Shown here: positions 1 to 64,000 of the stretch, piece after piece
Layout: each line of letters starts with the position of its first letter
Position numbering within the stretch: position 1 is the stretch's first letter
Assembly (NCBI GenBank): GCA_028291405.1
Contig: JAQGID010000461.1
Location: forward strand, 1 to 64,000
DNA length: 64,000 bases
Reading direction: 5' to 3'
DNA from: Rhodospirillales bacterium
Lineage (GTDB): Bacteria > Pseudomonadota > Alphaproteobacteria > ATCC43930 > CGMCC-115725
Translations under genes and position numbers: made by a program
Notes under the pieces: model-generated
Seen by the model: the letters and a program-made list of their open reading frames with translations, nothing else
Databases searched by the model: none
Told to the model about the DNA's origin: nothing

Positions 1-2
1 GC

Positions 3-557
3 AACCACGATAGACTCATCGAAGCGGCCGCCGCGGCCTTCGCCGCGAAGGGCGTCGACGCATCGCTCGAAGACATTGCCCGGCGGGCCGGCGTTGGCAT
101 CGGGACCCTCTACCGGCATTTCCCGACGCGCGAGCATCTTGTTGAGATCGTCTACCGCCGCGAGGTGGCGGCGCTGTGCGAGGCGGCCAAGGAGCTGGCG
201 CAGCGACATCCGCCGGACGTCGCGCTCGCGGAATGGATGCAGCGCTCGGTCGGCTATCTCGCCGCCAAGCGCGGCATGGCGAGCAGCCTGCGCATTCTCC
301 TCGATCAGGATTCGACGTTGTTCGCCGAAACATCGGACATGGTCCGCGCGGCGTTGCAGCAACTGATCGACGCCGCTGTCGCCGCCGGCACAATTCGCGG
401 CGACATCGACATCTCCGACATCTTCCAGATCTTGTCCGGCATCTATGCCGCGCCGGAGACGGCGGATTGGCAGCAGCGGTCGCATCGGCTCATCGCGCTG
501 CTGATGGATGGGCTGCGCTGGGGCGCCAAGCCGCTGGCACATCCTGGTAGCCGCTAG
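3..557 (+). CDS. TetR/AcrR family transcriptional regulator (5' end outside window)
   Basis: Frame 3 is open from the window edge: NHDRLIEAAAAAFAAKGVDASLEDIARRAGVGIGTLYRHFPTREHLVEIVY, a TetR HTH signature. Confidence 0.9.
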   Translation, partial: NHDRLIEAAAAAFAAKGVDASLEDIARRAGVGIGTLYRHFPTREHLVEIVYRREVAALCEAAKELAQRHPPDVALAEWMQRSVGYLAAKRGMASSLRILLDQDSTLFAETSDMVRAALQQLIDAAVAAGTIRGDIDISDIFQILSGIYAAPETADWQQRSHRLIALLMDGLRWGAKPLAHPGSR

Positions 558-784
558 TCTCGCGCCCTCGCCGACCGTCGGTGACTGGTGCATCGCGTGA
601 TCTCCTGCGCGCCCCGCCGTGTGAGCAGGCCGGTCGTCCGATCCCCGACGTCCTCCGACGACATTCGCCGCTTCGGGCTACCGGAAGATTGCACGGCGGC
701 CAGCGTTTGTTGCAGCCGTAGCAAGCGTGGCAGACGGAAGTTGCTTACCGTCCCTGGAGCGTTCTCCGACGCCAGGCTGATGCG

Positions 785-1348
785 TTATTTGGCGTAGCGC
801 AGGAATACGAGTTTCGCGATGCCGTAGCGGCGCTCGTCGAGGAGGGTGAAGCCGGCGGTGGGTGCGATTGCCTCCGCGGCGGGAACCTCGACGATCGCGA
901 GCGCATCGGGTGCCAGCCAGCCGGCGGCAGCAAGGCCGGCGAGGGCGGGGGCTGCGAGGCCTTTGTTATACGGCGGATCGAGGAAAGCTAGGGTGGCCGC
1001 GGCCGGCGCCTGCGGCGGGGCCGTGGCGTCGGCGACGATCACGCGGCTGCGAGCGTCCTCGCCGAGGGTCTGGATGTTGCGGCGGAGGGCGGCGAGGGCG
1101 GGGCGGGATTTCTCGAGGAAAATCGCCGCCGTGGCGCCGCGCGATAGGGCCTCGAGGCCGAAGGCGCCGGTGCCGGCGAAGGCGTCGAGCACGGTCGCGT
1201 CGGCATAGGCCGGGCCGGATGAAGCGAGATCGCCGTGCGCCAGGATGTTGAACAGCGCCTCGCGGGCGCGGTCGCTGGTCGGGCGGACGGCATCGCCCTC
1301 GGGCGCGAGCAGGGTCCGGCCGCGGTGCCTACCGGCGATGATCCGCAT
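785..1348 (-). CDS. rsmD: 16S rRNA (guanine966-N2)-methyltransferase RsmD
   Basis: MRIIAGRHRGRTLLAPEGDAVRPTSDRAREALFNIL start and FLDPPYNKG catalytic motif. Confidence 0.92.
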   Translation of the reverse strand: MRIIAGRHRGRTLLAPEGDAVRPTSDRAREALFNILAHGDLASSGPAYADATVLDAFAGTGAFGLEALSRGATAAIFLEKSRPALAALRRNIQTLGEDARSRVIVADATAPPQAPAAATLAFLDPPYNKGLAAPALAGLAAAGWLAPDALAIVEVPAAEAIAPTAGFTLLDERRYGIAKLVFLRYAK

Positions 1349-2141
1349 GGCCGGGAGCAATCGGGCGGCGCTTCGGCTTCGGCCCGTCACCGCTGCCGAG
1401 CTGGTCGGCGAGGACCTTGCCCGGCACCTCCTCGACGGCGCCGCGCTCGAGATTGCCGAGCTGGAAGGGACCGTAGGAGAGGCGGATGAGGCGGGTGACG
1501 CTGTAGCCGAGATGCTCGAGAACGCGGCGGATCTCGCGGTTGCGGCCCTCGCGCAGCCCGATCTCGAGCCAGGCGTTGCTGCCCTGCTTCTTCTCGAACT
1601 TGGCGTCGATCGGACCGTAGGCGACGCCCTCGACGGTGATGCCGTTCTTCAGCGCCGCAAGGGCATTGAGATCGACAAGGCCGTGGACGCGCACCTTGTA
1701 GCGGCGCAGCCAGCCGGTCGTCGGCAGCTCGAGCCGGCGCGCCAGCTCGCCGTCGTTGGTCAGCAGGATGAGTCCCTCGGAGTTGAGGTCGAGGCGGCCG
1801 ATGCTGATGACGCGCGGCAGCTCCGGCGGCAGCGCGCCGAAGATCGTCGGGCGGTCCATCTCGTCGCGATGGGTCGTCACCAGGCCCGCGGGCTTGTGAT
1901 AGCGCCACAGTCGCGCCGCCTCGGCGCGCGGCAGCTTGGCGCCGTCGACGCGGATGTCGCTCGCAGCGGTAACGACGACGGCGGGGCTGGTCAGGATGAC
2001 GCCGTCGACCTTGACGCGGCCCTCGGCGATCCAGCGCTCCGCGTCCCGCCGCGAGCAGAGGCCGGCGCGCGCCATCACCTTGGCGATCCGCTCGCCGGGT
2101 TTTTCGGGCGCGGTTTGGCTCTCGGCAGCCTCGTCGGTCAT
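1329..2141 (-). CDS. RluB-type rRNA pseudouridine synthase
   Basis: S4 domain (ERIAKVMARAGLCSRRDAERWI) and GRLDLNSEGLILLTNDGELARRL signature. Confidence 0.9.
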   Translation of the reverse strand: MTDEAAESQTAPEKPGERIAKVMARAGLCSRRDAERWIAEGRVKVDGVILTSPAVVVTAASDIRVDGAKLPRAEAARLWRYHKPAGLVTTHRDEMDRPTIFGALPPELPRVISIGRLDLNSEGLILLTNDGELARRLELPTTGWLRRYKVRVHGLVDLNALAALKNGITVEGVAYGPIDAKFEKKQGSNAWLEIGLREGRNREIRRVLEHLGYSVTRLIRLSYGPFQLGNLERGAVEEVPGKVLADQLGSGDGPKPKRRPIAPGHADHRR

Positions 2142-2145
2142 CGTC

Positions 2146-2856
2146 TCACCCGCAGGCGGCGACGAAGGCGGCGAAAATCGCCTCGTCGCCGCGGCTGATC
2201 GCGTACTCGGGATGCCACTGCACGCCGAGGCAGAAGCGATGACGTGGGTCCTCGATGCCCTCGATGACGCCGTCGCTGGCGATCGCATCGACGATCATGC
2301 CGGGCGCGACGTCCTTCACCGCCTGGTGATGCGCGCTGTTGACCGAAAGCTCCGCGGTGCCGGTGATGCGGTGGAGCAGGGTCCCCGGCGCGACGGCGAC
2401 GGTATGGCCGGGCTCGGTGCGCGGGTTCGGCTGCTCGTGCGCCAGCGCGTCAGGCACCTCGTCGGGGATGTGCTGGATCAGCGTGCCGCCGAGCGCGACA
2501 TTGAGCAGCTGCTGGCCGCCGCAGATGCCGAGGACCGGCTTATCGGCAGTGAGCGCGGCTCTCGTAATCGAGAGCTCGAACTGGGTGCGGCGGTCCTTGG
2601 TCGTGACCGCGGCGTGGCGCGTCGTCGCGCCGAACAGGGCCGGGTCGACGTCGAAGGCGCCGCCGGTCACGACGAGCCCGTCGATCCGGGCAAGATAGGC
2701 CGCAACCTGGTCGGGCTCGTGCGGCAGCAGGATCGGCAGTCCGCCGGCGCGAACGACGGCGGCGCAGTAGTTCTCGCGCAGCGCGTACCACGGCAGCTTG
2801 GAATAGCCGCCGGGCTGCTCGTAATCGAGGGTGAGGGCGATGACCGGTTGCGGCAT
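2146..2856 (-). CDS. Class I glutamine amidotransferase-like gamma-glutamyl hydrolase (peptidase C26/PuuD family)
   Basis: PVLGICGGQQLLNVALGGTLIQHIPDE nucleophile elbow; GVQWHPEY histidine motif. Confidence 0.85.
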   Translation of the reverse strand: MPQPVIALTLDYEQPGGYSKLPWYALRENYCAAVVRAGGLPILLPHEPDQVAAYLARIDGLVVTGGAFDVDPALFGATTRHAAVTTKDRRTQFELSITRAALTADKPVLGICGGQQLLNVALGGTLIQHIPDEVPDALAHEQPNPRTEPGHTVAVAPGTLLHRITGTAELSVNSAHHQAVKDVAPGMIVDAIASDGVIEGIEDPRHRFCLGVQWHPEYAISRGDEAIFAAFVAACG

Positions 2857-2983
2857 GCGGAGAAAGTTCTCGCTGGCGGGGGAAGACCGGCGGACTTTAG
2901 GCGCAAGCGCGTTGGCTCGCAACGTCGCGCTGGCCGCTCGCCGCAGGCCGAGTTGCGGCGAGCAGCCGGCCGAGCGGCGTCAG

Positions 2984-3403
2984 CTACATCGCCGGCTTCA
3001 GCATTCCCTGCGCCGTCGTCGCGTTCTTCTGGGCGGCGGCCATGTCGGTCTCCTTGAGGCCGTTCATCGCCTGTTGCATCGCCTGCTGCAGCGGCGCCTT
3101 CTTGGCGGCATCCGTGGTGTCGGGGATCGCGCCATTGCCCTGGTCCTTGCAGGGGTTGCCGGCGGCGGCATCGAAATTCGCGCCGCTCGGCCCGCCCAGG
3201 CAATTGACGACATGATGCAGGTGCATTTGCGTCGTCTTCATGTCCTTGGCTGCGGCGGCGAGGCCGGCGTGTTGGGCCGCCGTGCTGACCTCCTTGGCGG
3301 CATCCGCGTCGGCGGCGGCGGCCGGCGTGGCCGCGACGAATGCCAAGCCGCCACACGCCAGAACTAGAACGCCCAATTCTGCGAATCCGTGTCTTGCGCT
3401 CAT
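2984..3403 (-). CDS. Hypothetical secreted protein (139 aa)
   Basis: N-terminal signal peptide (LGVLVLACGGLAFVAATPAAAA), Ala/Lys-rich mature part. Confidence 0.65.
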   Translation of the reverse strand: MSARHGFAELGVLVLACGGLAFVAATPAAAADADAAKEVSTAAQHAGLAAAAKDMKTTQMHLHHVVNCLGGPSGANFDAAAGNPCKDQGNGAIPDTTDAAKKAPLQQAMQQAMNGLKETDMAAAQKNATTAQGMLKPAM

Positions 3404-3532
3404 CGTCGCCTCCCTCGGTGATTTTGGACCTTATGGCTGATCGCCACGCCGCGAGCTTGAGCCGAGAGAGGCGATGGATGCAAGCGATGCGGGCTCTCCA
3501 TCACGGCAACTTGAGAGCCACCGCTGTACGTC

Positions 3533-3575
3533 GAACGCCTCGGGAAGCCGCGATCGACGGCTCTCCGAGGCGTTC
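3533..3575 (-). terminator. Stem-loop just downstream of katA (no U-tract)
   Basis: GAACGCCTCGG (3533-3543) / CCGAGGCGTTC (3565-3575), perfect 11-bp arms; nested AGCCG/CGGCT stem; katA stop at 3586. Confidence 0.5.
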
Positions 3576-3585
3576 TCGAACCCGT

Positions 3586-5079
3586 CTATTCCGCTGCGGT
3601 CTTGACCTTCTCCAGACCAAGGCCGCGGGCGACGGCGGCGCCGAAGTCGGGATGCACTTTGTACCAGTGGCGCAGCATGCGCTCCTGGATCGGGCGCGGG
3701 TCGGCGATCCCCATGTTGGGGTTCGACATGCTGCCGACGATGTTGTCGACGAGGTTCTTCTTGCCGGTGTCGTCGAGCACCTTCTCCCAGAACAGCCGCG
3801 GCTGACCGTAGAGATCCTCGTCGTCGCCCTTGTAGGAGGCATAGCGATCGGCGTTGCCGTCGATGCGCAGCGGCGGCTCCTTCACCGTCGGATCCTGGAC
3901 CGGGCCGCCGAAGGAGTTCGGCTCGAAATCGACGCTGCCGCCGCCGTTGCCGTCGACCCGCAGGGTGCCGTCGCGGTGATAGACCGCCGCCTTGGCGTGC
4001 TTCGGCTGGTTCACCGGCACCTGATGGTAGTTGACGCCGAGCCGGTAGCGATGCGCGTCGGCATAGGAGAGGACGCGGTTCTGCAGCACCTTGTCGGGGC
4101 TGAAGCCGATGCCGGGCACGATGTTCGAGGGTTCGAAGGCAGCCTGCTCGACCTCCTCGAAATAATTGTCGACGTTCCTGTTGAGCTCCATGACGCCGAC
4201 CTCGATCAGGGGATAGTCGGCGTGCGGCCAGACCTTGGTCAGATCGAACGGATGGATCTTGTAGGTGTCGGCCTCACGTTCCGGCATGACCTGGATGAAA
4301 AGCTTCCATTTGGGGAACTCGCCGCGGTCGACGGCCTCGATCAGGTCGCGCGTCGAGTAGTCCGGATCGGCGCCGGTCATCGCAGCGGCGTCAGCGTCGC
4401 TGAAGTTCTTGATGCCCTGCTGCGTCTTGAAGTGGAACTTGACCCAGTAGCGTTCGCCGGCATTGTTCCACAGGCTGTAGGTGTGGCTGCCGAACCCGTC
4501 CATGAAGCGTGCCGAGACCGGCGTGCCGCGGTCGGAATAGAGGAACATGACCTGGTGGATCGCCTCGGGCGACAGGCTCCAATAGTCCCACCGGCGCCAA
4601 TGCGGCTTGAGATGCGTGCCGGGATCGCGCTTCTGGGTGTGGATGAAGTCGGAGAATTTCAGCGGATCGCGGATGAAGAAGATCGGCGTGTTGTTGCCGG
4701 TGAGGTCCCAGTTGCCCTCGTCGGTGTAGAATTTGAGAGCGAAGCCGCGCGGGTCGCGCGCCGTGTCGCCGGACCCGCTCTCGCCGCCGACCGTCGAGAA
4801 GCGCGCGAACATCGGCGTCGCTTTGCCGATCTTCTCGAATATCTTGGCGCGGGTGTATTTCGTAATGTCATGAGTTGCCGTAAAGGTGCCATAGCCGCCG
4901 TAGCCCTTGGCATGCACGACCCGCTCGGGGATCCGCTCGCGGTTGAAATGCGCCATCTTCTCGACGAGATGGAAATCCTGCATCAGCACCGGACCGCGCG
5001 GCCCGGCGGTCTGCGAATTCTGATTGTCGGGAACCGGGTTCCCGAAGGCCGTGGTGAGCCGTTGTGGCGTATCGCTCAT
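3586..5079 (-). CDS. katA: Monofunctional haem catalase KatA
   Basis: [78 protein letters not shown]. Confidence 0.96.
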
Positions 5080-5185
5080 GATTTACCCTTTCCGTTCAGG
5101 CGACGCTTTCGCGTCGAGAATGACGTGGGGGCGCCGACTGTCTTCTCCAACCTGCTCCCGCGGCACGACCGCCGTTAATCGATAC

Positions 5186-5202
5186 TTTAGAATTATTCTA
5201 AA
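5186..5202. promoter_or_regulatory. Irr/ICE-like operator in the katA-tadA divergent region
   Basis: TTTAGAAT-T-ATTCTAAA, perfect 8-bp arms around one base, in an AT-rich tract 107 bp upstream of katA. Confidence 0.65.
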
Positions 5203-5277
5203 AAAATTTGCGCTCATAATCGGAGCGTTCCATCCGAATCCTTTGTGTCGGGCTCTGCCCGGTGGTTTAACCCTGTG

Positions 5278-5757
5278 ATGCTGCCGCTCCCGTCACCTTT
5301 CATGTCGCTCGCCATGGCCGAGGCCGAGGCGGCGGCGGCGCGTGGCGAGGTGCCGGTCGGAGCCGTGCTGGTCGAGGCCGCTACAGGCAAGGTGATCGCG
5401 GCGGCGGGCAACGAGGTCGAGGCCTCGGGCGACGCGACGGCGCATGCCGAGATGCTCGTGCTGCGTCGTGCGGCGGCGGTGCGCGACGGGGCGCGGCTCG
5501 CCGGCTGTGATCTCTATGTGACGTTGGAGCCTTGCCCGATGTGTGCCGCCGCGATCGCGCTGGCGCGGTTGCGCCGGGTCTATTTCGCGGCCTACGACCC
5601 CAAGGGTGGCGGCGTCGAGCATGGGCCGCGGATCTTCGACCAGAAGGGCTGCAACCACCGGCCGGAAATTTACGGGGGTATCGGCGAGGCGCGGGGGGCT
5701 TCTCTGCTGCGTGACTTCTTTCGCGGCAAGCGCGACGAAAAAATGCCTAAATTTTAA
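5278..5757 (+). CDS. tadA: tRNA-specific adenosine deaminase (TadA family)
   Basis: TAHAEMLVLRRA and TLEPCPMCAAAIALARLRRVYFAAYDPKGG zinc-deaminase motifs. Confidence 0.92.
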   Translation: MLPLPSPFMSLAMAEAEAAAARGEVPVGAVLVEAATGKVIAAAGNEVEASGDATAHAEMLVLRRAAAVRDGARLAGCDLYVTLEPCPMCAAAIALARLRRVYFAAYDPKGGGVEHGPRIFDQKGCNHRPEIYGGIGEARGASLLRDFFRGKRDEKMPKF

Positions 5758-5785
5758 CAAATGCCCGAAAGTTGGGCGGCAAATC

Positions 5786-6136
5786 TTAGGCGTTCAGCGC
5801 TGCTAGGATGCGCTGCTCGGCCTGGATGAGACCGAAGGGCTTGAGCAACAGCTTCGTAGCGTCGGCCCCCTGACTGAGCGCCCATTCCTCGTCGCCGCTC
5901 ATGATCAGGGCCGGAATGCCGAGCTCCTCGGCGGCGCGGGTCAGCTCGATACCGTTCTCGCCTGGCAGCCTTGCATCGGTCAGCACGAGATCGACATGGT
6001 CCCGCAACAGCATGCTGCGCGCCACCGAGGCACGGCGGGCCACCGAGATGCGGTATTCCGGCCCGCTGAGGAAGCGGCGTAGCAGCTCGAGGATCGTCGG
6101 GTCGTCGTCGACGATAACGATATGCTTGCAGGACAT
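5786..6136 (-). CDS. Single-domain response regulator receiver protein
   Basis: HIVIVDDDPTILELLRRFL, LVLTDARLPGENGIEL, KPF; 116 aa, no output domain. Confidence 0.85.
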   Translation of the reverse strand: MSCKHIVIVDDDPTILELLRRFLSGPEYRISVARRASVARSMLLRDHVDLVLTDARLPGENGIELTRAAEELGIPALIMSGDEEWALSQGADATKLLLKPFGLIQAEQRILAALNA

Positions 6137-6211
6137 TACGGCACCCGGGCGGCAGAGGACGTCGAGAGGCTGCCTCGCAAGCGTCGTGCCACCGCTGGCG
6201 CGGGAGACTCT

Positions 6212-7423
6212 TCACGGCTTGGCGTTGAGCGAGCACGCCGGGTTCGGCGGCGGAAAGGCCTCGGCGCCGGGGATCGTCTGCAGGATGGTGTAGTAGTCCC
6301 AGGGGTATTTCGACTCCGCCGGCTTCTTGACCTGAACCAGTACGAGGTCGTGGACCATCAGCCCGTCGGGCCGCAGCGTGCCGTGGCGCGAGAAGAAGTC
6401 CTCGATCGGCGCCTCGCGCATCTTCGCCGCGACCTTGAGCGCGTCATCGGTGCCGCTCGCCGCGACGGCCTCGAGGTAATGCATCACCGACGAGTAGACG
6501 CCGGCCTGCCACATCGTCGGCATCTTGTTGAGCTTGGCGAAGAAGCGCTTCGACCAAGCGCGCGTCTGGTCGTCCATGTCCCAGTAGAACGACGTCGTCA
6601 GCAGCAGCCCCTGCGCCGCCTGCAGGCCCAGTGCGTGGACGTCGGTGATGAGGACGAGCAGCCCGGCCATTTGCTGGCCGCCCTCGAAGAGCCCGAATTC
6701 GCCGCCGAGTTTGATCGCGTTGGTATTGTCGGGCGGTCCGTTGGCGAGGCCGATGATTTTCGCCTTCGAGGCCTGCGCCTGCAGCACGAAGGAGGAAAGA
6801 TCGGTGGCGTTGAACGGATGCCGCACCGCGCCGACGACCTTGCCGCCGTTCGCGATGACGACCTTGGATGCGTCCTGCTCGAGCGACTGTCCGAAGGCGT
6901 AGTCGGCGGTCAGGAAGAACCAGCTGTCGCCGCCGCGCCGCGTCACCGCCTTCGCCGTGCCGGCGGCGAGCGCCGTTGAATCGAAGACCCATTGCATGCC
7001 GTAGGGCGAGCAGAACTTGCCGGTGAAATCGGAGGTGCCGGTGCCGTGCGTGATGAACAGCTTGTGCCGGTCGCGCGCGACCTCCTGCACGGCGAGCCCG
7101 ACCGCCGAGACCGGGACGTCGACGATCAGGTCGACCTGATCGGAATCGTACCATTGCCGCGCCAGTCCGGCGCCGATGTCGGCCTTGAGCTGGTGGCTGG
7201 CGGAGACCAACTCGATCGGAATGCCGGCGACCTTGCCGCCGAAATCGTCGATCGCCATCTGCGCCGCTGCGACCGAGCCCTTGCCGGTGGAATCCTCGGC
7301 CGGACCGGAGAGATCGGTGAGGACGCCGATCTTGACAAGCTTGTCGGAGATCTGGGCCGGCGCGGGTCGCGGCCCCGCCGCCAGGATGACGATAGCCAGC
7401 AGCCAGCTTGCGAAACGCAGCAT
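6212..7423 (-). CDS. ABC transporter substrate-binding protein (branched-chain amino acid type)
   Basis: Signal peptide; VKIGVLTDLSGPAEDSTGKGSVAAAQMAIDDFGGKVAGIPIELVSASHQ. Confidence 0.88.
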   Translation of the reverse strand: MLRFASWLLAIVILAAGPRPAPAQISDKLVKIGVLTDLSGPAEDSTGKGSVAAAQMAIDDFGGKVAGIPIELVSASHQLKADIGAGLARQWYDSDQVDLIVDVPVSAVGLAVQEVARDRHKLFITHGTGTSDFTGKFCSPYGMQWVFDSTALAAGTAKAVTRRGGDSWFFLTADYAFGQSLEQDASKVVIANGGKVVGAVRHPFNATDLSSFVLQAQASKAKIIGLANGPPDNTNAIKLGGEFGLFEGGQQMAGLLVLITDVHALGLQAAQGLLLTTSFYWDMDDQTRAWSKRFFAKLNKMPTMWQAGVYSSVMHYLEAVAASGTDDALKVAAKMREAPIEDFFSRHGTLRPDGLMVHDLVLVQVKKPAESKYPWDYYTILQTIPGAEAFPPPNPACSLNAKP

Positions 7424-7569
7424 CGGTTTCCTCCCGCCTCGGTTTGACACCGAATTACGAGATGGGACTGTGCATCGCAGGGTGGGGCTGGCGCAATCGA
7501 AACTCGTGGAGGACTGTGAGGGGTGCCGTTAGAGTGGGCGGGAAAAAATGCTTTGGGAGGAAGCCGATC

Positions 7570-8826
7570 ATGTCCGAGCTGCCGCCGATCACCTACGTCA
7601 AGACCAAGGGCGAGCCGATTACACGCCGCTGGGTGGAGCAGCGCTGGCTGCTCGATAACGTCATCAAGGCCAACGGCATCGACTGGGACCAGCCGCGCTC
7701 GATCTATCTCAACGCGCCGTGCGGGCTGGAGGCGAGCGCCGATTTCGCAGGGCTGCGCCAGCGCGTCCAGAAATACGCCGACGTGGCGAATGCCTTCGAC
7801 ACCGCGGCGCGGCGCCGCGAAGGCATCGCGAGGGCGGCCGAGGAAGCTGGCGAGACGGTGACGGCGCGCGAGAATTATTTCGTCGCCGCAATCCTCTGGG
7901 GCGCCGGGCAATGGCCCTTCGATCAGGCCGACGACAAGAACATCGCCTTCAATGAGCGCAAGCGGCAGTGTTATGGCAATTACGCGCGTCTCGCCGACCA
8001 TCGCGTCGAGCCGGTCGTCCTGCCGTTCCAGGGCAAGAGCCTGACCGCGTGGCTGCACCTGCCTTATGGCTATGCCGGCCGGCGGGTTCCGGTTGTCGTC
8101 GCGATCCCGGGAATGGACAGCTTCAAGGAGGGCTCGGTTGCGATGTACGGCGATCGCTGGCTCAACCGCGGCATGGCTGTCCTCGCGGTCGACGGTCCCG
8201 GCCAGTACGAGGCGCCGTTGCTCGGCGTCCATGTCAGCATCGCGGCTTGGCAGGAGGCGGCGAAGCTATGGGTCGATTGGCTGATCGCCCGCAAGGAGAT
8301 CGATCCCGAGCGGATCGGCCTCAACGGCAGCAGCTTCGGCTCGTTCTTCGCGACGATCGCGGCGGCGGCCGAGCCGCGCTACAGGGCAGTCGCAGTCTTC
8401 GCGACCTGCCTCGAGCCAGGCTGCCACGCGATCTTCGAGGAAGCCTCGCCGACCTTCAAGAAGCGCTTCATGTTCATGTCGGGAATCCTCGACGAGGCGG
8501 CATTCGACGAGTTCCGCCGCACGCTGACGTGGGAAGAGCACGCCGAGCGGATCAAATCGCCCTATCTATGCCTCGCCGGCGAATCCGACGAGCTGAGCCC
8601 GCTCGAGCATACCGAGCGGATGTTCGCGGCGATGACGGCGCCGCGCCAACTCGTCGTCTACATGGACGCGCGCCATGCGCTGGGCGGCGTGCCCTCGACC
8701 ATCCTCGGTCCGTCAACGGCGACGCTGCCGGCGAATTGGATGGCAGCGCGCCTCGCCGGCAAGAGTTGCGCCAGCGAGCGCTGGTTCGTCGACGGCGGCG
8801 GGCGGGTGACGAAGACCGCGCTTTAG
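7570..8826 (+). CDS. Alpha/beta hydrolase (FrsA/DUF1100-like)
   Basis: VPVVVAIPGMDSFKEG, GLNGSSFGSFFATIAAA nucleophile elbow, C-terminal Asp/His region. Confidence 0.8.
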   Translation: MSELPPITYVKTKGEPITRRWVEQRWLLDNVIKANGIDWDQPRSIYLNAPCGLEASADFAGLRQRVQKYADVANAFDTAARRREGIARAAEEAGETVTARENYFVAAILWGAGQWPFDQADDKNIAFNERKRQCYGNYARLADHRVEPVVLPFQGKSLTAWLHLPYGYAGRRVPVVVAIPGMDSFKEGSVAMYGDRWLNRGMAVLAVDGPGQYEAPLLGVHVSIAAWQEAAKLWVDWLIARKEIDPERIGLNGSSFGSFFATIAAAAEPRYRAVAVFATCLEPGCHAIFEEASPTFKKRFMFMSGILDEAAFDEFRRTLTWEEHAERIKSPYLCLAGESDELSPLEHTERMFAAMTAPRQLVVYMDARHALGGVPSTILGPSTATLPANWMAARLAGKSCASERWFVDGGGRVTKTAL

Positions 8827-8836
8827 GCCGGCCCGG

Positions 8837-9472
8837 TCAGTCCAGGCTCGAGATCTCGCAGACGTCGGCGGCGCTGCGCAGGTGCTGCGCGATATGCCGG
8901 ATGATCTCCTCCGCATTGAGATGGCGTCCGTGCATTAGCACGGCGAGCATCGCGAAGGTGGCGAGGACCAGCCGCCAGCGCGGCGCGATCTCGGGTGCCG
9001 CCGCGGTGCGAATCTGAAAGATCGCGACGCAGGTGAGGCCGATCGCCAGCCCTGCGACGACTTCGGAAGCCGTGTGGGCGTGCAGCAGGATCCGGCTGAT
9101 CGCGATGATCGCGATCAGGGCCGCCGCAGCAATCGCGAACGCGAAGCGCAACGCCGGGCGGCGGCCGGCGCCGAGCAGCAGGGCGCCGCAGCCATAGGCG
9201 GTCGTGCTGAAGGCGGTATGACCGCTTGGACTGCGGATCGCCAAGCCTGGTATCTCATGGCCGCAGGCATGGAAGCCGATCTTGACCGCCAGCGTGAGGA
9301 CGATGCAGACGGCGAGGCTGCAGGCAAGCACAAGCGCCGGCCGCCGCCAGCCGCTGAACCAAAGATAGGCGCAAAGCGCCAGCGATGCTGGAAGAAGCAG
9401 CGCCGAGTCGCCGAAATCGGTAATCGTCTGCAAGATGCTTTCAGTGCCCAACCGAGTGAAGCCGCCGATCAT
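8837..9472 (-). CDS. PAP2-family membrane phosphatase
   Basis: SPSGHTAFSTTAYG and ISRILLHAHTASEVVAGLAIG PAP2 motifs. Confidence 0.87.
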   Translation of the reverse strand: MIGGFTRLGTESILQTITDFGDSALLLPASLALCAYLWFSGWRRPALVLACSLAVCIVLTLAVKIGFHACGHEIPGLAIRSPSGHTAFSTTAYGCGALLLGAGRRPALRFAFAIAAAALIAIIAISRILLHAHTASEVVAGLAIGLTCVAIFQIRTAAAPEIAPRWRLVLATFAMLAVLMHGRHLNAEEIIRHIAQHLRSAADVCEISSLD

Positions 9473-9534
9473 GGCGCGAAATCCCTAACGCTTCGGAACG
9501 ATAGCGGTTCGGCATTGCAAGAAAGACGCCGCAA

Positions 9535-9573
9535 AATAAAAAATAGCCCGCCGGCGGGCCGATCCCGCCGGCG
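9535..9573 (-). terminator. Rho-independent terminator of the M20 amidohydrolase gene
   Basis: Perfect 10-bp stem CGCCGGCGGG (9549-9558)/CCCGCCGGCG (9564-9573), followed on the minus strand by TATTTTTTATTTT. Confidence 0.85.
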
Positions 9574-9579
9574 ATCAGG

Positions 9580-11091
9580 TCAATTGTAACGCGGCGCCTT
9601 GTGCAGGTAGGATTTCGCCATCTCCGGCCGGAACTGCGCCATCGCCGCCGCGTTGAGGTCGAGCGGCGGCTTGGCGTCGGTCGGCAGCACCGCGAAATAC
9701 GGCGAGGCCGTCGTCACCTGGTCGAACTCGGCCTTGGCCTGTTTCAGCACGTCGGGCGAGGTCATCAGATCGATGATCGTCGCAGCGAGGGTCTTGGCGC
9801 CGGCGACCTCGCCTTTGTGCGCGATGCTGCTGACCGGGGTGACGCCGGCCTGCCAATTGTGGAACTGGACGCCGGGGACCGCGGCCGGGAAGCTGAAGAT
9901 CCCGGCCGGAACGACCCAGGAGACGTCGCCGCTGTCGTTCGACGAGGCGGACTGCGGCCGCGAGCCGAGCGGTGCGACCTTGGTGATGAGCCCGACCTGC
10001 TTGACCTTCAGCGCCCCCTGGAACTTCTTGGCGTATTCCTGCTCCTCATTGCTCCATTCCGGATCGCCGACCGCCTCGGCGTTCTTCTGGATGACCTCGG
10101 CCAGCGCCTTGTTGCCGAGCTGCGGCCACCCGGCCGCGTTGATGTGCTCGTCGTAGGTGGTCTGAGTCATCAGCGCCGCGCCCTTGGCGATGTTGACCAG
10201 CTTGTCGTAGGTCTCCTTGGCGTCCGGCATGTTGGCGTCACGCACGAACCACCAGATCTGGCCGGTGTCGGCGATGATGTTCGGCTGGATGCCGCCCATC
10301 GTGATCGTGCGGTGGGCGCGGTAGGTCGGGTGCAGCTTCTCGCGCAGCTTGGCGAAGCCGATGTCCATCAGCTCGACCGCGTCGACCGCGTCCTTGCCGT
10401 CCCACGGGTCGACCGCGGCGTGCGCCGTCTTGCCGTGGAAGGTGAAGGTCGAGCTGATCGCCGCATAGTTTGCGAGACCGTAGCCGGTCGCGAGATCGTA
10501 GCCGATATGCAGATAGATCGCTGCGTCGGCGTCCTTGAAATAGCCGGCGCGGACGATGTAGGGCCGGCTGATCAACGTCTCCTCCGACGGGCCGAAGGAA
10601 ATCGCGACGCTGCCCGACAGCTTGTATTTCTCCATCACCTGCTTGACCGCGAAAGCCGCGGCCGTCGCCACGGCGCCGTGCGTATTATGGCCTTCCATGT
10701 GGCCCGGCGCGCCGCGGACCACCGGCTTGTGCTCCATGACGTCGGGAGTCTGCGAACCCTCGGGCAGCGCGTCGACCTCGGTGACGATGACGATACGCGG
10801 CCGGCCGCTGCCCCATTCCGCCCAGAGGTTGGTCGGCATGCCGGCGCCGCCCAGCTCGGTCTTGAAGCCGGCTGCGTCGAGCGTCGCCTTGAGCAGCTTG
10901 CTGCTCTCGAACTCCTGCATGCCGAGCTCGCCGAACCAGTAGATCGAATCGCCGACGTCGGCGATTGCCTGCGCGTTCCGGTCGATCGTGTCCCAGGCGA
11001 GCTGCTTCTTCTCGTCCGCCGCATTGGCGACAAAGGGCAGGAAACCAATCGCCACCGCAGCGAGCAACAGTTTTACGTTCTTTGAATGCAT
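9580..11091 (-). CDS. M20 family metallopeptidase/amidohydrolase (AbgB-like), exported
   Basis: Signal peptide; GHMEGHNTHGAVATAAA, FGPSEETLISRPYIV, FHGKTAHAAVDPWDGKDAVDAVELM. Confidence 0.87.
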   Translation of the reverse strand: MHSKNVKLLLAAVAIGFLPFVANAADEKKQLAWDTIDRNAQAIADVGDSIYWFGELGMQEFESSKLLKATLDAAGFKTELGGAGMPTNLWAEWGSGRPRIVIVTEVDALPEGSQTPDVMEHKPVVRGAPGHMEGHNTHGAVATAAAFAVKQVMEKYKLSGSVAISFGPSEETLISRPYIVRAGYFKDADAAIYLHIGYDLATGYGLANYAAISSTFTFHGKTAHAAVDPWDGKDAVDAVELMDIGFAKLREKLHPTYRAHRTITMGGIQPNIIADTGQIWWFVRDANMPDAKETYDKLVNIAKGAALMTQTTYDEHINAAGWPQLGNKALAEVIQKNAEAVGDPEWSNEEQEYAKKFQGALKVKQVGLITKVAPLGSRPQSASSNDSGDVSWVVPAGIFSFPAAVPGVQFHNWQAGVTPVSSIAHKGEVAGAKTLAATIIDLMTSPDVLKQAKAEFDQVTTASPYFAVLPTDAKPPLDLNAAAMAQFRPEMAKSYLHKAPRYN

Positions 11092-11330
11092 CGGACCTTC
11101 TTCTCTTGGTTATGTTCCCGGCGATCGAAAGACGGTGCTTCCCCCGTCACTTGCCGTCAAGATGTCTTAAGCGGCGAAACCTGCGGGAGACCGCAGCCTG
11201 ACATCGGGTCCGCCCCGCGACGCTTGGCTGGGAGGCGGTCCCCCGCCTAAAGATTGCCCAATTTGTTACCGGAAGATCGTAGCGCGATTGTCCGTTGTAG
11301 GGGTCTGATCGCACATTCGAGTCCTCCGGC

Positions 11331-11690
11331 ATGACCTCCGTCCTAAAAGCATCTTCCTGCCGGACTGACCTCCGGGCGCTCCGAGAGACGCGCGCCTTCT
11401 GGCCGCATCTCGGCCTCATTTTCGTCATGGGCCTCCTTGAGGCGCCGCTCGGCCTCGTGACCCCGGTGCCGATGAAAGTCATCGTTGACAGCGTCGTCGG
11501 TGGGGCGCCGCCGCCGGCGTGGCTCGATCCCGCGCTCTTCGGCCTCGAGAAGCGTGCACTCTTTCCGCTCGCAGTCGGCCTTACCGTCGCGCTCGCGTTC
11601 GTTCGGCCATCGGCTGGTCGAATGGTTCTTTCGTGAATGGGTCGCGGAGCGAATCGTCCACGCCTTCCGCGATGACCTCCTCGCTGCTCT
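11331..11690 (+). pseudogene. 5' remnant of an ABC exporter permease, frameshifted and truncated
   Basis: WPHLGLIFVMGLLEAPLGLVTPVPMKVIVDSVVGG...LTVALAFV continues in another frame as HRLVEWFFREWVAERIVHAFRDDLLA; no ATPase domain follows. Confidence 0.65.
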
Positions 11691-11906
11691 GGCGGTAGCC
11701 ATGGATGTAGAGGACCAGCGGCAGCTCACTCTTTCCGTCCAGCTCTGCGGCGCGACGGCGCGGTAGGTGCCGTCGGCGACGGTGCGCAGCGGCGACTGGG
11801 CCCGCCCCGCGGCGGCGAGCGCGAGAAAGGCGCAGAGCGCGGCGGCGAGGCTGCGCGCGGCGGAGCGCACTCCTAGTGAAGCGAGCGGAGCGCGCGATGG
11901 AATCAC
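11690..11906 (-). pseudogene. 5' remnant of a secreted PHB-depolymerase/LpqC-like hydrolase, frameshifted and truncated
   Basis: Signal peptide frame ...ADGTYRAVAPQSW, then +/-1 shift to DGKSELPLVLYIHGYRQSSEEVI; no nucleophile or C-terminal region. Confidence 0.6.
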
Positions 11907-11909
11907 AAC

Positions 11910-13190
11910 CTACCCACCGCGGCCGATCGCCCGCCAGCCGATGTCGCGGCGGCAAAAACCGTCGGGCCAGTCGATGCGGTCGACCGTCGCATAGGCCTTG
12001 CCTTGCGCCGTCGCTGCATCCGTGCCGAGGGCCGCAACGCCGATGACGCGGCCGCCATCGGCGAGGATGCGGCCATTCTCTTCGCGCGTGCCGGCGTGGA
12101 AGATCTGGACCGATTGGTCGCCCGCTGTCGCGGCGCCGAGTCCCTTGATCTCGGTGCCGCGCAGCGGCTCACCGGGATAGCCCTTCGCCGCGAGGACGAC
12201 GCAGAGCGCAGTATCGTCGCGCCAGCGCAGATCGAGGTTCTTCAGCGTGCCGTCGCGTGCTGCGATGAGCGCCGGCAGGATGTCGCTCTTCAGCCGCAGC
12301 ATCAGCACCTGGCATTCGGGATCGCCGAACCGCGTATTGTACTCGATCAGCTTCGGCCCCTCTGCCGTGAGCATCAGCCCGGCATAGAGGATACCCTTGA
12401 ACGGCCGACCTTCCGCCGCCATTCCCGCAACGGTCGGGCGGATCATCCGCGCCATCACCTCGTCGGTAATCGCCGGCGTGAGGCAGGGCGCGGGGGAGTA
12501 GGCGCCCATGCCGCCGGTATTGGGGCCGGTGTCGCCGTCGCCGACCTGCTTGTGGTCCTGCGCCGAGGCGAGGGGCAGGGCGAAGCTGCCGTCGACCAGG
12601 GCGAAGAAACTCGCCTCCTCGCCCTCGAGGAATTCCTCGATCACGAGCTCGGCGCCGGCGCTTCCGAAGCGCTGCCCGACCATTGCCTCGTCGATTGCGG
12701 CATTCGCCTTGGCGATCGTCTGCGCGATGGTGACGCCTTTGCCGGCGGCGAGCCCGTCGGCCTTGACGACGATCGGCAGGCGCTGCGTCGCGACATACTC
12801 CTTCGCGGCGTCGGCGTCGGCGAAGCGGCGATAGGCCGCCGTCGGGATCGCGTGGCGGGCGCAGAAATCCTTGGTGAAGCCCTTAGACCCCTCGAGCGCG
12901 GCGGCGGCGGCGGTCGGGCCGAAGGCTGCGATGCCGGCTTCCTCCAGCCGGTCGACGAGTCCGCCGACGAGCGGCTGCTCGGGACCGACGACGACGAAAT
13001 CGATCTTCTCCGCCTTGCAGAAGGCGACGATGCCCGGAACGTCGGTAGCGGCAAGCGCGACGCAGCTCGCCTCGGCGGCGATGCCGGGATTGCCCGGGGC
13101 GCAGAACAGCGCGTCGCAGAGCGGCGAGGCGGCGATCGCCCAGCACAGCGCATGCTCGCGCCCGCCCGATCCCACGACAAGAATGCGCAT
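11910..13190 (-). CDS. purD: Phosphoribosylamine-glycine ligase
   Basis: [60 protein letters not shown]. Confidence 0.96.
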
Positions 13191-13259
13191 ATCAGCCGGT
13201 ACCCTGACGTTGACCGCGCCCGTATCCCTCGGGCGTCGCGCTCTTGTATCATAGGGGCG

Positions 13260-14825
13260 ATGAGCGAAACCACGATCACCAGCGACGCCGCAGCGCGCGG
13301 CAACCTTCCGGAATTCACCGTCAGCGAGCTGTCCTCGGCGCTGAAGCGGCGGATCGAGGAGAGCTTCTCCTATGTCCGGGTGCGGGGCGAGGTCTCCGGC
13401 TTCAAACGCCATTCCTCGGGCCATTGCTATCTCGCGCTCAAGGACAATGACGCAGTGCTCGACGCTGTCTGCTGGCGTGGCACGGCAATCCGCCTCACGG
13501 TCAAGCCGGAGGACGGGATGGAGGTCGTCTGCACCGGGCGGCTGACGACCTTCCCGGGTCGCTCGAAATACCAGCTCGTCATCGACACGATGGAGCTCGC
13601 CGGCATCGGCGCGCTGCTCAAGCTGCTCGAGGAGCGCAAGCAGCGCCTCGCCGCCGAGGGCCTGTTCGAGCCGACGCGGAAGAAGGCGCTGCCCTTCCTG
13701 CCGCGCGTCATCGGCGTCGTCACCTCGCCGACCGGCGCCGTGCTGCGCGACATCCTACACCGGCTCAACGACCGCTTCCCGCGCCACGTGCTGCTCTGGC
13801 CGGTGGCGGTGCAGGGTGAGGCGGCCGCAGCGCAGATCGCGGCGGCGATCGCCGGGTTCAACGCGATCGCGCCGGGCGGCAGGATCCCGCGGCCCGACCT
13901 CCTCATCGTGGCGCGCGGCGGCGGCAGCCTCGAGGATCTCATGGCCTTCAACGAGGAGATCGTCGTGCGCGCCGCCGCCGCCTCGGAGATCCCGCTGATC
14001 TCGGCAGTCGGCCACGAGACCGATACGACGCTGATCGATTTCGCAAGCGACCGCCGCGCCCCGACGCCGACTGCCGCCGCCGAGATCGCCGTGCCGGTGC
14101 GGCTCGAGCTCATCGCCGAGGCAGCGGCCAAGGGCGGGCGGCTGGCGGCCGGCCTCGCGCGGCTCTTCGGCGAGCGACGGTTGCGGCTCTCCGGCCTGGC
14201 GCGCGGCCTGCCCGACCCGCGCGAGATCATCGGCGCCAAGACCCAGCTGCTCGACGACCGCGCCGAGCGGCTGCGCTTCGCAATGGAATCGCGACTGCGG
14301 GACTGGCGCTCGCGCGTTGCGGCGCTGGGTGGGCGGCTGCGCGATCCGCGCCACCAGATGGAGGCGAAGCGGCGCGAGCTCGGCGATGCGGCGCACCGGC
14401 TCGATCGTGCTTTCGCGCATTTCGTCGCGCTCGAGAAGCGCCGCGTCGGCGGCCTTAGCGAGCGGCTGCGCTCGGATATCCTGGTCTTCCAGATCGATCG
14501 GGCGCGGGCGCGCTACGCCGACCAGGCGCCGCGTCTCGACGTCTGCGGCCGACGCTTCGTGACGCGCAGCCGCGAGTGCCTGGAGAATTTCGCGAGCCGC
14601 CTCGACAGTGTCGCGCGATCGCATGAACAGATTCTCGAGCGCGGCTACGCGCTCGTCCGAAAAGCCGGGACGCACGCGGTGATCAGCAGCGCCGCCGCGA
14701 TCCCGGACGGCGCGTTGCTCACCATCGAGTTCGCCGACGGCGAGGTCGTTGCCACCGCCGGAACATCTCGCCGCCGCGCGCCGCGGGCGCCGCCGCCACC
14801 GAAGGAGCAGGGGAAGCTGTTGTGA
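13260..14825 (+). CDS. xseA: Exodeoxyribonuclease VII large subunit
   Basis: [91 protein letters not shown]. Confidence 0.96.
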
Positions 14826-15703
14826 GCCGCCGGGCGTGGGCATTGCCGGGGCTGGCGGCGTTCCTCGTCCTGAGCTTCGCGGTCCGGGCTGCTCCGCTTC
14901 TCACGGGTGATTTCGTTCAGGGGGGCCTCGTTCATGGCGTGACCACTCCCGGCACAGAAGTAATGCTCGACGGCCGCAATGTGCCGGTGTCGCCCAGCGG
15001 TGGCTTTGTGATCGGCTTCCGCCGGGACGCGCCGCCCGAGGCGCATCTCGTGGTCGGCGGCGAGGCGCAAACTCTGACGATCGCCAAGCGCGACTGGCCG
15101 ACCCGCCGCGTCGACGGTCTGCCGCAGGAGACGGTGACGCCGGATCCCGAGCAGCTCCGCCGCATCGCCGCCGAGACGGCAGAGATCCGCGCGCTGCGCG
15201 AGGCGCCGAGCCGCGAGGAATTCTTCGCCCAGACGATGATCTGGCCAGCGCATGGGCCGATCAGCGGCGTCTTCGGCAGCCAAAGCATCCTCAACGGCGT
15301 GCCGCGCGCGCCGCATATTGGGTTCGACATCGCGGCCGCCGCGGGAACGCCAGTCGTCGCGCCCGCGGGTGGGATGGTGCGGATGGCGAAGATGCTGTTC
15401 CTGACCGGCAATACGGTGCTGCTCGACCATGGCTACGGTCTCTTCACCAGCTATGCGCATCTCTCCCGGATCGACGTCGCGGTCGGCCAGCGGATCGCCC
15501 AGAGCGAGAGCATCGGCGCGGTCGGCGCGACGGGCCGCGTCACGGGGCCGCATCTCCACTGGGGTCTCGAATGGTTCGAGGTGCGGCTCGACCCGGCGCT
15601 GGTGCTGCCGAAGCTCGACGCCGCCCTCAGTCCGGCCAGCGCCGGTGCAGCCACATCCACATCTCCGGCCGCTCGCGGATCCAGCCCTCGATCTCCCGAT
15701 TGA
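14822..15703 (+). CDS. M23 family metallopeptidase (GTG start)
   Basis: [23 protein letters not shown] ... [22 protein letters not shown] ... [11 protein letters not shown]; overlaps xseA by 4 bp. Confidence 0.9.
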
Positions 15704-16565
15704 TGCGGGTCATGACCGCCAGCGTCTCGTCGTGGCGGTCGGCCACGCGGTCGATCGCGATCGGCGGCGACAAGGTCATGCGGAAGCGAGCGCCCTGCAG
15801 CCGCTCGACGCGCGCTGGCAGGATCGCGGCATCGAAGCGCAAGGCAAGCTGCGCCGCCGCCGGCGCCGTCATCGCGTCGCGGCCGAAAAACGGCACCGCG
15901 ATGCCGTCGTTCATCTTCTGGTCGACGAGCATCCCGAGGTGGCGGCCGCCGCGCAGCGCGGCGATCGCGCCGCGTGCTGCCGCGGCGCCCTTCGGCAGCA
16001 GCTCCGAGCCGCCGCCGCGATAACCGCCGACCAGCTGGTCGATGAAGGGGTTGTTGGCGGCACGATAGACCTGGACCAGCGAGAGGCCGCGCTGCGCCGC
16101 GGCGATGCCTGCGATCTCCCAGTTTCCGTAATGCGCCGAGACGAAGATGATCGTCCTGCCCGCGGCAAGCAGCGCGTCCCAGTGCTCGACGCCGACGATG
16201 TCGACGCGGCCGCCGGCCTCGTAGACCCGGATTGCCGGCAAATGCGGGTATTCGGCGACGACGCGGCCGAGGTTGTCCCACATCGCCTTGATGATGCGGT
16301 CCGCCGCCGCCTCGTCGATCTCCGGCAGGGCGCGGCGCAGGTTTTTTCGCGCCTGCCGACTGACTCCGAGGCGCGGCCCGATCGTTCTCGCCAGTGCGCC
16401 GCCGAGCGCCGAGGCGGCGTCGATCGGCAGGAGGCGGAAGCAACCGATCGCGAGCGCGGCGACGAAAGCCTCGATGCGCCAGGCAAGCACGCGCCAGCGA
16501 GGTCGGCTGCGACGGCCGCCGGCCGGCATTGCGTCAGCCACGCGCCGGGGCCGCGACAAAGTCAT
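15627..16565 (-). CDS. Lysophospholipid/lauroyl acyltransferase (LpxL/HtrB family)
   Basis: IIFVSAHYGNWEIAGIAAAQRGLSLVQVYRAANNPFID; LVDQKMNDGIAVPFFGRDA. Confidence 0.9.
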   Translation of the reverse strand: MTLSRPRRVADAMPAGGRRSRPRWRVLAWRIEAFVAALAIGCFRLLPIDAASALGGALARTIGPRLGVSRQARKNLRRALPEIDEAAADRIIKAMWDNLGRVVAEYPHLPAIRVYEAGGRVDIVGVEHWDALLAAGRTIIFVSAHYGNWEIAGIAAAQRGLSLVQVYRAANNPFIDQLVGGYRGGGSELLPKGAAAARGAIAALRGGRHLGMLVDQKMNDGIAVPFFGRDAMTAPAAAQLALRFDAAILPARVERLQGARFRMTLSPPIAIDRVADRHDETLAVMTRINREIEGWIRERPEMWMWLHRRWPD

Positions 16566-17514
16566 TCAGCAGGCGGTCGAGCATCGTCGGCTCGTGCCAT
16601 GCAACCGCGACGTCGAGGCAGCGGACCGATGCGCGGAACTCGGCCGGAAGACGCACGAAATCCTTGGTGGTGGTGATCGCCGTCGCGTTCACCGCCGCGG
16701 CCGCGGCCAGAATGTCGCGCAGCTCGGCCGAGCGATAGGGGTGATGGTCGGGAAAGTCGCGCGTCGCGACGATCTCGGCGCCGGTGTCGGCGAGCGTGCG
16801 GTAGAATTTCGCCGGGATTCCAATTCCGGCGAAGGCGAGGACGCGGCGTCCGGCGAGATCAACCGCGCCGACTGGCGTCAGCGTCGCGCGCAGGATCGGC
16901 ACCGCGTCGCCGATCGCGTGCGCCGCGTCGGCGCTGTCGTCGCCCATAAGCACGATCGCCTGTGCGCGGGCGATGCCGGCGGCAACGGTCTCGCGCAGCG
17001 GCCCCGCAGGCATCACGCTGCCGTTGCCGAAACCATAGGCGCCATCGACGACGACGAAGGACAGATCCTTGGCGAGCGACGGATTCTGGAACCCATCGTC
17101 GAGCAGCAGCATTCCGGCGCCGGCCTTGCTCGCCGCACGCGCGCCGGCGGCGCGGTCTCGCGCCACCCAGCAGGGCGCCGCCGCGGCGAGCAGAAGCGCC
17201 TCGTCGCCGACCTCGGCGGCGGTGTGGTGCGCCGGATCGACGGCGACCGGGCCGCGCAGCGACCCGCCATAACCGCGCGTCAGGATGTGCGGCCGCCTGC
17301 CGCGTCCGGCAAAGAGGGCGGCGAGGCTGAGCGTCACCGGGGTCTTGCCGGCGCCCCCGGCGACGAGGTTGCCGACGCAGACGACCGGCACCGGCGCACG
17401 ATACGGCAGCGTCATCGCGTACTTCAGCGCGGCGACGGCCTGGTAGGTCGAAGCCAGCGGTTGCAGCAGCGTCGGGAGAATGCCGCGCGAGCGCCAGAAC
17501 TCAGGCGCATGCAC
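16534..17514 (-). CDS. lpxK: Tetraacyldisaccharide 4'-kinase (GTG start)
   Basis: HAPEFWRSRGILPTLLQPLA; CVGNLVAGGAGKTPVTLSLA P-loop; RGYGG; LLLDDGFQNPSLAKDL. Confidence 0.94.
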   Translation of the reverse strand: MHAPEFWRSRGILPTLLQPLASTYQAVAALKYAMTLPYRAPVPVVCVGNLVAGGAGKTPVTLSLAALFAGRGRRPHILTRGYGGSLRGPVAVDPAHHTAAEVGDEALLLAAAAPCWVARDRAAGARAASKAGAGMLLLDDGFQNPSLAKDLSFVVVDGAYGFGNGSVMPAGPLRETVAAGIARAQAIVLMGDDSADAAHAIGDAVPILRATLTPVGAVDLAGRRVLAFAGIGIPAKFYRTLADTGAEIVATRDFPDHHPYRSAELRDILAAAAAVNATAITTTKDFVRLPAEFRASVRCLDVAVAWHEPTMLDRLLNDFVAAPARG

Positions 17515-18820
17515 GGTCGTTGTCCGCGTTGCCGGTGGGCGCGCGACGCGGTGCCAGACGGTCGAGCCAGGGGCCGAGCCGTTCCAGGATGCGGTCGAGG
17601 ACGCCGTTGTCGTGCGCCGCCACAGCCGCCGCGGCGGCGGCCCGGCGCTGGCGCTCCTCGGGATCGCCGAGGAGCCGGTCGATCGCGGTCCCGAGGTCGA
17701 CGGCACCGGTGATCTGCAGGGCCCCGCCGGCGTCGTCCAGCGCCCGCGCCACGGCAGCGCAATTCGTCATGTCCGGGCCATGCAGGATCGCGCAGCCGAG
17801 CAGCGCCGGCTCGACCGGGTTGTGGCCGCCGACCGGCGTCAGCGATCCGCCGACGAAGACGATCTCGGCGATCCGGTAGAGCAGCCCCATCTCGCCCAAG
17901 GTATCGGCGAGGTAGATGTCGGTCCCCGCCGCGATCGCCTCGCCCCGCGAGCGCCGGGCTACCGTCAGCCCGTCGCCGACGAAGGCGGCGGCGAGCGAAT
18001 CGCCGCGCGCCGGATGGCGTGGCGCGACGATCGTCAGCAGTCCGGCATGCTGCAGCTTTAGGCTGCGATGGAGTTTCCCGGCGATCTCCTCCTCGCCGGG
18101 ATGGGTGCTCGCCGCGAGCCACAGCGGTCGCTCGCCGATCGCAGTGCGCAGCCGCTCCAGCTCGGCCGGATCGACGGGCAGCGGCGCCGCGGCGGATTTG
18201 AGGTCGCCGACGGTTTCCGCCGTGGCGCCGAGATCGTTCAACCGCGCCGCCTGCGCCGCGTCCTGCGCCAGGCAGACGGCAAACCGCTGGAGCAGCGGTT
18301 GCAGCAGCGAGGGAAAACGGCGCCAGCGCTCATACGAGCGCCGCGAGATGCGAGCGTTGAGCAGGATCGTCGGAACGCCGCGCGCCTGGGTCGCTGCGAT
18401 CAGGTTCGGCCAAAGCTCGGATTCGACCCAGATCGCGAGGTCGGGCCGCCAATGTGCCAGGAAGGCGCCGACGTAGGCGGGCCGGTCGACCGGCACGAAC
18501 TGGTGCTGCGTCCGGCCGGATTGCAGGCGCGAGCCGAGGAGCTTCGCCGAGGTCACGGTCCCCGTCGTGACGAGGAGGGCGAGGCCGGGACGTTCGCGCT
18601 CGAGCCGATCGATCAGAGCGAGCAGCGAGGCGGCCTCGCCGACGCTCGCCGCGTGCAGCCAAGCGAGCGGTGTCTTGGGCCGCGGCAGGCTGGCACGGCC
18701 GAGCCGTTCGGCAAAGCGCCGCGGATCCTCCTTGCCGCGCCAGCGCCGGACCGCGAGCAGCGCGACGATCAGCGGGCCGAGCGCGACGGTGAGGACGCGA
18801 TAAATGGCGAGGATTCTCAT
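17501..18820 (-). CDS. waaA: 3-deoxy-D-manno-octulosonic acid transferase
   Basis: WLHAASVGEAASLLALIDRL; WVESELWPNLIAATQARGVPTILLNARIS; FVGGSLTPVGGHNPVEPALLGC. Confidence 0.94.
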   Translation of the reverse strand: MRILAIYRVLTVALGPLIVALLAVRRWRGKEDPRRFAERLGRASLPRPKTPLAWLHAASVGEAASLLALIDRLERERPGLALLVTTGTVTSAKLLGSRLQSGRTQHQFVPVDRPAYVGAFLAHWRPDLAIWVESELWPNLIAATQARGVPTILLNARISRRSYERWRRFPSLLQPLLQRFAVCLAQDAAQAARLNDLGATAETVGDLKSAAAPLPVDPAELERLRTAIGERPLWLAASTHPGEEEIAGKLHRSLKLQHAGLLTIVAPRHPARGDSLAAAFVGDGLTVARRSRGEAIAAGTDIYLADTLGEMGLLYRIAEIVFVGGSLTPVGGHNPVEPALLGCAILHGPDMTNCAAVARALDDAGGALQITGAVDLGTAIDRLLGDPEERQRRAAAAAAVAAHDNGVLDRILERLGPWLDRLAPRRAPTGNADNDRACA

Positions 18821-19584
18821 GGCGCGGGATGCAGGCGCTGCGGCGCGCCGTCGGCCTCGCCGATCAGGCCTTGGTGCGGCGCCGGAAGGTCGGCGGCGTG
18901 GCCCATGCGGCGGTCGGCTTCGGCGCCGAGCGCGGTGAGTCGCTCCTCGACCAGCAGTCGATAGCGTTCGAGCGCCGTCTCGTCGGCGTCGGCCGGAATG
19001 ACGATCGGCGCGCCCCAGAGGAAGATGCCGGTGGTGAACGGGAAGGCGAGATGGAAGCGGTCCCAGCTCCGCATCAGCCGACGGCGCCGCGTCGCGTAGG
19101 AGAGCGGCAGGATCGGCACGCCAGCGAGGCGCGCCGTGACGACGATCCCCTGGGTCGCCTGCATCGCCGGGCCACGTGGCCCGTCAGGCGTGATACCGAC
19201 GCAGTCGCCGGCCTTCAGCATCTTGACCATCAGGCGAAGCGCCGCGCGGCCGCCCTTCGAGCTCGATCCCGCAATCGATGCGATCCCGAAATGACCGACC
19301 GCATCGGCGATGATGCGGCCGTCGCGATGACCGGAAATCAGCATGTGGATCGGGATCCCGGCCTGCCAGGCCTTCGGCATCATCAGCAGCCTGCCGTGCC
19401 AGAAGGCGAGGATGAAGGGCTTGCGGGCAGCATGCAGCTGGCGCGCCGCCTCGCCGCCCTCGACGCTCCATCGGCTCGTTGCGAAGGTGAAGCGGATGTA
19501 CAGAGAGACGAGCCAGCACAGCAGGTGGCGGGCGCGATCCGAGCGCGCCAGCCGCCGACCAAGCTGGCGGGTCAGCGGGCGCAT
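18817..19584 (-). CDS. DUF374-type lysophospholipid acyltransferase
   Basis: KPFILAFWHGRLLMMPKAWQAGIPIHMLISGHRDGRIIADAVGHFGIASIAGSSSKGG; GITPDGPRGPAMQATQGIV. Confidence 0.9.
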   Translation of the reverse strand: MRPLTRQLGRRLARSDRARHLLCWLVSLYIRFTFATSRWSVEGGEAARQLHAARKPFILAFWHGRLLMMPKAWQAGIPIHMLISGHRDGRIIADAVGHFGIASIAGSSSKGGRAALRLMVKMLKAGDCVGITPDGPRGPAMQATQGIVVTARLAGVPILPLSYATRRRRLMRSWDRFHLAFPFTTGIFLWGAPIVIPADADETALERYRLLVEERLTALGAEADRRMGHAADLPAPHQGLIGEADGAPQRLHPAP

Positions 19585-19585
19585 G

Positions 19586-21436
19586 TCACACGAGACCGCC
19601 GACGGCGGCCAAGGCGGTGGCGCCCGGCCGAACCTCGTCCTGGGCGAATTGCAGCCCGTAGAGTCGGGCGTAGATGCCGCCGCGCGCCAGCAGCTCGGAG
19701 TGGCTCCCCATCTCGACGATACGCCCGCGGTCGACGACGCAGATGATGTCGGCGTCGACGATTGTCGATAGCCGGTGCGCGATGACGAGGGTCGTGCGGC
19801 CGCGCATGAGCTGTCGCAACGCGCCCTGGACGAGCCGCTCGGATTCGGTGTCGAGCGCCGAGGTCGCCTCGTCGAGCAGCAGGATGGGCGCGTTCTTCAG
19901 CATGGCGCGGGCGATGCTGAGGCGCTGGCGCTGACCGCCCGACAGCTTGACGCCATGCTCGCCGACGAGCGTGTCGTAGCCGTTCGGCAGGGCGCGGATG
20001 AAATCGTCGGCCGCGGCCGACTTGGCCGCCGCGACGATCTCTTCCTCGGTGGCGCCGAAGCGGCCGTAGGCGATGTTGGCCCGCACCGAATCGTCGAAGA
20101 GGCTGACTTCCTGGCTCACTAGCGCGATGCCGGCGCGTAGCGATTCGAGGGTGATGCCGCGCAAATCCTGACGGTCGATCGCGATCTGCCCCGCCGAGAC
20201 GTCGTAGAAGCGTGGAATGAGGTTGAGGATCGTCGACTTGCCGGCGCCCGAGGCGCCGACCAGCGCCACCGTCTTGCCCGCGGGAACCAGCAGATCGATG
20301 CCGGCGAGCGCTGGGGCGCCGTCGTGATAGGCGAAGCGCACGCCGGTGAAGCGGATCTCGCCGCCGCGAATGTCGAGCGGCTTGGCGTCTGGAGCGTTCT
20401 GGATCGTCGGCTCGATATCGAGGACGCTGAAGACGCGCTGCGCCGCCGCCAGGCCTTCCTGCAGATTGGCATTGAGCCCGGCGAGGCTCTTCATCGGCTG
20501 ATAGGCCAGCAGGAGGGCGGTGATGAACGAGAAGAAGGTGCCTGGCGTCCGCACGCCCTCGATCACCTGATGGCCGCCATAGAGGATGACGATGGCGACA
20601 GCGAGCCCGCCCAGCGTCTCCATCAGCGGCGAGGCGGCCGATCGGATGCGCGTCGCACGGTTGACCAGCTTGACGACGCGCTCGATCAGCACCCCGGCGC
20701 GCTCCGACTCGTAATCCTCCATGCCATAGGCCTTGACGTGCCGCGCGCCCTGGAAGGTCTGGTCGAGGAGCGTCGTGAACTGTCCGAGTTCCGCCTGGGT
20801 GTTCGTCGAGACCCGCCGCATGCGGCGTCCCATGCTGATCAACGGTCGAAAGGCGAGGGGGAAGACGATGAAGGAGGCGATCGCCAGCACCCAATCCTGG
20901 CGGAACATCAGGGCCACCAGGAAGATGACGGTCAGCGCGTCCTTGCCGAAGCCGGCGAGCACGTTCGCGGCGGCGCCGCGCAACAGATTGGCGTCGTTGG
21001 TGAAACGCGAGATCAAGGAGCCGGTCGGATTGGCGTGGAAGAAGGCGAGGTCGGCGCGCATCAGCCGCGCGAAGAGGCTCTTCTGCACGTCGGCGATCAC
21101 GTGCTGGCCGACGACGGTCATCAGCACGCCTTGAAAATATGTCGCGAACCCCTTGATGATCGCGAGGGCAACGACGCCGAGCGCGACCGCCCAGAGCAGC
21201 GATCCGTCATGGCCGATGAAGATGTTGTCGAGTACCGGCTGCATCAGCCAGGCGTTGGCTGCGGTCGTCCCGGCGACCAGGAGCATCGCGAACAGGGCAA
21301 GCGCGATCTGGCCGAAATAGGGGCGCAGGAAGACCCCCGTCAGGCGGCGCAGCAGCGCGTATGTGCCGTAGCTCGCCTCGGGATGTCCCGTGCCCGGAGC
21401 GGGGGAAGACGGGGCGGATTGCGGCGCTTCGCTCAA
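19586..21436 (-). CDS. msbA: MsbA-like lipid A ABC exporter (permease-ATPase fusion)
   Basis: GASGAGKSTILNLIPRFYD Walker A; LSGGQRQRLSIARAMLKNAPILLLDEATSALDTESE; adjacent to waaA/lpxK. Confidence 0.9.
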   Translation of the reverse strand: MSEAPQSAPSSPAPGTGHPEASYGTYALLRRLTGVFLRPYFGQIALALFAMLLVAGTTAANAWLMQPVLDNIFIGHDGSLLWAVALGVVALAIIKGFATYFQGVLMTVVGQHVIADVQKSLFARLMRADLAFFHANPTGSLISRFTNDANLLRGAAANVLAGFGKDALTVIFLVALMFRQDWVLAIASFIVFPLAFRPLISMGRRMRRVSTNTQAELGQFTTLLDQTFQGARHVKAYGMEDYESERAGVLIERVVKLVNRATRIRSAASPLMETLGGLAVAIVILYGGHQVIEGVRTPGTFFSFITALLLAYQPMKSLAGLNANLQEGLAAAQRVFSVLDIEPTIQNAPDAKPLDIRGGEIRFTGVRFAYHDGAPALAGIDLLVPAGKTVALVGASGAGKSTILNLIPRFYDVSAGQIAIDRQDLRGITLESLRAGIALVSQEVSLFDDSVRANIAYGRFGATEEEIVAAAKSAAADDFIRALPNGYDTLVGEHGVKLSGGQRQRLSIARAMLKNAPILLLDEATSALDTESERLVQGALRQLMRGRTTLVIAHRLSTIVDADIICVVDRGRIVEMGSHSELLARGGIYARLYGLQFAQDEVRPGATALAAVGGLV

Positions 21437-21499
21437 ACCCGAAATGGCCTGCTTCTCTGGATCCGATTAACGGCGTCCAACGCGGAACGCCTCGCCCCA

Positions 21500-21549
21500 C
21501 TGTGGCAATCGTACCACAGGGTTCGGCGACCCGGCTATGCATAGCCGGG
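21500..21549. repeat. Two adjacent perfect dyads between the GT4 gene and msbA
   Basis: CTGTGG-N8-CCACAG (21500-21519) and 20-bp palindrome CCCGGCTATGCATAGCCGGG (21530-21549). Confidence 0.7.
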
Positions 21550-21601
21550 CGCGCCGCCCGACGCCAGCACGAGCAGGCGCCGGAACTCTACGGGGCTAGA
21601 G

Positions 21602-22612
21602 TTACTGGAGCGGGGCGAGGCTTTGCAAGAACTGCGTCGCGCAATGCGCCCAGGTATAGGCGAGCGCGTATTCGCGGCAGCGCTCGCGCGGGATGGTCAG
21701 CGCGGCAAGCGCCGCGGCCCGCAGGTCTTCGTCAAGGACGCCGACATCGCTGCCGCCGACGACGTCGAGCGGCCCGGGCACCGGGAAGGCGGCGACCGGA
21801 ACGCCGGAGGCGAGCGCCTCGAGGAGGACGAGTCCGAAGGTGTCGGTGCGGCTGGGGAAGACGAAGACGTCGGCGGCGGCGTAATGGGCGGTGAGCGCGT
21901 CGCCGGTCTGGTTGCCCGCGAAATGGGCCGACGGATAGCGCCGCCGCAGCTGTGGCAGGAGCGGTCCGTCGCCGACCACGAGCTTGGAGCCCGGCAGGTC
22001 GAGCGCGAGGAATGCCTCGAGATTCTTCTCGACGGCGAGACGCCCGACCGACAGGAAGATCGGCCGCGGCAGGTCGAGGAAGTCGCGCGCGCCGTCGCTC
22101 TCGGCGGGGTGGAACAGCGTCGGGTCGACGCCGCGCGACCAGCGTCGCAGATTGCCGAAGCCGCGCTCGGCGAGATCGTTGCGGATGCTGTCGGTGGCGA
22201 CCATTACGCCGCTCGACGGGCGATGAAAGCGTCGCAGCATGGCGTAACACCAGCTCGCCGGGACGGCGAAGCGTGACTGGATATATTCCGGAAACCGCGT
22301 GTGGTAGGCGGTCGTGAAGTGCCACCCTTCCTCAAGGCAGAGGCCGCGCACGGCGACGCCGAGCGGGCCCTCGGTCGCGATGTGGATCGCGTCGGGCGCC
22401 GCCTCGCGCAGCATCTTGCGGGCCCGCCCGCCCGGCCGAACCGCGAGGCGGATCTCGGGATATGTCGGGCAGGGAACGGTCACGAAGCGGTCCGGCGTGA
22501 TCGGCACGACCTGGTGGCCCGCCGCGGTGAGCTCACGGGTCACCATGCCGAGCGTCCGCACGACGCCGTTGACCTGCGGCGTCCAGGCGTCACTGACGAG
22601 AGCAATCTTCAC
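21602..22612 (-). CDS. GT4-family glycosyltransferase (GTG start)
   Basis: VKIALVSDAWTPQVNGVVRTLG; FLSVGRLAVEKNLEAFLALDLPGSKLVVGDGP; FPSRTDTFGLVLLEALASGVPVAAF. Confidence 0.92.
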   Translation of the reverse strand: MKIALVSDAWTPQVNGVVRTLGMVTRELTAAGHQVVPITPDRFVTVPCPTYPEIRLAVRPGGRARKMLREAAPDAIHIATEGPLGVAVRGLCLEEGWHFTTAYHTRFPEYIQSRFAVPASWCYAMLRRFHRPSSGVMVATDSIRNDLAERGFGNLRRWSRGVDPTLFHPAESDGARDFLDLPRPIFLSVGRLAVEKNLEAFLALDLPGSKLVVGDGPLLPQLRRRYPSAHFAGNQTGDALTAHYAAADVFVFPSRTDTFGLVLLEALASGVPVAAFPVPGPLDVVGGSDVGVLDEDLRAAALAALTIPRERCREYALAYTWAHCATQFLQSLAPLQ

Positions 22613-22631
22613 GACGCCGATTTCTTTCGCG

Positions 22632-23459
22632 TCACTGCGCCGGCACTCGCTCGTCCTCGTCCGGCGAATCCGCCATGCCCCAGTCGGGATGCAGCGGGTC
22701 GAGGGCGCGCAGCTCGATCCAGTCGATGATCTCGAGTCGGCCGTCCCAATGCTCGACGAGCGCGGTGCAGCTTTCCACCCAATCGCCGTCGTTGCAGTAA
22801 AGCACGTCGCCGAGCTGGCGGATCTCCGCCTTGTGGATATGGCCGCAGACGACGCCATCAACGCCGCGGCGACGTGCCTCGTCGGCGACCGCGTCGGCGA
22901 AATTTCCGACATAGACGACGGCGTTCTTGACCTTGCCCTTGAGATAGGCCGAGAGCGACCAGTAGGGGTAGCCGAGGCGGCGGCGCAGATGGTTGAAATG
23001 CGTGTTGAACCAGATCATCAGATTATAGGCCCAGTCGCCGAGCAGGGCGAGCCAGCGGGCGTATTTGACGACCCCGTCGTAGGCGTCGCCGTGGATGATC
23101 AGCAGGCGACGGCCATCGGCGGTGATATGGACCGCCTCGTCGACCACCTTGATGCCGCCGAGCTCGATCTGGGTGTACTCGCGCAGCCATTCGTCGTGGT
23201 TGCCCGGTATGTAGGTGACCTTTGTCCCCTTACGCGCCTTGCGCAGCACTTTCTGGATGACGTCGTTGTGGCTCTGCGTCCAGTACCAGGAGCGCCGCAT
23301 GCGCCAACCGTCGACGATGTCGCCGACCAGGAACAACATCTCCGAATCATTCCAGCGCAGGAAATCGAGGAGGAAATCCGCTTTGCAACCCCGTGTCCCC
23401 AAATGAATATCGGAGAGAAAGATTGTGCGGTAATGAGTAGTGGCCGCGGCTCGCGCCAT
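22632..23459 (-). CDS. LpxH-like UDP-2,3-diacylglucosamine diphosphatase family metallophosphoesterase
   Basis: TIFLSDIHLGTRGCKADFLLDFLRW; VGDIVDGWRMRRSWYW; PGNHDEWLREY; VVCGHIHKAEIRQL. Confidence 0.9.
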   Translation of the reverse strand: MARAAATTHYRTIFLSDIHLGTRGCKADFLLDFLRWNDSEMLFLVGDIVDGWRMRRSWYWTQSHNDVIQKVLRKARKGTKVTYIPGNHDEWLREYTQIELGGIKVVDEAVHITADGRRLLIIHGDAYDGVVKYARWLALLGDWAYNLMIWFNTHFNHLRRRLGYPYWSLSAYLKGKVKNAVVYVGNFADAVADEARRRGVDGVVCGHIHKAEIRQLGDVLYCNDGDWVESCTALVEHWDGRLEIIDWIELRALDPLHPDWGMADSPDEDERVPAQ

Positions 23460-23571
23460 TCCGCACCTCTCAACATCTAATTGCCGATGCAGAATACGAA
23501 ATCAACATCTTGTGTCAAATGAAATTGACTGATATCTTATTGTAATCGGTGTGTAATATTTAAGTAATGAA

Positions 23572-24510
23572 ATGGAAATAATTGACGAAAGCAGATTGAG
23601 CCTGGCGCCAATGCAGCGCACGACGCGGTCTCGTCTTGTGCCGCGTCGGCTGCTGGTGATCTACAATCCGGCGGCCGGACGCAATCCGCGGCGGCGACTC
23701 GACGCGATTCTCGATCATCTCCGGGCGCTCGGATCGGCCGTGGTCCTGCGTGAGACCGCTGCGCGCGGCGACGCCGAAGCGATCGCCCGCGGCGCCGATC
23801 CGGCGGCGTTCGACGCCGTGGCGGCCGCCGGTGGCGACGGCACGATCAACGAGATCGTCAATGGGCTGGCGAAATCGGGTCTGCCGCTCGCCATCCTGCC
23901 GCTCGGAACCGGCAACGTCCTGGCCAACGAGCTCGGCCTGCCGCACGCACCGCGGCGTCTCGCCGAGCTTGCGGCGTTCGGACGCGAGCGGCCGATCTGG
24001 ACCGGCGAGATCGGCGCGCGCCGCTTCGTCGCGATGGCGGGAATCGGATTCGACGCCGCGGTGGTGGCGGGGCTCGACGAAGGGCTCAAGCGGCGCATCG
24101 GCAAGCTCGCCTTCGTTTGGGAGATCCTGGTTCAGCTCTGGCGCTACGAGCCGCGGCGATTCCACATCGTCTGTGGCGAGAGCGAGCATCGCCCGGCCTC
24201 GGCGGTGATCGCCAAAGGACGCTTCTACGCCGGCCGATTCGTCCTCGCGCCAGCGGCGCGAATCGACGAACCGGCGCTCCATCTCGTCCTCTTCGGACGC
24301 ACCGGCCGCGGCGCGGCGCTGCTCTATCTGGCGGCGCTCGGCCTCGGGCTGACGCATCGCCTGCGCGACGTCACGATCCTCCGCACGCAGAGTCTGACGA
24401 TTCTCGGTCCGGTCGGCCTGCCGGTCGAAGGCGACGGGGACGTCCTCGCGCATCTGCCGGTGACGATTCGCGTCTCCGACCGCCCGATCCTGGCGGTGCG
24501 GCCGGGATGA
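23572..24510 (+). CDS. Diacylglycerol kinase-family lipid kinase
   Basis: RRLLVIYNPAAGRNPRRRLDAIL; AAAGGDGTINEIVNGLAKSGLPLAILPLGTGNVLANELGLP. Confidence 0.92.
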   Translation: MEIIDESRLSLAPMQRTTRSRLVPRRLLVIYNPAAGRNPRRRLDAILDHLRALGSAVVLRETAARGDAEAIARGADPAAFDAVAAAGGDGTINEIVNGLAKSGLPLAILPLGTGNVLANELGLPHAPRRLAELAAFGRERPIWTGEIGARRFVAMAGIGFDAAVVAGLDEGLKRRIGKLAFVWEILVQLWRYEPRRFHIVCGESEHRPASAVIAKGRFYAGRFVLAPAARIDEPALHLVLFGRTGRGAALLYLAALGLGLTHRLRDVTILRTQSLTILGPVGLPVEGDGDVLAHLPVTIRVSDRPILAVRPG

Positions 24511-24769
24511 TCCCACACCGCTAATCCGGCGATCGTCCGGTCTCGGGAACGGGTTGCCGAGCAACACGTCGAGGTTGTATTCAGGATCCCAACGCGACAG
24601 TCATCAAGGACTGTCCGATACCGTGGGTTTTGATGTTGGGGGACCGAATGGCGGCGCATCGAAGTTGCTGAAGGTCGCGCTTGCGCGCGGCATCCGGAGC
24701 CCCACCCTCCTGGTTCTGCGCATCTGCGCGTTCCCCGCGAACCCCACGTCTTTCCGATAGGGCCCGAAG

Positions 24770-26785
24770 ATGACGTCCAGTCATGTCCTGGCGCTCGGTA
24801 TAGCCACGCATGCGGTCTATGGCGCCGTGCTGGCCGCGGCGATCTTCCTCGTCGGTTCCGGGCTGGAGCGAATGCTAGCGCCGCCGCGTCCCGATCGTCC
24901 GGAGCCGATGCTTTCTGCCATCTTCGTTTATGGCATCAGCGGATTGTCCATGGCCGGCTACGCCTCACTATGGGGAGCGATAACCGCGTCGCTTGCGGCG
25001 GTCTCGGCCATCGGGGCAGCTGCCTATGGTGCGCAGGGCATACGCCGCCGCGAACTCGCCGCGGCGGCGTTGCGCGGCAGCGTGAGGGCGCTCCCTTGGG
25101 TGCTGCTCGCCGCGGTGCTGAGCGGCATCTATTTCCATGGTCCGATGCAAGGAGTGAACGGCAGCCCAGTTGGCGATCAGGTCTGGTATGCGGCGAGAAT
25201 CATGAGCATCGCGCAGGCGCCTTGGGTCCGGGCGGATCTGCTCGCCGAGGGGCTCAACAACGAATGGTTCTGGAGCAAGAATATTCCCTTGGTCCTCGGG
25301 GCGCCGTTTGCCGGAGCCGAATTGCTGGAGCCCTTCCTGTTTTTGGCGGTAAGCATGCCGCTGTGCTGCGGCCTGTGGCTCGCCGCGCTGCTTCGCGCCG
25401 AGGCGGAGAAGGTGGAGCCGGATCTGCTGATCGCTGTCTGTGCCGGGGGGCTCGTCGGGCTGGCGCCGTCGCAGTACTGGTCGATGATCGATTCGCCGCC
25501 GATGACGATCGTCTTGCCGCTTGCCGCCATCGGCTCGATGTTCCTGACCCGACGCGAGAGCTCCCTGCCCATCGGCGTCATTTTCGCTGGCCTGACCGCG
25601 GCGATCTGTCTGGAGACAAAGCCGCCTGCTGCGATCTTTTTCGCGCCGTTCCTGGGGCTGCTCCTGCTTCGTCAGATCGACCGGGCGCTCGGCCGCAGAG
25701 CGGCTTTCGCGATTGGCGTTGCTGGTGCACTCGCCGTTCTGACGCTATTCGGCCTGCTCTTGAAAGCAAATCCCGGTTACGTACGCACCCATCATATCGG
25801 CCTCGAAGCACTCTTCGCCTTCTCGCTTCCTAACCTGTCGGAGCAGTGGGGAGAGGGGGGACTTGCAGCGGTCCTCCCGCCATTGCTCAAGCTGCCGCTC
25901 GGAATTTTGGCCTTCGGCATGGCTGCGTCCTGGCGGAAGCCCGACGGGATCTTCCGAATCGCCGTGGTCATCGCGATCGCCGCAGCACTGGTGGCCAATC
26001 TCACCATCCCCAGCGCGGCGACGATCGCTACCCGCTGCGTCATCGCCTTTCTTGGCTTCTCGGCCTTTGCCCTCCGCCCATCCCGCTGGTGGTCGCTCGC
26101 CCTCTTCGCGGCGACTCTACTCGGGACTGCGGTCCAGATGGTCCATCTGAGCCTTAGCACAATCCTTCTTTCCGATGGCTTGACGATGATCTTCTGCGCC
26201 GGAACGATCGCTTCGGTGCTTTCCTTACCCGCGCGAGCCGCGGCGCTCGCAGGGTGGTCCGCCATCGTTCCCGGTACCGCAGTGATCGGGATCTTCCTCG
26301 CTCTCGTCGGCACCCAATGGGGGGCGGACCGTTCCAGCAAGACGATGCAGCTCTCCGCGGCAACGTGGGACGTTTGGCGGCAGGCTCGTCTGCTTATTCC
26401 ACCGGATGGGCTGATCTTCACCGATCAGACCGGCCGCGAATTCGACAGGAACCATGCTTGGAATGCCTATGCGCTGTTTGGCGTCCGTCAGACCTGGATT
26501 AGCGATTGGTACGACGTCCCAGCGCTGTCGTTCGACGCCGAGCGTCTAAAGCGCCAGCTTCTCTTTAACGACGGCGTGCTCGACGGTGTGATCGCGCCGG
26601 ATTGCCTTCCGCTCCACCGACTCTATTCGGGTTATTTCGCGCTGGTGTCGCACGACCGGACGCATCCCGACGACTGGGAGCCGATCTACCGCAACGATGA
26701 ATTCGGCCTATACCAGATTTCCACCACAGCATCGCCGGCGCCGGGGCCCGATTGCGGAAGCGCACGGGCGAGCGCCGGCGGCTGA
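24770..26785 (+). CDS. Large multi-TM membrane protein (GT-C-like)
   Basis: 671 aa with many hydrophobic helices and a soluble C-terminal part; no family motif recognised. Confidence 0.7.
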   Translation: MTSSHVLALGIATHAVYGAVLAAAIFLVGSGLERMLAPPRPDRPEPMLSAIFVYGISGLSMAGYASLWGAITASLAAVSAIGAAAYGAQGIRRRELAAAALRGSVRALPWVLLAAVLSGIYFHGPMQGVNGSPVGDQVWYAARIMSIAQAPWVRADLLAEGLNNEWFWSKNIPLVLGAPFAGAELLEPFLFLAVSMPLCCGLWLAALLRAEAEKVEPDLLIAVCAGGLVGLAPSQYWSMIDSPPMTIVLPLAAIGSMFLTRRESSLPIGVIFAGLTAAICLETKPPAAIFFAPFLGLLLLRQIDRALGRRAAFAIGVAGALAVLTLFGLLLKANPGYVRTHHIGLEALFAFSLPNLSEQWGEGGLAAVLPPLLKLPLGILAFGMAASWRKPDGIFRIAVVIAIAAALVANLTIPSAATIATRCVIAFLGFSAFALRPSRWWSLALFAATLLGTAVQMVHLSLSTILLSDGLTMIFCAGTIASVLSLPARAAALAGWSAIVPGTAVIGIFLALVGTQWGADRSSKTMQLSAATWDVWRQARLLIPPDGLIFTDQTGREFDRNHAWNAYALFGVRQTWISDWYDVPALSFDAERLKRQLLFNDGVLDGVIAPDCLPLHRLYSGYFALVSHDRTHPDDWEPIYRNDEFGLYQISTTASPAPGPDCGSARASAGG

Positions 26786-26791
26786 CCGCGG

Positions 26792-28675
26792 TCAGGACCT
26801 CGTCGCGCGACCATTTTCCGCAACGCGGAACAGAATGAAGAGCGACCAGAGCTTCTTGCTGTGGTCGAAGCGTCCGGAAAGGTGTTGCTTCAGCAACTTC
26901 TCGAGCGATTTCCGCTCGAACCAGCCGTCAATGGGATTGTCGCTGAGCAACGTATCTTGGACCCGTTCTGAAAAGCCGCGACGGAGGAGCGCGGCGAGCG
27001 GCAATGCGAACCCGTGTTTCTTGCGGTGGATCAGATGAGACGGAATGTACCGGCTCGCCAGTTGCTTCAGGAGGTATTTTCCTGATCCCCGACGCAGCTT
27101 CAGGTCCAGCGGTAGCGCCATCGCAAATTCCGCAAAAGGGCGATCGAGGAACGGCGCCCTGACCTCGAGGCTGTTCCACATCGACGCCCGGTCGCTCTTC
27201 ACCAGGATGTCCTCGGCGAGATACGAGGCGAGAAAAACATTCAGCAGCATCTCGATGCCGCGCTGGTGCGGCGTGTCGGCCAGAAATTTCGCGAGCGGCG
27301 CGAAGGTCGTTTCCTCCGGATGATTCGGCAAGGCATCGCGATGCCAAATCGCTATCTTCTCGGCCATCCCGAAGGGGGCGATCCACAGAGCCGACTGATA
27401 ACGCTCGTCGAAACCGAAGCCTTGCGACAGCTGCGACAATCGAAAGCGCAGGCTCATGTATTGCCGCGAAGGCGGCAAGAGACTCAGCAGCTGCCGAATG
27501 AGGTGGCCGACCCGGCGCGGGATCATCGCCATTGGTCCAGCCATTGATTGGGCCCGAAAATTGGGGTAGCCGGCAAAGAGTTCGTCCGCCCCATCGCCTC
27601 CGAGAGCTACAGTCATACTGCCGCGCGCGGCGCGGCAGAGAAGATAGGTCGGCATCAACGACGAATCGCCGAGGGGCTCATCGAGTTGAGTGGCGACGAT
27701 GTCGAAGGCCGCCATCAAATCCGCTTCGGCGAGCTCGATGACTTCATGCGCGATGCCGAGTCGGCGAGCCACATCGCTGGCGTAGCCGCTCTCGTCGAAT
27801 GAGAGTTCCGGCATCTTGACGGTGAAGGCTTTCGCCGTCGAACCGGCGGCAACCGCCAGTGCCGCAATGAGGCTCGAATCGACGCCCCCGGAAAGGAAGA
27901 TTCCCAGGGGTACATCGGCGATCAGTTGCCGCGCGACCGACCGCTTCAAAAGAGCGTCGAGTTCGGCCAATGCATCGCCCTCGGCAATGGCGGCGTTGCC
28001 GCCGATTGTCGGCTGCCAATAGCGCTCGATCGTCGTCCGGCCCTCGATGTGGACGAGGACATGCGCAGGCGGAAGCTTCTGAATTCCCGCCCAGCCGGAG
28101 CGCTCTCCTGGAAGATATTCGTACGTCAAGAACTGAAACGCGGCTTCGCGGTCGACCTCGGCTCCACGAAATTTCGGGTGCTTGCGGATCGCCGTCACTT
28201 CAGACGCGAAGATCAGTGCCCCATCGGCCTCGCCATAGAAGAGCGGTTTCTCGCCGAAGCGATCGCGCACGAGAGACAGAGCGCCGGTTTGGCCGTCGCG
28301 GAAGGCGAACGCGAACATTCCGTTGAGCCGCTCGATCGCCGCCCGAACCCCGTGACGACGGAGAAGCTGGAACAAAACTTCCGTATCGGAGCCGTCGCGC
28401 AGAGGGACGCCGTCGGACCGCAGATCGGCGGCCAGTTCGCGAAAATTGTAAATCTCGCCGTTGAAGATGAGCATGTCGCCGGTCGCCGGATCGACCCGCG
28501 GCTGCTCGCCGCCGCCCAACTCGATGATTGCCAGTCGGCAATGGCCGAATGCCAGCCCATCGCGAACCACCGCCCCCTCGGCGTCCGGTCCGCGATGGCG
28601 GATGGCCGAGCGCATGTCGTCAAGGAGGGCGTAGGCCTCAGGTCCGGCGCGGGTAAAGCCGACGAGTCCGCACAT
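26792..28675 (-). CDS. asnB: Asparagine synthase (glutamine-hydrolysing), AsnB family
   Basis: MCGLVGFTRAGPEAYALLDDMRSAIRHRGPDAEG; FNGEIYNFREL; GIFLSGGVDSSLIAALA. Confidence 0.94.
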   Translation of the reverse strand: MCGLVGFTRAGPEAYALLDDMRSAIRHRGPDAEGAVVRDGLAFGHCRLAIIELGGGEQPRVDPATGDMLIFNGEIYNFRELAADLRSDGVPLRDGSDTEVLFQLLRRHGVRAAIERLNGMFAFAFRDGQTGALSLVRDRFGEKPLFYGEADGALIFASEVTAIRKHPKFRGAEVDREAAFQFLTYEYLPGERSGWAGIQKLPPAHVLVHIEGRTTIERYWQPTIGGNAAIAEGDALAELDALLKRSVARQLIADVPLGIFLSGGVDSSLIAALAVAAGSTAKAFTVKMPELSFDESGYASDVARRLGIAHEVIELAEADLMAAFDIVATQLDEPLGDSSLMPTYLLCRAARGSMTVALGGDGADELFAGYPNFRAQSMAGPMAMIPRRVGHLIRQLLSLLPPSRQYMSLRFRLSQLSQGFGFDERYQSALWIAPFGMAEKIAIWHRDALPNHPEETTFAPLAKFLADTPHQRGIEMLLNVFLASYLAEDILVKSDRASMWNSLEVRAPFLDRPFAEFAMALPLDLKLRRGSGKYLLKQLASRYIPSHLIHRKKHGFALPLAALLRRGFSERVQDTLLSDNPIDGWFERKSLEKLLKQHLSGRFDHSKKLWSLFILFRVAENGRATRS

Positions 28676-28676
28676 G

Positions 28677-29648
28677 CTACCAGCGCGTGTCGACGGCAGG
28701 CGCGACTGCGGACTGATGACTGACGGACCGGATCTTGAATGGTGACTTGCCCTGCGACTCGAAATAAGTCCGGACTTGCAACTCGGCGATGACCCCGAGA
28801 AGCAGGAAGAGCACTCCAGAGAGGCCGACCGTTCCGGCCATGAGAGGCAGAGGCGTTTGAACGAGCGACAGCCCATAGCCGAACTTGAGAACGAGCGCCC
28901 AGCCAAAGAGGGCGAATGATGTCGCGAGGAAGATCAACCCGAATTTACCGAAGAACTGGATCGGCCGATCGAATGCGCGGTCGAGGAAATAGAGGATGAA
29001 CAAATCGAGCGTGACGCGCGCAATCCTGCCGAAGCCATATTTCGACCGGCCGAACTTGCGAGGGTGATGGGTGACCTCGAGCTCGGTTACCCGGCCGCCT
29101 TCCCAACCGGCATAGATCGGGATGAAGCGATGCATCTCGCCGTAGAGCTTGACGCCCTCGATTACGTCCCGGCGGTATGCCTTCATCGTGCAACCGTAAT
29201 CGTGCAGTCCGACGCCGAGCAATTTCGAAATCAGCAGGTTCGCGGCGCCGGAAGCGATGCGACGCGAGCCGGTATCATGGCGGGTCTTGCGCCAGCCGGA
29301 GACGACGTCGTAGCCCTCCTTGAGCTTCGCCAGGAGGCGCGGTATGTCGGCCGGGTCGTTTTGCCCATCGCCGTCGAGAGGGATGATCACCGCCCCGGAA
29401 CTGTGCTGAATGGCGGCCATGAGCGCTGCGGTCTGACCGTAGTTGCGGCGCAAATGTATGACTGTCACCCGCGGATCGCGTGCTGCCAACGCGTCGAGCG
29501 CTTTTGCCGAGCCATCGCCCGAGCCATCATTGGCGAAGATGATCTCCGACGAGCAATCGAGGATTTCGAGGACCTGACGCAGCCCCTCGTATAGCGGGAC
29601 GACGCTCTCTTCCTCGTTGAAGATCGGGATGATGATCGACAGGTCCAT
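28677..29648 (-). CDS. GT2 polyprenol-phosphate-type glycosyltransferase with two C-terminal TM helices
   Basis: MDLSIIIPIFNEEESVVPLYEGLRQVL; FANDGSGDGS; IPLDGDGQNDPADIPRLL. Confidence 0.92.
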   Translation of the reverse strand: MDLSIIIPIFNEEESVVPLYEGLRQVLEILDCSSEIIFANDGSGDGSAKALDALAARDPRVTVIHLRRNYGQTAALMAAIQHSSGAVIIPLDGDGQNDPADIPRLLAKLKEGYDVVSGWRKTRHDTGSRRIASGAANLLISKLLGVGLHDYGCTMKAYRRDVIEGVKLYGEMHRFIPIYAGWEGGRVTELEVTHHPRKFGRSKYGFGRIARVTLDLFILYFLDRAFDRPIQFFGKFGLIFLATSFALFGWALVLKFGYGLSLVQTPLPLMAGTVGLSGVLFLLLGVIAELQVRTYFESQGKSPFKIRSVSHQSAVAPAVDTRW

Positions 29649-29660
29649 GAGTGCTTCTTT

Positions 29661-31913
29661 CTAACCGGCCCGGCATATCTGCGCCGTGCCGGGCGGCTGA
29701 CCCGCGGCTGACGTAGTATCCGAAAGGCCCGAGATCTTCCGCAAATAATCGCTCGGCATCCATCGGCAGTACGAGAACTCGAGCCGATGGCGGCCGGCCG
29801 GAACCCTTACCGCCATCTGAATCCCGTCGACCGATACGATTCGAGCTGGGCTGCCGTCGACCGTCGCGCGCCAAAACGGCACGGCGGGATGATTCAAGAC
29901 GAAGAGGCTGATATCCCGGGACTGTGTCTCGACCACATAGCCGTTCGTTTCCCGATGTAACGACACGATCTCCGCTTGGTCGTCAAATTGCTCGTCATTC
30001 TCGATCTCGGCACCCAAGACGACGCGATCGACGGAATGCCGTCTCACCTCGTCCCAGAAGGGGTCGCTATCGAGAGGATCGTGAGAGTGACGTGCCTCCC
30101 GGGCGAAATAGGCAATCGGCAGAGGCTGTGAGAGCTCGTAGATGAACGCATCGCGGACCGGCCGGTCGCGTTGGAGCGCCAGTGCGATGCGGTGGAGCCC
30201 GCGTGACGTGCAGTGTTCGGAGACCGCATCGGCGGGACCCGAAATCAAGCGCAAATCCGGGGCTTCGACACGCGTGCGGCTCACGACGTAACGGACACCG
30301 CTTAAACGCAGCAAATCGACGTTCCTCAGCTGGTAGACTGCGGCGCAGTCAGTGACGTCCTGCGTCAATCCTTCGAAGCCTCGGCTCGCTCCGACGCCAG
30401 CCCGTTTCCAATACTCGTTATGCCACATGTCGATCAGGTTAAAGAAGCCACCGATCGTCTCAAAGCCATAGGCGAGCAAGACGTTATCGGAGAAATATTC
30501 CGAACTGTTCGCGTTCGGACCGGCAAGGACGCGGAAGCGCGAATCCGCGGTTTCGGCGAGCTTCTCGACGTTTTTGATATGATAGATCTCCCGAGAGGAT
30601 CCTCCCACCAATTCCAGTAGATGAAGATGCTTGGTGGCAAGAAACGAAGATGCAGTCACCGCAATCATGAAGGAGACGAAGATTTTTTCTGGGATGAGAC
30701 CCTTGATCGGCTTTCTGCGTTCGGCGAGCGGGCATAATTCCCGCGCGGTGACCGCGAGCACCACGACCAGCACAGCCGGTGTGGCAAAATACAGATAGTT
30801 CGGGTCGATTGTCTCGAGGGCGCCGAGGCCGACGCGCCTCAGCGGCACGATTGTATAGGCCAGCGCGAGTAGCCAGGGACTAAGCGCCAGCACTATCGTT
30901 CCAAGAGCTCGCCGGCGAAGTCCAGAAACGATGGCGACGACGATAATGACGAACAGGGTGTCAGAAGTATAAAGGTAATCAAAGACCAGTGACCACATCA
31001 GATATAGTGGACCGAACAAGTTCCTGTAAAACTCGGAATCCTGGCCGCGCGGCGTCAGCGCCACGAATGAAAGCATCCCGTATAGGACATTGGCCCAGAC
31101 GACCAGAATGACCATTGTCAGAATGGTAAGACCAAGCAAGAACCGTGGTCGCCACGCGACCCGCTCGTAAATGGCGATGCAGAAAATCGCGACGTATAAG
31201 GCGATGTTCGAGTGGCTGATCGTCATGGATATGCTCAGCAACAGCGCAAGTCCAAGGCAGCCGAGATGGTAATAGGGACGGTGCACGCGGTATATCAAGG
31301 TGTATACGGCGAGAGGAATGAGGCCATATCCCAGACCATGTGCCAGGGAACTCGAATCGACGTAGAGGAACGAGATAGAATAGCCGAAGCCGATCAGGAG
31401 CGAGACGCCGAACGGTGCCTTAACGCCACGGCGCGCGACGAGAAAGGCGCCGTAAGTTGCGAGAAACGTATTGAGGACCTTGGCCAGTATGAAGCCGAGT
31501 TCAGGGCCGAGGATCTTGAACTCGAAGATCTCGAGCGAGAACAGGCTGCCGCCGCTTGCAAAGAGGCTGGGAATCTCCGAGCCGCCCAGGACGGAGGGAT
31601 CGAACCGGACCGTGCCCCACTGCGGTAGATGCGACAGGTGAACGAAATAGGGGAACGATAGGCCGCCTTCGTCGCCGAAGACGGCGAGCGAGCGATGTCC
31701 GAGCGCCCAATATTCCGCAGTGACGAGCATCGTCCACAGCCCAATCGCGAGGATCGTGACGGTGGGAGACTCCGGAATTCCACTCAGCGCGAGGCGCCGT
31801 ACCCGCTCGAACCAAGCTTGCGGCAGCATCAGCAAAGCGAACGTGAGGGCGAGCAACACCACCAAAAATGTGCGCGGCGGCGCGTCCCAGCCCGATAGTA
31901 TCGACAATGTCAT
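29661..31913 (-). CDS. Large multi-TM membrane protein (YfhO/GT-C-like)
   Basis: 750 aa, ~12 hydrophobic helices then a soluble C-terminal domain; adjacent to the GT2 gene. Confidence 0.7.
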   Translation of the reverse strand: MTLSILSGWDAPPRTFLVVLLALTFALLMLPQAWFERVRRLALSGIPESPTVTILAIGLWTMLVTAEYWALGHRSLAVFGDEGGLSFPYFVHLSHLPQWGTVRFDPSVLGGSEIPSLFASGGSLFSLEIFEFKILGPELGFILAKVLNTFLATYGAFLVARRGVKAPFGVSLLIGFGYSISFLYVDSSSLAHGLGYGLIPLAVYTLIYRVHRPYYHLGCLGLALLLSISMTISHSNIALYVAIFCIAIYERVAWRPRFLLGLTILTMVILVVWANVLYGMLSFVALTPRGQDSEFYRNLFGPLYLMWSLVFDYLYTSDTLFVIIVVAIVSGLRRRALGTIVLALSPWLLALAYTIVPLRRVGLGALETIDPNYLYFATPAVLVVVLAVTARELCPLAERRKPIKGLIPEKIFVSFMIAVTASSFLATKHLHLLELVGGSSREIYHIKNVEKLAETADSRFRVLAGPNANSSEYFSDNVLLAYGFETIGGFFNLIDMWHNEYWKRAGVGASRGFEGLTQDVTDCAAVYQLRNVDLLRLSGVRYVVSRTRVEAPDLRLISGPADAVSEHCTSRGLHRIALALQRDRPVRDAFIYELSQPLPIAYFAREARHSHDPLDSDPFWDEVRRHSVDRVVLGAEIENDEQFDDQAEIVSLHRETNGYVVETQSRDISLFVLNHPAVPFWRATVDGSPARIVSVDGIQMAVRVPAGRHRLEFSYCRWMPSDYLRKISGLSDTTSAAGQPPGTAQICRAG

Positions 31914-31955
31914 CCTTAGTGTCCTCGTGCGGCGTCTTGGCGGTGCGAGCGCTGA

Positions 31956-32948
31956 TCAGCGGGCGGGTATCGAAAGGGCCGGTCCGGCCTGCCGCCGCTC
32001 CGCGACGCCCACCACCTGCAACCCGGCCCCTTGCAGCCCGGGAATGCGAAGCGTCCACGCGTCGAGCCGCGTCGCAAGGCGCGTCAGGCGACGGATGCCG
32101 GGAATGAATCGGAACAGCCGATTGAACACCAGCACGTCGCTATTCATGAAGAGGCAGAACCCGAGAAAGCCGTGGGTGCTCCATTGCCGGCATTCCAGCC
32201 CGACGGAATGCAGCACGGGGATGGTCTCGTCGCTGAGCAGCGGTCGCTCCCGCTCGTTGTCGAGGATCGGCGAGACCCGATAGACAACCGCGCGAATCCA
32301 GCGCCAGAGGAAGAAATCGCTGAGCGGCTCGCGAAAGTAAAAGCGGCCGCCCGGCTTCAGGATGCGCCGGATCTCGGCGAACAGCCTGTGGCGATCGTTG
32401 ACGTGATGGACGCCGCCGAGCATGAAGACCGCGTCGCAGGTCGCATCCGCCAGCGGCAGCGTCGTCGCGTCGCCCTGGACGAACGAGAAGCGTCGGTCGG
32501 GGTGTCGGCGCTCCGCCTCCTCGAGCATCGACAGCGAGATGTCGACGCCGATCCCGCGAGCGATCCGATCGCCGAGCAGGCCGAAGGCCTCGCCGTTGCC
32601 GCAGCAGATCTCGGCGACGACGCCGAAGCGCTCGCTGCCGACGACATCGAGCAGCGCCCGGTCGAGATACGCCATGTATTCTTCGGTATGCGGGTAGGAG
32701 AGATTGGCGACGTAGGCCTGGGCGATGCGGTCGTAGTGCGCCTGTTGCGCGCGCGCATCCTCGGTGCAGAATGCTTCTGCGAACAGCGGGATGCCGTCTC
32801 CGGCGATGGTGTAGCGCTGCGAACCGTCGGCGCCGACCAGAGCGTCGCCCTCCTGGGTCAGCGCGCTTCCGGTAATTGGACAGCGCAGGATGGCCAGAAG
32901 ATCGGCCGCGATCGCCGGCGTCGCTGCGTCGCGAAGCGGCACGGTCAA
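31956..32948 (-). CDS. SAM-dependent methyltransferase with N-terminal Trm112-like domain
   Basis: LLAILRCPITGSALTQEGDALVGADGSQRYTIAGDGIPLF; VAEICCGNGEAFGLLG; VFMLGGVHHVNDRHRLFAEIRRILKPGGRFYF. Start TTG or GTG (32942). Confidence 0.85.
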   Translation of the reverse strand: MTVPLRDAATPAIAADLLAILRCPITGSALTQEGDALVGADGSQRYTIAGDGIPLFAEAFCTEDARAQQAHYDRIAQAYVANLSYPHTEEYMAYLDRALLDVVGSERFGVVAEICCGNGEAFGLLGDRIARGIGVDISLSMLEEAERRHPDRRFSFVQGDATTLPLADATCDAVFMLGGVHHVNDRHRLFAEIRRILKPGGRFYFREPLSDFFLWRWIRAVVYRVSPILDNERERPLLSDETIPVLHSVGLECRQWSTHGFLGFCLFMNSDVLVFNRLFRFIPGIRRLTRLATRLDAWTLRIPGLQGAGLQVVGVAERRQAGPALSIPAR

Positions 32949-33775
32949 ACGCGTTCTCCGGCGGGACGCCGGCCTACCACCGACCACGACATCTCGTTTA
33001 CCCAGGCCGCCTCGACGTCGACGAGGCCGGCCTGGCGCAGCAGTGCAATGGATTCGTCGCGAGTCCAGTAATGCGCGATCTTCGGCAGCATCTGGTCGAA
33101 GACGATCGAGCGCAGATGGCGGAACGCGATGCTGCGGAGCATCTTGAAATATTCGATGCGCCCGATGCCGATGCGCACTGCGACCCAGACGAGGAGGGCC
33201 GGGTAGAGCGACAGATGATGCACGATCGGCAGTGGCAGCTGGCTGAACAGCGCCTTCCGCAACGGATCGAGCAGCAGGACGATCCAGCCATTGTTCTCGC
33301 GCCCGTAGACCCAGATCAGCACCCGGCCGCCTGGCCTGACCGCCCTCGTCATGGCGCAAACCGCCCGTTCCGGAAACTCCAGGTGGTGGATGACGCCGAT
33401 GGAGAAAGCGATGTCATACCCGCCGTCGCCGTCTTCGCCGCAGTCGTAGGCGCTGAGTTGCCGGACCGCGACCGTGGGAAAGCCGGCCAGAGTGCGCCGC
33501 GCCGCGGCGAGCGAGCGCGCATCGACATCGATTGCCGAGCCGCCTGCAGCGCCGTAGCGCATCGGCCACAGGCTGTTGCGCCCCATGCCGCAGCCGACGT
33601 CGAGGAAGCGGAGCCGCTGCCAGTCTTTCGGCGCGAGGTGGATCGTCCAGCGGCGGAACTGCTCCTCGTATTCCGGGCGGACTTCGGAGTAATGCGCCCA
33701 TTCATAGCCGAAACGATCCGGCGAGCCCGCGCCGAGACCGATCGCGGTCGAAGATTCGTCAGCAGATTTCGTCAT
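32945..33775 (-). CDS. Class I SAM-dependent methyltransferase
   Basis: LRFLDVGCGMGRNSLWPMRYGA; DIAFSIGVIHHLEFPERAVCAMTRAVRPGGRVLIWVYG. Confidence 0.9.
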   Translation of the reverse strand: MTKSADESSTAIGLGAGSPDRFGYEWAHYSEVRPEYEEQFRRWTIHLAPKDWQRLRFLDVGCGMGRNSLWPMRYGAAGGSAIDVDARSLAAARRTLAGFPTVAVRQLSAYDCGEDGDGGYDIAFSIGVIHHLEFPERAVCAMTRAVRPGGRVLIWVYGRENNGWIVLLLDPLRKALFSQLPLPIVHHLSLYPALLVWVAVRIGIGRIEYFKMLRSIAFRHLRSIVFDQMLPKIAHYWTRDESIALLRQAGLVDVEAAWVNEMSWSVVGRRPAGERV

Positions 33776-33907
33776 GGCATTCTTGGGCGCCGCGCACAGG
33801 GAAGGGCGGGGTGGTTGTAGATCCCCCGCACAATTGCCCGCAAAATGGTCGGATTCGGCCGCGTCGTCAAATGCCGGCGTCAGGTCGCGGCGGCGTGCCG
33901 GCCATCG

Positions 33908-34231
33908 CTAGTCGCGGCTCTTGATTGCCGCCGCGATCGCCGCCCGGATCGGGGCCGGCTGCGATGCCACGGCACCGCATAGATCCACGAGGTCGCGGCG
34001 TGCCGTATGAAGCTGGTCGAGCAACGAGAGGATGACCGGCACAGCGTCAGCGTCGATCTCGAGATCGCGCCTCAACTCGACGATGAGTCGGATGCGCGCG
34101 ATGTCGATCTCGCGGAACGACCACGCCTCGGGAGCGCCGTCCGGCATGACCCAGCCGCTCGCGATCCACAGCTCGAGCTCGTCGGCTGCGAGGCCGGCGA
34201 CCTGTTGCAGCACGCCCTCGCGCGCGATCAT
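33908..34231 (-). CDS. cbpM: Chaperone modulator CbpM (MerR-like)
   Basis: ELELWIASGWVMPDGAPEAWSFREIDIARIRLIVELRRDLEIDADAVPVILSLLDQLH; overlaps cbpA. Confidence 0.85.
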   Translation of the reverse strand: MIAREGVLQQVAGLAADELELWIASGWVMPDGAPEAWSFREIDIARIRLIVELRRDLEIDADAVPVILSLLDQLHTARRDLVDLCGAVASQPAPIRAAIAAAIKSRD

Positions 34232-35193
34232 GAGCCGAGCATCCCGCGCCGCGGATCCACTGGATTGCGCGGTTCCCAGCTCTGTAGGAAGCGTTCGAGG
34301 GCGGGGTCGGCGGGATCGCCGATGACGATCTTGATTGTCACGTATTGGTCGCCTTTCTCGCCACGCGGCGGCGCGATGCCACGGCCCTTGAGCCGCAGCG
34401 TCTTGCCGGCGTCGGAGTGCTTCGGCACGGTGACCGCCACTGGCCCATGCACAGTCGGCACCGTGATCTTGGCGCCGTGCACCGCTTCTTTCACAGTCAC
34501 CGGCACCTCGACGCGAATGTCGTTGCCCTCGCGTCTGAAGAACTCGTGTGGCGCGACGTGGATCTCGATCAGGGCGTCGCCCGGCGGGCCGCCGCCGTAG
34601 CCCGAGTCGCCCTTGCCCCTGAGGCGCAGGATCTGGCCATCCTGAACACCCGCCGGGATATTGACGTCGAGCGTGCTGCCCGGTGCCAGCGAAATCCGTG
34701 TCTTCGTACCTCGCGCCGCGTCGACGAAATCGATGGTGAGGGTGAAGGCGCGGTCGGGGCCGCGCATCTTGATGCCGGCACCGGCACCGGCACCGGCGCG
34801 GCCGCGGCGCTCCCCGAAGAGATCGGCGAAGATGTCGCCGATGTCCTCACCGCCGAAATCCTGGCCGCCGAAATCCGCTCCGGCGAAGCCGCCGGAGCGC
34901 TGGTAGCGCGGCCCTTGCGCGCCCTCGGCATGCTGCCGGTAATAGCCGCGCTCGGGCTGTCGCTCGGCGCCGCTGGCATCGATCTCGCCGCGATCGAAGC
35001 GGGCCCGTTTCTCGGGATCGGAGAGCAGGTCGTTGGCGCCGCTGACCGCCTTGAAGCTCTCCTCGGCTTGCTTGTTGCCCGGGTTGAGGTCGGGGTGATG
35101 CTGCTTGGCGAGCTTGCGATAGGCGCGCCGGATCTCGTCCTGGGTCGCGTCGCGTTTCACGCCGAGCGTCACGTAAGGGTCTTGCGCTGCCAT
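34228..35193 (-). CDS. cbpA: DnaJ-family co-chaperone CbpA
   Basis: J domain DPYVTLGVKRDATQDEIRRAYRKLAKQHHPDLNPG; DnaJ C-terminal domains, no zinc finger. Confidence 0.92.
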   Translation of the reverse strand: MAAQDPYVTLGVKRDATQDEIRRAYRKLAKQHHPDLNPGNKQAEESFKAVSGANDLLSDPEKRARFDRGEIDASGAERQPERGYYRQHAEGAQGPRYQRSGGFAGADFGGQDFGGEDIGDIFADLFGERRGRAGAGAGAGIKMRGPDRAFTLTIDFVDAARGTKTRISLAPGSTLDVNIPAGVQDGQILRLRGKGDSGYGGGPPGDALIEIHVAPHEFFRREGNDIRVEVPVTVKEAVHGAKITVPTVHGPVAVTVPKHSDAGKTLRLKGRGIAPPRGEKGDQYVTIKIVIGDPADPALERFLQSWEPRNPVDPRRGMLGS

Positions 35194-35241
35194 TCTTCAC
35201 CGGGTTCCATCGGCGCGCCGCCGGAAGCGGGGGCTGGCGCG

Positions 35242-35269
35242 AGCAGGCGCGCCGGAAGGCGCGCCTGCT
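35242..35269. terminator. Perfect 12-bp stem-loop between hsp20 and cbpA
   Basis: AGCAGGCGCGCC-GGAA-GGCGCGCCTGCT; no U-tract on either side. Confidence 0.55.
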
Positions 35270-35277
35270 ACGTCCTA

Positions 35278-35742
35278 TCAGGTTGCCTCTATCTTACCGC
35301 CGTCGGCAAGAGCTTGGTTCGTCTGGATCGCGATCGTACGCGGCTTCATCGCCTCCGGCACCTTGCGGACGAGCTCGATTACGAGCAGCCCGTCGGCCAA
35401 CGTGGCGTCAGTCACGGTGATGAAATCGGCGAGATCGAAGCGAAGTGCGAAGTTCCGTGGAACGAGACCACGGTGCAGATAGTCGGCGCCGTTCTCGTTC
35501 GCCCTGCGGCCGGTTACGAGCAGTTGGCTCGCCTGCTGCGTCAGGGTCAGATCGGATTCGGCGAAACCGGCCACCGCCATGGTGATCCGGTAGCGGTTTT
35601 CATCCAGCTTCTCGATGTCGTAGGGCGGGTAGGTCGGCTGTGTCGCGTCCTCGCCGAGCCGCGCCGCGTTCTCGAAAAGGTTCATCATGCGGTCGAAGCC
35701 GATGGTCGACCGCGAGAGAGGGGAAAGATCGAAGCTTCTCAT
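35278..35742 (-). CDS. Hsp20/alpha-crystallin small heat-shock protein
   Basis: MRSFDLSPLSRSTIGFDRMMNLFENA; NRYRITMAVAGFAESDLTL; LADGLLVIELVRKVPEAMKPR. Start chosen for spacing to GGAGG. Confidence 0.92.
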   Translation of the reverse strand: MRSFDLSPLSRSTIGFDRMMNLFENAARLGEDATQPTYPPYDIEKLDENRYRITMAVAGFAESDLTLTQQASQLLVTGRRANENGADYLHRGLVPRNFALRFDLADFITVTDATLADGLLVIELVRKVPEAMKPRTIAIQTNQALADGGKIEAT

Positions 35743-35826
35743 TGCCATATCCTCCAGTGAGCAACATGGATGACGAGATGGGTCGAAGACCCGGGCCGAG
35801 CCCGTTCGCGGCACTCGGTGGTGCCG
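35743..35826 (-). promoter_or_regulatory. ROSE-like RNA thermometer in the hsp20 5' UTR
   Basis: Minus strand CCATGTTGCTCACTGGAGGATATGGCAATG (UUGCU facing GGAGGA, closed by CCAU/AUGG); upstream hairpins GGGTC-TTC-GACCC and CGGCAC-N6-GTGCCG. Confidence 0.8.
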
Positions 35827-35912
35827 ACTTGGGAAGCGGCTCCGCCGAGTTCAAGATCGTCCATGGGGTTGCCGGTGGTCGCGAGCGATGGCGGCGGGAT
35901 AGGATGATCGCG

Positions 35913-36343
35913 ATGCGATGCCGCGGTCCCATTCGAGCGATCCCGACCCTGCCGATGACGGCGGCGCTGCTCGGCTGCGTGCTGGCCGTGTCCGGCTGCG
36001 CCGCGCCGGGCGAGATCCGCTGCACGGCTGTGCCGTCACTTCCGAGCTGTTCCTTGGCCAGACCCGCCGCGACGGCCGGCCGATCCTCGCGGCGGAATGG
36101 GATGCGTTCCTCAGGGAGGTGGTGACGCCGCTGTTCCCGGCCGGGCTGACGGTGGTCGACGCTTCCGGCCAGTGGCGGGGAAGCGACGGGATGATCGGGC
36201 GCGAGCCGATGAAGATCCTCGTCATCGTCCGGCCGGGCGGGGCGGACGACGTCGGTATCGTCGCGATCATCGCCGCCTACAAGGCGCGGTTCGCGCAGGA
36301 ATCGGTACTGCGTGTCGATTTCAAATCGACCGCCCGGTTCTGA
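35913..36343 (+). pseudogene. DUF3574-like lipoprotein with an apparent frameshift
   Basis: Frame A: MRCRGPIRAIPTLPMTAALLGCVLAVSGCAAPGEIRCTAV; frame B from ~36030: TSELFLGQTRRDGRPILAAEWDAFLREVVTPLFPAGLTVVDASGQWRG...QESVLRVDFKSTARF. Confidence 0.65.
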
Positions 36344-36354
36344 GACGCGCTGTC

Positions 36355-36687
36355 TTACTGGTGCAAGAGCAGGATCCCGCCGCCGATCATGACGATGCCG
36401 CCGAGCTGTGGCAGGCCGAACGGCTCGTTCCACATGAAGTGCGCGATGAGCGCGACGGCGATGTAGCTCACCGCGACGCTGGGATAGGCCAGCGAAACCG
36501 GGATCTTCTTGATCGCGACGACATAGAGAATGCCGCCAAACGCGTACATTCCGAAGCCGATGATAGTGAAGGGGTTAAGAAACTGGGTAACTACCGAGAC
36601 GGAACCGTCGGATCCGGTCTTGAGCAGCACCTGACCGATGACGCCGGCAAGGATAGCGGCGGCGAGAAACCCGTAATAGACGTTCAT
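36355..36687 (-). CDS. SMR/EamA-type small membrane transporter (ArnE/F-like flippase)
   Basis: 110 aa, four TM helices: MNVYYGFLAAAILAGVIGQVLLKTG...YPSVAVSYIAVALIAHFMWNEPFGLPQLGGIVMIGGGILLLHQ. Confidence 0.82.
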   Translation of the reverse strand: MNVYYGFLAAAILAGVIGQVLLKTGSDGSVSVVTQFLNPFTIIGFGMYAFGGILYVVAIKKIPVSLAYPSVAVSYIAVALIAHFMWNEPFGLPQLGGIVMIGGGILLLHQ

Positions 36688-37673
36688 CAGGCGCGCCGCA
36701 CCGCGAGCGTGGGGACGGTTTCGCCGGAGCCCTGCGCGGCGTCGCTCCGCTCGACCTCCTTGACGATGAATTGCGGCTTGCCGTTCATCGTCAGGTATAG
36801 CCGGCCGAGATACTCGCCGACGAGGCCGAGAATGAGCAGCTGGACGCCGGACAGCAGCAGCACCGCCGCCATCAGCGATCCCCAGCCGGGCGGCGTGCTG
36901 CGGATCATCGCCTCGGCGAGGACCTCGACCGACGCCAGCGCGCCGACGATGCTGAGAGCGATGCCGGTCAGCGTGCTGAGGCGCAGCGGCATGACCGAGA
37001 AATTGATGAACATGTTCAGCCACAGCCGGATCAGGCGCCGCAGCGTGTAGGTGCTGCGCCCGTCGGTACGCGGCAGATGCTTGACCTCGATGCAGTCGAT
37101 GCTCTGCGTCACCTGGAGGACGAGCCCGTCGACGTAGGGAAACGGGCCGGCATAGCGGACGACGTTCGCCGCGACGAAGGCACTGATGCAGCGAAAACTC
37201 GAGAGATACAGGCCTTTCGGCTTGTCGAGCAGCACATCGGCGACGCGATTGGTGAAGCGGCTGCCGAGATTGCGCCAGGCGGCGTGCTCCTTGGTCTCGA
37301 ACCGTGTGTAGATCGCCTCGCGGCCGCTCCGCTGGGCGTATTCGAGGAGTCGCAGCACCTCGCTCGGCGGGTTCTGCAGATCGTCGTCCATCGTGATGAT
37401 CCAGGCGCCGCGCGCCTGCTGCAGCCCGGCCATCACGGCGTTGTGCTCGCCGAAATTGCGGGCGAGGTCGATGACCGTCAACGGCAGCCGCGATTTGCGC
37501 ATGAGCTCGCGGCAGACCGCGAGGCTGTCGTCCGGGCTGCCGTCGTTCACCAGGATGATCTCGTGGCCGCCGGGCACGTCGAGCGCCGAAAGCGCCTCGA
37601 CCAGCGGCCCGACGGTCTGGGCGCCACGGTAGACTGGGATGACGATGGAGAGGGTGAAATCGTGTCGGGTCAT
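36687..37673 (-). CDS. GT2 polyprenol-phosphate-type glycosyltransferase with C-terminal TM helices
   Basis: LSIVIPVYRGAQTVGPLVEAL; LVNDGSPDDSLAVC; ITMDDDLQNPPSEVLRLL; GEYLGRLYLTMNGKPQFIV. Confidence 0.92.
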   Translation of the reverse strand: MTRHDFTLSIVIPVYRGAQTVGPLVEALSALDVPGGHEIILVNDGSPDDSLAVCRELMRKSRLPLTVIDLARNFGEHNAVMAGLQQARGAWIITMDDDLQNPPSEVLRLLEYAQRSGREAIYTRFETKEHAAWRNLGSRFTNRVADVLLDKPKGLYLSSFRCISAFVAANVVRYAGPFPYVDGLVLQVTQSIDCIEVKHLPRTDGRSTYTLRRLIRLWLNMFINFSVMPLRLSTLTGIALSIVGALASVEVLAEAMIRSTPPGWGSLMAAVLLLSGVQLLILGLVGEYLGRLYLTMNGKPQFIVKEVERSDAAQGSGETVPTLAVRRA

Positions 37674-38401
37674 TGCTTGAGCGCCGTTGCGAGGATGGAA
37701 CCGCCGTAGGGCAGCACGAGGCCGTGGCGGAGGAGCATGGTCTCGAACCGCATGATGCCACGAAAGGCAAGCTCGATGGGGCGGGGAAAATTCATGACGT
37801 CGCTGACGCTCGGCCGCGAGCCGACGAGGCGTCGCGACGCCATCAACGGAAACAGCACGCTGTTCCAGTACGTCGTGCGGATGCTGGAGAAACCGGCGCG
37901 CTGCAGCAGGCGCCGGACTCGTCGCGCTGTGTACCGGCGGACGTTGTGGACGGCGTGGTCGTGCTCGGACAGCAGCCATTGATAGGCCGGCAGGTTCAGC
38001 ACGAGCAGCCCGTCGCGGGCGAGGCCGCGATGAAACCCGGCCAAAGCGTCGGCCTCGTCGACGTTGCGGTGACAAAGGACGTCGGCGCTGAAGATTGCGG
38101 CGAAGGATCCCTCGGCGACAGGCGGCCGATTCACCGAGCCACAGGCGACCGGCCGGCCACTCTTGTCATGCGCCAGACGGCAGGCCTCGGCGTCGGCATC
38201 GAGCCCGATCGGCGACCAGCCCGGCAGGGCGCTGCTCAGCTTGGCCAGCAACCCGCCGGTGCCGCAGCCAGCGTCCAGGACATTGCCGGCAACGGCAGGC
38301 CGGCGGCGGGAAAACGCGGCCAGAAGATTGGCGTGCATGCCGTGAAACCACCACATCTCGTCTTCGACGGCGTGCAGCTTTTCGTATTCCTGACGCTCCA
38401 A
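37670..38401 (-). CDS. Class I SAM-dependent methyltransferase
   Basis: VLDAGCGTGGLLAKLSSALPGW; FSADVLCHRNVDEADALAGFHRGLARDGLLVLNLPAY. Confidence 0.88.
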   Translation of the reverse strand: MERQEYEKLHAVEDEMWWFHGMHANLLAAFSRRRPAVAGNVLDAGCGTGGLLAKLSSALPGWSPIGLDADAEACRLAHDKSGRPVACGSVNRPPVAEGSFAAIFSADVLCHRNVDEADALAGFHRGLARDGLLVLNLPAYQWLLSEHDHAVHNVRRYTARRVRRLLQRAGFSSIRTTYWNSVLFPLMASRRLVGSRPSVSDVMNFPRPIELAFRGIMRFETMLLRHGLVLPYGGSILATALKQ

Positions 38402-38440
38402 CGGCCAAACCTTTCGCTTCGGGGCCTGCGCGTCCGGCGG

Positions 38441-40210
38441 CTACGGAGATTTCGGAGTCGGCTTCGCGAGCCCGGCCGTAACCGCCGGCGGTCGCGCCTG
38501 GGCGGCGACCCAATCGCGACGGTCGAGCACGACCGAGAGCAGAGCGCCCATCCGTTCGACGCGATAGACCTCCTTGCCGGGGAGGGATTTGTTGCAGTCG
38601 TCTTTTGTAAAGGCGATGAAGAAATCGGCCTTGTCTCGGTCCGTCGCGAAGACGAAATTCTTCGGGAAGAAGTAATCGGCCGATATCGGCGGCCCGCAGA
38701 CCGCGACGGTGAACTCGCGTTCCGAGAAATTGATGCCCTCCTGCGTCTCGAGGTACTCGGTCAGCCCATCGACCGCCTCGGCGTAGGAATTGGCCCAGTA
38801 GTCGAGTTTGAACAGCCCTTGGGCGCCTTCGACGCCGCCGACGAAGCCGTTGTAATAGACGTATTCGTTGGGATGCAGCATCCCCATGATCGCGAGATGC
38901 CCGGCGCCGTAGACCGCGAGCGCGCCGTAGACCGCCCGGCGATATGCGAAACCCTGCATCAGATCGAGTAAATGGTCGGCCGCGATCGCCGCGACGACCG
39001 CGATCAGCGGCAGAACGAAGATGAAGTGGCGCATGCCGTCGAACAGCACGGCCTTGATGGCGATGGCGTAGACGACCGGAAAGACGATCGTGAAGCCGAG
39101 CAGGAAATGGCGGAGCGCCCAGTCGCGCAGCGCGGGTCCCGGGACGCGCCGCAGCACCGCGACGCCGATCACGGGCGCCGCGACTGCGAGCGCGAGGACG
39201 AGCTCGGGGAGTGCCAGCACGATGAAGGTCGGCAGGTACTCCCAGGGCAGGTCGCTCGCGGGAAAATATTTGCCGGCAAAAAGGGTGCGATAGGGGAAGA
39301 TCTCGTGCGAGAAGAAGAGCAGCGAGCGCAGCGGGTTCTCGATCGGCGCCTCCTGCGCCCACGGCCAGAACAGCAGCATCACGGGATATGCCACGAGGAT
39401 GCTGGGCAGCAGGACGCGCCAGAGGCCGGCGAACCCGTCGGCAAAAAAGCGCCGCAGATCGCCCTCCTCGGTCGCCCGCCAGGCCGCGAAGCAGAGCAGG
39501 ATCAGGCCGAGATAGCAGAACATCAGGAGTCCGCCGGAGCGGACGCCCAGCGCCAGACCGCTCGCGACGCCGAGCTTGACGACCAGCGACAGCGGCGGCC
39601 GCGGCAGCTGGGGGATGATGCGGACCATGTAGTAGATCGACCAGACCATCGCGACCGCGAAGGGGATGTCCTTCGGGTTGTTGAACATCTGGCCGTACCA
39701 GTTGGGCGTCGCAAGGAGCAGGACGGCGGCGATGAAGCCGGCACGGGGGCCGGCGAGGCTGCGGCCGAGCTTCCAGCACCCGGCGACGCCGAGGACACCG
39801 ATCAGCCCGTTGAGCAGATGGCGCGTCTCATAAATGCCGAACGGGGAAATCCGGTTGAGCAGAGCCGCGGTCGCGTCGAAGGCGGCGCCGTAATTGTAGA
39901 GATTAAGCCAGTGAAGGCTTCGCACGTCCTTGAAGAACGAGAGATAATAGTCGAGGACGAAGACGCCGTACCAATTGTGGACGTCTTCATCCCAAGTGAC
40001 GCCATAGTCGGAGAACGTCGCGATCACGACCACAACCATGATCGCGAGAAGGGCGACGGAAAGATGATTCCAACCCCAGCCGCTCGCGGCCCGGCGCAAC
40101 CCCGTCCAGCGGCGCGTGACGGCGCCGGCACGGTACGACGAAGCTTCCGGCGGGCTGGCCTCGTCTTGTCGACCCGAAGGCGCTGTCACTTGCATTAATT
40201 CTCGGTCCAT
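38441..40210 (-). CDS. GT39-like membrane glycosyltransferase
   Basis: Multi-TM; TFSDYGVTWDEDVHNWYGV; ETRHLLNGLIGVLGVAGCWKLGRSLAG. Confidence 0.78.
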   Translation of the reverse strand: MDRELMQVTAPSGRQDEASPPEASSYRAGAVTRRWTGLRRAASGWGWNHLSVALLAIMVVVVIATFSDYGVTWDEDVHNWYGVFVLDYYLSFFKDVRSLHWLNLYNYGAAFDATAALLNRISPFGIYETRHLLNGLIGVLGVAGCWKLGRSLAGPRAGFIAAVLLLATPNWYGQMFNNPKDIPFAVAMVWSIYYMVRIIPQLPRPPLSLVVKLGVASGLALGVRSGGLLMFCYLGLILLCFAAWRATEEGDLRRFFADGFAGLWRVLLPSILVAYPVMLLFWPWAQEAPIENPLRSLLFFSHEIFPYRTLFAGKYFPASDLPWEYLPTFIVLALPELVLALAVAAPVIGVAVLRRVPGPALRDWALRHFLLGFTIVFPVVYAIAIKAVLFDGMRHFIFVLPLIAVVAAIAADHLLDLMQGFAYRRAVYGALAVYGAGHLAIMGMLHPNEYVYYNGFVGGVEGAQGLFKLDYWANSYAEAVDGLTEYLETQEGINFSEREFTVAVCGPPISADYFFPKNFVFATDRDKADFFIAFTKDDCNKSLPGKEVYRVERMGALLSVVLDRRDWVAAQARPPAVTAGLAKPTPKSP

Positions 40211-40322
40211 TAACGGGCCGCAATCTGTCGCGGGTTATTGTCTAGCCTCGTGAACCTGTCAAGTTCATGAGGATCGCCGCCGCCGATGCACCAACGCCAG
40301 TCCTGCCGATCCATACCGCGCA

Positions 40323-41483
40323 TCAGACGCCCGACTCGTTCATAAGTCGTGAAACAACGCGATCGGTGGCGAAATATTCCCCGGCGATCTCGCGCGCTGC
40401 CCGGCTGTGCCTTGCATAGTCGGAATCGATCGCGGCGAAGGCGGCGAGGACCTCGTCCATCGTCGAGAATTCGAAGAGTCCGGTTCCCGCCGGGTAGAAT
40501 TTGCTGAAACCCGTCCGCATGGTGACGACCGGCCGTCCGGCCGCGAGATAGCAGGCGCTGCGGTCGCTGAACCAGCCGCTGTTCGGCCGGACGTAGATGT
40601 CCTTGGCAACGGTGAACTCGCCGCGCGAGCCGGCAATAAACTCGGCATAGGCGGTCATGCTGGACGAGGTCGGGCGGGGGTCGATCACGCGCCAACCGTT
40701 TGCGGCGATCTCTCGCGTGACCGCGTCGTTGGGCGTCAGCACCGCCATCGTGAAGGGCGCCGCGACGCGTTGCGGGACGTCGAGGAAGCGGACGAAATTG
40801 ACGTGCTTCGACCAGGTGTACTCGGCCCCATCGAAGGCGATGTTCTTACCTTTGTTCTCCCAGGTGGCAATCGTCGTGAAGGCTTCCGGCTGGCGCGGGT
40901 CGTGCGGCCACAGATCGGGGATCACCGGCGGGCGGGTCGGCCGCCATGCGACGCCACTCAACGGAACCGGGCAATCCTCGGCACCGATGTTCTCGCCATA
41001 GGTGTAGAAATGCGTATGCGCATCCAGATAGGCGCGGGCGGCCGGGTCTGCTTTGGCGTATTTGATCTGCTCGTAGACCGGGTCGGTGTCGACCATGATG
41101 CGGACTGGGCACTGCATGTGCTCTTCGCGCAGCCGCGTCGCGCCGCAAAGGTTGAGCAGCGCGTCGGAATCGCGATAAAGCGCGCGGACGCGCTCGCGCG
41201 ACAGCCCGTGATAGACGTCGTTGATCGCGTCCCAATAGGCCCAGCGGTCGCCGAGGCCATAGGCCTCCATCATGCGGCGGACATAGTCGACGTTGTATTC
41301 GCAATCCATCACGACGCTGTTGCGCCGCGGATCGTACGGGTTGGCGCCGCCGTCCTCGATGTACCAGGCCTCGTAGCCGAGCCGCTCGAGGCCCAGCACA
41401 TAATGCATCGCCTGCCAGGCGATGCCGGCGAGCGGCATCTGGCCGACGAAGTGGAGGACGATGACCCGACCGCGCGATTTCAC
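40323..41483 (-). CDS. Glycosyltransferase-like protein, probable GTG start
   Basis: VIVLHFVGQMPLAGIAWQAMHYVLGLERLGYEAWYIED; C-terminal GT-B-like region SDRSACYLAAGRPVVTMRTGFSKFYPAGTGLFEFSTMDEVLAAF. Confidence 0.65.
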   Translation of the reverse strand: MKSRGRVIVLHFVGQMPLAGIAWQAMHYVLGLERLGYEAWYIEDGGANPYDPRRNSVVMDCEYNVDYVRRMMEAYGLGDRWAYWDAINDVYHGLSRERVRALYRDSDALLNLCGATRLREEHMQCPVRIMVDTDPVYEQIKYAKADPAARAYLDAHTHFYTYGENIGAEDCPVPLSGVAWRPTRPPVIPDLWPHDPRQPEAFTTIATWENKGKNIAFDGAEYTWSKHVNFVRFLDVPQRVAAPFTMAVLTPNDAVTREIAANGWRVIDPRPTSSSMTAYAEFIAGSRGEFTVAKDIYVRPNSGWFSDRSACYLAAGRPVVTMRTGFSKFYPAGTGLFEFSTMDEVLAAFAAIDSDYARHSRAAREIAGEYFATDRVVSRLMNESGV

Positions 41484-41563
41484 TGTTCTTGCTCGCTCCG
41501 AATGACAGCGCCGGACGGCGAGCTCCGCCGCTCCGGCACGCGACAACGCCGGCTGGTCGTACT

Positions 41564-42349
41564 TTATTCACGCGGCGCGAGGCGAGCATAAACGTCGCCG
41601 GAGCCGTGCTCGACCGGCAGGGCACGCAGCTGCGCCACGAGGGCCGCCTCGTCGCACCACTTGGGCAGCGCCAGACGCATGGTCTCGCCGGGCGAATAGT
41701 TGAAGCGATAGGGGCCGAGCTCCGCCAGACGCCGCACCGCCGCGATCGCGATGTCGAGCGTCGCGCGGAGATATTCGAGGGAGAGCGCCGGGATTGGCCG
41801 GGTCAGCCCCGCGAGAACTTCGGCCTCGAACCCTTCGACGTCGATCTTGCAGAACTCGGGCATGCCGAAACGCTCGACGAGCGCGTCGAGGGTGGTGACG
41901 GAGACGGTACCGCAGGGTTGCCAGCGATTGCCGCTGAACTCCTTGCGCCCGGCCACCGCGGCGATCCAGCCGGGCGAGAGCGAGGCAACCGTCGGATTGG
42001 CGGCCGGCGCGAAGAGCGCCGCCTCGCCCGGCCTCGCGCCTGCCGCCGCCTCGAGCAGGGTCACGGAAGGGTCGCTGCCGTAGATCCGGCGCAGCAACCG
42101 CATCAGCCACAGCTGCGGCTCCAGCGCCACTACCCGGCCGCCGAGGGCGCGGAAATGGCCGATCCGATCCCCGACATGGGCGCCGATGTCGAAGCAGAGT
42201 GACCCTGGGGGTACAAATTTCTGGTAGAATTCGCGGGCCCGCCGCCGTTTCGCGGGATTGCCATAATAGATCACCAGGGATCGCGCGATTCCGTACCAAT
42301 GCAGCGCGTTCGCCGGCATCGTTCGTTGCGGCTCCTGGGCGCTCGGCAT
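41564..42349 (-). CDS. FkbM family methyltransferase
   Basis: LCFDIGAHVGDRIGHFRALGGRVVALEPQ; VSVTTLDALVERFGMPEFCKIDVEGFEAEVLAGL. Confidence 0.92.
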   Translation of the reverse strand: MPSAQEPQRTMPANALHWYGIARSLVIYYGNPAKRRRAREFYQKFVPPGSLCFDIGAHVGDRIGHFRALGGRVVALEPQLWLMRLLRRIYGSDPSVTLLEAAAGARPGEAALFAPAANPTVASLSPGWIAAVAGRKEFSGNRWQPCGTVSVTTLDALVERFGMPEFCKIDVEGFEAEVLAGLTRPIPALSLEYLRATLDIAIAAVRRLAELGPYRFNYSPGETMRLALPKWCDEAALVAQLRALPVEHGSGDVYARLAPRE

Positions 42350-42456
42350 GTGCGGAAATTAACCCCCGGGCGTTCACAGGACAAGCGGCCGGCAAGCGCG
42401 ATTCACCCTCCTCGAGCGAGGGTTGATGCGCATCGGGCTCCATGATAGGCAGAAAC

Positions 42457-42960
42457 ATGTTCGACGAGATCAAGGCATGGCTGGAGGGCGGTCCCAGCGA
42501 ATCGAGGAAAACCGGGGATGGCCGGGTCGACGAAGTGCAGCTCGCCGCGGCGGCGCTGCTGGTCGAGGCGGCGCATGTCGATGCCACCGTCGATCCGCGC
42601 GAGCGCGCGGCGATTGACCGCATGCTCGAGCGGCGCTTCAATCTGTCGCCGGCGGCGGCTCGGCGCCTGGTCGAGAGTGCCGAACGGGCCAGCGATGCCT
42701 CGGCGCAGTTGTTCGGTTTCGCCAGCATCATCAACGATCGCTTCTCGTTGGAGCAGCGGATCGAGCTGATGGAGATGCTGTGGGAGGTCGTCTATGCCGA
42801 TGGCACGGTCGACGCGCTCGAGGATACGCTCTTGCGCAGGATCGGGGGTTTGATCTATGTCCCGGATCGTGAACGGGGGGCGGCTCGCCAACGTGTCGTG
42901 CAACGGCGCGGCGGTGGCTCGTCGATGAAAGACAAGGATACGGGTGCCACCGAGCGCTAA
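42457..42960 (+). CDS. TerB-family protein
   Basis: [55 protein letters not shown]. Confidence 0.87.
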
Positions 42961-43001
42961 GCACCACTGCAGCCGCGCATCTTGCTGGAAGAGTTAACAA
43001 C

Positions 43002-43337
43002 ATGACCTACGTCGTCACCGAGGCCTGCATCAAGTGCAAGTACATGGACTGTGTCGAGGTCTGCCCGGTCGATTGCTTCTATGAGGGCGAGAACATGCTC
43101 GTCATCCATCCGGACGAGTGTATCGACTGCGGCGTGTGCGAGCCCGAGTGCCCGGCCGAGGCGATCATCCCAGATAGCGAATCAGTGGCTGAGAAATGGG
43201 TCGAGATCAACCGGCAGTACGCTACGGCTTGGCCGAATATCACCCGCAAGGGTGAGGCGCCGGCAGACGCCGACAAGTGGAAAGACGTGCCGGATAAGTT
43301 CGAGCAGTTTTTCAGCCCGGATCCGCCGAAGCGCTGA
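43002..43337 (+). CDS. fdxA: 7Fe ferredoxin FdxA
   Basis: [55 protein letters not shown]. Confidence 0.96.
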
Positions 43338-43601
43338 CGGCGGCGCCGTCCGGTCCGTGCCCCGACGCGGTTTCCCGCGGCGGCGCGCGGCTTGCGCCCT
43401 GTGCATGGCAGGGATGCTGGCTTTTAGGGCCAAATTTTGCTATGGTGTGACACCAGCGCAATCCGAGACCTTACGCGGCTTGCGTTTTCATGGGTTGCGC
43501 CCGCGGACTAGGCGAGATTGTGATGCCACGACTGTCTAATGGCAGCCGTGGATGCCTGTGCCGCGGCGCTGCCCTGAGTTCTGTCACGCGGTTGAGAGCA
43601 G

Positions 43602-44099
43602 ATGATGTCCGACAAAGGCTTTGGTGCAGGTGATTTCGTCGTGTATCCGACGCATGGCGTCGGCAAGATTCTCGGCATCGAGACCCAGGAGATCGCAGGC
43701 TATACGCTGAGCGTTTTCGTCGTCCATTTCGACAAGGATCGCATGACTTTGCGAGTCCCGCTGGCGAAGGCGAAGGGCTCGGGCCTGCGCCGGTTGTCGA
43801 GTCGCAAGGAGATGGACGTCGCCCTCACCAAGCTCAAAGGTCGGTCGAAGGCCAAGCGGACGATGTGGAGCCGCCGGGCGCAGGAATACGAGGCGAAGAT
43901 CAATTCCGGCGATCCTGCCTCGATCGCCGAGGTCGTGCGAGATCTCTACCGCAACGTCGGGCAGCCCGAGCAATCCTACAGCGAGCGGCAGATCTATCAG
44001 GCAGCGCTCGATCGGCTGGTGCGCGAGTTCGCGGCGGTGGAGCGGATCGACGAGACGACTGCGACGCAGCGCCTCGAGCAGATGCTGAACGCCGCCTGA
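43602..44099 (+). CDS. CarD family transcriptional regulator
   Basis: FGAGDFVVYPTHGVGKILGIETQEIAGYTLSVFVVHFDKDRMTLRVPLAKA. Confidence 0.94.
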   Translation: MMSDKGFGAGDFVVYPTHGVGKILGIETQEIAGYTLSVFVVHFDKDRMTLRVPLAKAKGSGLRRLSSRKEMDVALTKLKGRSKAKRTMWSRRAQEYEAKINSGDPASIAEVVRDLYRNVGQPEQSYSERQIYQAALDRLVREFAAVERIDETTATQRLEQMLNAA

Positions 44100-45043
44100 C
44101 GACGCGCGAGCCGGCGACGAGGGAGACCGCCACGAGTTCGCCCGCGCCGGGTCAGCCGACTGCGGGTCAAACCGCCGGCCGGCCGGCGTCCCGCTCCGAT
44201 GCGGGATCCGGTGCGGCGCCTGGGGAAGGACGAAGCCGCGAACGCTTCGCGAGGTTTCGCGCGGCGCGGCGGATCTGGGCCGTTGCCGCCATCCACGGCG
44301 AAGCCGACCGGCTCGCAGCAGTCCACGATAAGCTCAGCCAGGCTTGGGAGAGCGGCGACCGGCTGGTCTATCTCGGCAATTATCTCGGCCACGGACCGGC
44401 GGTCCGCCAGACCATCGCCGAACTGCTTGAATTCCGTCTTGCCGTTCTCAGCGAGCGGCGCGCCTTTGCCTGCGACGTCGCGTTCCTGCGCGGCGGCCAG
44501 GAAGAGATGTGGCAGAAGCTGCTGCAGCTGCAGTTCGCGGTCAGTCCGCGCGAGGTGCTGCAATGGATGCTCGACCAAGGCGTCGCAGCAACCCTTGCGG
44601 CCTACGGCGGCGACGCGCAGCAAGGCTTCCAAGCCTGCCGTGAAGGGCCGCGCTCGATCACGCGCTGGACCAGCGCCTTGCGCGCCAGCATCAATGCGTC
44701 GCCGGGCCATAGCCAGTTCCTCAGCTCCCTCCGCCGCGCCGCCTTGAGTGAAGCCGCGACGGGCGAGCAGGGGGCGCTGCTCTTCGTCCATGCCGGCGTC
44801 GACACCGCGCGACCGCTCGATGCCCAGGGCGACGCCTTCTGGTGGGGCGGCGGCCGGCTGACCGAGCTGAGCGAGCATTTCGCCGGCTTCCGCCGGATCA
44901 TCCGCGGCTTCGACCGCAAGCATGCCGGGTTCGTCGAGACGCCCTTCGTCACCTCCCTAGATGCCGGCAGCGGCTTCGGCGGCGAGCTGATGGCGGCGTG
45001 CTTTGCCCCGGACGGAACCCTTTTGGGAACCGTCGCCGCCTAA
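44100..45043 (+). CDS. Metallophosphoesterase/Ser-Thr phosphatase-like protein, start unresolved
   Basis: IWAVAAIHGEADRLAAVHDKLSQAWESGDRLVYLGNYLGHG; LFVHAGVDTARPL. No ATG/GTG/TTG seen in frame before the conserved region except ATG 43865 inside carD. Confidence 0.75.
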
Positions 45044-45135
45044 CCTCCCCCTCCCGAAGGGTCGGCGCGCAACCATAATCGCATTTGTGCCGTTGGCACC
45101 GTGTGCGCTCCGTCAGGCGCACGACGGGGGACTGA

Positions 45136-46023
45136 ATGGCCCATATCGACGACCCGGAGACGCAGAAGGCCAACCTCGGCTTCATCAGAGCCTCGATGAA
45201 GGAGCCTTTGCTGCTGCGCGACCATGAGTTCGAGCTGGCTCGGCGCTGGCGCGACGGTGCGGAGATTGCCGCGCTCCATGAGCTGGTCTGTTCCTATATG
45301 CGGCTCGTCGTCTCGACCGCCACGCGCTTTCGCAATTACGGGCTGCCGATCGGCGATCTCGTGCAGGAAGGCAACGTCGGGCTGATGCAGGCGGCGGCGC
45401 GCTTCGAACCGGAACGTGAAGTCCGATTCTCCACCTATGCGACTTGGTGGATCCGCTCGGCGATGCAGGACTACGTGCTGCGCAACTGGTCGATCGTCCG
45501 CACCGGAACGACCGCCGCGCAGAAGTCGCTGTTCTTCAACCTGCGCCGGCTGCGCGCCAAGATCGAGGATTTCTCCGGCCGGCCGCTGACCCATGAGGGA
45601 CGGCTCAAGATCGCCGCCGAACTCAACGTCGAGCTTGCCGATGTCGAGGCAATGGAGATGCGCCTCGGCGCTGCCGACCAGTCGCTCAACGCGCCGGTCG
45701 GCGAGGGCGGCGATGACGATTGGCAGGATTTCCTCTCGGACGCGGGACCAAGTCCAGAAGAGGCGGTCATCGGCCAGCGCGACAGCGCGACGCGGTCCCG
45801 CTGGCTGGCCGAGGCGCTCGGCGAGCTGAGCCCACGCGAGCGCGTCATCATCGCGCAACGCCGGCTGCGCGACGAGGGAGCGACGCTGGAGGAGCTCGGC
45901 CGCGAGCTCGGCGTCAGCAAGGAGCGCGTCCGCCAGCTCGAGCACCGCGCTCTGCTGAAGCTGCGGAGCTCGATCCAGCGTCGTGTCGAGCGGCCCGGCG
46001 ATCTCTTCGTCGATTGCGCCTGA
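45136..46023 (+). CDS. rpoH: RNA polymerase sigma-32 factor
   Basis: GLPIGDLVQEGNVGLMQAAARFEPEREVRFSTYATWWIRSAMQDYVLRNWSIVRTGTTAAQKSLFFNLRRLR; C-terminal region 4. Confidence 0.96.
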   Translation: MAHIDDPETQKANLGFIRASMKEPLLLRDHEFELARRWRDGAEIAALHELVCSYMRLVVSTATRFRNYGLPIGDLVQEGNVGLMQAAARFEPEREVRFSTYATWWIRSAMQDYVLRNWSIVRTGTTAAQKSLFFNLRRLRAKIEDFSGRPLTHEGRLKIAAELNVELADVEAMEMRLGAADQSLNAPVGEGGDDDWQDFLSDAGPSPEEAVIGQRDSATRSRWLAEALGELSPRERVIIAQRRLRDEGATLEELGRELGVSKERVRQLEHRALLKLRSSIQRRVERPGDLFVDCA

Positions 46024-46039
46024 TCGCGCCGGTCGCAGC

Positions 46040-47089
46040 TCAGCGGAACTGCGGTGCCACCTCGGCGGCGAACCTTGCCATCTCGTCGCGTACCTGCTGG
46101 TGCGGTTTCAGCCCGACGTTGGAATAGACGATGACCTCGGCGAAGCCGGCAGCCTGGACCTTCTTCAGCGATTCGGTGATTTGTGCCGAGTTACCGATGA
46201 GGACGGAGTTCTCGGTGAGATCCTCCGGTCGCACCTTTTTTAGCCGATTCACCATGTCGATCGAGTATTTGTAGCTCGGCGGCGCGGTCTTCGGATCGCC
46301 CGGCAGCGCCTGGATGACGCACTCTTTATAATAGCGGATCTGGCGGGCGCGGGCGGCCGCCTGCTGCGCCGCGTCATCGGCGAAATGCGTGAAATAGCTG
46401 CAGATCAGCCGTCCCGGCGGGTTGCCGTGCTTGGCGCAGGTCTCGTGGTAGAGGTCGGCGACCTGCTGCAATCCGCCGAAGCTCATCGCCGCGGCGAAGG
46501 GCGCGACGACGAGGCCGCAGCCGAGACTCGCGGCGAGTTCGATCGAGGGCCGCGAGAACGAGGCGACATAGGCCGGGATGGGTTTCTGCACCGGCTGGGG
46601 CGTGATCGAAATGTTGTTGAAATTGTACTTCTTGCCGCGATGCGAATAGGGCTCGCTGCTCGCCCACAGCCGCCGCACGATCGCCATGCCTTCCTCGAAG
46701 GTCGCCTGATTCTCGTCGAACGAGGCGCCGAGAGGGATGTACTCGCCGCGGTCGTAACCGCGCCCGGCCGCGAAATCGACGCGGCCGCCGCTCAGCAGGT
46801 CCAGTGTCGCCCATTGCTCGGCGACGCGGATCGGATGGTGCAGCGGCAGCACCGTCACCGCCGGCGCGAGGCGGATGCGCCTGGTGCGCGCTGCGAGATG
46901 CGCCAGCACGATGTCTGGGCAGGAGAGGACGCCGAGGGTGTTGAAATGATGCTCGCCGATCCACGCTGAATGCATGCCGAGTTCCTCGGCGTACATCGCC
47001 TCGTCGAGGATATCGGCGACGAACTGGTTGGCCGAACGCGTGTTGTTCTCGTAGTGATTGTCGCTGAGGGTGAAATAGCCGAATTTCAT
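46040..47089 (-). CDS. LLM class flavin-dependent oxidoreductase
   Basis: MKFGYFTLSDNHY...GMHSAWIGEHHF; RIRLAPAVTVLPLHHPIRVAEQWATLDLLSGGRVDFAAGRGYD. Confidence 0.92.
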   Translation of the reverse strand: MKFGYFTLSDNHYENNTRSANQFVADILDEAMYAEELGMHSAWIGEHHFNTLGVLSCPDIVLAHLAARTRRIRLAPAVTVLPLHHPIRVAEQWATLDLLSGGRVDFAAGRGYDRGEYIPLGASFDENQATFEEGMAIVRRLWASSEPYSHRGKKYNFNNISITPQPVQKPIPAYVASFSRPSIELAASLGCGLVVAPFAAAMSFGGLQQVADLYHETCAKHGNPPGRLICSYFTHFADDAAQQAAARARQIRYYKECVIQALPGDPKTAPPSYKYSIDMVNRLKKVRPEDLTENSVLIGNSAQITESLKKVQAAGFAEVIVYSNVGLKPHQQVRDEMARFAAEVAPQFR

Positions 47090-47102
47090 TGTCTTGCTCC
47101 TG

Positions 47103-48134
47103 TCAGGCCAATTCGCGGCGGACGATCGCCGCACCCTCGGCAAGCGCCTTCAGCTTGGCGAAGGCAGTGCCGCGATCGATGTATTTCATGCCGCAATCCG
47201 GCGACGGGATGATGCGCTCGGGTTTCGCATGGGCGAAGGCACGGCGGATGCGGCCGGCGACCAGCTCGGCGGCTTCGACCGCCGGATCGCCGAGGGTGAT
47301 CACTCCGAGGGTGATGTCCTTGCCGGCAAGATCGGCGAGGATGCCGAGGTCGAGGTTCGATTGTGCCGTTTCGATCGAGATCTGCGTCGCCGCGCAATCG
47401 GCAAGCTGTGGCAGGAACGAATAAGCGCTTGGCCGCTCGTGCACGACATGCGCGTAGCCGAAGCAGAGATGCACTGCGGTCGGACCGGCGACACCCTGTA
47501 GCGCGCGGTCGATCGCCTTGACGCCATAGCGCATTGCCTTGTCGGGCCGCGCCTGGAGATAAGGTTCGTCGAGCTGAATGACATCGGCGCCGGCTGCCTT
47601 GAGGTCCCTGGCCTCCTCGTTGACTGCCGCGGCGTAAGCCATGATCAGCTCTTCCTCGTCGCGGTAGAAATCGTTCTGCGCCTGCTGCGCCATAGTGAAG
47701 GGCCCGGGCATGGTGATCTTGACCATCCGGTCGGTGTTGCGCCGGAGGAAGGCGACGTCGCCGACCTCGACGGGGATGCGGCGGCGGATCGCCCCGGCGA
47801 CACGCGGCACCGGGTTGGGATGGCCGGTACGGTCGAGAGCGGTCCCGGGATTGTCGATGTCGATTCCTTCGAGCGCCGTGGCGAAGCGGTTGGAGTAGCT
47901 CTCGCGCCGCATCTCGCCGTCGCTGACGATGTCGATGCCGGCCCGTTCCATGTCGCGGATCGCGATCAGCGTCGCATCGTCCTGCGCCTGCTCCAGGTAC
48001 GGCGGCGCGACTCGCCAGATCTCGCGCGCCCGCACCCGCGGGGGCAGGCGGCCGCCGAGATTGCCGCGATCAATCAGCCAGTCGGGCTGCGGATAGCTGC
48101 CGACCACGGTCGTCGGTAAGAGCTTGGTTTCCAT
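47103..48134 (-). CDS. Cobalamin-independent methionine synthase C-terminal-domain (core-MetE-like) protein
   Basis: LPTTVVGSYPQPDWLI; possible zinc ligands HLC (VHLCFGYAH), E (ISIETAQS), C (SPDCGMKY); ~343 aa, no N-terminal MetE half. Confidence 0.88.
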   Translation of the reverse strand: METKLLPTTVVGSYPQPDWLIDRGNLGGRLPPRVRAREIWRVAPPYLEQAQDDATLIAIRDMERAGIDIVSDGEMRRESYSNRFATALEGIDIDNPGTALDRTGHPNPVPRVAGAIRRRIPVEVGDVAFLRRNTDRMVKITMPGPFTMAQQAQNDFYRDEEELIMAYAAAVNEEARDLKAAGADVIQLDEPYLQARPDKAMRYGVKAIDRALQGVAGPTAVHLCFGYAHVVHERPSAYSFLPQLADCAATQISIETAQSNLDLGILADLAGKDITLGVITLGDPAVEAAELVAGRIRRAFAHAKPERIIPSPDCGMKYIDRGTAFAKLKALAEGAAIVRRELA

Positions 48135-48245
48135 CGATCCTCCCGTCGGCGCGCCGGCTGGCTGCCGCGTTCTCGCCAGGGGCAAGTCTTGCACAGGGGG
48201 ACGAATAAGCAAGCAGCGAAAGGCGAGACGGAGGGGAGCGCCGGC

Positions 48246-48731
48246 TTATGCCTCGGTGCTGGCCGATGCCGCCGCGCCGTCGAGGAAAGCCGCGACGTCG
48301 GCGTCGGCACGCAGGATGCGCAGCTCCTCGGCGGAAGGCAGCTGCGGCCGGTCGCGGGATGCGTTGACCATGCAGAGAAAGCCGAAGGCCGCGTCAGCCG
48401 GCGCGCGGAACTGGTGCCAGGTCCACGGCGGGATGGTGACGAGGTCGTACTGCGCGACGGCATGCACTGCATTGCCGAGCAGGCAGCGGCCGCGGCCGCG
48501 CAGGATCATCACCGCGTGAACGTGGCCATGCCGCTCGAGCGTCGAATACCCGCCCGGCGCCATCTCGAAATAGCGCAGCTCGCAGGCGAGCTCGGCTTCG
48601 CTGAACAACGTCTGCCGGGCAATCGCCTTGAAGGGAGCCGCGCCGTCCTCCTTGTAGGGCAGATGGTCGACGCCGTCCCAGGAATAGGCCTCGGCAAAAC
48701 GGCGGATAAGCGGGGCGTTCGGCGTGTCCAT
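48246..48731 (-). CDS. Cupin domain-containing protein
   Basis: MAPGGYSTLERHGHVHAVMILRGRGRCLLGNAVHAVAQYDLVTIPPWTWHQFRAP. Confidence 0.9.
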   Translation of the reverse strand: MDTPNAPLIRRFAEAYSWDGVDHLPYKEDGAAPFKAIARQTLFSEAELACELRYFEMAPGGYSTLERHGHVHAVMILRGRGRCLLGNAVHAVAQYDLVTIPPWTWHQFRAPADAAFGFLCMVNASRDRPQLPSAEELRILRADADVAAFLDGAAASASTEA

Positions 48732-48736
48732 GCGCG

Positions 48737-49891
48737 TCACCGGAAGGAATGCTGCCGCACCAGCGCGGCGAAGGCGGCGGTCTCGTCGGTCAGCTTCTCG
48801 CGCGCGGCGAGCAGGCTGCCGCCGATCAGCAGCATGACGTCGCTGCCGTAGAAATCCAACATCTCCGGCACGCGCTCGATCGTCATGCCGCCGGCCGGCA
48901 CGGGAACGCTCGGCGCGGTGCCGGACCACGCGGCGCGGGCGTTCGTTGCGATCGCCCGGCACGTCGCCGGCGCATAGCCGAAGCGGCCGCCGTAATTGGG
49001 AAAGACGACCGCGTCGGCGCCGAACAGACGAAAGAGCTTGCCGAGCAACAGCGGCGGCGCGATCCGCGCGGCGCCGCCCATCGCGGGATGCGCCATCAAA
49101 GCCATGTCGGGGTTCTCGCGTGACAGCGCCTGGAAGGCCGGCAGCCCGACGATCATCGGCGCGACGAGCAATCCGTCGACACCGCTGGCGCGGGCGATCG
49201 CGACCTGGGCCCGGAGATCGTCGAGCGTGCCGGAGACGCTGGGAAGATAACGTGTCCGGCCACCGGTCGCGGCATTGGCGACGGCGATCGCCGCTGCGAC
49301 GGCCGGCACGCGCGCGGCGAAGGGACTATAGTGCTGGTTGGCGATCCCGTGATCGTCCTTGATGAAATCGATCCCGCCACGCGCCAGGCGACCCGCGAGA
49401 TCCGCGAGGGCCTCGGGCCTCAGCCCCTGCGGCTTCAATGCCGAGCAGGTCAGGGCGCGGCCGATCGCGCCGACGCGCTGCCGCAAGCCGGCGAGTCCGC
49501 CCCGTGGGCCGCCGAACGCCGCAATCATGCTTTCCGGCAAGTCGACGTCGTGCAGCGTGATGTCGTCCTGCAGCGACGAGTTGCCGAACAGCATATTGAG
49601 GAGCTGTCCGGCCTCGTCGCCGGTGGTCGCCGCCGCGAGCGCGATCCGCACCTCGAAGAGGTCGTCGTCGATTTGAGAGATTGCCGCGACCTGCCCGACG
49701 ATGTCGTCGAGGACGAAGCAGTCATCGATCGCCGCCACCGGCATCTCGACGCTTTGCTCGACGGCGAGGGCTTCGGCGCGGGCCGCGATCGACGCCGCGT
49801 CGCAGCGGATTCGATAGACGGCGGTGAGGCGGCCCTCGGATTTGGCTGATCCCGCGCCTCCCGGGCTCAGCCGCAACCCCGCATAGCGCAT
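48737..49891 (-). CDS. RuBisCO-like protein (form IV)
   Basis: TCSALKPQGLRPEALADLAGRLARGGIDFIKDDHGIANQHYSPFAARVPAV; MALMAHPAMGG; VFPNYGGRFGYAP; KDDH where catalytic RuBisCO has KDDE. Confidence 0.88.
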   Translation of the reverse strand: MRYAGLRLSPGGAGSAKSEGRLTAVYRIRCDAASIAARAEALAVEQSVEMPVAAIDDCFVLDDIVGQVAAISQIDDDLFEVRIALAAATTGDEAGQLLNMLFGNSSLQDDITLHDVDLPESMIAAFGGPRGGLAGLRQRVGAIGRALTCSALKPQGLRPEALADLAGRLARGGIDFIKDDHGIANQHYSPFAARVPAVAAAIAVANAATGGRTRYLPSVSGTLDDLRAQVAIARASGVDGLLVAPMIVGLPAFQALSRENPDMALMAHPAMGGAARIAPPLLLGKLFRLFGADAVVFPNYGGRFGYAPATCRAIATNARAAWSGTAPSVPVPAGGMTIERVPEMLDFYGSDVMLLIGGSLLAAREKLTDETAAFAALVRQHSFR

Positions 49892-50045
49892 CGCACCCTC
49901 CCGACACCGCGCCCGGCATCCTGCCGAACCATCATGCCACAGATTTGTGACCGCCAGATTTATCAGCCATCCTGCGACAAGGCGATTTAAGCTGGGTCGA
50001 GGCGGGGCACAATGGTCTTCGCCGATCGAAGGATAAGGATCAGGG

Positions 50046-51680
50046 ATGACGCGCGCCGGCAAGAACGGGGAACGGTTCGACTACATCATCGTCGGCGCCG
50101 GGTCGGCAGGCTGCGTCCTCGCCAACCGGCTGAGCGAGGACGGCACCGCGCGGGTGCTGCTGCTTGAGGCGGGGGGGCGGGACAGCAATCCTCTGATCCA
50201 CGTGCCGCTGGCAATGACCAAGCTCAACCCGGATCTGCGGATCAACTGGCAGCTCGAGACCGAGCCGGAGAAGCATTGCTACGATCGTCGCATCTGGGTT
50301 CCGCGCGGCAAGGTGCTCGGCGGCACCTCGTCGATCAACGCGATGATCTACACCAGGGGGCATCCGCTCGACTACGATCAGTGGCGGCAGAGCGGGCTGA
50401 CCGGCTGGGGCTACGCCGATGTGCTGCCATATTTCAAGCGATCGGAGGGCAGCTGGCGGGGCGAGTCCGAGTACCATGGGGCTTCCGGGCCGCTGACGAC
50501 CTCGCCGCAGCACAATCCGAGCCCGCTGTACGAGCTCTTCGCGACGGCCGGCGAGCGGGCCGGCTTCCCGCGCAGCGCCGACTACAACGGCAGCGAGCCC
50601 GAAGGCATCGCCCGGCCCGAGCTGACGATCGCCGGCGGACGACGCAACTCGACGGCGCAGGCGTTCCTGCGGCCGGCGATGCGGCGGCCGAACCTGACCG
50701 TCGCGACGCGGGCGCTCGCCCATCGCGTCGTCGTCGCTGGCGGCCGCGCTGTCGCCGTCGAGTACCGCCAGAACGGCGAGCTCAGGACGGCCAACGCCGA
50801 TCGCGAGATCGTGCTGTCGGGAGGCACCTATAACTCGCCGCAGCTCCTGATGCTCTCGGGGATCGGCGCGGCCGACGAGCTGAAGTCGCTCGGCATCCAG
50901 CCGGTCGTCGATCTGCCGAGCGTCGGGCAGAATCTGCAGGAGCACGTTAACACCGTGATCACCGTCGACATCGGCGAGCCGATCTCCTTCGACAGTCAGC
51001 TGCGCGCCGACCGCCTCGCCGTCAATATGCTAAAATGGGCGGTGCTCGGGAAGGGCGGCGCCGCCAGCCTGCCGCTGCAGGCGGTCGCCTTTCTGCGGAC
51101 GCGGCCGGGGAGCGAGCGGCCGGACATCGAGCTGCTCGTCAGCCCGGTCGCGCCCGACGCCTGGGTCTGGTTTCCCGGCGTCAAGAAGCCGATCGGCCAT
51201 CGCTTCTCGAGCCGCATCGCGGTGCTCCACCCGCGCTCGCGGGGCCGCGTCGCGCTGCGCTCGTCGCGGCCGGAGGACCCGCCGCGCATCTTCTGGAACC
51301 TCCTTTCCGACCCGGAGGATCTCGCGACGCTGAGGAGCGGCCTCAAGGCGGTGCGCTCCATCTTCGCGCAGGAGCCGATGAAGAAGCTCATCACCGGCGA
51401 AGTGCGCCCCGGACCGGGCACCGGCAGCGACGCAGAGATCGACGAGTACCTCCGTCGCAACTGCGCCACCGCGTCGCACCCGGCCGGCACCTGCCGGATG
51501 GGGGCCGATGCCGATTCGGTGCTCGACGGCAATCTCCGCGTCCGCGGCGTCGCCGGCCTCCGCGTCGCCGACTGCTCGGTGATGCCGCATCTCGTCGGCG
51601 GCAACACCAACGCTCCGACGATCATGATCGCGGAGAAGGCGGCGGATCTGATGCGCGGGAAGGCGGCGCCGGGGGCGTAG
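50046..51680 (+). CDS. GMC family FAD-dependent oxidoreductase (choline dehydrogenase-like)
   Basis: FDYIIVGAGSAGCVLANRLSEDGTARVLLLEAG; RGKVLGGTSSINAMIYTRGHPLDYDQW; SHPAGTCRMG; MPHLVGGNTNAPTIMIAEKAADL. Confidence 0.95.
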   Translation: MTRAGKNGERFDYIIVGAGSAGCVLANRLSEDGTARVLLLEAGGRDSNPLIHVPLAMTKLNPDLRINWQLETEPEKHCYDRRIWVPRGKVLGGTSSINAMIYTRGHPLDYDQWRQSGLTGWGYADVLPYFKRSEGSWRGESEYHGASGPLTTSPQHNPSPLYELFATAGERAGFPRSADYNGSEPEGIARPELTIAGGRRNSTAQAFLRPAMRRPNLTVATRALAHRVVVAGGRAVAVEYRQNGELRTANADREIVLSGGTYNSPQLLMLSGIGAADELKSLGIQPVVDLPSVGQNLQEHVNTVITVDIGEPISFDSQLRADRLAVNMLKWAVLGKGGAASLPLQAVAFLRTRPGSERPDIELLVSPVAPDAWVWFPGVKKPIGHRFSSRIAVLHPRSRGRVALRSSRPEDPPRIFWNLLSDPEDLATLRSGLKAVRSIFAQEPMKKLITGEVRPGPGTGSDAEIDEYLRRNCATASHPAGTCRMGADADSVLDGNLRVRGVAGLRVADCSVMPHLVGGNTNAPTIMIAEKAADLMRGKAAPGA

Positions 51681-51706
51681 GTTTAGAAAACGCTTCTCGA
51701 TCGAAC

Positions 51707-51786
51707 GTCATTCCGGCCAAAGCCGGAATCCATTGTTCCGATGTCGAGTTCCCGGACGAATGGATCCCGGCTTTCCGGGATGACGC
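51707..51786. repeat. Intergenic palindromic (REP/MITE-like) element
   Basis: CGTCATTCCGGCCAAAGCCGGAATCCATT ... AATGGATCCCGGCTTTCCGGGATGACG (imperfect), 80 bp between GMC and TIGR02302 genes. Confidence 0.75.
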
Positions 51787-51824
51787 CGGAGCGGAGCGCC
51801 GCGAGTCGCTCGAAACCCGCCGCG

Positions 51825-54296
51825 CTAGAACCGCTTCAGCAACCGATCGATATAGTCGAGTTCCGTCGGCGGCCGCTGCCGCTCGCCTGACCGGCGGCGC
51901 AGCTCGTCGAGGATCTCGCGGGATTTCTGGACGTCGGCCTGACCGGGAATTTTGACGTCCTCGTCCTCGAAATTGCCCATGCCGGCGCGGTCGCGGCCCA
52001 GCGGGTCGCGGTCGACGCGCTGGCCCGGCGGCCGCATGCTCGGCTCGCCGTTCGGGTCGCCCTGCTGGCCGGCCTGGTTCATCATCTGCTGCGCCATGTC
52101 GCGCGCCGCCTGCTGCAACTGGTCGAGCGCCTCGGTCTGCGGCCCGACGGCGTCGCCCGGCTGGCCGTGCTGCAGCGCCTCAGCGGCGTCGCGCATCGCC
52201 CGCTCGGCGCGGCCCATCGAGCGCGGAATCTCGCCCATCTGGCCCATCTGCCCCATCATGTCGCCGAGCATGCGGCGCAGCGCCTCCTGCTGCTGGGCAT
52301 CGCCGGCGGCGTCGCCACTCTGGTCGCCCTGCTGGCCCTGCTGGCCCTGCTGGCCTCGCTGCCCCTGTTGCCCGCGTTGACCCTGCTGGCCCTTCTGGCC
52401 TTGCCGCGAGTTGCGGAAGCTGCGGTCGAGAAGCTGCTGCTGCTGCCGCATCATCTTCTGCATCTGCTGCATCGCCTGGCCGGCCTGGCCGTTATCGGCC
52501 TGCATGCGGCCGGCCTGCAGGTTCTCCAGCATCTCCTGGAGCTGCGCCAGCAGGTCGCGCGCCGCGTCCTTGGCGCCGGTGCGCGCCATCTCGCGGGCGC
52601 GGTCGAGCATCTTCTGGAGATCCTCGCGGCTGACCATGTGCGAGGGATCGACCGGCGGCAGGTTCTGCAGCTGCTCCGGCGTCATCTGCTGCATCGCCTG
52701 CGCCATCTGCTGCAGATAGCGGTCGATCGCCTGTTTAAGATCGGCGATCATCTTCTCGATCTCGGCGTCCGGCGCGTTGCGCGCGATCGCGTCCTGGAGC
52801 TGGCGCTGCAAGTCGCGCATCTCGCGCTGGGCGAGCGACAATCCGCCGTCCTCGACGCGCAGCGCGGTATCCCACAGCAGTTGCTCGACCTCGGGAACCG
52901 CGGTCGCCGATTTGTCGAGCAGCAGCCGGTCCGAGGCGCTGCGCAGCGCCAGGAAGACGAGGGTGTCGTCGCGATAGAGCGCCGGGCGCGCCGAGAGGTC
53001 GGAAAGGATCTCGCTGACCGGCCGGCGGTCGTCGGGCGTCATCGCGAGCTGCTTGCGCTGCTCGATGATGGCGCGTGCGATCGGATGTTTGAAATCGCGC
53101 TCCGGCAGGACCATCCGGACCGCATCGCTCTCGCCGGTCTGGCCCAGTGCGTCGGTCGCGACGAGGCGGATCTCGACCGGCAACCCGGCCCAGATATGCG
53201 ACGTGAGATCGTGGAAGCTCGCGGCCTTCGCCTCCTTCGCATGCTGTGCCGAAAGCGGGAGGTCGATCGTCAGCTTCTCGTCGTTCTTGCCGCCCTGCCG
53301 GGTGATCACCGCCTTGACGCTCTCGACGCCGTAATCGTCGCTCGCCTGGTATTCAAGGCGCAGCGCGGCGCGCTGAGTCTTCTGCGGCGGCGTCGCGAAG
53401 GCGATCTTCGGCGGCAGGTCGGGGATCACCTGGATCGGCCAGGACGCGATCATGCCGCCGTCCTGAACGACGGATAGCTTCATGCCGCCGGTGATCGTCG
53501 CCTGCGCCTTGAAATTCTGCGGGTCAACTGACGCGAAGTCGCTCGTCGCATCGTCGATCTGGAGTTGTGGCGGGTGATGGCCGCCGTGGACCTGCGCCAG
53601 GAGTGTCGACCCCGTCGGGACGCCGATTGCCGCATCCTGGTGGTCGCGCTGGAGGAATTGCGGCGGCAGCCCGGTGTAGTCGGGCGGCGTCAACCAGGCA
53701 TCGAGGCTGGGCGGCGGCGCCGGCGGGACGCCGGCGAAGGCTGGTTGGACGGCGCGCACGAGCCGCGCTCGCCATTGATCGCCGGCACCGAACGCCGCGA
53801 GAACCAATACCAGCGCGAGAGCAGCACGCAGGCCGCGCGGATCGGTCGCGGCGAGACCGCCGGACGGGAGGCCGATACGCAGCCGCCGCGTCTCGCTCTC
53901 CATACGCTCGCGATGGACCCGCCACAGCGCGACCGCGGCCGGATCGCCGCCACCGCCGGCGAGCCGGTCGGAGAGCGCGGTGAGGGGGCGGTGGACGAGG
54001 CCGCTCGCCTGCTCCAGCCGGCGTCGCGCCTGGGCCATACCCGGCGGCCGCAGTCGGAAGAGGCGGCGCAGCGCCCAAACGAGCGTGCCGGCGAAGGCGG
54101 CGAGCAGGATCGCATGGAGCCAGCCGGGCAGCAGGCGAAAGAGATCGAAGAGGGCGAGGACGAGGAAAACGCCGATTGTCGCAAGCGCCGGCCACAGCGC
54201 CGGGAACAGCCGCTCCCAGAACAGGGCAATTCCGGCAAGCCGCAGCTTGCCGCGGAAGCGGTTCTCGTCGGGGGGGAGCTGGACGTCAGCACTCAT
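51825..54296 (-). CDS. TIGR02302/DUF4175 family protein
   Basis: N-terminal TM helices, long Gln-rich C-terminal part with GQQGQRGQQGQ repeats; next to lysA. Confidence 0.85.
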   Translation of the reverse strand: MSADVQLPPDENRFRGKLRLAGIALFWERLFPALWPALATIGVFLVLALFDLFRLLPGWLHAILLAAFAGTLVWALRRLFRLRPPGMAQARRRLEQASGLVHRPLTALSDRLAGGGGDPAAVALWRVHRERMESETRRLRIGLPSGGLAATDPRGLRAALALVLVLAAFGAGDQWRARLVRAVQPAFAGVPPAPPPSLDAWLTPPDYTGLPPQFLQRDHQDAAIGVPTGSTLLAQVHGGHHPPQLQIDDATSDFASVDPQNFKAQATITGGMKLSVVQDGGMIASWPIQVIPDLPPKIAFATPPQKTQRAALRLEYQASDDYGVESVKAVITRQGGKNDEKLTIDLPLSAQHAKEAKAASFHDLTSHIWAGLPVEIRLVATDALGQTGESDAVRMVLPERDFKHPIARAIIEQRKQLAMTPDDRRPVSEILSDLSARPALYRDDTLVFLALRSASDRLLLDKSATAVPEVEQLLWDTALRVEDGGLSLAQREMRDLQRQLQDAIARNAPDAEIEKMIADLKQAIDRYLQQMAQAMQQMTPEQLQNLPPVDPSHMVSREDLQKMLDRAREMARTGAKDAARDLLAQLQEMLENLQAGRMQADNGQAGQAMQQMQKMMRQQQQLLDRSFRNSRQGQKGQQGQRGQQGQRGQQGQQGQQGDQSGDAAGDAQQQEALRRMLGDMMGQMGQMGEIPRSMGRAERAMRDAAEALQHGQPGDAVGPQTEALDQLQQAARDMAQQMMNQAGQQGDPNGEPSMRPPGQRVDRDPLGRDRAGMGNFEDEDVKIPGQADVQKSREILDELRRRSGERQRPPTELDYIDRLLKRF

Positions 54297-54304
54297 GCCG
54301 CATC

Positions 54305-55603
54305 TCACACGCGCTCGGGGTCGTCGAGCCAATCCGGGAGCCGGTCCTGGGCAAGCAGCTCCGCATAGCTCTGCCGGGGCCGGATTACGGCGTATTCGCT
54401 GCCGCGGACCAGTACCTCGGGGACGAGCGGTCTCGAATTATAGGTCGAACTCATCGCCGCGCCATAGGCTCCCGCCGAAAGAATGGCGACGAGCTCGCCG
54501 ACAGCGATCGGCGGTAGCATGCGCTGCGTCGCAAAAGTGTCGCCGGTTTCGCACACCGGTCCGACGACGTCGACCGGCACCGCCTCGCGCGAACCCGCGA
54601 TTACCGGGACGATCTCGTGCCATGCCTCGTAAAGCGTCGGGCGGATCAGATCGTTCATCGCTGCGTCGAGAATGAGGAAGCGCCGCGTCAGCCCCTCCTT
54701 GACGGCAACGGCGGAGGCGACCAGCACGCCGGCATTGCCGACCAGCGAGCGGCCGGGCTCGAGCGCGAGCGCGACGCCGAGATTGCCGAAGATTCCCTTC
54801 ACCATCGCCGCGTAGTCGGCGAGGGGGGGCGGCGATTCGTCGCGATAAGCGATGCCGAGCCCGCCGCCGAGATCGAGCCGTGACAGCGCGATGCCGTCGG
54901 CGCGCAGCGCCGCCACCAATTCGGCGAGCTTGGTGAAAGCGAGGCGAAAGGGCGCGAGATCCGTCAGCTGCGAGCCGATATGGACCGCGAGGCCGGCGAA
55001 TTCGATCCCCGGCATATCGGCGGCGCGGCGCGCAACGCCGGCGATATGGGCGAGATCGATACCGAATTTGTTCTCGCTCTTGCCGGTCGAGATCTTGGCA
55101 TGGGTCAGCGCGTCGACATCGGGGTTGACGCGGAGCATGACCGGCGCCCGCCGGTTCATGGCGACGGCCACGGCGTTAAGCGCGTCGAGCTCGGGGACGC
55201 TCTCGACGTTGATCTGATGGATGCCGGTTTCAAGGGCGAATTCCATCTCGGCCCGCGTCTTGCCGACGCCGGAGAAGACGATGCGCTGCGGCGGCACTCC
55301 GGCGGCGAGGGCGCGGCGCAGCTCGCCCTCGGAGACGACGTCGGCGCCGGCACCGAGTCGGGCGAAGGTGCCGATGATTGCGAGATTCGAGCTCGCCTTA
55401 ACGGCATAGCAGATCGTTGCCCGCTGATCGGCAAACGCGGCGGCATAGGCTTGGTAATGGCCTTCAAGCCCGGCGGTCGAATAGCAGTAGAAGGGCGTTA
55501 CAACTGCGGCGGCAATGTCGGCGAGCGCAACGCCCTCGGCGCAAAGTGCGCCGTTGCGATAGGCGAAGCCGGAGCCGGACAGCGGTCCCGGGGACTCACT
55601 CAT
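54305..55603 (-). CDS. lysA: Diaminopimelate decarboxylase
   Basis: ICYAVKASSNLAIIGTFARLGAGADVVSEGELRRAL; LDLGGGLGI; EPGRSLVGNAG; VCETGDTFA. Confidence 0.96.
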   Translation of the reverse strand: MSESPGPLSGSGFAYRNGALCAEGVALADIAAAVVTPFYCYSTAGLEGHYQAYAAAFADQRATICYAVKASSNLAIIGTFARLGAGADVVSEGELRRALAAGVPPQRIVFSGVGKTRAEMEFALETGIHQINVESVPELDALNAVAVAMNRRAPVMLRVNPDVDALTHAKISTGKSENKFGIDLAHIAGVARRAADMPGIEFAGLAVHIGSQLTDLAPFRLAFTKLAELVAALRADGIALSRLDLGGGLGIAYRDESPPPLADYAAMVKGIFGNLGVALALEPGRSLVGNAGVLVASAVAVKEGLTRRFLILDAAMNDLIRPTLYEAWHEIVPVIAGSREAVPVDVVGPVCETGDTFATQRMLPPIAVGELVAILSAGAYGAAMSSTYNSRPLVPEVLVRGSEYAVIRPRQSYAELLAQDRLPDWLDDPERV

Positions 55604-55727
55604 GCGGGTAAATCCGCGGATAAGTCGTCGGGGCGCCCGGCGGCGGCGCCGGATCGGCCTTCTTGGCGCAGGCGGCGATGATGCAGACGGCAAGCACTAT
55701 CAGGAGGCAGCGGGCCACAGCTCTCAC
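55596..55727 (-). CDS. lptM: Small lipoprotein, LptM/YifL-like (43 aa, GTG start)
   Basis: [43 protein letters not shown]; lipobox IAAC; sits between argH and lysA with overlapping start/stop. Confidence 0.82.
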
Positions 55728-57127
55728 AGGAACCTCTCCCGCGCATTGGCGACCGCGCGCTCGACATTTTCGGGGGCGGTGCCGCCGAAGCTCGTACGGC
55801 TCGCGACCGAGCTGGCCACGTCGAGAACGTCGAACACCGGGTTCGTGATGCGCTGATCGATCGCCTGCATCTCGGCGAGCGACAGCTGCGCCAGTTGCAC
55901 GCCGCGCTCTTCAGCGCGCTTGACGAGGCTGCCGGTGACGTGATGCGCCTCCCGGAAGGGCAGGCCGAGCACGCGGACCAGCCAGTCGGCGAGATCGGTC
56001 GCCGTCGAGAAGCCGCGCTCGGCGGCGGCGCGCATCGCGGCTTCGTTGGCCGTCAGGTCGAGCACCATCCCCATCGTCGCCGCCAGGCACAGCTCCAGCG
56101 TATCGGCGACCTCGAAGGAGGGCTCTTTGTCCTCCTGCATGTCCTTGCCGTAGGCGAGCGGCAACCCCTTCATGACGGTCAGCAGTCCGACGAGCGCGCC
56201 GGCGAGGCGGCCGGTCTTGGCGCGCACCAGCTCCGCCGCGTCGGGATTGCGCTTCTGCGGCATGATCGAGCTGCCGCTGGTGAAGGCGTCGCTGAGGGCG
56301 ACGAAGCGGAAGCCATCGCTACACCAAAGGATGATCTCCTCGGCGAAGCGCGAGAGATGTACACCGGCGATCGCCGCCGCTGCCATGTACTCGAGCGCGA
56401 AATCGCGATCGGAGACGGCATCGAGCGAATTCGCGGTCGGCCGATCGAACCCCAAAGCAGCGGCTGTCGCGTGGCGGTCGATCGGGAAGGAGGTACCGGC
56501 GAGAGCCGCCGAGCCGAGAGGGCATTCGTTGAGCCGCTTGCGGCAATCCGCCATGCGTCCGCGGTCGCGTCCCAGCATCTCGACATAGGCCAGGAGGTGG
56601 TGGCCGAAGGTCACCGGCTGGGCGATCTGAAGATGGGTGAAGCCCGGCATCACCGTCGCGGCATGGCGCTCGGCCTGGCCGAGCAGCGCCGCTTGCAGCG
56701 CCTGCATCTGGCGGTCGCCGCGGTCGATCGCGTTGCGCAGCCACAGCCGGAAATCGGTCGCCACCTGGTCGTTGCGCGAGCGCGCGGTGTGCAGCCGCCC
56801 GGCCGCCGGGCCGATCAGCTCGGCGAGGCGCTGCTCGACATTCATGTGAATGTCCTCATGCGCCCGCTTGAAGACGAATTTACCCGCGAGGATCTCGCCG
56901 AGAATTTGCTCTAGACCGCCGGCGATCGCCTCGCCATCTTCCGCCGAGAGGATCTTCTGCCGGACGAGCATGGCGCAATGCGCCTTCGAGCCGGCGATGT
57001 CCTCGGCGAAGAGACGCTTGTCGAAATCGATCGAGGCATTGATGCGCTCCATGATCTCGGCCGGCCTGCCGGCGAAACGGCCGCCCCAGGCGGCGTTTGC
57101 TGGCGGCGAGGCGGTGGATTCGCTCAT
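55724..57127 (-). CDS. argH: Argininosuccinate lyase
   Basis: [66 protein letters not shown]. Confidence 0.96.
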
Positions 57128-57148
57128 CTGGGGCAAATCGGAGGCGTG

Positions 57149-57781
57149 ATGCAGCGGCGCAGCATTCTCATGGTGGTCGTAGTCCTTTGTCTCGCCGTCG
57201 TCGGCTTTACCGCCTATCGCGTGTTGCAGCAACCCAATGTCGCACTTGTCCCGGTGCCGATGGCTGGCGCTCCGGCGTCGATCGGGCAGTTTATCCCGGT
57301 CGACCCGCCCCGGCCAGCGCCCGAGGTCAGTTTCACAACCGAATCCGGCGGAAATGTGAGCCTCGCCGACTTCCGCGGCCGCGTCGTGCTGCTCAATCTC
57401 TGGGCGACGTGGTGCGAGCCTTGCATCCGCGAGATGCCGGCGCTCGACCGGCTGCAGGGCAAGCTCGGCGGCAAGGATTTCGCAGTTGTCCTAGTGTCGC
57501 AGGACCGCGGCGGCGCCACCGTCGTCGATCCGTTCTTCGCCAAGCTCGGCCTGTCCAATCTGCAGACCTATCTCGATCCGAAGAGCGCCGTCGGCCACGG
57601 CTTCGCCGTCGCCGGCCTGCCGACCAGCTTCCTCGTCGACCGCGACGGCACGATCATCGGCAGCGTCCAAGGCGCCGCGCCATGGGAGGGCGGAGCGGTC
57701 GAGGCGATGATTCGCGACAGAATCGCGAGCAGCGAAAAGAAATCCGCGACGCTGGACCGGTCGACGAGCCCGTCTCCGTAG
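57149..57781 (+). CDS. TlpA/ResA-like thiol:disulfide reductase, membrane-anchored
   Basis: N-terminal [23 protein letters not shown] thioredoxin motif WCEPC. Confidence 0.92.
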
Positions 57782-57905
57782 AACCCGCGGCGGGAAGCTT
57801 CCGCCCGACCGCGCCGCCTTTACGCGATTTTAATCCGAATACTGTCTGGATGGGCTCGGCTGCCGTCGTCCGATGGCGCTTACCCTTTTCTTCCCGGTGC
57901 CTCAG

Positions 57906-59987
57906 ATGCGCGTTCGGTCGTTTTTCATCGCCTGCATGTCCGCGACTTCGGCGATCGCCGTCGTCGTCGCCGGCGTCACGGTCTTCAATTCGCTGGGCCG
58001 CTATCAGGCGGAGACCTCGGCGCGCGACGCCATCGGCGTTGCCGGCAAGCTCATGAAGGCCAACGAGATCATGTCGAACGAGCGCGGCCCGTTCAGTCTC
58101 GCCATGCTGATGGAGGCGCCGTTGCCGGCCAAGGAGCAGGAGAATATCGCGCGGCTGCGCGCCGAGACCGATGGCTCGTTCGCCGCGACGGCGGAAATCC
58201 TGCGGCAGGCGGCCGGCGAGACGGCCACGGCGCAGAGCGCCGAGCTGCTGCAGATCGCCGCGCAGCTCAAGACGGCGCGCGCTGCCGCCGATCGCGAGAT
58301 CGAGAAGCCGCTGAAGCAACGGTCGGCCGACACCAACGCCGCCTATGTGAAAGCGACGGATGAGCTGCTCGGACGCGTCACGGCGCTTGTCGATGTCATC
58401 GCCGCAACGGCGATACGACAGGACAGCGCCGTCGCAATCTATTTCGGCATCGCGCGGGCGAGCGCGGTGATGCGCGACCACAATTCCTGGCGCGGTCCGA
58501 CCTTCCTCGAAGCGGTCGCCTCGGGCAAGCCGATGGCGCCGGAAACCCTGGCGAAGCTCGACAAGGCCACCGGATATCTCGAGCAGGACTGGATCGCCAT
58601 CGAGACCGGCGTTCGGCAGGCCGGTAACCCGCCGGTGCTGGTCAAGGCCGTCGACATCGTCAAGGCGAAGTATTTCGGCGATGCCGTGCCGGTCTACAAT
58701 AAGGTCCTCGCGGCCGGCCGCAGCGACGGCAAATATCCCTTCGACGGCGCGGAATACCGGCGTCTCCATACACCGGGTCAGGCTACGATCACCGCGGTGC
58801 GGGACGCCGCTTTCGAGGCCGCGGCGGAGCGCATCGGAGAGGCGCGCGACGACGCGTTCCGCGCGCTGATGCTGGCGGTCTTCGCCCTGGTTCTCGTCGT
58901 CGCCTCGGTGATCGCCGTAGCCGTCGTGTTCGGTCGCCGCGTCGTGTCGCCGCTGATCGGCATGACCGCTACCATTACCCGCATCGCCGACAACGATCTC
59001 GACATCGCCGTCGCCGGACGCGGGCGGCGCGACGAGATCGGCGAGATGGCCGAGGCGCTCGAGACGCTTCGTCTCAATGCCGTTTCGGCGCGCGAGCTCG
59101 CCGCCGAGAACGCGGTCCAGCAGCAGGAACGTCTGGCACGAGGCGAGCGCGTCGAGACGGCGACCGGCAGCTTCGACCGCGACAGCGCGTCGGTCATCGA
59201 CGAGGTTCGCTCGGCTGCCGCCACGATGAAGACCCAGGCCGAGAATACGGCCAGGATCGCCCAGTCGGTCGAGAGCCGCACCGTCACCGTCGCCGCCGCC
59301 GCGGAGCAGGCCTCGGCGAACGTGCAGACCGTCGCCGCCGCGACCGAGGAGCTCGCCGCATCGATCGTCGAGATCGGCCGCCGCATCGGACAATCGGCCG
59401 AGATCGCCGTCAAGGCCGAGCAGATCGCTACGGCGGCCTCGGACGAGATCGGCGGCCTCGCGACCGCGTCCGAGAAGATCGGCGAGGTTGTCGGGCTGAT
59501 CCAGAACATCGCCAGCCAGACCAACCTTCTCGCCCTCAACGCCACCATCGAGGCGGCGCGCGCCGGCGAGGCGGGCCGCGGCTTCGCCGTCGTCGCGAGC
59601 GAGGTCAAGACCCTCGCCGCCCAGACCGCCAAGGCAACCGAGGAGATCGCCGCGCAGATCGGCAAGATCCAGGAAGAGACCGGCGCTGCCGTCGACCGCG
59701 TCAAGAGCATCGCCGGGACGATCGCCGAGATCAACAAGCTGGCCGGCGAGATCACCGCCGCCGTCGAGCAGCAGAACGCCGCTACCTCGGAGATCGCCCG
59801 CAACGTCCAGCAGGCGGCGGAAGGCACCCGCCTCGTCACCACCGAGATTGCCGACGTCAGCACGGAGATGAGCCAGTCCGGCGCCGCCGCCAAGAGCATG
59901 GAGGACACCGTCGGCGCCCTCTCCGCCAAGGCCGAGGCGCTGACCAGACAGATCTCCGGCTTCCTCGCCGAGGTCAGAGCCGCCTGA
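57906..59987 (+). CDS. Methyl-accepting chemotaxis protein
   Basis: HAMP-like segment and [47 protein letters not shown] hairpin. Confidence 0.95.
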
Positions 59988-60008
59988 AGCGCCGTTCGCT
60001 CGGCATGC

Positions 60009-60674
60009 TCACTGCGGCCGCTTTCCCAGCACCCGCTGCAGGAAGGCCGCGGCGCGCTTCAGACCCGCCTCGTCGATGCCGTGGCCGAGGCCGGCGCAGG
60101 TCAGTGTCTCGACTTGCACCCCCGCCGCCTTCAGCGACGCTTCCGCCATGGCGAGGGCGTCGAACGGGACGACCAGATCGGCATCGCCGTGCACCAGCAG
60201 CACCGGCGGGCGCGAGCGGATCTCTTGCGGCAGCGCCTCGCCGGCGAGCAGCGCGCCGGAGAACCCGACGATCCCGGCGATCGGCTTTTCCCGCCGCAGC
60301 CCGACGTAGAGCGCCATCATCGTGCCTTGCGAGAAGCCGATCAGCGCGAGATCGCTCTCGCCGAGGCCACGCGTCGCCAGCGCGCGGTCGATATAGGCGT
60401 TGAGGATCGGTGCCGCGGCGCCGACCTCCGCCACAAGAGTCGCCGGGGTGCGATCCTGCAGGCTGAACCATTGATGGCCGTAAGGTCCCATGTCGCAGGG
60501 AAAGGGGGCGTTCGGCGCGACGAACTCAGCGTCCGGCAGGATCTGCGCGAAGAGCGGCGCGAGGCCGATCAGATCGTTGCCGTCGGCCCCGAGACCGTGC
60601 AGAAGAACCACGAGGCGGCGCGGCTTGCCGCCGGCAGCGGCGGGGTGCGATGGGCCCTCGAGGGTCGGCAGCAT
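60009..60674 (-). CDS. Phospholipase/carboxylesterase family alpha/beta hydrolase
   Basis: LVVLLHGLGADGNDLIGLAPLFA; LALIGFSQGTMMALYVGLR; PVLLVHGDADLVVPF; LGHGID. Confidence 0.92.
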   Translation of the reverse strand: MLPTLEGPSHPAAAGGKPRRLVVLLHGLGADGNDLIGLAPLFAQILPDAEFVAPNAPFPCDMGPYGHQWFSLQDRTPATLVAEVGAAAPILNAYIDRALATRGLGESDLALIGFSQGTMMALYVGLRREKPIAGIVGFSGALLAGEALPQEIRSRPPVLLVHGDADLVVPFDALAMAEASLKAAGVQVETLTCAGLGHGIDEAGLKRAAAFLQRVLGKRPQ

Positions 60675-60765
60675 GCGGGATATCCTATCGAAAAGGGGCG
60701 GGACCGGGCAGCGTGCCAGGGATAGCGCAGCGACCGCAGCCTGTCACGCGCTGGCCCGCCGCCGT

Positions 60766-60891
60766 CTACCAGCCGGCGGTCGGGCTAGGGTTATGCTGAT
60801 TCGTCCAGGGTCCGGAGCGATCGTAGCCGCCGGCGCAGCCACCGAGCGCCATGGCGACGAGCAGGGCCGAAAGGAAGGTGAGTCGATGCAT
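60766..60891 (-). CDS. Small lipoprotein, copy A (41 aa)
   Basis: MHRLTFLSALLVAMALGGCAGGYDRSGPWTNQHNPSPTAGW*; lipobox LGGC. Confidence 0.75.
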   Translation of the reverse strand: MHRLTFLSALLVAMALGGCAGGYDRSGPWTNQHNPSPTAGW

Positions 60892-61100
60892 GGCGGTTTC
60901 GTCCTGATTGGTGAGGATCTTAGCCTCGTCTCGGGATCGGGTTTGACGCGATCGTCGCAATCCACTGTCCACCAGTTCGCATTTTTCAGGGCCGCGCCAG
61001 AGGATGGACCCTAACCTGGGGAGAACCTAAGACTTGAGGCAAAGAGCGAAATTTTTCAACGAGAAGTCGCCAGCGCGATCTCAGGGGCCGTGGGATCGAT

Positions 61101-61241
61101 CTACCAGCCGGCGGTCGGGGAGGGATTGTGCCGATCGTACATGCGCGCGCGGTAGAGATCGTCCGCACGGTCGGTGTTGTCGGCGCAGCCGGCGGCCGCC
61201 ATGACGGCAAGCATTATCGAGAGGATGATGAGGCGATGCAT
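61101..61241 (-). CDS. Small lipoprotein, copy B (46 aa)
   Basis: MHRLIILSIMLAVMAAAGCADNTDRADDLYRARMYDRHNPSPTAGW*; shares MHRL start, lipobox and HNPSPTAGW end with copy A. Confidence 0.78.
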   Translation of the reverse strand: MHRLIILSIMLAVMAAAGCADNTDRADDLYRARMYDRHNPSPTAGW

Positions 61242-61324
61242 GATCGTTCCCTTGCGGACGGCCGCGGTTGGCGATCGATCACTAGGGCGCGACGTCGGTA
61301 TATTCCAAGGTCAGCAAGGCTGCC

Positions 61325-62194
61325 ATGACGCTTGCGCTGGTCACCCGTTTCGCGCCTAGTCCGACGGGACTTCTCCACCTTGGCCATGCCCATGCGGCCC
61401 TCTACGCGTGGCGGCGCGCGCGCGAGGCCGGCGGGTCCTTCCTGCTGCGCATTGAGGACATCGATGCGACGCGCTGCCGCGACGAGTTCACACAGGCCGC
61501 GCTCGTCGATCTCGTCTGGCTTGGAATCGAGTGGGACGGGCCGGTTCGCCGCCAGTCGGCGCATCTCGACGACTACCGCGCGGCGCTGAAGCGGCTGAGC
61601 GAGCTGGACCTGCTCTACCCCTGCTTCTGCACGCGGGCCGAGATCGCGGCGGAGATCGCCCGCGCTGGCGGGGCGCCGCACGGTGCCGAGGGAATGGTCT
61701 ATCCTGGCACCTGCCGGCGTCTCAGCGCGGCGGAGCGGCAGGAGCGCATCGCGTCGGATGCCAGCTTCGCGCTGCGCCTCGACGTCGCCGCCGCGCTGGC
61801 CCGTACCGGCGCACTGCACTGGACTGACGAGATGGCCGGCGAGATCGCGGCGGAGCCGGCGCGCCACGGCGATGTCGTGCTCGCCCGCAAGGAGACGCCG
61901 ACGAGCTATCATCTCGCGGTGACGGTCGACGATGCGCTGCAGAGGGTGACGCTGGTCACGCGCGGCGCCGATCTTTTCGCAGCGACCGATATCCATCGCC
62001 TTCTGCAGGCGCTGCTCGACCTGCCGGTGCCGCGCTATCATCATCACGCCCTGCTGACCGATGCGGCGGGGCGGCGCTACGCCAAGCGCGACCGCTCGCT
62101 CACCATCGCGGCGTTGCGCCAATCCGGCCGCGACTCGGCGACGGTGCGCCGCATGGCGGGATTCGTCAATCCAGCGGCCGGCGTAGTCCGGTGA
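61325..62194 (+). CDS. gluQ: Glutamyl-Q tRNA(Asp) synthetase
   Basis: VTRFAPSPTGLLHLGHAHAALYAWRRAREAGGSFLLRIEDID; YAKRDRSLTIAAL; short protein lacking the anticodon-binding domain. Confidence 0.93.
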   Translation: MTLALVTRFAPSPTGLLHLGHAHAALYAWRRAREAGGSFLLRIEDIDATRCRDEFTQAALVDLVWLGIEWDGPVRRQSAHLDDYRAALKRLSELDLLYPCFCTRAEIAAEIARAGGAPHGAEGMVYPGTCRRLSAAERQERIASDASFALRLDVAAALARTGALHWTDEMAGEIAAEPARHGDVVLARKETPTSYHLAVTVDDALQRVTLVTRGADLFAATDIHRLLQALLDLPVPRYHHHALLTDAAGRRYAKRDRSLTIAALRQSGRDSATVRRMAGFVNPAAGVVR

Positions 62195-63017
62195 CCAATT
62201 CGACGTAGTCGGGATCATCCGGCGTGATCAACCCGTGGCGCAGCGCAAAGTCGATGATCACGAGGCTGACGTTGAACTTGAAATCGTGGGTGTCGCGAAC
62301 CCGGAGGACGACCTCCGTGGCCAGCATCAGGTTGAACTCGGCGATCTCGCCGTCGGTGTTGTGCGGCGTCACCGACGCTGGGATCTCGAGGTCGTAGACG
62401 AAGAGCAAATCGTCGCGCAGCCCTCCCTTCGTCTCCATGCGATAGGTGATCGCCCCGACCGGCACGGCGCGAATGACGAGTTCGCTCGCCAGCCCGGCCT
62501 CCTCGTCGGCTTCCTTGAGCAGCGTCTCGAACACGCCGTGACCGTTGCCGATGCCGCCGGCGACCAAGTTGTCGAGCTTGTTCGGCTCGACCTTCTTGTC
62601 CGCGGCGCGAGTGCCGATCCACAGCTTGAGCCCGTCGGGATCGCGCCGCAACCCGTTGAGGTGGACGCCGTGCGCCCGCGCTCCAAAGAAGGCGAGGGCG
62701 CCACGATCGAGCCGGAACAGCGGCGGCTCGCCCCAGCGCGGCGAAATCATGAAGTACTCGTCGCGCCAGCCTTCGACGACGCCCGCGTTGCCGAGCGCCT
62801 TGACGATCTCGTCCAGCGCCGCGCTGACCCGCGCGAAATCGGGCTCGCCGAGGATCGTCACCGCATCGTCGGCAACGGCGAAGACTTCAGGGAAGCGGCG
62901 CAGCACCTCGGCATTATCGTGCCGGATCAGCCCGACCCGCTGCCCGGCGAGGAGCAGCGGCCGGAAACGCTCGGGACGATAGGTGTTGCAGGCCCTGATA
63001 TGATCGAGAAAGCCCAT
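62166..63017 (-). CDS. DUF4743-type NUDIX hydrolase
   Basis: MGFLDHIRACNTYRPERFRPLLLAGQRVGLI; NUDIX box GIGNGHGVFETLLKEADEEAGL. Confidence 0.85.
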   Translation of the reverse strand: MGFLDHIRACNTYRPERFRPLLLAGQRVGLIRHDNAEVLRRFPEVFAVADDAVTILGEPDFARVSAALDEIVKALGNAGVVEGWRDEYFMISPRWGEPPLFRLDRGALAFFGARAHGVHLNGLRRDPDGLKLWIGTRAADKKVEPNKLDNLVAGGIGNGHGVFETLLKEADEEAGLASELVIRAVPVGAITYRMETKGGLRDDLLFVYDLEIPASVTPHNTDGEIAEFNLMLATEVVLRVRDTHDFKFNVSLVIIDFALRHGLITPDDPDYVELVTGLRRPLD

Positions 63018-63203
63018 GTCGCCTCGCCAGCGGTGATGCGTCAGCCTCGCTAACGCTGCATCTGTCCGGAAACGCCGCGTTGCCGGTCGATCTTGCGCGA
63101 ATCTAGCCGATCTTTGCACAAAACTGCGGATGGACCGCTGCAGGGATTGTTTACCATTTCGTGGGCACGATCTATCAGTGGTTGTGGCAGCCAGGAGAGC
63201 ATC

Positions 63204-63404
63204 ATGTCAGCAAGGAAATTCGGGTTCATGACCGTCCTCGCCGTTCTGGCCCTGGCCGGCTGCGCCGGCGATCAGCCGCCGAGCGACGCGTTGCACGGCG
63301 GTGAATCGCAGAACACCGCCGGGATCACCAAAGATATCAACGCGACGTTTTCGACCGGCGATTCGACGATGAACCCGCTGGGTCCGCGCTCATTCCGCGA
63401 GTGA
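63204..63404 (+). CDS. Small putative lipoprotein (66 aa)
   Basis: MSARKFGFMTVLAVLALAGCAGDQPPSDALHGGESQ; lipobox LAGC. Confidence 0.75.
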   Translation: MSARKFGFMTVLAVLALAGCAGDQPPSDALHGGESQNTAGITKDINATFSTGDSTMNPLGPRSFRE

Positions 63405-63478
63405 GCCGCGGCCTCGCCCGCGACCGGATCGAAACCTGATCCAGCGCGTTTCCTCACATGCGCAGTGGAGGTGACGCA

Positions 63479-63622
63479 ATGGCGAGGAATGGCGAACATA
63501 TCGAAGTACCGACGACCGCGGCGCGGAGCGCCTCGAAAGAAGGTGTCGGACGCTATGTCCTGACGATTTCTCTCTTCCTCGTCGTCGTCGCCTTCGTGAT
63601 CGCCTATTTCGCGTTGCGCTGA
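63479..63622 (+). CDS. Small single-TM protein (47 aa)
   Basis: MARNGEHIEVPTTAARSASKEGVGRYVLTISLFLVVVAFVIAYFALR*; C-terminal TM helix. Confidence 0.55.
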   Translation: MARNGEHIEVPTTAARSASKEGVGRYVLTISLFLVVVAFVIAYFALR

Positions 63623-63684
63623 TCCGGCCGCCAGGGCCGTCTCAGCCTCTGTCGGCGCTCGCCAAATGGCGCTATAGTGCAGCG

Positions 63685-63876
63685 ATGTACACGCTTTTCA
63701 TGATCCTCATCCCGGTCGCCATGCTGGCGACTCTCGGCGTTCTCGGATTCGGCGTCTTCCAGATGATCCGCGGCGGCGATCCCCGGCGCGCCAACAAGCT
63801 GATGCAGATGCGCGTCGTGCTGCAGGGGCTGGCGCTGATCCTTTTCGCGATCTTCATGATGATGCTCAAGCGCTGA
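63685..63876 (+). CDS. HIG1-domain/twin-transmembrane small protein
   Basis: [61 protein letters not shown]. Confidence 0.87.
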
Positions 63877-63887
63877 GGGGCGGCGCC

Positions 63888-64000
63888 ATGGTCCTGCTGA
63901 CGCGCATCTACACCCGCGGCGGCGATACCGGCGAGACCTCGCTCGGCGACGGTGCCAGGGTTCCCAAGCATGCATTACGCGTCGCCGCGATCGGCACCGT
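63888..64000 (+). CDS. PduO-type cob(I)alamin adenosyltransferase, N-terminus (truncated by window)
   Basis: [37 protein letters not shown]. Confidence 0.92.

Follow-up and report, generated by a model that had tools for sequence, protein, structure and literature searches.

Analysis of the window, the whole 64,000-nucleotide stretch of DNA studied here, indicated that four genes lie in a single run on one strand. They code for a RuBisCO-like protein (RLP), a cupin, a core-MetE-like protein and an LLM-class oxidoreductase (Table 1). All four minus-strand genes proposed in a first-pass annotation were confirmed with their positions, domains and order, while two of the spacings were corrected: the RLP and cupin genes are separated by 5 bp rather than 6 bp, and the MetE-like and LLM genes by 13 bp rather than 14 bp. 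The intergenic gap of 111 bp between the cupin and MetE-like genes (48135-48245) was missing from that annotation; given this gap, the run consists of two close pairs and is not one tight operon.

Table 1. Genes of the four-gene run, with positions in the window and domain matches
Product	Position	Strand	Length	Domain match
RLP (RuBisCO-like protein)	48737..49891	-	384 aa	PF00016, 83.8 bits (cut-off 30.1)
Cupin	48246..48731	-	161 aa	PF07883, 41 bits
Core-MetE-like protein (folate-domain-less methionine-synthase type)	47103..48134	-	343 aa	PF01717, 116 bits
LLM-class flavin-dependent oxidoreductase	46040..47089	-	349 aa	PF00296, 203.6 bits

A consensus scan of positions 45900-50200, which leaves transcription undecided in this G+C-rich host, revealed neither a sigma-70-type promoter nor an intrinsic terminator, and no G+C anomaly marked the four-gene block (64-71%). 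The gene for a GMC oxidoreductase (window 50046-51680, plus strand), which is choline dehydrogenase-like and scored 598.8 bits against a cut-off of 605, is divergent from the RLP gene, and a 154-bp upstream region is common to both. On the other side of the run, positions 43002-46023 (plus strand) carry fdxA, carD, an unassigned ORF and a gene for an rpoH-type sigma factor, a block that is kept in relatives. Synteny with the relatives extends to the sigma gene and stops there, at the start of the RLP block: the upstream carD-rpoH block is common, and none of the RLP block, GMC, DUF4175, lysA and argH was found beyond rpoH in the stretches of the relatives compared.

The RLP and its cupin partner

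The best solved structure for the RLP was 3QFW, which we take to be R. palustris RLP1 (420 bits, 58% identity over 357 residues); the next was 4NAS with 122 bits. The placement among form IV RLPs that the first-pass annotation had proposed as a check was carried out with a maximum-likelihood tree, in which the RLP shared a clade with 3QFW (support 95/85) and did not fall in a non-methylthio clade; the R. rubrum RLP itself is absent from the loci compared. The MtnW structures 2OEK and 2ZVI, 4NAS and the Photo-type 2QYG lay outside this clade, 2QYG on a very long branch whose exact position is unsure. The motifs SALKPQGL, KDDH, AHPAM, GGRF, PAGG and LIGG, which represent RuBisCO catalytic positions, are identical in 3QFW. 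Residues Lys153, Lys178-Asp179-Asp180-His181, His268, Arg303, Gly334/335 and Gly357/358 were invariant in a 15-row RLP alignment and are the same in 3QFW. From its sequence the RLP is predicted to be a 5-methylthioribulose-1-P (MTRu-1-P) 1,3-isomerase of the DeepYkr type.

The NCBIfam model that the RLP matched best was the MtnW-type PRK09549, which would fit a DK-MTP-1-P enolase (MtnW) rather than an isomerase, and an acid-sugar enzyme of the OiaX type was considered as well. However, the score for PRK09549 was 158 bits against a cut-off of 409, those for TIGR03332 and OiaX were 116 against 513.6 and 67 against 700, respectively, and the RLP is strongly separated from the MtnW structures in the tree and has as its partner the cupin of the isomerase pathway. 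An MtnW or OiaX function was rejected on model scores and tree and is regarded as extremely improbable, and the RLP is treated below as a putative isomerase.

The best solved structure for the cupin was 3JZV, which is Rru_A2000, with a 147-residue match without gaps (E 2.5e-63). Alignment of the two revealed that they share the histidines of ERHxHxH and WHQF, which are conserved metal-ligand histidines. The cupin is predicted to be a 1-methylthioxylulose-5-P (MTXu-5-P) methylsulfurylase and an orthologue of Rru_A2000. In R. rubrum, Rru_A2000 is the cupin-type MTXu-5P sulfurylase and Rru_A1998 the RLP isomerase, and RLP and cupin homologues are similarly organised in other bacteria (PMC4958253). 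Deletions and metabolite tracing assigned the same function to RPA2169 (RLP1) and RPA2170 (cupin) of R. palustris (PMC5893883).

The conservation of the neighbourhood, another check that had been proposed, was examined in 80 named RLP loci. In 73 of the 75 loci with room for the test the cupin gene adjoins the RLP gene; as to the exceptions, one named relative has its cupin 1.4 kb away and another has none within the stretch examined. The MetE-like and LLM genes lay beside the RLP gene in none of the 80, so that the outcome of the check is divided between the two halves of the run. Class loci gave the same picture: the RLP-cupin pair was adjacent in all 13 that had room for the test, and a further locus ends 38 bp past the RLP gene; since the class loci and the named loci draw on overlapping genomes, these counts are not independent. 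Besides the cupin, every recurrent gene family was limited to 15 or fewer of the 80 named loci. A plasmid of Terrarubrum flagellatum carries the RLP-cupin pair followed by cysE (L272:6995-9542), and the pair is thus found on a plasmid too.

Methylthioadenosine (MTA) is a toxic by-product of S-adenosylmethionine. The genome from which the window derives (6.48 Mb, 461 contigs, 96.75% complete) was searched for mtnP and mtnA, as the first-pass annotation had suggested, and both were found above their equivalog cut-offs (509.8 bits against 437 and 411 bits against 279, respectively), near one another on a single contig (C237). An O-acetylhomoserine (OAH) sulfhydrylase is also encoded (607.5 bits against a cut-off of 495). 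With mtnP, mtnA, the RLP-cupin pair and the OAH sulfhydrylase, the route from MTA through methanethiol to methionine is complete on paper. The RLP was found in one of the 43 genomes of the order, being absent from the other 42, and in 17 of the 387 class genomes sampled; given this patchy distribution, it was probably gained in this host by transfer. One contig end of the same genome (G000:C449, locus L001) carries a RuBisCO large subunit gene represented by its 3' part, together with an apparent small subunit gene and a ribulose-phosphate epimerase gene, which suggests that the organism possesses a form I RuBisCO in addition to the RLP.

It is very likely that the RLP-cupin pair is the published MTA-isoprenoid shunt module and that the downstream MetE-like and LLM genes are independent neighbours. 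In this pathway MtnP would phosphorolyse MTA and MtnA would isomerise the product to MTRu-1-P, whose carbonyl the RLP would shift by 1,3-isomerisation to give MTXu-5-P. The cupin would then strip the methylthio group using a thiol, for instance glutathione, and so yield 1-deoxyxylulose-5-P (DXP) for isoprenoids; the adduct would be resolved to methanethiol, which the OAH sulfhydrylase could return to methionine. We infer all of these reactions from the characterised enzymes of R. rubrum and R. palustris, homology, adjacency and partner genes being what was established in this genome. A competing salvage route (mtnB/C/D, Ald2 aldolase) may operate in the same cell. The earlier proposal that the RLP and cupin perform chemistry similar to that of R. 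rubrum gains support from the match to the R. rubrum and R. palustris pair and from mtnP and mtnA. Two of the three findings that the first-pass annotation had named as contrary to its reading do not apply here: given that match and the presence of mtnP and mtnA, the RLP is not in a non-methylthio clade and an MTA-to-MTRu-1-P route is not lacking. The published methionine-salvage and isoprenoid route would be extended to another alphaproteobacterial lineage, probably via transfer.

The MetE-like protein and the LLM oxidoreductase

The closest structure to the MetE-like protein was 3RPD (188 bits). The zinc ligands H222/C224/E255/C314 and the homocysteine ligands S13/E74/D189, positions mapped from the residues listed in PMC7857596, were the same in every one of 48 subfamily members. 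This core-MetE subfamily (57-81% identity), with its invariant zinc and homocysteine residues, is widespread in Alphaproteobacteria, being found in about 46 other genomes among the 387 class genomes sampled (rows counted by hand), and in many genomes of the order of the host. A second copy in the same genome (G000:C377:5345-6361, locus L171) lies beside Rieske oxygenase-like and molybdopterin oxidoreductase-like ORFs, as read by eye. A model search for MesX (DUF1852) gave no match in the genome, while the same model matched in 3 of the 387 class genomes, always next to a homologue 36-37% identical to the MetE-like protein. The latter scored 244 bits against a cut-off of 392 for PRK09121, and the threshold for MesD is at least about 55% identity to characterised MesD (PMC7857596). 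MesD identity was rejected because MesX was not found, on an identity below this threshold and on the distance of the MesX-linked homologues; the protein is thus a core-MetE and not MesD. It is most likely a zinc-dependent homocysteine methyltransferase-type enzyme and an independent neighbour of the shunt pair.

The LLM protein did not reach the curated cut-off of any named LLM subfamily among the matches listed, and its homologues (49-76% identity) had other neighbours in the loci inspected. Four weak LLM matches (26-35%) within the 80 RLP loci were upstream paralogues. The protein is probably a generic flavin oxidoreductase, an independent neighbour of the shunt pair and outside the shunt. 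Likewise, no MetE homologue was found near the RLP gene in the 80 named loci, 68 of which have at least 2.2 kb downstream, nor in the class loci.

The two downstream genes could form a pair in their own right, with the MetE-like protein acting like MesD as a folate-independent methionine synthase and the LLM protein replacing MesX as an oxygen-using methyl supplier. Consistent with this, 3RPD is a MesD protein (PMC7857596), the zinc and homocysteine residues are kept, and the flavin dependence of the LLM protein matches the flavin link predicted for MesX. In most relatives, however, the MetE-like gene has no LLM gene alongside, and in the three that have one nearby it belongs to another subfamily (27-30% identity), on which ground the LLM as a regular partner of the MetE-like gene was rejected; the low identity of the MesX-linked homologues adds to making this pairing very unlikely. 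A wider proposal joins all four genes in one extended pathway, in which the MetE-like and LLM proteins would process the sulfur compound that the cupin sets free, methanethiol or methylthio-glutathione, through thiol methyl transfer and organosulfur oxidation. The single run on one strand, the short gap between the two genes and the thiol-activating zinc ligands kept in the MetE-like protein speak for it, but the arrangement occurred in none of the 80 named RLP loci and in no class locus, the wider gap follows the cupin gene, and the characterised shunt requires just an OAH sulfhydrylase, which is encoded elsewhere here. In the relatives inspected, moreover, the MetE-like and LLM genes lie apart among unrelated neighbours. 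We consider such a pathway very unlikely, and give an equally low probability to a lineage-specific shunt extension in which a MetE-like thiol methyltransferase and a flavin monooxygenase act on the methylthio group leaving the cupin; the support for a four-gene extension is adjacency in one genome. A conserved four-gene operon was rejected on neighbourhood, the MetE-like and LLM genes having no common neighbours in the relatives inspected. The suggestion that these two genes add steps to the route was consequently not upheld, since they adjoin the RLP gene in none of the relatives examined. As to the statement that the four-gene set is undescribed, the RLP-cupin pair is known, and the full set is a lineage-specific juxtaposition and no conserved system. 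The set looks like a known pair with chance neighbours, which clears up a tempting four-gene pathway without support.

A sister RLP clade and comparison with known systems

The RLPs of loci L040 (44% identity) and L041 (35%) formed a sister clade in the tree with support of 100/95 and have no cupin. In both (L041:2688-11627 and L040:2750-5790) split transketolase N and C subunit genes immediately precede the RLP gene, with an MtnA-TktN fusion in L041. Similar clusters occur on annotated rhizobial and other plasmids (L267, L268, L270, L271, L273 and L274, and L269). Rhizobium rosettiformans, Mariluticola, Pararhizobium, Ensifer and Shinella have the order mtnK-mtnA-TktN-TktC-RLP with a divergent sugar ABC transporter next to it, a Ponticoccus cluster carries a nucleoside phosphorylase gene and mtnA, and a Vibrio nigripulchritudo variant an FGGY kinase gene without an annotated mtnA. 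A literature search of open-licence papers found no published description of an mtnK-mtnA-transketolase-RLP cluster, and the sister clade seems to mark an undescribed methylthioribose salvage cluster without a cupin. Since MtnA is present in most of these clusters, the substrate is probably the same as that of the window RLP. We hypothesise that the MTXu-5-P made by the sister RLP is the substrate of a thiamine-diphosphate enzyme, which cleaves it and in doing so may release methanethiol from the C2 unit that it has bound. Were the methylthio sugar phosphate of the window RLP also the substrate of the sister clade, this would be a different mode of thiol release; with a split transketolase in the place of the cupin, the sister clade is more consequential than the main finding and possibly more interesting.

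Comparison with known systems indicated that the MetE-like protein resembles the MesD/MesX system (PMC7857596) in the core-MetE fold without a folate domain and in its zinc and homocysteine residues, but it belongs to a divergent subfamily and DUF1852 was not found in the genome. The RLP shares the RuBisCO superfamily and a methionine-salvage context with MtnW of Bacillus and Geobacillus, which nevertheless forms a separate clade (about 32-33% identity) with another reaction and other partners. The mtnK-mtnA-transketolase N/C-RLP clusters resemble the window pair in having an RLP of its sister clade, most of them with MtnA, but carry a split transketolase and no cupin. Relative to the R. rubrum and R. 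palustris shunt, the window has two extra genes downstream, lies in an order otherwise without RLP and is known from its genes, while it has in common with that shunt a predicted RLP isomerase adjoining an orthologous cupin, with mtnP, mtnA and the OAH sulfhydrylase elsewhere in the genome.
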